A stretch of 21,550 bases of DNA from a virus. This document shows positions 1-21,550 of the stretch, piece after piece. Made by a program: the position numbers and the translations under genes. Numbering within the stretch: position 1 is the stretch's first letter; each line of letters opens with the position of its first letter. The DNA is taken from positions 1 to 21,550 of IMG/VR virus record IMGVR_UViG_3300044533_000533. One strand, written 5' to 3'. Under the pieces are notes generated by a model that was given only the letters and a program-made list of their open reading frames with translations, had not been told where the DNA came from and made no database searches.

Positions 1-389
1 AAGTTAGCGGCATCACTTGCAAACGCACTTCCGTTGCTGAACTGAATTGCACCCGCAACGCCGCTTGGTGTAGCCGCTAACACGATGTTCCCACTACCAA
101 GTAAAGAAACTGAGTTCAGCGTTTTGATATTCGTTCCACTTACAAGAGTTTCTTGAACTGCGACATCTCCACTTCCGAGCAATGTCGTTGAGTTTACCGT
201 CTTGATGTTTGTGCCTGATACAAGTGTTGCTTGTTTGGTAGCAAGTGCCGTTGTGACCGCAGTTTGCACAGGCAAGTTGCCAAGTTGTGCTTTTTGTGTC
301 GTATTCGTTGCGATATCTACAACGGGAAAAACATCGTCAATCGTTGGCGATACTAACTCAGTTAAATCTGTGATTTTTTTGTTGCTCAT
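1..389 (-). CDS. Phage fibre/appendage-like structural protein, N-terminal part (cut by window edge)
   Basis: This ORF runs off the left edge, so only about 129 N-terminal residues are visible. It starts MSNKKITDLTEL, an opening I know from phage tail or appendage proteins. The visible part contains two tandem 26-residue units beginning TLVSGTNIKT and containing LLGSG, a pattern common in repetitive beta-rich phage fibre proteins. The ATG at 389 overlaps the stop of the preceding gene as ATGA, which suggests translational coupling. The role as a fibre or other virion surface protein is inferred from the repeats and from its place at the end of the structural genes. The receptor-binding end, if there is one, lies outside the window. 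Confidence 0.75.
   Translation of the reverse strand, partial: MSNKKITDLTELVSPTIDDVFPVVDIATNTTQKAQLGNLPVQTAVTTALATKQATLVSGTNIKTVNSTTLLGSGDVAVQETLVSGTNIKTLNSVSLLGSGNIVLAATPSGVAGAIQFSNGSAFASDAAN
72..227 (-). repeat. Two tandem 78-base coding repeats in the fibre-like gene
   Basis: Two adjacent 78-base units (227-150 and 149-72, minus strand) each encode 26 residues. Both begin TLVSGTNIKT, have LLGSG near the middle, and differ at scattered positions. The DNA has diverged more than the protein, so this looks like an old, selected protein repeat and not a recent duplication. More copies may lie beyond the window edge. Confidence 0.8.
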
Positions 390-691
390 AGTATTATGAA
401 ATTACCGTCTTGCGTGCGTAAGAAGTCGTTTGAATTTGTAATAAGATATTGATAGATTTGAGGCGATATGATTCGCTCGCTTAAATTAGGAGTATAATTC
501 ATATCACTCACACTCACGCTATTTTGTTTTTCAACAAGCGTAGGATTGTATTCTTTTGAATCAATGAAAGCAATGCCATCAAATCCAAGAAAATCATAAT
601 CTTGAGTGAGCAACAAATCACCACTCTGAGTCGCTAACCCAAAGAATGCATCAACCGGTGATGTTGGCAATATGTTGTGTTGCTTGTTCAC
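386..691 (-). CDS. Small phage protein of unknown function, late structural cluster
   Basis: A 101-residue protein that I do not assign to a family. It begins with GTG, and the overlap with the preceding stop reads GTGA. Its own stop overlaps the next start as ATGA, so it sits in a translationally coupled string after the terminator. The sequence is polar with alternating hydrophobic residues and has no signal peptide or membrane segment. The segment YLITNSNDFLRTQDGNFIIL at the C-terminus resembles short beta-strand repeats found in phage tail-associated proteins. Position suggests a minor virion or appendage protein, but that is inference. Confidence 0.7.
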   Translation of the reverse strand: MNKQHNILPTSPVDAFFGLATQSGDLLLTQDYDFLGFDGIAFIDSKEYNPTLVEKQNSVSVSDMNYTPNLSERIISPQIYQYLITNSNDFLRTQDGNFIIL

Positions 692-1032
692 GCTGGTGAA
701 TAGAACACTTCAGGTTGGTCAACTAACTGACATTTCAAAACTCCGATTTCTACAAGCTCATTCGCAAGGTCAGGATTCGTGTTGACCGCTGATGTTTGTG
801 CGTAAACTTTATATTCGTACTCGCCATTCAAGAGAGTGAATGTCGTTCCTTCAACTACTGCAAATTTGTTGTATCTCTCCGTTTGTGTGGAGATGTCTGC
901 CAAGATTACATTGACTACTTGATCAGTCAACAAATGCGTCATACTAAATAGAAATTTAGGATTGGCAATCGTGACTTTCTCGGTCAGAGTTAAATACCAA
1001 TTTTTGGATTCGGCTTTTGTAATCAACAACAT
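688..1032 (-). CDS. Conserved small phage protein (Bacteroidota phage type)
   Basis: A 114-residue protein starting MLLITKAESKNWYLTLTEK. A TTG codon lies one codon upstream, but the ATG at 1032 is the likelier start. The layout (TLTEK near the N-terminus, a middle TERYNKF segment, then GEYEYKVYAQTS and a C-terminal VEIG) matches, from memory, a small protein common beside structural genes of Bacteroidota phages; its function is not known to me. It is the first gene after the terminator at 1066-1091, so its expression needs read-through or a promoter in the 1033-1065 gap, where I see no convincing motif. It overlaps the next gene by four bases. Confidence 0.75.
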   Translation of the reverse strand: MLLITKAESKNWYLTLTEKVTIANPKFLFSMTHLLTDQVVNVILADISTQTERYNKFAVVEGTTFTLLNGEYEYKVYAQTSAVNTNPDLANELVEIGVLKCQLVDQPEVFYSPA

Positions 1033-1065
1033 CAAAAGAAAATAGCGAGTTGTCTTTTATGTAAC

Positions 1066-1091
1066 AAAAAAGGGTGAGCAAATGCCCACCC
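1066..1091 (-). terminator. Rho-independent terminator after the tail tube-like gene
   Basis: On the minus strand GGGTGGGC and GCTCACCC form an 8-bp stem with one G-U wobble and a loop of ATTT, followed directly by six T residues. It begins 25 bases after the stop of the gene ending at 1116. On the plus strand the wobble becomes an A-C mismatch and there is no T run, so it acts in the minus direction. It would end the transcript carrying the capsid and tail tube genes. Confidence 0.85.
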
Positions 1092-1115
1092 CCTCTCTCT
1101 ATGAATCAAGCAGAA

Positions 1116-1622
1116 TTAAATGCCTAATGTTGTTACTACCGATGCTTGAAGCAAGAATGGTGCTTCAGCTTCAATGGCGGATAGAGTCACCTCATATCCA
1201 GTAGAGTCACCCATCGCAGTTCCTGTGTTGCTGACCATTGCAGTCACATCACAACCCAAGTCCTTACCAGCCAACCAATACTCATCGTTGTTCGTTTTCA
1301 CGATTGCATAGCAACGACCTTGTGCAAGAAGTTTCATCTCGTTGCGTTTGGTAGTTGACAATCTGCGAAGTTTGAACGCAATGTCAGCTTGGTTGAAAGA
1401 TGTGCCGTTCTCAATCGAAACATTTGTAGTGTTTGTCATTGAGCCGGTTGCTTTCGGTAGCTCGTAAGTGTAAACATCGCCGCTTACAACAGTTGTTGCA
1501 GTAACTACACCACTAACAACGGTAAACTTTGAAGCAGTCCAACTAATCAGATGGATGCTTTTAATTCCACCGATTGCTTCCTTGCAATCAAGTGTAAATC
1601 CGGAAGTCAGCAGACAAGCCAT
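1116..1622 (-). CDS. Probable major tail (tail tube) protein
   Basis: A 168-residue protein beginning MACLLTSGFTLDCKEAIGGI, an opening I recognise from a conserved structural protein of Bacteroidota phages. Other recognisable parts are NVSIENGTSF near residue 68, the RNEMKLLAQGR segment near residue 93, and an AMGDSTGYEVTLS stretch near the C-terminus, which is typical of tail tube-like beta-barrel proteins. It lies 14 bases after the major capsid gene and directly before a strong terminator, fitting a highly expressed virion protein. The tail tube assignment is by family resemblance and position. A head-tail connector role cannot be excluded. Confidence 0.7.
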   Translation of the reverse strand: MACLLTSGFTLDCKEAIGGIKSIHLISWTASKFTVVSGVVTATTVVSGDVYTYELPKATGSMTNTTNVSIENGTSFNQADIAFKLRRLSTTKRNEMKLLAQGRCYAIVKTNNDEYWLAGKDLGCDVTAMVSNTGTAMGDSTGYEVTLSAIEAEAPFLLQASVVTTLGI

Positions 1623-1636
1623 ATTAATTTTTTAGA

Positions 1637-2566
1637 TTAAAGGGTGAAATAAACAACTTCAGATGGGAATGCAACTTGCACACCATACTTGAAAGTCAAA
1701 CGGAAACGCACTTCGTCTGAGTCCTCTGAATACCACAGCTTTGTGATTTCTTCTTCATTTGCAAGGTCAGTTCCTAAGAAGAAGTTAGACAATGAACCAG
1801 CAACAATCTTGTTTGTTCCGTTCAAACCACCAACTCCGATCAACTTCATATTAGTACCAGGATACACCATCTCCATTGTAGTAGCTGCATCAGCAACATA
1901 ATGAAACAAGTTAGCGTTCTTCAAGTTTACCAACATCAATTTGTAAGCATCGATTCCCAAGAAGCAAACCAAGTCGCTTTTCTCAGCAACGGCAGCAGGG
2001 ATGTTTGCATAAACTTGATCCAAGATTTCATCAATGTTTGCAGAAGTTACAGTTGTGAAAGTTGTTGGGGCAGCGTTTGCCAATGTTGGAGATGCAGCAG
2101 AGATGATCTTGTTCAAACCATCAAAGCGGTTCAAGTTAGGATTACCACTTGCAGTATCACCCTGCCAAAGAGCAGTTTCCAAAGTTTGTGCAATCACGGC
2201 TACCTTCTCGTTTCCAATTTGCTCTTCGAAAGGAATCATTGTTGGTGAACCAGGCATAATTTGTGTTTGCATCCACTTTGCTTCCAAAGTTTTAGGACAT
2301 AAAGTTTCTTCAACTTTCACAGCACCAACGGTGATGTTACGCTGAGTGAAGGTAGTTGTACCACTTGGATTGTATCCGCAGCCATCGGCTTGAAAGAATA
2401 CAGTTGAAGCGATGATGTTCAAGGCAGCAGATGACTTAACACCTACCTGCACCTGATTTGCAGCGTACATTGCGGCAGCAGTTTTACCGCTGAACAATGC
2501 TTTAACCAACAAGTCTGTTGATTGTTCGTTGTTGTAATTAACGAGAGATCCGACTGAAAATGCCAT
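1637..2566 (-). CDS. Major capsid protein, HK97-fold type
   Basis: A 309-residue protein with the layout of Bacteroidota-phage major capsid proteins. It has an N-terminal helical region, a central MIPFEEQIGNEKVAVI helix followed by ALWQGDT and FDGLNKII (the usual capsid 'one site, one subunit' region), and a C-terminal half rich in beta strands ending FRLTFKYGVQVAFPSEVVYF. The length is normal for the family. It directly follows an acidic coiled-coil scaffold-like gene and an XkdF-like protease gene, the expected capsid assembly set. The ATG at 2566 is preceded by TAAACTAAAACT, where the TAA is the stop of the scaffold gene. Confidence 0.88.
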   Translation of the reverse strand: MAFSVGSLVNYNNEQSTDLLVKALFSGKTAAAMYAANQVQVGVKSSAALNIIASTVFFQADGCGYNPSGTTTFTQRNITVGAVKVEETLCPKTLEAKWMQTQIMPGSPTMIPFEEQIGNEKVAVIAQTLETALWQGDTASGNPNLNRFDGLNKIISAASPTLANAAPTTFTTVTSANIDEILDQVYANIPAAVAEKSDLVCFLGIDAYKLMLVNLKNANLFHYVADAATTMEMVYPGTNMKLIGVGGLNGTNKIVAGSLSNFFLGTDLANEEEITKLWYSEDSDEVRFRLTFKYGVQVAFPSEVVYFTL

Positions 2567-2575
2567 AGTTTTAGT

Positions 2576-3109
2576 TTATTTATTTAGTGAGTTTTTTAAT
2601 CTTTTCAATGCTTCAAACTGATCATTCTTCTTGTTTGAAACGGGAGTTTTGGTTGGTTCTTCTGAAGGCAAGTCAGCAACTTTCTCGATCAAGTCGATTG
2701 CTTTGCTCATTGCTTCTTTGTGTGTGTTGTTAGATGCAGTCAATGTTGCGACCTTAGCAGTCAATTCAGCAATGGCAGTTTCCATCTTGGCAACTACTTC
2801 GTTGAATGCAGATACTGTTGCAAACTCTTCAGCTTCAATTTCAATCTCAACTTCAGGTTCAACAATCTCGGTAACGATTCCGTCAACAGTTGTCACCAAC
2901 AATCCACCTTCAACCTCGTGAGTTGCATCAGGTGCTGGGATATCACCTTCAGCAGTTTGAACGAAGATGGCAGTTCCTACCGCCAATTCGCCTTCGTAAG
3001 TGATTACAGTTCCATCAGTCAATGTGGCGGTTGCCATCTCGACTTTGATTTCTTCGTCAGAGAATCCGAGCATAGTGCGGATTTCTTTCAATGTTTCTTT
3101 TGCGTTCAT
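2576..3109 (-). CDS. Probable capsid scaffolding protein
   Basis: A 177-residue acidic protein. Residues 1-35 are helical (ETLKEIRTMLGFSDEEIKVE). Residues about 36-85 form a small beta-rich segment (TLTDGTVITYEGE, DGIVTEI), and from about 100 on there is a predicted coiled coil (VAKMETAIAELTAKVATLTA). The tail is basic and ends LKRLKNSLNK. This architecture, with a short basic C-terminus that can contact capsid protein, is typical of phage scaffolds. It sits directly upstream of the capsid gene and downstream of the protease, the usual place. Scaffold function is inferred from composition and position. Confidence 0.75.
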   Translation of the reverse strand: MNAKETLKEIRTMLGFSDEEIKVEMATATLTDGTVITYEGELAVGTAIFVQTAEGDIPAPDATHEVEGGLLVTTVDGIVTEIVEPEVEIEIEAEEFATVSAFNEVVAKMETAIAELTAKVATLTASNNTHKEAMSKAIDLIEKVADLPSEEPTKTPVSNKKNDQFEALKRLKNSLNK

Positions 3110-3148
3110 TTGTATATTAATTAGTTTTTAGTTGTAAGTGTTGCAATT

Positions 3149-4015
3149 TTACTTGCCATTCCATTGGGAAAGGATTGATTTCATTTGCTCAAGGAGTTGT
3201 TCATCAGCGTCAACGGGAAAGTCAAAAACACCCTCAACTGAGAATCCTTTGAACTCGCCTGACTTAACCTTTGCCCACACTTCTTCGTTGTCAATAAGGT
3301 ATGAAACAAACCAAGAACCATCGGCAACCTCTTCAAATCCCTTCGGTGGCATCACGCCCCGTTCACGATCAATGATGTATGATTCAAATAAACTCACGCC
3401 ATCAGCGATTGGTGTTTTGTGATGTGTGTTCACCGCATCGTACTTGTTTGACCTTGCCCACTTCTTTGCAATCTTGAAAATGCTCTCCTTGTCAAATACC
3501 ACATAGTATTCACCACGAACATCGTCCCTTCGGTAGATTGGTAGATCAGCAATCATTGCTGCTCCAGTAACGATTCGTTTCTCCTCGTCTTGAATAGCGA
3601 ATTTACTTGCTGACAATTTGCGTTCAGTCCAACTCAACATCTCTTCACCACCCCACAACAAATAAGAGATAGTCCCACAAGCGGTGTCATCATCGGGGTT
3701 GTAGTATTCCTTCGCTCTTGATAGGTATGAATAAATCCTTTGAACGGTTTCATCCGAGATGGCTTCCCCTTGTGCCAATTGTTGACCTCTTACTTTGCCG
3801 ACTTGAGTTGCACACTTGTTGCCGTTCTCCTCGTTCAATCGGATACCTCTTTCGGCATTTGCTTTCGCACCTTCAGGATAATCCGTGTAACTTGCATAAT
3901 CTTCAAATGCAAGAAAGTCCTTTTGTATGGCTGGAGTTTCTACAAGCGAAACAAACTCAATGCCTGTTTCATCGTCAAACTCGTTGATGTCTAATCGGTA
4001 TACTGGTAACTTCAT
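3149..4015 (-). CDS. XkdF-like capsid maturation protease with an inserted domain
   Basis: A 288-residue protein. The first ~35 residues (ETGIEFVSLVETPAIQKDF) and residues ~138-268 match the XkdF family of phage serine proteases: GAAMIADLPIYR, a THH motif at 197-199, VSLFESYIID at 207-216, DGSWFVSYLIDNEEVW, and GEFKGFSVEG at 253-262. His198 or 199 and a downstream Ser are candidate catalytic residues. Between these parts, residues ~46-134 form a separate segment (AKANAERGIRLNEENGN, QQLAQGEAISDET, TISYLLWGGEEM). I know this segment as a mobile domain in many phage head proteins; its role is unknown to me. Position before scaffold and capsid supports the assignment. Confidence 0.82.
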   Translation of the reverse strand: MKLPVYRLDINEFDDETGIEFVSLVETPAIQKDFLAFEDYASYTDYPEGAKANAERGIRLNEENGNKCATQVGKVRGQQLAQGEAISDETVQRIYSYLSRAKEYYNPDDDTACGTISYLLWGGEEMLSWTERKLSASKFAIQDEEKRIVTGAAMIADLPIYRRDDVRGEYYVVFDKESIFKIAKKWARSNKYDAVNTHHKTPIADGVSLFESYIIDRERGVMPPKGFEEVADGSWFVSYLIDNEEVWAKVKSGEFKGFSVEGVFDFPVDADEQLLEQMKSILSQWNGK

Positions 4016-4030
4016 CTTTCTTAAATAGCA

Positions 4031-5977
4031 CTATTTGACAACGGACACTTTTCTCGTAGTATCCACACGATCGGTTGTTCTTCGGATGTCACCTTCAGTC
4101 ACAAATACTTTGGTATCAAATTGCCCAACTGTTGGGAGAGATGAGCTGATTCTTGGTGCTGACATTTGTGGCATTCCACCTCCGTTCATTTGTGCTGGTG
4201 CTGATGCGGATGGCTGACCACCTTTCAGAATATCTTTGGCTCTCTTTGCATTGTTCAGAATCATCGCAGCAAGTGCCACATATTTTGCAATACCAGCAAT
4301 ACCACCTGTGGCGACATTGTCCGGTGATGGTGATGTTGTAGTGGTCATTGCGTTTGAGATACTCATTGCCGTATCCGCTGCGATTGTAGATAATGCCAAT
4401 ACCTTGCCCACCTTTGATTGCTCACCAGCAAGTCCGATGATTGCGTTTGCCAAACCTACCGATGCATCAAACAAATCCTGTTTGGATTGCTTCATTGCCT
4501 CATCAGCTGCAAGTGCTTTCGCTGCTGCATCCGCTTTATCTGCCGTTTCTTTCTCAAGTAAATCCTTGTTCTTCGCTGCCGTTTCCTCTGCAAGTTTCAG
4601 TTCCGCTGCATCCAGTTCCGTAAGTGCAACGATTTTCAAGTCATCATACTTTCGCTCAATGGCTGCTTTGGCTTCTGCATTGTCACCGATGGCTTTTAGT
4701 TCTGCTGCTTTCGCTTCTTCAAGTGCGGCTAATTTGTTGGTATACTCTTTGTCTATTCTCTCGCCTTCATCCGTTAATAACGCCAGTTCTTTTTGTCGTG
4801 CTGCATCCCTTGCCGATGCTTCCGCTGCCAATGTATCATCGGTGATTTTCTTTTTCTCATCAGCAAGTTTCGCAGCATCATCCAATTCCGTTTGTGCAGC
4901 ATCATCGTTAATCTTCTTTTTGTCCTCCGCTGCTTTTGTATGAATGGCATTGATTGAAAGTTGATACCCTGCGTTTGTGTTCTTTAGGGTGTTCAGTTGC
5001 TTTTTGGTTTCTGCGATTGCAACATTGGCTTCCTTTTCTACTGACTTTGGATCAAACACCATTTTTGCCAAAGTGCCACTAAATGCATCTTGTAATCCGA
5101 AATCTTGTCCCAATGCTTTTCCAACATTGTCAATTGTCGTGAGCAACATTGTAAGAGGAAATGTCAAGAACTCAATTACTCCTTTTAGGATATCTTGGTT
5201 TCTTTGAGCAGCATCCATCTGAGCTTGTTTCATCGTTTCTTGGGCGGATAATTGTGCCTCAAGTTGGGTAATGACCGCACTCGTTTGTTGTATTTTAAGT
5301 TTGAGAATTTCTTCTTCGGTCAATCCTTGCAACTTCAATATGCTATCTTGTCCGTTTAATGTATCAAGTTTGTCTTGTTCAACTTTTTCTTGTGCTTTGG
5401 AATCTGCTAAAAGTTTCTTTTGCTCGGAATCAACACCACTCACCGCCTCTTTGATGTCATCCCAATATGCCACAATAGCACCAAGAGCAACCAAGATCAA
5501 TCCGATACCTGTTGAACCGATACCGGCTTTGATTGCTGCAAATGCTTTCTTTGCACCGCTGACAACATCTTTGAAGATTGCACCGAATTGTTGTTGAATC
5601 TTTCCCAATCCTTCAAGACCTTGTGACAACGCCATTGCCCCTTGCAACTTAATCATCGTCTTCTCAAAGTCCTTCGATTCGTTTCCGAACAATGCCATTG
5701 CCCCTTGTGCTGCTGCAAATCCATTGGCAACACCCGAAACAACTGTATTTAATTTGGCAAACTTGTCGGGATTCACCGCTTTCACACGATCATTGAAATC
5801 ATCCATCCTATCCTTCGCACCGGCAAGTGCCTTCTCTGCCTTGACGGCTTCAGGTGAGAACTCACCGAACTGCATCACCGCCTGTTGAGCTGCGACTGTT
5901 AGTTCTCTAATCTCCGCCTTCATTGATTTGAAGTCGGGCTTTTTGACGGTTAAGTCAATCGTTGCGTTTAGTGCCAT
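4031..5977 (-). CDS. Tail tape measure protein
   Basis: A 648-residue protein and one of the longest in the window. It has an N-terminal helical part, a hydrophobic helical segment near residues 150-170 (IGSTGIGLILVALGAIVAYW), and a long alanine/lysine/glutamate-rich coiled coil around 330-490 with AADEKKK-like repeats. The C-terminus is Ala-rich (LALSTIAADTAMSISNAM, then AMILNNAKRAKDIL), typical of Bacteroidota-phage tape measures. Tape measure proteins set tail length and occupy the tail tube lumen. The ATG shares one base with the stop of the upstream gene (TAATG). The membrane-like segment fits the usual role in DNA ejection. The length suggests a tail of moderate size if it is a long-tailed phage. 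Confidence 0.9.
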   Translation of the reverse strand: MALNATIDLTVKKPDFKSMKAEIRELTVAAQQAVMQFGEFSPEAVKAEKALAGAKDRMDDFNDRVKAVNPDKFAKLNTVVSGVANGFAAAQGAMALFGNESKDFEKTMIKLQGAMALSQGLEGLGKIQQQFGAIFKDVVSGAKKAFAAIKAGIGSTGIGLILVALGAIVAYWDDIKEAVSGVDSEQKKLLADSKAQEKVEQDKLDTLNGQDSILKLQGLTEEEILKLKIQQTSAVITQLEAQLSAQETMKQAQMDAAQRNQDILKGVIEFLTFPLTMLLTTIDNVGKALGQDFGLQDAFSGTLAKMVFDPKSVEKEANVAIAETKKQLNTLKNTNAGYQLSINAIHTKAAEDKKKINDDAAQTELDDAAKLADEKKKITDDTLAAEASARDAARQKELALLTDEGERIDKEYTNKLAALEEAKAAELKAIGDNAEAKAAIERKYDDLKIVALTELDAAELKLAEETAAKNKDLLEKETADKADAAAKALAADEAMKQSKQDLFDASVGLANAIIGLAGEQSKVGKVLALSTIAADTAMSISNAMTTTTSPSPDNVATGGIAGIAKYVALAAMILNNAKRAKDILKGGQPSASAPAQMNGGGMPQMSAPRISSSLPTVGQFDTKVFVTEGDIRRTTDRVDTTRKVSVVK

Positions 5978-8703
5978 TATTTTTCTGCTATTATGAAGTA
6001 ATCCACGCCATCAGTTTCAAAGATGTGTGATGCCCAATGTTGATTGATTGAATGTGTATCCGCACCGTCAATCTTTGCCGTTCCAGTTGTATCAACGGTG
6101 ATGGTATGTGCGGAAGTTAATTTTTTCACTACAAATTGTTTCCCGCTTAAACCCGTTGGATCAGGCAAGGTGATTGTCTTGCTTCCACTTGTGGTATCAA
6201 CCAAAAACAATCTATCGTCTTTTGTTGCCGTTGTGTTTGCCGTTACCGTCTTGACCGAACCTCCACTCAAAAAAGATGGATACATCTCAAAGTTTCCAAT
6301 GTAGAGTGTATCGGATTTGGTGACTTCAAAGTCCGTGCAGACAAGAGCCACACTTCCATCAACGCCCACCCCAAAGACGGTGTCAATCACTCCAAGTCCT
6401 GAGTTGTTGATGTTGATTGGAGATTGGACAATTCCCGTTCCCACAAACACACCACTTCCATCGCTTTGACTTGTGCCAACGCTGATGCCTTTGATGCCCG
6501 GTTTGAATGGAAAGTTACCTGCTGGATACAAATCACCATAGGTTTCTACTTGCTCACCTCCAGCCGTTCCAGCACCCACCACTTTTATGGTTTGTGTTGC
6601 CGGTGGGATGAACTGAGCCAAAAGAAATTCGCACTCATAAACACCTTCTTCAACCGGATTGTAATCGCTGACCTTGTTCAATCTCCAATACTGACCTTCA
6701 AAGAAATACAAGTTGTTAAATCGCAAGTTGTACCAATCCGATGGTGTGATTCTGAAATAAGCTCGTACAATTTTAGAGTTCTTATTGGTGATCTCCGTGA
6801 TGAAACGATAATAGAAATTTGTGACAAGATTAAAATTGCCGTATTGATAACCAGCACCAACACCCAATTCTTTCGGCATACCAAATAGAATGTCAAAGGT
6901 CGGTGCAGTAACTGAATCGTAGTGAATCGTTATCGGCAATTTGGTTTGCGGATATACGATGGAATCCATATATGAAAACAACAACAAATCCCAATATACA
7001 TCGGATTGCAAACCACCATAATACATTATCCTCAAATCACCATCCTTCTCAGATTCCACATAACTCAACACAAAGTTCTTTTGGTTGTTGTTGTAGTTCT
7101 TGATTTGGGTAGGCGAGAACACAATGTCAATCTTCTTCTCCGTTTTTACAAAGTCATTGTCAATCTTGTATGTGCGTGAGCCATAAGTTGATTGATACAT
7201 TTCTTGATATTCTTTGTTGGATGTATCTGCTCCCTCTTTGTATGTGAAAACATAAGGGTTTGCATCAAGATCACCCATCGGAACAATCTCAACTGGTTGC
7301 GAGTAGTCCAACTTCTTTGTCCAATCCACATTCACACCATTGTAGAAATCATCACGGGGAACGATGCGAAGTATCTTCGGCTGGTCTTGGCTTGGTTCAA
7401 TGTACAAGTTGAACATCTTGACAAAGCTCATCAGCATATCGGATTGCTTGACTTCGGAGTTTAAGAACTGAGCAAAATCCGTTGTTGACCCATACCCATA
7501 ATTAAACCCAGTACAGTTGTTTTCCAAGAATGAATTGACAACCATTGCCAATGTGAATTGGGCATCAGTTAATTGATAGTTATTAACAACATTATACACC
7601 CCCATCATTTTTAATTTGACGCTATCTCCAACCAGTAGATTCTGCAAGTCAAAATGTAGGTGATACGCACGAGTTCCTCCAATCGTATTTCCAACAAGTG
7701 ATTTTTTAATCAGCTTATCATTAACATATATTCCAATACCAATTCCGAAAGTAGTGGTGAGTATTGACGGGAATATGTTACTCAACAAAAGTTCCAAGTA
7801 TGCTTCAAAGACATAGTTCCCTCCAGCAGGTACAATGTAAGCACCGGTAGTTGTGTTGTAGTTATTGCCGTTGTCGTAAAAGTTACCACCTGAATCAACA
7901 TCAAAAATCAATGTACCACCAGTTAGCAAAAGTTGACTGCTTGATCTACCTGCTTTGAACCTTCGTTGTTCCAATGTGATTGCATCAACAAGCAATCCGT
8001 TTGGTGGTGGAATCACTAAGCGTTTGAATCGGTCATTGTTGAAGAATGAATCGTTCGTGTATGAATAACCAGCGTTTGTGAATATCTTGTCAACGATGGT
8101 CTTGGCATACAGGCAAGGAGTCATTGATGGCACATCAAAGCGATTGATGTTTCTCACCGTTGAATATCCCTTGTCTATCAGGGCGTACAAATAACCTTCA
8201 CCATAGGCAAACGCTTGAGTTGTTGCGTTCTTGACAATGCTTGTATCCCAAGAATTTATCACCGTGCCACTTGACAATGTGTGATTGTATTCGCTGAAGT
8301 TCAACACATTCAATTTGCGGTCTGCGATGGTCGTGAATAGATCTGCCGTTTGTCCGTGTAGTGAACATTCATATTGGATGTCCGTTGAATCCAGCACATT
8401 GATTTGAATCAACCTGATAAATCCACGCAACTGCTCGACCTCGTCAAGCAACACCACCACATCCGCTTTCTTATTCGGATTAAAGTCAGGTGCAAACTGC
8501 GTTGTGCCTTGAATGGTTTGTTCAACCTCAAAGATGTGAGAGAATAACTTGTTGTTAGCACGAGTACCAGGAATCACAACCGTCTTTGTCCACTCACTTG
8601 ACCTTGTTTCAGGTGACTTGATGTCAGCAATTGACTTGGAGATGAGAATGTCAAAGTTGTCCGATAGGTCAACTGGTGAGTTATTAACTAATAACCTGAT
8701 CAT
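5977..8703 (-). CDS. Large tail-tip/baseplate protein with C-terminal receptor-binding-like domain
   Basis: A 908-residue protein, the longest in the window. The N-terminal ~130 residues (SKSIADIKSPETRSSEWTKT, FAPDFNPNKKADVVVL) match my recollection of a large structural protein conserved in Bacteroidota phages. The middle is rich in aromatic residues and beta strands. From about residue 815 the protein changes: KTVTANTTATKDD, TLPDPTGLSGKQFVVKK, HTITVDTTGTAKIDG and DGVDYFIIAEK form the short beta domain seen at the ends of many phage fibres. It overlaps the gene before it as ATGA and the tape measure gene by one base. Baseplate/tail-tip function with host-binding activity is inferred. Confidence 0.75.
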   Translation of the reverse strand: MIRLLVNNSPVDLSDNFDILISKSIADIKSPETRSSEWTKTVVIPGTRANNKLFSHIFEVEQTIQGTTQFAPDFNPNKKADVVVLLDEVEQLRGFIRLIQINVLDSTDIQYECSLHGQTADLFTTIADRKLNVLNFSEYNHTLSSGTVINSWDTSIVKNATTQAFAYGEGYLYALIDKGYSTVRNINRFDVPSMTPCLYAKTIVDKIFTNAGYSYTNDSFFNNDRFKRLVIPPPNGLLVDAITLEQRRFKAGRSSSQLLLTGGTLIFDVDSGGNFYDNGNNYNTTTGAYIVPAGGNYVFEAYLELLLSNIFPSILTTTFGIGIGIYVNDKLIKKSLVGNTIGGTRAYHLHFDLQNLLVGDSVKLKMMGVYNVVNNYQLTDAQFTLAMVVNSFLENNCTGFNYGYGSTTDFAQFLNSEVKQSDMLMSFVKMFNLYIEPSQDQPKILRIVPRDDFYNGVNVDWTKKLDYSQPVEIVPMGDLDANPYVFTYKEGADTSNKEYQEMYQSTYGSRTYKIDNDFVKTEKKIDIVFSPTQIKNYNNNQKNFVLSYVESEKDGDLRIMYYGGLQSDVYWDLLLFSYMDSIVYPQTKLPITIHYDSVTAPTFDILFGMPKELGVGAGYQYGNFNLVTNFYYRFITEITNKNSKIVRAYFRITPSDWYNLRFNNLYFFEGQYWRLNKVSDYNPVEEGVYECEFLLAQFIPPATQTIKVVGAGTAGGEQVETYGDLYPAGNFPFKPGIKGISVGTSQSDGSGVFVGTGIVQSPININNSGLGVIDTVFGVGVDGSVALVCTDFEVTKSDTLYIGNFEMYPSFLSGGSVKTVTANTTATKDDRLFLVDTTSGSKTITLPDPTGLSGKQFVVKKLTSAHTITVDTTGTAKIDGADTHSINQHWASHIFETDGVDYFIIAEK

Positions 8704-9833
8704 AGTCGTTGTGATTTGTCAGCAAACGACAAGGTAACATCAAGTTCAAGGTTGAACAACTTGTCTTGAACACCTTTCTTCTGCTCATAGTTGGCATTGT
8801 CAATGTTGACCGCATACAAAGTACCGTCATACATATAGACCACCGGTGATTCAATTAGATCACGCAACCAAACGGATTCGGTGTCATCAATCCAGTTTGA
8901 TGTGAGCTTCACTTTCTGACTTGCAGTTGTATGATAGTTTGATCGTGTGCGAACGCTTGTGTCATAACCGTATGTTGCACCGAGCGAGTACGGATTGGAT
9001 TGGAATTGCTTTCGTGCAACCTCAAATGTATCTCGTCTAACCATATTAAAACGGAAGGAATCAAATCCACCGAGTCGGTTCATAAAGAAGATATCCGTTG
9101 TTTCGTATTTACTGCACTCGTCTTTTATGTTGATGCGATAGGTTTCCGATTTTTCAGTTCCACCGAGTTTCAAGACGACATCAAAGAAGGTTGCTGCACC
9201 GGGTATTGTTAGTTGGCTTCCCACAGGTATTCTCACGACCTTAGACGAAGGCAATGTGAATGTTTGGGTACTTGCATCGGAGTAAGTTATTACAACGCTT
9301 GTGGCATCACCTTTCAAAGCATAGAGCCAATCCTTCTGAGTGCGATGGATGTATCTCGTTCTGACATTGGTCAAGAACTTTGCTGATGATGATGTGGCAA
9401 GATATTGAGCTTGTGCGTAGGTGACCAAATCAAAGGGATTCAAGGCAGCATTCCAAACAGTTCCAGTTGCGGAAGTCAAGTCAAGATACTCCGTGATTGT
9501 TCCCGTTGCTGATGCTGAATACTCATACCCAAACTCCACCTCGTAATCCGAGAATGAATCCACACAACCGCTTGGTGATGTATCCGTGAACGACCAGTTG
9601 TTGCTCACATAACTCTCCATTATGCGACCAATGTTGAACACCCCCTTGTTTGTACTTCCAAAATAGATGGGTGCTTTTAGTTTGGCAACGGATGTCGCTG
9701 CGACTTTGACATTTGCAATGAACTTGAAATTGTCTTTTGTGTAGATACCACCTGAAGATTCCGTGATGACAAAGTTCGTGTCGTTGAATCCAGGATGGTA
9801 ACTGTCGGGTTGTTGGGTGATTGATAGAGCCAC
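8700..9833 (-). CDS. Conserved tail/baseplate structural protein
   Basis: A 377-residue protein beginning MALSITQQPDSYHPGFND. It looks beta-rich, with segments such as DIFFMNRLGGFDSFRFNMVRR around residue 250 and a C-terminal DKLFNLELDVTLSFADKSQ. I recognise the general type as a protein found next to the 900-residue tail-tip protein in Bacteroidota phages, perhaps a distal tail or baseplate hub component. No catalytic motif is visible. Its stop overlaps the start of the 908-residue gene as ATGA, so the two are probably made together. It lies between the tail chaperone and the tail-tip gene. A portal role was considered, but the sequence does not look like one. Confidence 0.65.
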   Translation of the reverse strand: MALSITQQPDSYHPGFNDTNFVITESSGGIYTKDNFKFIANVKVAATSVAKLKAPIYFGSTNKGVFNIGRIMESYVSNNWSFTDTSPSGCVDSFSDYEVEFGYEYSASATGTITEYLDLTSATGTVWNAALNPFDLVTYAQAQYLATSSSAKFLTNVRTRYIHRTQKDWLYALKGDATSVVITYSDASTQTFTLPSSKVVRIPVGSQLTIPGAATFFDVVLKLGGTEKSETYRINIKDECSKYETTDIFFMNRLGGFDSFRFNMVRRDTFEVARKQFQSNPYSLGATYGYDTSVRTRSNYHTTASQKVKLTSNWIDDTESVWLRDLIESPVVYMYDGTLYAVNIDNANYEQKKGVQDKLFNLELDVTLSFADKSQRL

Positions 9834-9863
9834 GCTAAAAAATAGCCGATTGCCTCATTCGTT

Positions 9864-10624
9864 TCAAATCATCTCGTTCAAACAAGCCACGATGTACGGA
9901 TTGAATCCTTTCCCGGCAGCATCCTCCAAACGCTTCTGCCGTTCTTTGGTCTTGGCTTTGTAGAATGCCATTGAATTCAAGAACTCAATCAACGGCATCT
10001 GAAGAATGAAATCCCATTTGGTGCGATCACCTTTGACAATCTTGTCAACTATCTCCAGCCAAACTATTGGACTTGGGTCAACTGCTCTTTCATCTCCTTC
10101 ATCTGATCCGTCAAAGAGGAGAGGATATTTTTCAATAATTCGGGATAAACTTCCAAAAAAAAAAGAGCATAGGTGTACGGAAGTGGAACAGGCAAGTGCA
10201 TCATCAACGCACATTTGTCCTCATAGTGGGCTTGAGCATCAACGACCTTCTTGTTCCTTCCAAAAAAATCCACCTCAACCGAAAGCAAGGCAACAATCTT
10301 GTTCAACGACTCAATCACATCTCCGTTGAATACCTGCTGGAGTTCAATGAAGTGGTGACCGCACATCTCGTTTGGCGTTTTGGCTAAACGGAAGTAACGA
10401 CCACGCAGTTTGAACATAAATTGAATGGGTGCTTTTGGTAGGTCATTGAGAAACGACAACTTTGCAAACTCAATTGTGAGCTTGTCCAATGTCATTGACT
10501 CTACCTCATCCATTGAAAGATTCAAAGCGATGGCAAGGATGTTCATCTGCCTCTCAAGGTCAGACATATCACGACAAGAGTGAATCTCTTGCAGTTGGTG
10601 GATGTTTATGTTGTTCCAATTCAT
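9864..10624 (-). CDS. Tail assembly chaperone, long form made by -1 frameshift (gpGT-like)
   Basis: The ORF in frame with the stop at 9864 has no convincing start of its own; its first ~35 codons lie inside the 10064-10624 gene, one base back in frame. The two frames meet at ten T residues (minus strand, 10164-10155), where a ribosome reading CTT TTT TTT TTG can slip back and continue TTT GGA AGT. The product would be about 253 residues: the first ~156 of the short form, then SLSRIIEKYPLLF and a helical tail with KAKTKERQKRLEDAAGKGF. This is the G/GT arrangement known from tail assembly chaperones of long-tailed phages, which help the tape measure and tube proteins assemble. Confidence 0.75.
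10064..10624 (-). CDS. Tail assembly chaperone, short form (gpG-like)
   Basis: A 186-residue helical protein. I chose the ATG at 10624 (MNWNNINIHQLQ), one base after the large terminase stop. A longer reading from 10684 would lie 59 bases inside terminase and is unlikely. The sequence has an N-terminal helical part (MSDLERQMNILAIALNLSMDE), a middle CGHHFIELQQVF segment and a C-terminal helical part ending LTDQMKEMKEQLTQVQ. No enzyme motif is visible. The overlapping -1 ORF at its 3' end and the tail genes that follow point to a tail assembly chaperone. It lies much earlier than usual, directly after the large terminase and before the baseplate genes. Confidence 0.75.
   Translation of the reverse strand: MNWNNINIHQLQEIHSCRDMSDLERQMNILAIALNLSMDEVESMTLDKLTIEFAKLSFLNDLPKAPIQFMFKLRGRYFRLAKTPNEMCGHHFIELQQVFNGDVIESLNKIVALLSVEVDFFGRNKKVVDAQAHYEDKCALMMHLPVPLPYTYALFFLEVYPELLKNILSSLTDQMKEMKEQLTQVQ
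10155..10164 (-). other. Programmed -1 frameshift slippery run (ten T)
   Basis: Ten consecutive T residues on the minus strand, read as CTT TTT TTT TTG in the chaperone frame. Slipping one base back gives TTT TTT TTT GGA and enters an open frame of about 97 codons that ends at 9864. Slippage by the ribosome is the likely mechanism; RNA polymerase slippage on a 10-base homopolymer is also possible. No clear downstream pseudoknot was found by eye. Confidence 0.75.
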
Positions 10625-10625
10625 A

Positions 10626-11813
10626 TTATGCGAAGTAAAAAGTGCCTGGTCTATTATGAGCTTTGCAATCAACGGCAAGTGCAAGAGCCATCACGCAGTC
10701 ATCGTGTAGTCCGGGCGGTGCAGTATATCGCACACCCGTTCTTGTATATTCAAATTCAAAGTTCTCCATCTCACTTCCAATCGGTTCTTCAGGAAAGAAC
10801 ACATCGGTTTGCTGAACTGACATCACGAGTCCCTCAATCAACTGTTGTTTGCTTTGGCTTGTGAACTTGAATCCCTTGACCCTTTGACAAAGTCGCTGAA
10901 GTTGTTCAACGATAGGATCTCCAACACCAGTTGAATCCACAAACGATGGTGTGTTTCCAATGAGTTTAACAATCCTCGCTTGAGTGACTGACCAATCCGC
11001 TTGGAATCTTTCGCAGAAACACACACAGTTGTTTGCATCCAGTCCGATGATCACCGTGTAATCCGAGTACTTTGCCAAATCCACACCCCAAGCGACAACT
11101 GGCATTGATGAAATAGGTCGGTAACATTTGCGGATTGCATCCAAGCCAAAGGGATTTGATTTGTCATCAGCTGGTTCTGCAAGGTAGAGTTCCCGAAAGA
11201 CATAATCAGGTAGATCTCGCTTCGCTTGTTCAATCTCTTTCTCTGAGATGATGCCTTCCCTTGCAGCATCGTATGCCGTAATTTTGAAATACTTGTATTC
11301 GGATTCTCCTTGCCTTGCTCTCTCTCCTAATTTGTAGAACCAGTTCTTTTTGCCTTTGACATTCCCGATGAGTTTGCACTTGCCTTGTGTAGCGGTCAGC
11401 GTTGAACGGAGTGCATACCACGATTCCTCACGCATCCTTGATGCCTCATCAATCACGGCAGCGTACACATCATCTCCGTACAGGTTGTCCGGTTTCTCAC
11501 CCGATTTGAATTCTATCCTTGCACCCGTTGGTAAGGTCAACAATAGTTTGGTTTCGTTGCTGATAAAGAAGTTCTTGTCCGTGACTTGGTTCTTCATCCT
11601 GCGGAATGCAATCTCCGCTTGTTGGTATACTGGAGCAACCCACCACACCGACTGCCCATCCTTGCATTGGAGTGCTTGTTCAAAGAGCCAAATGATATGT
11701 GATGCCGTCTTGCCTGTCTTGGTACTCGCAGCCGTAATCGTGAAACGGGCATCGCAATCAAGGATGTCCTTTTGGTAGTTGGTTAGATATGGTCGTGTGT
11801 AGTTTATTTGCAC
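10626..11813 (-). CDS. terL: Terminase large subunit (packaging ATPase-nuclease)
   Basis: A 395-residue protein with the full large-terminase layout. The N-terminal ATPase has Walker A AASTKTGKTAS (28-38), Walker B AAVIDEAS (118-125, Asp122/Glu123) and a coupling-motif region LTATQGKCKLIGN. The C-terminal RNase H-fold nuclease has acidic residues at GVDLA (Asp245), FVDST (Asp293) and LHDDCVMALA (Asp371/372). It cuts concatemeric phage DNA and pumps it into the procapsid. It starts with GTG at 11813, overlapping the glycosyltransferase stop by ten bases. Length is slightly short for the family but no motif is missing. Confidence 0.95.
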   Translation of the reverse strand: MQINYTRPYLTNYQKDILDCDARFTITAASTKTGKTASHIIWLFEQALQCKDGQSVWWVAPVYQQAEIAFRRMKNQVTDKNFFISNETKLLLTLPTGARIEFKSGEKPDNLYGDDVYAAVIDEASRMREESWYALRSTLTATQGKCKLIGNVKGKKNWFYKLGERARQGESEYKYFKITAYDAAREGIISEKEIEQAKRDLPDYVFRELYLAEPADDKSNPFGLDAIRKCYRPISSMPVVAWGVDLAKYSDYTVIIGLDANNCVCFCERFQADWSVTQARIVKLIGNTPSFVDSTGVGDPIVEQLQRLCQRVKGFKFTSQSKQQLIEGLVMSVQQTDVFFPEEPIGSEMENFEFEYTRTGVRYTAPPGLHDDCVMALALAVDCKAHNRPGTFYFA

Positions 11814-12793
11814 AACGATTTGTATAACTGCAATCGGGTTAGGTTGTGGAGTTCAAGGTTGTGATGCTTTTTGCAGTAGTCGTAGTTGCTTTGACCCATT
11901 GACTGACGAACTCCGTGACCGGCATCAATCAACTTCTGAATGCCTGATCTCCATTGATTGCGTGGAAGAAATAGCACCCCATCGTTTGCGGTGTGATAGA
12001 GGTAAGGCAAGACGGCAGAACAAATGATTGGCTTTTTGTAGGCACTCGCTTCCAGTATTTTCAGCTCAGATTTGCAGTTGTTGAACTTGGTATTTTGCAA
12101 GGGTGCAACCACGATGTCAAAGTGCTTGTACACCTCACCATATTCAAACACGGTTGTGCCTTCAACAATCTTAGCATCGGGCATACTCTTGGCAATCCGA
12201 TTCCAAATCTCTCCTGGTGTATAACCGCAGATGTAGAACTCAATGTCCATTCCTTTGATCTCCTCAGCAATGAGCTTCAAGTCCTCCTCGTGTGTAACTC
12301 CACCCACCCATCCGACCTTCACTTTGTCGGTTCTTGGTTGTGGTTCGGCTTCCCATTGTTTGTGGGTTAGGTCAAGGCAATTGGAAACAACAGTCACATT
12401 CTCGTTGATCTGCCGAATCTCTTTGGCAAGTGCTGGAGTTGTGGTAATCACCGCATCAGCGTAATTGATGGCATCCTTTACGCCTTGCTTGATTCCTTTG
12501 CGATAGTTCCAATATGCAGGGTTGTATTTTGGTAGCACCCAATAATCGTCAATGTCCACGACATAGGGAGTGCCTGAATCAGCAATCTTCTTCAACACAT
12601 CATAATGCTTTGCACCAAGCCATCGTGAGAAGATGATCACATCAAATTGGGTGTAATCAAGTGTGAGCCATTCCTCTTGTGATTGGCAAACGCTGACATC
12701 CGCTTGTCCGTCAAGTTGCATCCGTAAGTGTGGCGTGAATAGTCGGTGGTAAACAACACCATTCATTCCGTCAGTTAATATCAGTAATTTCAT
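11804..12793 (-). CDS. Glycosyltransferase, GT-B fold, family 4-like
   Basis: A 329-residue protein. It opens MKLLILTDGMNGVVYHRL, and the first half is Rossmann-like with YVVDIDDYWVLP near 77-87. The second half has GWVGG at 161-165, then FDIVVAPLQNT (225-235) and KSELKILEASAYKKPII (241-257), which resembles the nucleotide-sugar binding region of GT4 enzymes with its paired acidic residues. Such enzymes move a sugar from a nucleotide donor to an acceptor. It is in an ATGA overlap with a GT9-like gene and lies between small and large terminase, suggesting modification of a virion protein, DNA or host envelope sugars. The acceptor cannot be read from sequence. Confidence 0.82.
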   Translation of the reverse strand: MKLLILTDGMNGVVYHRLFTPHLRMQLDGQADVSVCQSQEEWLTLDYTQFDVIIFSRWLGAKHYDVLKKIADSGTPYVVDIDDYWVLPKYNPAYWNYRKGIKQGVKDAINYADAVITTTPALAKEIRQINENVTVVSNCLDLTHKQWEAEPQPRTDKVKVGWVGGVTHEEDLKLIAEEIKGMDIEFYICGYTPGEIWNRIAKSMPDAKIVEGTTVFEYGEVYKHFDIVVAPLQNTKFNNCKSELKILEASAYKKPIICSAVLPYLYHTANDGVLFLPRNQWRSGIQKLIDAGHGVRQSMGQSNYDYCKKHHNLELHNLTRLQLYKSLCK

Positions 12794-13533
12794 AGAGTTT
12801 TCAGTAGGTGATTAAAAGCTTGATTCGTTACATAGTCAAAGCCATTGTTGATGGGGATGACATTCGGTGAGTGAACGCATATCTCAAGCAATCGTTTTAC
12901 CTTCATTTGTTCTGCAATGGCGTAAGTGCTTGACTGATTTCCGATGAATGCCTTGCAACTGCCGACAATGGTTGCCAACATCAAAGCATCTTGGCATTTC
13001 AATAGTTCACAATCTAACTGCCATCTATCCGTGAATGCATTGTACTCATCTTCATAGCCAAAGAAAACGCACTTGTGTTCTTTGAGTGGGAAATAGTTGA
13101 TGTCGTAATTGCGATAACGAGATGTAAAATTCAAAAGTATCTTGTCCGCAAAGTATGGGATAGGTTCAGTCGCTTCAATGCAAGGTTCGTGAAGGTCGGA
13201 CATCAATTCCGGGTACACAAGAAACTGATTACGCCTCAAATCACCAGCAGCGAGATTCAACCTGTGATTCCTAAACTTATCAAAGTCATAATCAATGTCG
13301 GGGTGTGAGTGCATCTGAACGCTTTTAATGTACGATTGATGCTCAAGCAAAGGTTTGATGTATTCGTATGATTTTAAGTTCATACAGTATCCTCCGCTTG
13401 GATGCCCGGAAACAGTATTCTGCTCACGGAATCCGATGTGAAAATCTACCGCACCGTGCAACTCCGCAACTCGCTTGGTTGCCGTAAGTGAATAGATCAA
13501 ATCACCGAGATGCCCTGATTGAATTACTTTCAT
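12790..13533 (-). CDS. GT9 (heptosyltransferase-like) glycosyltransferase
   Basis: A 247-residue protein with the opening SGHLGDLIYSL (6-16), which matches the conserved N-terminal G-x-[LI]-GD motif of the GT9/ADP-heptose:LPS heptosyltransferase family. The C-terminal part has ATIVGSCKAFIGNQSSTY (187-204), the family's donor-binding region (usual form: ...A...F.GN.SG..H.A). The length is short compared with about 330-350 residues in bacterial heptosyltransferases, mostly in the middle. It overlaps the next glycosyltransferase by ATGA, so the two likely act together. It may alter host surface glycans or decorate the virion; the donor sugar is unknown. Confidence 0.75.
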   Translation of the reverse strand: MKVIQSGHLGDLIYSLTATKRVAELHGAVDFHIGFREQNTVSGHPSGGYCMNLKSYEYIKPLLEHQSYIKSVQMHSHPDIDYDFDKFRNHRLNLAAGDLRRNQFLVYPELMSDLHEPCIEATEPIPYFADKILLNFTSRYRNYDINYFPLKEHKCVFFGYEDEYNAFTDRWQLDCELLKCQDALMLATIVGSCKAFIGNQSSTYAIAEQMKVKRLLEICVHSPNVIPINNGFDYVTNQAFNHLLKTL

Positions 13534-13715
13534 TCGTTTGGTAATAACGGGATGGGCATCCAGTACAACATATTAATCACCGTTAATTCATACTCATCTA
13601 CCCAATCCCCTTCAATAAAACGGGCAAGGTGTTTCAGTCCTTTGACCGAATGCACGATGCACAATCTTTCATCCTCAGGTGGTAGGATGTTCTGATCTCT
13701 CCAGTTTGCTCTCAT
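13530..13715 (-). CDS. Small DUF551-like protein
   Basis: A 61-residue protein with the pattern of DUF551. It has a Trp near the N-terminus followed by LPPEDERLCIVHS, then GDWVDEYE, and the ending YWMPIPLLP, where the family usually ends HWMPLPxPP. DUF551 proteins are common in phages and prophages and their function is unknown. The start at 13715 lies 41 bases inside the preceding gene, an unusually long overlap, but the Trp and LP residues that define the family are near the start, so a shorter reading would lose the domain. Its stop overlaps the GT9 gene as ATGA. Confidence 0.72.
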   Translation of the reverse strand: MRANWRDQNILPPEDERLCIVHSVKGLKHLARFIEGDWVDEYELTVINMLYWMPIPLLPNE

Positions 13716-14082
13716 CTAAATTTAGTGTTATTGTGAAGTTCTTTGATTCTATTGTTTGGTCAATGGTTTCCTTTGGTTTGCCTTGTGATCGTGTGAGCAA
13801 CATCTCCAAGTTGAACAGGGAGTTTTTGTCGTGACCCTTCAGCAATGCACCGGCAATCGTGCGTTCCATTATTGTGTACTCATCCCCTTTGTCTATCTTC
13901 TCCAGTTCTTTCCGTGATAGCGAAAGCATTGACAACATCGTTTCCTCAACTTGTGTTTTGGTGTATCCGATGTCCTTCATCAATGTGATGAGCTTCTTTG
14001 GTCTGCCGTTCGGATTCAACACTTCACCTTTGTCAGGTCGTGTCAAAGTTCCTCCGTTTCTTCCTGGTACTTGTGTTGCCAT
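13675..14082 (-). CDS. terS: Probable terminase small subunit (GRPKK-type)
   Basis: A 135-residue basic protein with a flexible N-terminus carrying NPNGRPKK (24-31), a short basic motif common at the start of phage small terminases and DUF5681-type proteins. It is followed by helical segments GYTKTQVEETMLSML and ERTIAGALLKG, then LEMLLTRSQGKPKE. Small terminases bind phage DNA and direct the large subunit to the cutting site. Position between an HNH gene and the large terminase (separated by the glycosyltransferases) supports the call. The 20-base gap upstream holds a direct repeat around ATTCGTAA and no clear ribosome binding site. Confidence 0.7.
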   Translation of the reverse strand: MATQVPGRNGGTLTRPDKGEVLNPNGRPKKLITLMKDIGYTKTQVEETMLSMLSLSRKELEKIDKGDEYTIMERTIAGALLKGHDKNSLFNLEMLLTRSQGKPKETIDQTIESKNFTITLNLDESKLERSEHPTT

Positions 14083-14102
14083 TTTACGAATTAATTACGA
14101 AT

Positions 14103-14360
14103 TTATTTTGCCATTGACAATCTTTGTTCGTGAATGGATTTCAACCACTCCTTGTGTTGTTTTTTATCCCCAAACTTAATGTGATCCTCACGACATAACG
14201 CCATCAAGTTTTCAATGTTGTCTGCCTCTTTGCTCCCTCCGATTCCTCTCGCTTCAATGTGATGGATGTCAATGGCAGTTTTGCCACACACCTCGCAAGG
14301 AATGAAGTCACTAATGTCATATCCGAAATGGTTTAGGTACATTTTGGTGTGGGGTTTCAT
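14103..14360 (-). CDS. HNH endonuclease, small packaging-associated type
   Basis: An 85-residue protein with a zinc-binding CEVC (22-25), the catalytic IDIHHIEARG (30-39), and NIENLMALCREDHIKFG (48-64), giving His34, Asn51 and a second Cys56/His60 pair. Stand-alone HNH proteins of this size are common next to terminase genes in long-tailed phages, where some are known to take part in DNA packaging by nicking or cutting DNA with terminase. It starts with ATG at 14360, overlapping the stop of the 20-codon ORF upstream as ATGA. Confidence 0.88.
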   Translation of the reverse strand: MKPHTKMYLNHFGYDISDFIPCEVCGKTAIDIHHIEARGIGGSKEADNIENLMALCREDHIKFGDKKQHKEWLKSIHEQRLSMAK

Positions 14361-14419
14361 ATCATTTCGTTGGTGTCAACGATATGGTCTTGTGGCATTA
14401 TTGTAGCTAATGTTTGCAT
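14357..14419 (-). CDS. Very short ORF (20 codons) coupled to the HNH gene
   Basis: A 20-residue ORF, MQTLATIMPQDHIVDTNEMI. Two things support it. Its start lies in TAAACTAAAACT-ATG, identical over 15 bases to the capsid gene's start region, and its stop overlaps the HNH start as ATGA. It fills the space between the lipoprotein stop (nine bases upstream) and the HNH gene. It could be a leader peptide that couples translation of the nuclease or a small protein in its own right. No family is recognisable at this length. Confidence 0.5.
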   Translation of the reverse strand: MQTLATIMPQDHIVDTNEMI

Positions 14420-14428
14420 AGTTTTAGT

Positions 14429-14554
14429 TTAAGGGGATTCATTTATTAAAATCATACTATCATAGTAGATTGTTGTATCTGTAACTTTTAACTTATGCTC
14501 TGTTTTATTTTGATAGCATCCTGAAAATAGGAATATTATAAATAGTTTTTTCAT
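14429..14554 (-). CDS. Small putative lipoprotein (41 residues)
   Basis: A 41-residue ORF starting MKKLFIIFLFSGCYQNKTEH, which is a short basic start, a hydrophobic core and a lipobox-like LFSGC with Cys13. After lipid attachment the mature chain would have about 29 polar residues. The ATG overlaps the preceding stop as ATGA, and the next ORF begins nine bases after its stop, so it fits the operon. The phenylalanine at -3 is less usual than leucine. Small phage lipoproteins include outer-membrane spanin subunits and superinfection-exclusion proteins; I cannot tell which, and no inner-membrane spanin partner is adjacent. Confidence 0.7.
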   Translation of the reverse strand: MKKLFIIFLFSGCYQNKTEHKLKVTDTTIYYDSMILINESP

Positions 14555-14775
14555 AGTTCTCCGTATGTTTCGTTGTAGTAGTGTTCTGCATCCAAAAGTA
14601 ATTCGTCCTTTGTTTTAATTTCATCGGTCATCCCATTATAATATGCAATTTTTATTTCCTCCTTGTGCATTGCGTTGGCTTGTTGTTTGATGATCTCCCA
14701 AAGTTCAGGTCTCAAATCTGCACAAGCACACTTTTCAATTAACCACTCCACTGCCGTTTGTTGTTTATTGCTCAT
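14551..14775 (-). CDS. Conserved small phage protein of unknown function
   Basis: A 74-residue protein beginning MSNKQQTAVEWLIEKCACAD and ending YYNETYGEL. The TAVEWLIE opening and the AYYNGMTDE/AEHYYNETY parts match a small protein common in Bacteroidota phages and prophages, of unknown function. The start at 14775 is chosen because a full AGGAGG lies seven bases upstream; an in-frame Met at 14814 would lie inside the preceding gene without this support. It overlaps the preceding gene by 11 bases and the lipoprotein gene by four. Confidence 0.78.
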   Translation of the reverse strand: MSNKQQTAVEWLIEKCACADLRPELWEIIKQQANAMHKEEIKIAYYNGMTDEIKTKDELLLDAEHYYNETYGEL

Positions 14776-15025
14776 TCTTTCTCCTCCTCTTTGGTTTCTG
14801 CTCATCATCGGCAAGTTGTGCCAACTCCAATGCTTTTTGGTCTGCCCATATCAAAAGTGAGAACACCGACTCAATCACACAGGTTGAACAGTTGGGAACA
14901 TTGCGACCAAATATCTCTCGATGTACATTCTGCAGTTGTGCGGATTGCTCAGGGGTTAATTGGAACACGAGTGTCTTTTTGTAGATCTCGTATGCCGGGC
15001 GAAGTGACTGGATGAATTCTATCAT
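14765..15025 (-). CDS. Conserved small phage protein with CSTC motif
   Basis: An 86-residue protein: MIEFIQSLRPAYEIYKK, then a helical part LTPEQSAQLQNVHREIFG, a cysteine pair in NCSTCV (46-50), and a helix ESVFSLLIWADQKAL, ending in a basic KPKRRRKNEQ tail. I recall the pattern from Bacteroidota phages but not its function. The lone CxxC pair may bind metal through dimer formation or be redox-active; this is speculation. The basic tail is partly the coding consequence of the ribosome binding site of the next gene. The start at 15025 overlaps the previous stop as ATGA. Confidence 0.7.
   Translation of the reverse strand: MIEFIQSLRPAYEIYKKTLVFQLTPEQSAQLQNVHREIFGRNVPNCSTCVIESVFSLLIWADQKALELAQLADDEQKPKRRRKNEQ
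14783..14788 (-). promoter_or_regulatory. Perfect Shine-Dalgarno AGGAGG
   Basis: AGGAGG on the minus strand, seven bases before the ATG at 14775. It is the only full Shine-Dalgarno I found at a start in this window; most genes here have A/T-rich leaders. It lies inside the 3' end of the preceding gene, where it encodes part of a basic KRRRKNEQ tail. Confidence 0.75.
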
Positions 15026-15276
15026 AGTTTTGTTTCAAGGAGTGCAACGATTACGGTTGCGATGGATGCGTATAAGATACCCACAAGTCCGTAGGTGTAT
15101 ATAAAAAAAGACAAACCCAACCACCACGATAAGCAGAAAGCACAATCAAGTGGTTTCATTCGTTTCCATTTGGAGAAGTCGCTTCCGTAGAGATAGCGTT
15201 TCAGTAGGTCGGCTGGTTTGCCGAAGTTGACGATGATGATGCTTAGACAAGCAATTCCAATTATTTCGTTGTACAT
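15022..15276 (-). CDS. Small membrane protein with CxxC motif
   Basis: An 84-residue protein with a hydrophobic N-terminal segment (IIGIACLSIIIVNFG), a loop with KRMKPLDCAFCLSWW, and a hydrophobic C-terminal half (LSFFIYTYGLVGILYASIATVIVALL). That gives two or three membrane passes. The CAFCLSWW piece resembles the Cys-x-x-Cys-x-x-Trp/Phe-Trp motif of DUF1360-like small membrane proteins. Function is unknown. A holin role is possible by size and topology, but the location in the replication-packaging junction gives no direct support. It overlaps the preceding gene by 16 bases and the next by four. Confidence 0.7.
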   Translation of the reverse strand: MYNEIIGIACLSIIIVNFGKPADLLKRYLYGSDFSKWKRMKPLDCAFCLSWWLGLSFFIYTYGLVGILYASIATVIVALLETKL

Positions 15277-15770
15277 CTTTCTTTCATTAGTTTAATTACT
15301 CTTAGCACTTCACGAACTGATATATCGGTTTGGCGGTGGATGGCTCTTGCTGACATTCCGCTGCACCAAAGTTTGAATAGTTCTCGTTCATAGAAATATG
15401 CTGTGTCAGTTACCTGGTTTATTTTGTTAATTCGGTTTGATTCAATTTGTTCTTCTTGCTCTCTCTCAAATAGTAGGTCGGGTTCTTCGGGGAAGTCCAG
15501 CTCATAGACATCATACTGATCGTATATGCGAGATTCTGCGAAGGGATGCCTGTTGCCGTTGATACAAAGGTAAAGAGTGCGGATTGCCCAAAACTGGAGA
15601 TATCCTTCTCGGTGCAACTTCTCAACATAGTTATCAGGTTTTTCAAGGATGGTTAAAAAAAAGTATTGATACAGTTCGTTGGCAAGTTCGTTGTTCTTAG
15701 CGATGTTCTTCGTTGCTTTCCTCAGCCAATCGGCTTTGGATAACTCCAATATGATATCCGCTTTTGTCAA
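15261..15770 (-). CDS. Sigma-factor-like transcription protein
   Basis: A 169-residue protein. Residues ~17-65 (KATKNIAKNNELANELYQYFFLTILE) resemble sigma-70 region 2, which in ECF factors carries an A-x-DL-x-Q-x-x-F-L pattern. The middle is acidic (DFPEEPDLLFEREQEEQIE). Residues ~126-163 (YERELFKLWCSGMSARAIHRQT, then SVREVLRVIK) form a helix-turn-helix like sigma region 4. It starts with TTG at 15770, which overlaps the preceding ORF's stop as TTGA. A late-gene sigma factor for the packaging and virion genes downstream is a natural reading but is inferred. I see no other transcription regulator in the window. Confidence 0.65.
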   Translation of the reverse strand: MTKADIILELSKADWLRKATKNIAKNNELANELYQYFFLTILEKPDNYVEKLHREGYLQFWAIRTLYLCINGNRHPFAESRIYDQYDVYELDFPEEPDLLFEREQEEQIESNRINKINQVTDTAYFYERELFKLWCSGMSARAIHRQTDISVREVLRVIKLMKERCTTK

Positions 15771-15916
15771 CTTTTCTTTTCAATAATGCAAATATAACCA
15801 TCTTTTTCGTATTTTTTCTTGATGCGTAACGCTTCCTCCTCAGATTGGACTATACTGATTGAGGAGCTTAGACCTTTCGTGGAGGTGCAGACCCAATAAG
15901 GATAAAGCCTCAACAT
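15767..15916 (-). CDS. Small ORF (49 codons) overlapping the 3' end of the DnaA-like gene
   Basis: A 49-residue ORF in the +1 frame relative to the DnaA-like gene. It starts with ATG at 15916, 77 bases inside that gene, and ends TGA overlapping the next gene's TTG start as TTGA. The part beyond the overlap reads SEEEALRIKKKYEKDGY, then ICIIEKKS, a strand-helix-strand pattern very like small phage proteins with an EEA...K...GY motif. This is what one expects of a real gene, and without it there would be a 69-base gap in an otherwise gapless operon. The true start may be further in. It could also be reached by frameshift, but the ATG makes this unnecessary. Confidence 0.6.
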   Translation of the reverse strand: MLRLYPYWVCTSTKGLSSSISIVQSEEEALRIKKKYEKDGYICIIEKKS

Positions 15917-16316
15917 AGAATTGATTGATTGATTTGTCATAGGTGATCAGGTCTTCATAGGTTTGAACGGAATGGATGATGGTTGAGTGATCACGGTGCA
16001 GTACCTGACCGATGGAAAGGTAGGTCATCCGCAAATGCTTTTTGCAAAGATAACAAAACAAATGACGGGCATCCATTATGCCTTGCCTTCTGACCTTCTC
16101 CAGTATCTCATCGGGAGTAACATCGTAGATGATGCACACCACCCTCATTGCTTCAGTCCATTCGGCATCAATCTCGTTGATCTTGCATCGTGGGTTCACG
16201 ATTTGGTCTTTGAGTTTCTTGATCTCTCGCATCCGTGAATCGTTCAGTTGTGCAATTACACCTTTGAGCCGTTTGACTTCTTGCTTCAACAGGTGCATCT
16301 CCTGGTAATCAATCAT
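15840..16316 (-). CDS. Stand-alone DnaA domain-IV (origin-binding) protein with coiled-coil N-terminus
   Basis: A 158-residue protein. Residues 1-40 form a probable coiled coil (EVKRLKGVIAQLNDSRMREI). Residues ~55-120 match DnaA domain IV: VRRQGIMDARHLFCYLCKKH (75-94), SIGQVLHRDHSTIIHSVQTY (101-120), including the diagnostic RDHSTIIH that contacts the DnaA box. The AAA+ ATPase domain of DnaA is absent; bacterial DnaA is about 450 residues. It could recruit or mimic host DnaA at the phage origin or regulate transcription through DnaA boxes. It sits in the replication operon below DnaB, and its stop region is overlapped by a small ORF. It overlaps the preceding gene by ATGA. Confidence 0.85.
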   Translation of the reverse strand: MIDYQEMHLLKQEVKRLKGVIAQLNDSRMREIKKLKDQIVNPRCKINEIDAEWTEAMRVVCIIYDVTPDEILEKVRRQGIMDARHLFCYLCKKHLRMTYLSIGQVLHRDHSTIIHSVQTYEDLITYDKSINQFYVEALSLLGLHLHERSKLLNQYSPI

Positions 16317-16504
16317 AACAGCCCTAATTCTACAAGCTCACTTATAACCATAGTTGAATACCATTGTTCCCCGAGTTCATCCCCACCTTTATCAATGTGC
16401 TCAATTCTCATAATGATTGCATCTTGTCCATCGTGCCATCCACCGCTATAAGATTGTGCGATTAATGTTTTTAATTGTTCTTCAGTTATAGTTATTGTTT
16501 TCAT
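16313..16504 (-). CDS. Small hypothetical protein
   Basis: A 63-residue protein, MKTITITEEQLKTLIAQSY and then SGGWHDGQDAIIMRIEHID. The TITEEQLKTLI opening and the following GGWHDG are seen in small phage proteins of unknown role. It has no membrane segment or enzyme motif. ATGA overlaps connect it with its neighbours on both sides, so it is part of the replication transcript. Confidence 0.65.
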   Translation of the reverse strand: MKTITITEEQLKTLIAQSYSGGWHDGQDAIIMRIEHIDKGGDELGEQWYSTMVISELVELGLL

Positions 16505-16722
16505 AGTAGTTTTTGATTGTGTTCACCGAGTTGGATAAATCCTGAATCCGATGTACTGCCAGTTACTTTGATGAAGTCAACTTCAATCTTGGCTGAGTTG
16601 ATAATCACTTGTGAAACATCTGCCATCGTTTGTGCAGTTTCAATGTCAATCTCACCATCTCTTAATTTTTCCAATACTTCAAAAAGGTGATCTCGTAGGT
16701 CGGTCATTTTATTTCTTGCCAT
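16501..16722 (-). CDS. Conserved small phage protein, replication cluster
   Basis: A 73-residue, mostly helical protein: MTDLRDHLFEVLEKLRDGEI, then TAQTMADVSQVIINSAKIEVDFIKVTG. I recognise the LRDHLFEVLEKLRDG and AKIEVDFIK parts from small proteins common in Bacteroidota phages near replication genes; the function is unknown. A second in-frame ATG at 16707 (MTDLRDHLF) lies one base after the HNH stop and is the alternative start; the longer form overlaps the HNH gene by 14 bases. Confidence 0.68.
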   Translation of the reverse strand: MARNKMTDLRDHLFEVLEKLRDGEIDIETAQTMADVSQVIINSAKIEVDFIKVTGSTSDSGFIQLGEHNQKLL

Positions 16723-17305
16723 AGCTGTTTATTTTTCTTGTTATTTGTTTTTTGATGTGAATTACTTCTTTCAATTCTGGTGGTAGATTTTGTATGTGGT
16801 TTCTTCGGATGTGTTCCACTCGGTCAATGACCTCCAAGTTTTCAATGCAGATGTTCTGCTTGTTGCGGTCTTTGAACACGACAAACATTCCTGGTGGTAT
16901 TTCTCCGTGATGCTCTTTCCAAAGTAGCTTGTGAACAAACTCAAATCCGACATCTATTCTTTCAACCAGGTATCCATCCCGAAGTGAACGGAATCCAATT
17001 TGTTTGGTGTTGTGTGGTTGATGTCCTTTTTTGAATTGAGTTATTCCACCACCGATGTTTAATCCTTTCATCCCTTTGTTCCAAGATGTCATTCCCTTTT
17101 TGAAATGTGTATTCGGATGACCCTTGTAGTTGTCTTTGTAGTATTGCATCAACCATTCCTGGTCTTTGTGCAATCCCATTTTGTTTGCACGGTTATAAAT
17201 TTGACTCACTTTGCAATTAAATATCTTCGCCAGATCCTTCGTCAATGTCGTAGGATATAAGCGTACGAGTTCATTCACCTCTTCCGTTGTCCAATACTTT
17301 CTCAT
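16709..17305 (-). CDS. HNH endonuclease with N-terminal DNA-binding domain (homing-type)
   Basis: A 198-residue protein. I use the ATG at 17305 because it overlaps the helicase stop as ATGA; an upstream Met at 17362 would lie inside the helicase. Residues 1-50 form a Myb/SANT-like helical domain (YWTTEEVNELVRLYP, KIFNCKVSQIYNRANKMGLHK). The middle has FKKG and NKG motifs of NUMOD type. The C-terminus holds an HNH-3-like core: FVHKLLWKEHHGEIPPGMFV and FKDRNKQNICIENLEVID. This is the pattern of free-standing phage homing endonucleases that cut a site in related genomes. It lies between replication genes, a common place for such invaders. Confidence 0.88.
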   Translation of the reverse strand: MRKYWTTEEVNELVRLYPTTLTKDLAKIFNCKVSQIYNRANKMGLHKDQEWLMQYYKDNYKGHPNTHFKKGMTSWNKGMKGLNIGGGITQFKKGHQPHNTKQIGFRSLRDGYLVERIDVGFEFVHKLLWKEHHGEIPPGMFVVFKDRNKQNICIENLEVIDRVEHIRRNHIQNLPPELKEVIHIKKQITRKINSYGKK

Positions 17306-18534
17306 AGTCGTTCTTCGTACATTGTGCGTGATCCAATAAAGGTGGTGTCTATCGTGTGGCATTCTCCGTGCCTGTTCTTTGCGATAATCAATTCAGCATC
17401 TTCCTTCTCAAGCTTCTCACCTGAATAGTATGCCGGTCGGAAGGGAAACATAACGACATCCGCATCTTGTTCAATACTTCCACTTTCTCGGATATCACTC
17501 AGCATAGGTCTCTTGTCCGCTCTCTCCTCACATTTGCGTGATAACTGAGCCAACACTATCACGGTGATGTTTAGTTCCTTAGAAAGCAATTTTAGGTTTC
17601 GGGATATCTCTGCAATTTCTTGCTCCCTGTTTTGTTTTGTTCCTTTGATCAACTGGATGTAATCAATCACCAACAACTCAAGTCCGTGTTTAGCTTTATG
17701 TATCTTGGCTTTGGATTTGATTTGCATAATTGAGCAGTTGGGGTCATCGTCAATGAAGAATTGCACTGTCTGATTGTTGGCTTTGTCAATGATGATATCC
17801 ACTTCGTATTCTCTCAATGTCGCATTCCTAATCTTCCAGCTTGAGATGTCGGTGATCAATGATAAATATCGTTTGGCAATTTGGTCGTTACTCATCTCCA
17901 ACGATACAAACAAACCTTTCCCATCACGCTTGGCAAACTCCCACATCAAAGTAAGAGCGAGTGCCGTTTTACCTTGACCAGGTCTTGCAGCCATCACAAC
18001 TAAATCACCGGGATTCCATCCGCCTAACATCCTATCCAGTCCAACCCATCCCGTTGGTCTACCGGTTAGTTGATCACCACGCTTCACGGCTTCAATGATT
18101 GTATCAACGGCTTTGTTTGTAACTTGTGTAATCTGAACAGGGTCGTTGATGCTTGTGAACTTGGTGTTGTCTATCATCGTTTGGACATTGGTGAGCAATT
18201 CTTTCAAGTCGGTTGCCAAATCCAAAGTAGAAAGGTTGTTCAAGAATTCCTTCTTCAGGTACTTGTGTTCAAGTTCGGGCAGGTGACTGCTGATGTTTGG
18301 CATCCCGTATACATCTTGAGTCAAGCGAACAATGTAGATCATCTCTTCCCGTTTGAATAATCTGCCCAAAGTCAGAACATCAATGGGGTCGTTGTTAATG
18401 TACATCTCCAACATTGCCTCAATGATGCGTTTGTTTAGCTTGTCTTCAAACCATTGCGATTTGATGCGTGGAAGCATTGCTCTTGTTTGGTCATAAAACA
18501 AAAGTTGGGAAAGTATATATTGCTCAGAGTTCAT
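17302..18534 (-). CDS. dnaB: Replicative DNA helicase, DnaB-type
   Basis: A 410-residue protein with the DnaB layout: N-terminal helical domain (residues 1-100), linker, and a RecA-like ATPase. Walker A is AARPGQGKTALAL (182-194) and Walker B is ELLVIDYIQLI (286-296). The DnaB segment VIVLAQLSRKCEERAD (325-340) follows, and then DIRESGSIEQDADVVMFPFR (347-366), a DnaB signature. It unwinds the fork for phage replication. The N-terminal domain is slightly shorter than in host DnaB, which is common in phages. It overlaps the loader-like gene upstream by 11 bases and the HNH gene downstream by four. Confidence 0.95.
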   Translation of the reverse strand: MNSEQYILSQLLFYDQTRAMLPRIKSQWFEDKLNKRIIEAMLEMYINNDPIDVLTLGRLFKREEMIYIVRLTQDVYGMPNISSHLPELEHKYLKKEFLNNLSTLDLATDLKELLTNVQTMIDNTKFTSINDPVQITQVTNKAVDTIIEAVKRGDQLTGRPTGWVGLDRMLGGWNPGDLVVMAARPGQGKTALALTLMWEFAKRDGKGLFVSLEMSNDQIAKRYLSLITDISSWKIRNATLREYEVDIIIDKANNQTVQFFIDDDPNCSIMQIKSKAKIHKAKHGLELLVIDYIQLIKGTKQNREQEIAEISRNLKLLSKELNITVIVLAQLSRKCEERADKRPMLSDIRESGSIEQDADVVMFPFRPAYYSGEKLEKEDAELIIAKNRHGECHTIDTTFIGSRTMYEERL

Positions 18535-19249
18535 AGTCTTTCAAATTAAACTTACTTCGGTGGATTATTTGTTGATTACTCGTATTATTTTTGTTAAAAG
18601 TTTTTGATTTTGCAATCCAACTCACTACACACGATTTCCATTTTTGAATTTTCTGATTACCCCTTTGCCAATTGAGTGATTCCCAATAATGAAAAAAAGC
18701 AACCGCCTCGCTGATTGATTCACCTTTTAGTATAAACTCATCAATACATTCTTGTTCAGTTGGTGTTCTTTTAATTGTATTTTTTGATACATAGGGAGTA
18801 AGTTTTGGTTTGTCTTCCTCTCTTTCTTTTGTTAAATTATTACTTTGTGGAATGTCTTCTTTATATATAGTATGGTTTTCGGACAGTCCGAGATTCGGTA
18901 AGTCCGACGGTTGGTCAATCCGACATTCGGTCAGTACTGGTTCTTCATAGACAATATGATTCCATCCACGCACGAGATTTGTTTCAGCATCAATCACACG
19001 AACTGAAACGATATACCCTTTGTCGACCAATCCTTTCCAATGGGTATTGAATCGGTTTCTACCTATGTTCATTTTCTGCCAAATGACGGTCTTATAAACC
19101 ACCCAATCTTCAGGCAATGATAATAGATAGACCAAGATTGTTTTTTCCTCACAAGTCAACTGTGAGCTTTGCAAGATATCATTGTTGATGGGAGTGTATC
19201 TGCTCTTCCCCGTTTTTTTGCTTCTAACTATTTGTCCTATATTTTCCAT
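18524..19249 (-). CDS. Winged-helix replication protein / helicase loader-like
   Basis: A 241-residue protein. Residues ~17-85 form a winged helix-turn-helix (RYTPINNDILQSSQLTCEEK, then VYLLSLPEDWVVYK and GLVDKGYIVSVRV), like the N-terminal DNA-binding part of phage replication initiators. A polar linker (about 105-160) follows. The C-terminal 165-215 has EAVAFFHYWESLNWQ and IQKWKSCVVSWI, similar to DnaT/DnaD-type helicase loader segments. It precedes and overlaps the DnaB gene, the expected place for an initiator-loader. It starts with ATG at 19249, only five bases after the T-run of a terminator-like hairpin, so its expression must depend on read-through of that structure. Confidence 0.78.
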   Translation of the reverse strand: MENIGQIVRSKKTGKSRYTPINNDILQSSQLTCEEKTILVYLLSLPEDWVVYKTVIWQKMNIGRNRFNTHWKGLVDKGYIVSVRVIDAETNLVRGWNHIVYEEPVLTECRIDQPSDLPNLGLSENHTIYKEDIPQSNNLTKEREEDKPKLTPYVSKNTIKRTPTEQECIDEFILKGESISEAVAFFHYWESLNWQRGNQKIQKWKSCVVSWIAKSKTFNKNNTSNQQIIHRSKFNLKDYEL

Positions 19250-19254
19250 AAATC

Positions 19255-19304
19255 AAAAAACCCCCGAACAAATACCCAAGTGCGAGTTGAGTATTTGCCG
19301 AGGG
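19255..19304 (-). terminator. Terminator-like hairpin just before the replication gene start (leader hairpin 2)
   Basis: On the minus strand the arms 19304-19287 and 19279-19261 pair over 18 base pairs with three G-U wobbles and one bulged T, closing a 7-nt loop CTCGCAC (19286-19280), and six T residues follow (19260-19255). The wobbles would be A-C mismatches on the plus strand, so the structure is selected as minus-strand RNA. The T run ends five bases before the ATG at 19249. A terminator this close to a start codon implies attenuation or the end of a short RNA. The loop is exactly complementary to that of the hairpin at 19320-19338. Confidence 0.88.
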
Positions 19305-19319
19305 CAAAATGTCTTTGTC

Positions 19320-19338
19320 AGTTGTCTCGCACACAACT
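19320..19338 (-). ncRNA. Leader hairpin 1, loop complementary to hairpin 2
   Basis: On the minus strand AGTTGT and ACAACT form a perfect 6-bp stem with a 7-nt loop GTGCGAG (19332-19326). The loop is the exact reverse complement of the hairpin 2 loop CTCGCAC. The stem begins about five bases downstream of the predicted transcription start of the promoter at 19349-19380, so this is the 5' end of a roughly 90-nt leader or short RNA. Fifteen bases (GACAAAGACATTTTG) separate the two hairpins. Confidence 0.75.
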
Positions 19339-19348
19339 ATTAACACAA

Positions 19349-19380
19349 CAAATTTAATCAATCATTGCGGATATCCCAAA
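19349..19380 (-). promoter_or_regulatory. Bacteroidota-type promoter for the replication leader
   Basis: Minus strand: TTTG at 19380-19377, 20 bases, then TAAATTTG at 19356-19349. This matches the Bacteroidota primary sigma-factor promoter (-33 TTTG and -7 TAnnTTTG) in both motifs and in spacing. The predicted start is near 19343, so the transcript begins just before hairpin 1. The -33 part and spacer lie in the 3' end of the preceding gene, whose stop is at 19362. Confidence 0.75.
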
Positions 19381-19640
19381 TCTTTTTTTACTTTGACTTG
19401 GTATCTTTGGCGTGACTGGTAGTTCTGCCCACGAAGATGTTCGTGATGCTCTTGGAGTTGAGCTCGTGTTCTTCGGATGGTTTCGGGTGATGGTAGTTGC
19501 TTGGCTTCAAACATCGTGAAGAAGTCATTGCCGTTGCACATCCCTTTGTAGATCACCGTCATCAGTTTGAAATCACAATCCCTTGTTTCCGGCTGGTTAA
19601 TCATTACCGCCGTTATCGTTGCTTTGATATATTTTTGCAT
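19362..19640 (-). CDS. Small conserved phage protein (PSPETI.R.R.LQE type)
   Basis: A 92-residue protein. The N-terminal part is MQKYIKATITAVMINQPET; the second half has QLPSPETIRRTRAQLQEHHE and LRGQNYQSRQRYQVKVKKDLG. The second half resembles the helical segment of small phage proteins near replication genes in Bacteroidota phages, which I know only as hypothetical. The charge pattern of the second half suggests nucleic acid or protein binding. Its last codons contain the -33 and spacer of the promoter described at 19349-19380. It overlaps the preceding gene by 44 bases, and its ATG follows ACAACT. Confidence 0.65.
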   Translation of the reverse strand: MQKYIKATITAVMINQPETRDCDFKLMTVIYKGMCNGNDFFTMFEAKQLPSPETIRRTRAQLQEHHEHLRGQNYQSRQRYQVKVKKDLGYPQ

Positions 19641-19782
19641 AGTTGTAGTGTGGTTTTATTTTAGTGTATAAAAATGCTGCTCTTTTTGGGTTAATGTTTA
19701 GCTCCTTACCGATGTAGTCCCAAGTGTGTCGCCTATCCTCACGAAGAACTGCGATTGCCCAAATGAGTGCATACTCATCCAT
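19597..19782 (-). CDS. Small helical protein, possible DNA-binding
   Basis: A 61-residue protein beginning MDEYALIWAIAVLREDRRHT and containing WDYIGKELNINPKRAAFLYTK, which looks like a helix-turn-helix (helix, turn INP, helix). I chose the ATG at 19782 because AAGGA lies six bases before it and the overlap with the preceding gene is short; an in-frame ATG at 19812 would add ten residues. Regulatory function is a guess from the helix-turn-helix-like pattern. It overlaps the following gene by 44 bases. Confidence 0.6.
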   Translation of the reverse strand: MDEYALIWAIAVLREDRRHTWDYIGKELNINPKRAAFLYTKIKPHYNYAKIYQSNDNGGND

Positions 19783-19963
19783 AGATTTCCTTCGCTTTGC
19801 TGAATCCGTCATTGTAGTGTTCCTGGCTTATGAATGGTTCGTACTGGGTTGCTTGTCGTTCTATGTCCATCAGGACTGATGTTGTGTAGATGTCAGACCT
19901 CAGCTCACCGCTTTGGACTTTTTCCCATAGCAACTCAAAGATAAATTCCGTTGTTGTCTTCAT
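19775..19963 (-). CDS. Small hypothetical protein, early cluster
   Basis: A 62-residue protein, MKTTTEFIFELLWEKVQSGE and later SQEHYNDGFSKAKEIYG. No family recognised. The ending YNDGFSKAKEIYG is like the C-terminus of other small helical phage proteins. The start at 19963 overlaps the stop of the 45-codon ORF as ATGA, which supports both. Confidence 0.6.
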   Translation of the reverse strand: MKTTTEFIFELLWEKVQSGELRSDIYTTSVLMDIERQATQYEPFISQEHYNDGFSKAKEIYG

Positions 19964-20097
19964 TGTCTATCTATAAAGTTTGCGTAATCAATAGCATCCT
20001 GTTCGTTCTCAAATGTGGCGAGGAGTTCTCCTGCGAAATACACTCGCCACTTTATGATGAAATTAATTGATGCCTTTACGACCAGAGCTTTGAGCAT
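19960..20097 (-). CDS. Small hypothetical protein (45 codons), early cluster
   Basis: A 45-residue ORF: MLKALVVKASINFIIKWRVY, then FAGELLATFENEQDAIDYAN. The C-terminal part has the strand-strand-helix pattern (KWRVYFAG, LLATF, EQDAIDYANFID) shared by many tiny phage proteins. The ATG at 20097 lies 35 bases inside the preceding gene, and the stop overlaps the next start as ATGA. Without this ORF there would be an empty 100-base gap. The true start may be later, as the first ten residues are less protein-like. Confidence 0.6.
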   Translation of the reverse strand: MLKALVVKASINFIIKWRVYFAGELLATFENEQDAIDYANFIDRQ

Positions 20098-20329
20098 TTT
20101 TTCTACTTTGAATTAAATCGTTGGCGTGAAGTTCCCAAGTTTTAGCACGATCGTTTGCCGATTGGATTTGTGACCTGATACTGAGATTCTCAGTTTGCAA
20201 ATCCCAGATCTCACGATTCAACTTGTTCACTTGATCTTGTAGTTCTTCTTCTCTTGTTGAAAGTGCGTTGACTTTGAACAAGGCAATGGCGAGAAACAAA
20301 GCCAGTCCGAGAATGATGATTGTTGTCAT
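20063..20329 (-). CDS. Small membrane-anchored coiled-coil protein
   Basis: An 88-residue protein. Residues 2-20 (TTIIILGLALFLAIALFKV) form a single transmembrane helix with little charge before it. Residues ~25-65 form a heptad-like coiled coil (REEELQDQVNKLNREIWDLQ), and the tail is basic (SRKNAQSSGRKGIN). The design, one membrane anchor followed by a coiled coil, resembles inner-membrane spanins, but the early-region location argues against lysis. It could anchor replication or host-takeover proteins at the membrane. The start overlaps the previous stop as ATGA. Confidence 0.7.
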   Translation of the reverse strand: MTTIIILGLALFLAIALFKVNALSTREEELQDQVNKLNREIWDLQTENLSIRSQIQSANDRAKTWELHANDLIQSRKNAQSSGRKGIN

Positions 20330-20673
20330 AAGAATCTGAATTTAATGATGTTATTGTTTTTGTTTTTGGTGTCCCTTACTTCTTCAATAAGATTAAGTTC
20401 AACATATTTTTTAATCAAATTTGAAACATCCCATTTCTTGTGCTTGATATAAATCTCCTTAAAAAGAACATCGTGTCTGAGAATCCATTCTTTTCCGTAA
20501 GCGGACTTGATTTCGTCTAAACACAATTGAGTCGTTCGGTGAATCCCTCGGTTGCGTGTTTTCTTAACTGGTGTTGTTGTTTCCGCAAAGTACTTGTTCA
20601 AGATACTCCACGCTTTCTTCAAGATTGCCAAATCACCTTCCGGCATTTGGTCAAATAATTGCATTTGATTCAT
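20326..20673 (-). CDS. Hypothetical protein, probable winged-helix C-terminus
   Basis: A 115-residue protein starting MNQMQLFDQMPEGDLAILKK. The ATG at 20673 follows AAAAAACT and comes after the stop of the preceding gene; a longer reading from 20805 would lie inside that gene. The C-terminal half has WDVSNLIKKYVELNLIEEVR and NNNIIKFRFL, which resemble the recognition helix and wing of a winged helix. DNA-binding regulatory function is therefore possible but not established. No enzyme motif is seen. Confidence 0.65.
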   Translation of the reverse strand: MNQMQLFDQMPEGDLAILKKAWSILNKYFAETTTPVKKTRNRGIHRTTQLCLDEIKSAYGKEWILRHDVLFKEIYIKHKKWDVSNLIKKYVELNLIEEVRDTKNKNNNIIKFRFL

Positions 20674-20680
20674 AGTTTTT

Positions 20681-20887
20681 TTATTTGTTTTTTCCTTTGT
20701 AAAATTTGTGCTTGTAGATTGTTTTCGTGTAGGTATCAAATTCGGGGATGTAGTTGTCCCTTTCAAATTCATACGGTGATGCTTCAGGCAAGTTGTCAAA
20801 GTCATTGAAGTATTGTTTCAACTTCCAGTACACGAACATCACCGCAATGGTGATGGGTGTGATTACGATTAAAAATATCAAGTCCAT
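20681..20887 (-). CDS. Small membrane protein
   Basis: A 68-residue protein with a single hydrophobic N-terminal segment (LIFLIVITPITIAVMFVYW) followed by a polar tail rich in aromatic and acidic residues (FNDFDNLPEASPYEFERDNY), with a basic end. No family recognised. It would sit in the inner membrane with the tail on one side. It starts two bases after the stop of the preceding gene (TAA-CT-ATG), so the two are made from one message. Confidence 0.65.
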   Translation of the reverse strand: MDLIFLIVITPITIAVMFVYWKLKQYFNDFDNLPEASPYEFERDNYIPEFDTYTKTIYKHKFYKGKNK

Positions 20888-20889
20888 AG

Positions 20890-21051
20890 TTATGCAATTT
20901 CTTCAATGGTGAAAGTTACTGAATCATCACTCTTACTCGCCATCTTTTCGTAAGCGAATGCGTTTGCTTGTTCAAGTGATGCAGCGTAGAACTGGATGAA
21001 GTACAAATCATTGTCTTCATTGTCTTGGTAAATAACTTTATAGCGTTTCAT
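20890..21051 (-). CDS. Small hypothetical protein (53 codons)
   Basis: A 53-residue ORF: MKRYKVIYQDNEDNDLYFIQ, then FYAASLEQANAFAYEKMASK, and a TFTIEEIA end. The strand-strand-helix-strand pattern with an A-S-x-E-x-A helix start is typical of tiny phage proteins that I cannot assign. It starts with ATG at 21051 and ends two bases before the next gene. The pattern of synonymous choice and the fit with the flanking genes make it a likely gene. Confidence 0.72.
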   Translation of the reverse strand: MKRYKVIYQDNEDNDLYFIQFYAASLEQANAFAYEKMASKSDDSVTFTIEEIA

Positions 21052-21122
21052 AGTGATTCAAAACAACACAATAACTTTCACAAATGAAAATATATTTTTC
21101 TTTGACTTGGTGAATGAACGAT
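21052..21122 (-). other. Short gap before the small-gene cluster; no clear element
   Basis: Seventy-one bases between the exonuclease stop and the first small gene. It is A/T-rich with TATATTTTCATTTG, but no full TAnnTTTG with a -33 partner and no strong hairpin can be seen in it. A weak candidate -7 box (TATTTTTG at 21145-21138) lies just upstream in the exonuclease gene, with a TTG 16 bases before it, slightly short of the usual spacing. Confidence 0.4.
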
Positions 21123-21550
21123 TTATTTAGTGATTGACAAAAATAGTTCTCCAGCCGCAGACAACTTCTCATCAATAATTTCTTGGATGTCCTCCTCCAA
21201 AGTGATTAAGGTTTGCGTGAGCTTCTTGCCGATGGGCATTCGTGGATCGTAACTTAAGAACAAAGCCTCAGTCATTTCCGTTGCAACCATACCCATTTGA
21301 ACTTGCCAATAGTATTCAGGTCGTTTAGATTTGAACTGCTCGTTATTGGTGATGAATGAGTTCTGCAAATGGTTTCCGCTATTGAACGGACATTTGATTT
21401 CAACCAAGTGTGTGCCAAGTGCATCAGGTGAATATCCACCCCATTCGCCATAGGTGATGAAGGTGTATGTCTCCGCTCCGTAGTATGTGTAGAAGTCATC
21501 GGTCTGCTGAGTGAAGTAGTGAAATGCCTCTTTCTCGTGTTCCTTGCCCC
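21123..21550 (-). CDS. YqaJ/lambda Exo-type recombination exonuclease, C-terminal part (cut by window edge)
   Basis: The gene's 5' end lies beyond the right edge; the visible 141 residues stay open to the edge, so the true start is outside. Visible motifs are GKEHEKEAF, GEWGGYSPDALG and HLVEIKCPFN, with Asp in SPDALG and the ExK in VEIKCP as metal/catalytic residues, then EYYWQVQMGM and LSYDPRM. This is the D-(E)xK core of YqaJ/lambda-Exo family 5'-3' exonucleases used in phage recombination. They usually work with a single-strand annealing protein; none is visible, and it may lie upstream outside the window. Confidence 0.88.
   Translation of the reverse strand, partial: GKEHEKEAFHYFTQQTDDFYTYYGAETYTFITYGEWGGYSPDALGTHLVEIKCPFNSGNHLQNSFITNNEQFKSKRPEYYWQVQMGMVATEMTEALFLSYDPRMPIGKKLTQTLITLEEDIQEIIDEKLSAAGELFLSITK

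Follow-up and report, generated by a model that had tools for sequence, protein, structure and literature searches.

A T-run slip site kept across distantly related phages very likely yields two forms of a putative tail assembly chaperone

In the virus represented by IMG/VR record IMGVR_UViG_3300044533_000533, a -1 slip on a run of T very likely lets one gene give two versions of a helper protein for tail building, as judged from the sequence of positions 1 to 21,550 of the record, the 21,550-nucleotide stretch called the window here. We give a probability of about 70% to the reading in which a 186-aa G-like protein and a 253-aa fusion arise by programmed -1 slippage, most likely ribosomal, and play roles like those of G and GT in long-tailed phages.

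Two overlapping frames next to the terminase gene

The G-like 0-frame gene, a putative tail assembly chaperone, lies on the minus strand at 10064..10624 (ATG at 10624, TAG at 10066-10064) and encodes 186 aa. Directly upstream is the gene for the terminase large subunit (TerL, 10626..11813, minus strand), and the ATG of G is one base past the TerL stop codon (10628-10626). TerL is the upstream neighbour of G also in distant relatives and in Nonlabens phage P12024S. G contains a run of ten T (10155..10164, minus strand; nine T in most relatives), and the next longest homopolymer of the window has eight nucleotides. The run is read in the 0 frame as GCT CTT TTT TTT TTG and holds the slippery heptamer T_TTT_TTT in 0-frame phase (10157..10163, minus strand). 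As the initial annotation stated, G and an open -1 frame meet at this run (10164-10155), and the -1 frame stays open for 97 codons past the slip. This extension, which holds the T-like domain, would be read after a slip from 9864..10157 on the minus strand and ends with a stop at 9866-9864. A fusion made by slippage has 253 aa, 156 codons from G and 97 from the -1 frame. The 94 nt that follow the slip (10064..10157, minus strand) would code for both the G tail and the T domain.

Two genes (9833-8700 and 8703-5977) stand between G and a candidate for the tape measure protein (4031..5977, minus strand; 648 aa; phrog_24676, E 7.6e-8). Within 1637-14082 of the window, the tail genes sit between TerL and the head genes. 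By eye, 14082-13675 is the likely small terminase gene, and two glycosyltransferase-like genes (13533-12790 and 12793-11804) occupy the interval between it and TerL. Rfam and tRNA scans gave no matches.

The G product is encoded by at least 106 viral contigs. The 58 distinct near sequences form two clades with about 69% identity, 33 of them with ten T and 25 with nine, and the stops and the -1 overlap are identical in all 58. The two run lengths differ by a C-to-T substitution, with no indel. Beyond the G stop, the two nearest clades differ in the -1 frame by 0.22/0.09/0.51 at codon positions 1/2/3, a coding-type pattern which indicates that this frame is translated past the G stop. The overlap gives 0.29/0.29/0.27, and because the three codon positions diverge equally, both frames appear to be constrained there. 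From the G stop to a conserved Met the values are 0.17/0.18/0.44; this coding-type divergence lies upstream of the internal ATG, and translation would therefore enter the frame upstream of that ATG.

Conservation of the slip site

Distant relatives were collected independently of the slip site, by scanning with a degenerate terminase motif, and at least 120 loci were returned. All 81 listed loci in which both ORFs were found have exactly nine T in the same phase with the second frame in -1, at G identities down to 33%. Further scans with other G alignments led to 186 distinct family sites among the matches listed. As the collections were sampled by motifs, the 80-120 loci per scan are lower bounds, and the counts are of distinct sequences and not of independent events, many contigs coming from related metagenomes.

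The comparison of run length in relatives proposed by the initial annotation gave T9 at 129 of the 186 distinct sites, T10 at 35 (the window's clade) and T6 at 22 (19 in clade B and three in clade C). The -1 overlap is retained at all 186, and the G/GT-like arrangement proposed at the outset is thus kept in all relatives with both frames readable. Clade B reads TCT TTT TTC TTG, that is T_TTT_TTC. Clade C reads GTT TTT TCT TTG (T_TTT_TCT), keeps the -1 overlap and has no strict XXXYYYZ heptamer. Such a heptamer, either T_TTT_TTT or T_TTT_TTC, stands in phase at 183 of the 186 distinct sites, the window included, and in nearly every T9 relative from this first family the overlap contains no XXXYYYZ heptamer besides T_TTT_TTT. 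The earlier description of the slip site as a homopolymer is therefore borne out by the conserved T run and refined as to the slippery unit, the heptamer T_TTT_TTT with T_TTT_TTC as its form in one clade. A tree built without an outgroup places clades B and C together as sisters (support 90/76) nested within T9 clades, so T9 is likely the older state. The ten T first taken as the site hold for the window and represent a derived state of one clade in a family whose norm is nine.

The codons used at the site are nearly fixed. The first Phe is TTT in 186/186 sites. For the second, 164 sites use TTT and 19 use TTC, the latter all from clade B. Elsewhere, most conserved Phe columns either mix the two codons or are rich in TTC, for example 134 TTC versus 52 TTT. 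A control Phe-Phe pair in the same gene, conserved in 59/59 near sequences (window included), is encoded by TTTTTT in 2/59, compared with 59/59 at the slip site. The T run, its phase and the -1 extension, present in all relatives with both frames readable, are conserved far beyond chance. G also has a second in-phase T_TTT_TTT (VDFFG; 10268-10262 in the window), present in 2/59 near sequences; the -1 frame soon stops there, and slippage at that point would yield a dead-end product. No family member turned up when the viral collection was searched by pattern for TTC at one or the other Phe; the patterns were too narrow, since clade B, which was found by protein, also alters the flanking codons. 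Two scans of genome contigs revealed no host-integrated relative.

A second family was reached through protein structure. The folded G model (pLDDT 86), compared with viral models, matched I6R9M9 of Nonlabens phage P12024S (E 1e-7). In this phage the matched gene, gp38, lies directly after TerL and has T9 in the same phase with the -1 frame open, and the site in P12024L is alike in T9, phase and open -1 frame. The two cultured phages resemble the window in these features and differ from it in their records, in which the halves are two separate hypothetical proteins (P12024S, NC_018271.1 23136-23830, gp38/gp39; P12024L, NC_018272.1 22700-26500, gp40/gp41). PHROGs also split the halves (phrog_32199, phrog_38404). 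We believe that gp38/gp39 and gp40/gp41 are probably each one frameshifted gene annotated as two. All 36 distinct sites of the second family have T9 (one T10) in phase, with GTT, CTT, ATT or TTT before the two Phe codons and TAT or TAC after them. Comparison of the family profiles gave 97.5% probability for G (E 8e-12), with the slip sites aligned, and 96.4% for T (E 1.3e-9), and on these scores the two families are homologous. G has diverged to about 15% identity in the profile alignment while the homopolymer slip site has stayed constant. In the second family, the dual-coding stretch beyond the run, shared by G and the -1 frame, is as long as about 260 nt, which is long for a tail chaperone frameshift.

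Entry into the second frame

The initial annotation saw no credible start for the -1 frame, and the relatives agree with it. In 99 of the 129 distinct T9-type relatives, no ATG, GTG or TTG occurs in this frame between its upstream stop and a point 75 nt beyond the site; an ATG within these last 75 nt is found in none of the sequences, and the window has one -1-frame ATG upstream of the run, at 10214. If the downstream frame were a separate gene with its own start, reached by internal initiation or by reinitiation after the G stop, the ATG conserved inside the T domain (MPLIEFLN) would be the natural candidate, and the annotators of P12024S and P12024L called a separate 55-aa ORF there. However, the coding-type conservation of the frame starts upstream of this ATG, and both the start-free T9 members and the fixed Phe codons of the slip site argue against a separate gene, which we hold to be very improbable. 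Still less weight is due to a sequencing error or a decayed single-frame gene. Homopolymers are prone to error, but 35 distinct sequences of the window's clade share the run and the frames, and the -1 overlap recurs at 151 other distinct family sites and at 36 of the second family, including those of the cultured P12024S and P12024L. Sequencing error was excluded, given T10 in 35 distinct sequences and no run length that joins the frames. Non-overlapping frames, an independent conserved start and a run length joining the frames, the outcomes named by the initial annotation as contrary to its proposal, were found in none of the relatives.

For ribosomal slippage, a minority of ribosomes would slip back one base on U_UUU_UUU, where both tRNA-Phe could re-pair on UUU, and the resulting fusion would carry the C-terminal T-like domain. 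The nine T consist of the heptamer plus one second-codon-position T on each side. The 5' flanking T belongs to the residue of G that precedes the Phe pair (Leu, Val, Ile or Phe; Ser in clade B, where this T is lost) and the 3' flanking T to the first residue of the fusion (Phe or Leu). Since the flanking T encode hydrophobic residues, no requirement for run length is needed to account for nine T. Because clade B has trimmed the run to U_UUU_UUC and the nine T are otherwise explained, we favour ribosomal -1 slippage on U_UUU_UUU over slippage of RNA polymerase. The slip would proceed without a downstream RNA structure or a Shine-Dalgarno-like stimulator: no conserved downstream RNA structure was found (energy of the consensus fold 0, weak z-scores averaging about -0.2 to -0.5), and an element resembling Shine-Dalgarno upstream of the site was seen in 0/24 representatives. 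Such stimulators are common at -1 sites but not obligatory at those of low efficiency. Their lack counts against ribosomal slippage, as do the clade C site and the weakness of U_UUU_UUU in E. coli, where synthetic constructs shift much less on it than on A_AAA_AAG (PMC5009743).

RNA polymerase slippage, the alternative that the initial annotation had named, would add one U (or drop two) on the T run; ribosomes would then read the altered mRNA normally, and the fusion would have the identical sequence. T9 and T10 are within the lengths where bacterial RNA polymerase slips, with a threshold at T9 (PMC1088944, PMC5009743, PMC6260861), and A/T runs are selected against from nine nt in many bacterial genomes (PMC1088944). 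Runs of about nine or more are present at 164 of the 186 distinct family sites (T9/T10) and in 36/36 of the second family, and the lack of translational stimulators also suits this route, which is possible for T9 and T10. It is disfavoured by clades B and C, which hold the -1 overlap with six T (22/186), and clade B preserves exactly the ribosomal heptamer. Furthermore, hydrophobic residues account for the T on either side of the heptamer, and an upstream terminator-like hairpin is absent on average. About 0.8% insertion at T6 has been reported for the E. coli polymerase (PMC6260861), and six T thus weaken this route short of an outright exclusion. Overall, we consider it unlikely that the polymerase produces the fusion, and slightly more doubtful that polymerase slippage on T9/T10 is the main route in most of the group with clade B having switched to ribosomal U_UUU_UUC. 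If that were true, the ratio of a phage tail chaperone would be set by transcription, and the group would show one recoding mechanism naturally replaced by another at the same site.

The RNA polymerase of E. coli prefers poly(T) (PMC6260861). Shigella mxiE, whose T9 is a known site of transcriptional slippage, and Thermus dnaX (A9) are similar to the present gene in that nine A/T lead to two C-termini. Unlike them, the gene here is a phage gene, and some of its relatives carry six T as a ribosomal heptamer. The dnaX family, with a ribosomal shift in E. coli and transcriptional slippage in Thermus, is a parallel for homologous genes that may reach one product through run-type or heptamer-type sites.

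Putative role in tail assembly

The name tail assembly chaperone, used in the initial annotation, is retained as putative on the architecture and context of the gene. The downstream frame overlaps the upstream ORF in the -1 register, close to where the latter ends, and a conserved slippery sequence in the correct phase lies inside the overlap. Proteins of the lambda G/GT type are absent from virions. In lambda, G acts on the tape measure and GT recruits tail tube subunits (PMC5009743); by analogy, the short form would probably coat the tape measure protein and the long form would probably recruit the major tail protein. The usual G/GT position between the genes for the major tail protein and the tape measure, mostly just ahead of the tape measure gene, is not matched, as TerL is upstream and two genes intervene before the tape measure candidate. 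Sequence and fold searches of the PDB gave no match, and no curated family matched. When folded apart, G has pLDDT 86 and T 63, the T model being of low confidence. Matches to viral structures named tail assembly chaperone are weak (E 0.09 and 0.5), and so is a single-member PHROG match to a 'tail protein'. The products could also be another structural or assembly protein pair with a G/GT-like frameshift, compatible with either slippage mechanism. Such a pair would agree with the place next to TerL and two genes ahead of the tape measure candidate, with the head genes lying downstream of the tail genes in the window and with the lack of a convincing family or PDB match. Two overlapping products, a short and mainly helical C-terminal extension and the tail gene cluster point the other way, as do the weak matches above, and we judge a pair of this kind improbable beside the chaperone.

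As in lambda gpG/gpGT and the chaperones of other long-tailed phages, two products in overlapping frames would result from a -1 slip near the end of the upstream ORF, in an arrangement conserved despite little sequence similarity. The lambda products have a 30:1 ratio (PMC5009743), and a low-efficiency shift would suffice here too. In contrast to lambda, the slip site here is a T9/T10 run (U_UUU_UUU), the gene follows TerL two genes upstream of the tape measure candidate, and in the second family the extension overlaps the G frame for up to about 87 codons. With the tools used, no similarity to known chaperones in sequence or solved fold was detected. Homopolymer slip motifs have some precedent in tail chaperones, and a motif called 'six' is among those in annotated phage frameshifts in the PRFect study (PMC10885494). 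A literature search with partial coverage found no description of this site in Bacteroidota phages.

Of 16 gene starts tested within the window, none had a Shine-Dalgarno-like motif. This result and the flavobacterial relatives suggest that the host belongs to the Bacteroidota; the host bacteria are probably freshwater. In Flavobacterium phage 11b (NC_006356.2 17864-18528), an A run of about nine lies just before the gp38 stop, and the -1 frame continues for another 108 codons immediately before the large gp40, making gp38 a possible A-run G/GT site.

Taken at the strength given above, these results would add a large group of uncultivated phages, along with two cultured Flavobacteriia phages, to those with recoding of the G/GT type. 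The trick is known in phages; the site is unusual, and it has been kept almost unchanged across very distant relatives. With T9, T10 and a T6 heptamer at one homologous site, in hosts apparently without use of Shine-Dalgarno signals, the group offers a natural experiment by which ribosomal and transcriptional slippage could be told apart.

Follow-up and report, generated by a model that had tools for sequence, protein, structure and literature searches.

The replication genes in the window (the whole stretch of DNA analysed, an IMG/VR virus record of 21,550 bases) lie on the minus strand behind a compact leader. The first gene encodes a protein that matches PHROG 186 (DnaD-like loader, 2.4e-11) and PHROG 4707 (replication initiation, 1.2e-6) and has no Pfam match at 0.001; a DnaB-like replicative helicase is encoded second. 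Ahead of the initiator ATG we found promoter-like elements, here called -33 and -7 after the Bacteroidota promoter consensus, and two hairpins with complementary loops, followed by a T tract:

17302..18534, minus strand: DnaB-like replicative helicase, second operon gene (PHROG 19, 5.9e-90; DnaB_C, 4.9e-86)
18524..19249, minus strand: replication initiator / DnaD-like helicase-loader protein, 241 aa (PHROG 186, PHROG 4707)
19249, minus strand: initiator ATG, 5 nt past the T6 tract
19255..19260, minus strand: T6 tract, putative intrinsic terminator (read from the sequence)
about 19261..19304, minus strand: hairpin 2 (H2), terminator stem of about 18 bp (predicted fold and stem covariation)
19280..19286, minus strand: kissing loop 2, CTCGCAC, the exact reverse complement of loop 1 (sequence, covariation)
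19305..19319, minus strand: linker between H1 and H2, with the 3' end TTTTG ahead of CCC (mostly unpaired in the predicted fold)
19320..19338, minus strand: hairpin 1 (H1), AGTTGT-GTGCGAG-ACAACT, 6 bp (sequence and RNA folding; the stem covaries in alignment A2)
19326..19332, minus strand: kissing loop 1, GTGCGAG, inside H1 (covariation)
19349..19356, minus strand: -7 element, TAAATTTG (TAnnTTTG), 20 nt after TTTG
19377..19380, minus strand: -33 element, TTTG (read from the sequence)

The position of the promoter would place the transcript start near 19343. In the predicted RNA fold of the leader the two hairpins form and their 7-nt loops stay unpaired (-32.1 kcal/mol, z -3.85), and the loop 7-mer has no further copy on either strand of the window besides the two loops. 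Sequence and folding confirm the promoter, the two hairpins with complementary 7-nt loops, the T6 tract and the ATG spacing that an earlier note on this DNA had described. Over 31% of its length, the tail tape-measure protein of the window matches Cellulophaga phages at about 30% identity, and this match and the promoter type point to Bacteroidota as the probable host group.

Loop pairing in related leaders

Relatives of the initiator are encoded at 42 IMG/VR loci. In the 28 loci with upstream DNA that we examined, directly or further upstream past an intervening gene, every loop pair is complementary, with pairs such as GTACGAG/CTCGTAC, GTAAGAG/CTCTTAC, GTAGGAG/CTCCTAC, GTCGAG/CTCGAC, GTAGAGG/CCTCTAC and others. 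The earlier note had proposed a kissing-loop leader and terminator directly before the replication gene, and had named stems kept with complementarity lost as the case that would speak against it; when this comparison was run on the relatives, loops were found to differ yet to stay complementary, which supports the proposal. Pattern scans on linker and terminator letters alone gave further leaders as well as chance matches; some linker variants of one search pattern were added after those leaders had been seen, so this sample is biased. Of 53 distinct sequences that each have one strong terminator hairpin, 52 show a Watson–Crick match of at least 6 nt between the terminator loop and the loop of an upstream hairpin, and swapping loops between leaders of different words produced such a match in 46 of 2,568 combinations. 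The sole exception among the 53, L128, is a chromosomal chance match that was dropped from later counts.

The least biased tests are the DnaB sample and its model-made alignment. DnaB relatives were present on at least 598 stretches, of which we kept the best 80, that is the closest 80 and not a random draw. Five of these loci have 350 bases or fewer upstream of dnaB; the other 75 were scanned up to 2,300 bases using an automatic rule (terminator hairpin, T5, loop of 6–11 nt, at least 6 nt of Watson–Crick match and an H1 stem of at least 4 bp). Paired loops were found in 75 of the 75 loci with upstream DNA, among the closest 80 of at least 598: 65 by the automatic exact rule, seven of a type with one G-U pair and three by inspection. 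The seven one-G-U leaders have loops TGCGGG/CCCGTA with six pairs. L228, L232 and L235 have a full kiss and an interrupted T tract, and may terminate poorly. We also built a covariance model (R1) from A2, with the stems in and the kissing pairs out, and R1 finds the leader in 74 of the 80 DnaB loci and in the window. In an R1 search that took in bacterial-genome loci (77 chosen loci, near-duplicates omitted), no leader was found in 16 bacterial-genome loci that had matched the pattern scan. Large records with an R1 match have one leader each (21/21), and 4/25 were missed though another R1 search finds them; contig L162 has two leaders with different words.

Alignment A2 consists of 25 distinct leaders picked for 7-nt loops. 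All of its kissing cells are Watson–Crick (175/175, with 0 G-U) and 51 are changed on both sides; neither the paired count nor the two-sided count was reached by any of 500 shuffles, and slid registers pair at 30–65%. Both stems covary too. The model-made alignment A3 has 48 distinct rows, from the DnaB sample and the window; of its 323 kissing cells, 96.9% are paired and 84 are changed on both sides, with 0/500 shuffles reaching either. Further standard pair types in the kiss, one of the five measures, are not above shuffles (reached by 302/500 in A2 and 498/500 in A3), the number of pairs with two-sided change in A3 was reached by 10/500, and the remaining covariation measures were reached by none of the shuffles. 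Complementarity is kept by compensatory change, and on this sequence evidence the element is a predicted kissing-loop RNA.

The chance of full loop complementarity had earlier been put at 1 in 16,000, a figure that leaves multiple looks out of account. We scanned terminator-like sites using a loose rule that asks for a loop match of at least 6 nt and, no more than 75 nt upstream, an H1 stem of 4 bp or longer. In the window, the leader is the one site of 31 real sites that passes, and 1.1% of shuffled upstream regions do; across six complete phage genomes and the window, the shuffled rate at 6 nt is 1.1–2.5% per site. The loose 6-nt rule passes 1/138 sites in lambda and 0/66 in Bacteroides B40-8. 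In phi17:1 it passes 6/69, all merely 6-nt matches, so none was counted as a leader. Four of 48 sites pass in Harreka_1, and just the site at the replication cluster has the long H1 stem, promoter and position. Whole-genome matches of at least 7 nt number one in 11b, two in tooticki, one in the window and two in Harreka_1 (one at the replication cluster), and none in the whole genomes of phi17:1, lambda and B40-8. An 8-nt match with a 4-bp stem lies at site 15318 of Harreka_1. On the loop and stem covariation and the terminator-site scans we reject chance complementarity. On the transcript strand, 291 of 1,585 terminator-stem pairs (18%) over 87 distinct leaders are G-U. Because of these pairs we take the selected molecule to be RNA of the leader strand; the G-U argument made earlier for minus-strand RNA in the window holds family-wide, and on the G-U content we reject a DNA-level signal.

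Family anatomy, genes and alleles

The 87 distinct leaders exclude those cut by a contig end and L128, L228, L232 and L235. Of these, 82 contain an exact reverse complement of their loop-1 word, and the other five are of the TGCGGG/CCCGTA type. We extracted 29 kissing words, some of them overlapping (for example, TCGCAGC and GTCGCAG); 18 are 7-mers, mostly of the form GT-NNN-RG. TAnnTTTG precedes 76/87 leaders and 5.8% of shuffles, and in 71 of those leaders its last base lies 15–20 nt before loop 1, a spacing that, by the promoter's spacing rule, would put the transcript start near the foot of H1. From loop 1 start to loop 2 start the distance is 45–54 nt in the 82/87 leaders measured, near-fixed as expected for pairing in cis. 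Terminator stems have 15–20 pairs and linker length is near-constant in the 87 leaders; members of the main family have part of the linker sequence in common (GTTAAA...TTTGCCC), and between families it differs. We considered whether the stretch from T tract to start codon generally contains a third copy of the loop-1 word, and rejected this: a copy of at least 6 nt occurs in 8/87 leaders versus 26/7,076 mixed pairs, seven of the eight share one word, the window has no copy, and the feature probably belongs to one lineage.

The leader heads a replication operon in most loci, and the identity of the first gene varies. We compared the initiator type of the window with four others, named by their first residues: MSGWIK... 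matches PHROG 2514 (DnaD-like loader, 1.1e-26), MSKDPA... matches PHROG 270 (replication initiation, 7.6e-15), and MSKNKKSF... and MRESM... match PHROG 15768 (unknown function) and, weakly, primosomal or O-like proteins. PHROG 15768 is matched by the L044, L009, MSGWIK... and window initiators. The N-terminal parts of these types differ and a weak C-terminal similarity is common to some (L009 versus L044, 27 aa, 30% identity, E 0.002); we have therefore withdrawn an initial description of the initiators as unrelated families. The same word, GTAAGAG, stands ahead of two different initiators (L009 and L044). DnaB or, in L023, a primase-helicase (PHROG 239, 7.2e-95) is encoded behind the initiator. 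Extra genes may intervene, and an endonuclease-like one may come first: L003 encodes an HNH protein, L029 a NUMOD4/HNH_3 protein and L004 a GIY-YIG-like protein slightly under the Pfam cut-off. From T tract to dnaB the distance is at least 1 kb in 28 of 72 DnaB-sample leaders and about 0.58–0.89 kb in the other 44.

An ORF of at least 40 aa starts no more than 15 nt past the T tract in 84/87 distinct leaders, 37 of which have it at offset 0; of the three leaders without so close an ORF, two run off the contig. For ORFs of any length, the nearest ATG is at offset 0 in 54/87 and within 14 nt in 86/87. In L123 there is no ORF of 40 aa within 22 nt; the next ORF lies about 440 nt on, and its sole match is a PHROG of unknown function.

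We compared distinct leaders whose following 300 bases match at 85% identity or more; of 78 such pairs, 46 differ in their kissing word. L015 and L016 are 94% identical upstream and 98% downstream versus 72% in the leader; L025 and L028 are 98% identical upstream, and their terminator hairpins differ just in the loop, matching the change in H1. Predicted duplex energies average -9.5 kcal/mol for own words and -2.1 for mixed words, and 46 of 812 mixed word pairs lie at or below -6 kcal/mol, so the words are mostly non-cross-pairing. By these comparisons, loop pairs behave as alleles, with different pairs ahead of near-identical downstream DNA. Recombination of leaders together with covariation can produce this pattern, and diversifying selection is one hypothesis. 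The earlier observation was thus right but understated, and the allelic nature and the wide spread of the element are additions to it.

Through the initiator family we reached seven cultured flavobacterial phages with kissing terminators ahead of the replication cluster: Cellulophaga phi19:3 and phi13:2, Flavobacterium 11b, Olleya Harreka_1, and Flavobacterium elemoA_1-9A, tooticki9-1 and hattifnatt9-1. One or two small genes precede the replication gene in 11b, Harreka_1, elemoA, tooticki and hattifnatt; the last two phages also contain a second kissing terminator, with another word, before an endonuclease gene annotated PF07463. By eye, H1 loops are larger in several cultured phages, and the H1 stem of phi19:3 and phi13:2 is indistinct (the scan credits 2 bp). 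R1 misses distant cultured leaders: it does not detect that of phi19:3, and it has no match at E up to 5 in L243 or L244, the L243 leader being seen by sequence. We found no kissing terminator in the 4.1–4.3 kb around the replication-gene match of Riemerella RAP44, Leeuwenhoekiella Arctus_1 and two faecal records. Among bacterial genomes, one of a set of four gave a weak model match (E 0.08), and 299 genomes from the family of one Flavobacterium gave none at E 0.01, in a search with stricter filters, a model biased towards the main family and no positive control.

Candidate mechanism and alternatives

The best explanation for these features is a transcription attenuator that acts in cis and is closed by a kissing-loop pseudoknot, to which we assign a probability of about 0.62. 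Read from the letters, a promoter is followed by a terminator and then by a gene that lies too close behind for a second promoter to fit in, the layout of a putative attenuator. The sequences themselves give the predicted structure, covariation, strand, position and allelic distribution; transcript ends, termination and regulation are what we infer. Transcription would start at the 5' foot of H1, and loop 1 could capture loop 2 as loop 2 emerges; the 3' arm would follow and the terminator close, with the two loops still able to kiss. The product would be one rod of H1, a kissing helix of 6–9 bp and a terminator of 15–20 bp, with the linker running back along it; by a geometric estimate, a linker of about 17 nt is barely able to span such a rod, which has about 31 stacked pairs. 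Most transcripts would end at the T tract to give an RNA of ~90 nt and, because the start codon lies directly behind this tract, the initiator and DnaB would be expressed from the leader promoter by read-through alone. The kissing pair would tune the success rate of the terminator, and its sequence would be an allele-specific key; the kiss may lock the terminator, or delay termination if it forms first.

Predicted folds of growing transcripts fit this order of events. In the A2 consensus, the loop1–loop2 helix is best at columns 68–72 and H1 with H2 from column 76; in single A2 leaders, this helix is in the best fold of 21/25 at column 74 and of 0/25 at column 86. It is thus best before the 3' arm exists and can coexist as a kiss afterwards. 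The earlier statement that loop pairing need not melt the terminator agrees with these folds, in that the loops are unpaired in the nested fold and competition is limited to the time when the 3' arm is missing. Apart from the pairing of the two loops, neither the A2 consensus nor eight truncated leaders gave a conserved antiterminator helix, and the folds accordingly show no classic two-state switch.

An extension of the attenuator reading is self-recognising dosage or superinfection control, in which the released RNA would bind in trans to same-allele leaders during their transcription and adjust their termination, foreign alleles being ignored. Each RNA holds a loop and its complement, so same-allele molecules could pair in trans. 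The frequency of different words ahead of near-identical DNA (46/78), the mostly non-cross-pairing words and the two different words in each two-leader genome (L162, tooticki and hattifnatt) all fit such control. However, the cis partner is always near and a trans partner must beat its high local concentration, and recombination of leaders with neutral covariation can give the same allele pattern; the search for trans partners covered the 7-mer in the window and opposite-strand promoters. We regard this extension as possible, with the odds against it.

The earlier note had left open whether the element is a terminated sRNA or an attenuator. We favour the attenuator because the ORF start adjoins the T tract in 84/87 leaders: with an ORF right behind this tract, read-through is the sole route from the leader promoter, and attenuation is the simplest function. 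A role for the released RNA is still a rival. As a stand-alone sRNA, the ~90-nt RNA would itself be the product (a decoy, sponge or anti-defence RNA), folded and protected by the kiss, with the genes living on leak. The terminators are strong, which counts against an attenuator as the RNA itself could be the product, and a promoter, a compact fold and such a terminator are all that an sRNA gene needs; different genes, including endonuclease-like ones, stand behind the leader, and loop sequences diversify. A free sRNA, however, needs no place directly ahead of an ORF, nor one in front of the replication operons of diverse phages, where the leader is found. On balance we consider a stand-alone sRNA unlikely.

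The attenuator could also be worked as a riboswitch or by a protein, with a host or phage factor, possibly the initiator, binding H1, the linker or the kissing complex. We weighted this up because initiators behind the same word share weak C-terminal similarity, and the partly conserved linker of the main family is consistent with it. Between families the linker differs, the loops vary freely as pairs and GTAAGAG precedes initiators with different N-terminal parts, and a protein partner is accordingly improbable in our view. Control by an opposite-strand antisense RNA, as in pT181, shares the place (a replication-gene leader) and the kissing loops. TAnnTTTG is found on the opposite strand within 150 nt downstream in 6/85 leaders, below the 12.7% of shuffles, and inside the leader in 6/87, both being tests of the motif alone; without an antisense promoter signal by this consensus, and with loops that would pair within one transcript, this form of control is very improbable. 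Least credible of all is that the element works as DNA (as a cruciform, an origin or a binding site), or that an ordinary terminator has a complementary loop upstream by chance. The adjoining replication genes might suggest such readings; the 18% G-U pairs, the loop covariation and the register of promoter, T tract and ORF speak against them.

Known systems and implications

Several replication controls resemble parts of the phage leader, which we rate as a probable variety of transcription-attenuation leader. CI RNA immunity of phage P4 acts on a replication operon by premature termination through RNA–RNA pairing with a processed trans RNA; in the leader described here, two loops of one RNA would pair at a nearly fixed distance. 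The rep leader of IncB/IncI-alpha plasmids forms a pseudoknot by loop-loop pairing that acts on translation and is blocked by an antisense RNA, whereas here the second loop caps a terminator. RNA I and RNA II of ColE1 pair along the whole of their 7-nt loops, which differ from one compatibility group to the next, and their kissing is intermolecular and controls primer formation rather than, as proposed for the phage leader, termination before an initiator gene. The gene behind the pT181 attenuator is repC, with pIP501 repR as a similar case. pT181 is like the phage leader in having an intrinsic terminator in a 5' leader and kissing hairpins that decide read-through; its partner is a separate antisense RNA and an antiterminator sequesters the 5' arm of the terminator (PMC4878617). 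In the phage leader, in contrast, the partner is a hairpin of the same transcript that would pair with the terminator's own loop.

A search of the window and ten loci against Rfam at gathering score gave no match over the leaders and two tRNAs elsewhere. At a relaxed threshold in six loci, all matches were below gathering, among them FuFi-1 (20.6 of 59.6 bits), which overlaps the L067 leader. Titles and abstract beginnings in part of the literature, without preprints and most subscription papers, contained no description of the leader, and the terms terminator, hairpin, small RNA and non-coding are absent from the main text of the Harreka_1 paper (PMC8776804). This class of leader RNA, which precedes the replication operons of flavobacterial phages and of many uncultured relatives, is apparently undescribed.

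The cultured examples make the leader immediately testable, and the family offers a natural library of mostly orthogonal kissing terminators. It opens tests of how loop-loop contact affects intrinsic termination and of RNA alleles as phage compatibility keys. We tentatively suggest, as a doubtful proposition, an RNA-only form of phage compatibility in which the terminated leader RNA would recognise same-allele leaders in trans and shut, or else open, the replication operons behind them, and the alleles would define exclusion groups. If this is true, kissing alleles would be swapped by recombination like immunity regions, without a repressor protein.

Shape and polarity of the upstream hairpin

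In an alignment of 25 distinct leaders chosen for 7-nt loops (columns 4–20), the main-family upstream hairpin, hairpin 1, consists of a 5-bp stem and a 7-nt loop that carries T at position 2, A or G at position 6 and three variable bases between them. This shape resembles a tRNA anticodon arm. The likeness probably reflects the constraint of forming a kissing loop; the hairpin may alternatively be a decoy for anticodon nucleases. Polarity is reversed in four loci (L112, L157, L243 and L245), in which the upstream element carries the pyrimidine-rich word and the terminator is capped by its purine-rich partner.

Additional hairpins and second leaders

Three loci (L014, L015 and L016) have an additional short hairpin-like repeat followed by T7 (for example, GAGGG...CCCTC TTTTTTT), located on the 5' side of the leader between the promoter-like TATATTTG and hairpin 1, and therefore two terminators may stand in series. 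A similar stretch in L046, L145 and L160 has a shorter or broken T tract.

Where one record contains two kissing leaders, the two words differ:
2383–2466 and 5860–5947, minus strand, leaders of the record L162
T tracts at 691 and 1735, leaders of the Flavobacterium phages tooticki and hattifnatt (L249 and L250)
In L162, an exonuclease-like protein (PHROG 149, 2e-25) is encoded downstream of the second leader; in tooticki and hattifnatt, the second leader precedes an endonuclease gene.

Genes beside the leader and dnaB

Endonuclease-like genes separate the leader T tract from the initiator in several loci, of which three were checked:
L003, 1516–2139, HNH gene
L004, 2699–3001, GIY-YIG-like gene
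L029, 1796–2317, NUMOD4/HNH_3 gene
Among the 80 loci closest to the window's DnaB (the best 80 of at least 598 relatives), 28 of 72 leaders leave sufficient space for one additional gene.

Gene content is also variable 3' of dnaB:
Window, 16709–17362, HNH protein gene
The equivalent slot in relatives encodes other proteins or proteins with the N-terminal start MRHGSLFSGIGGFDLAAEWMGW, a cytosine methyltransferase-like motif.

Third copy of a kissing word near the start codon

In some leaders the loop-1 word recurs as a third copy between, or over, the end of the T tract and the start codon (for example, ATTCGCAGCAAAATG):
L029, just after 1783, third copy of the word
The same was observed in six further loci (L046, L158, L182, L196, L219 and L221); the copy is one base shorter in L173 and 5 nt long in L217, L218 and L225. 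Judged from this placement, the terminator loop could therefore also pair beside the start codon in read-through mRNA.
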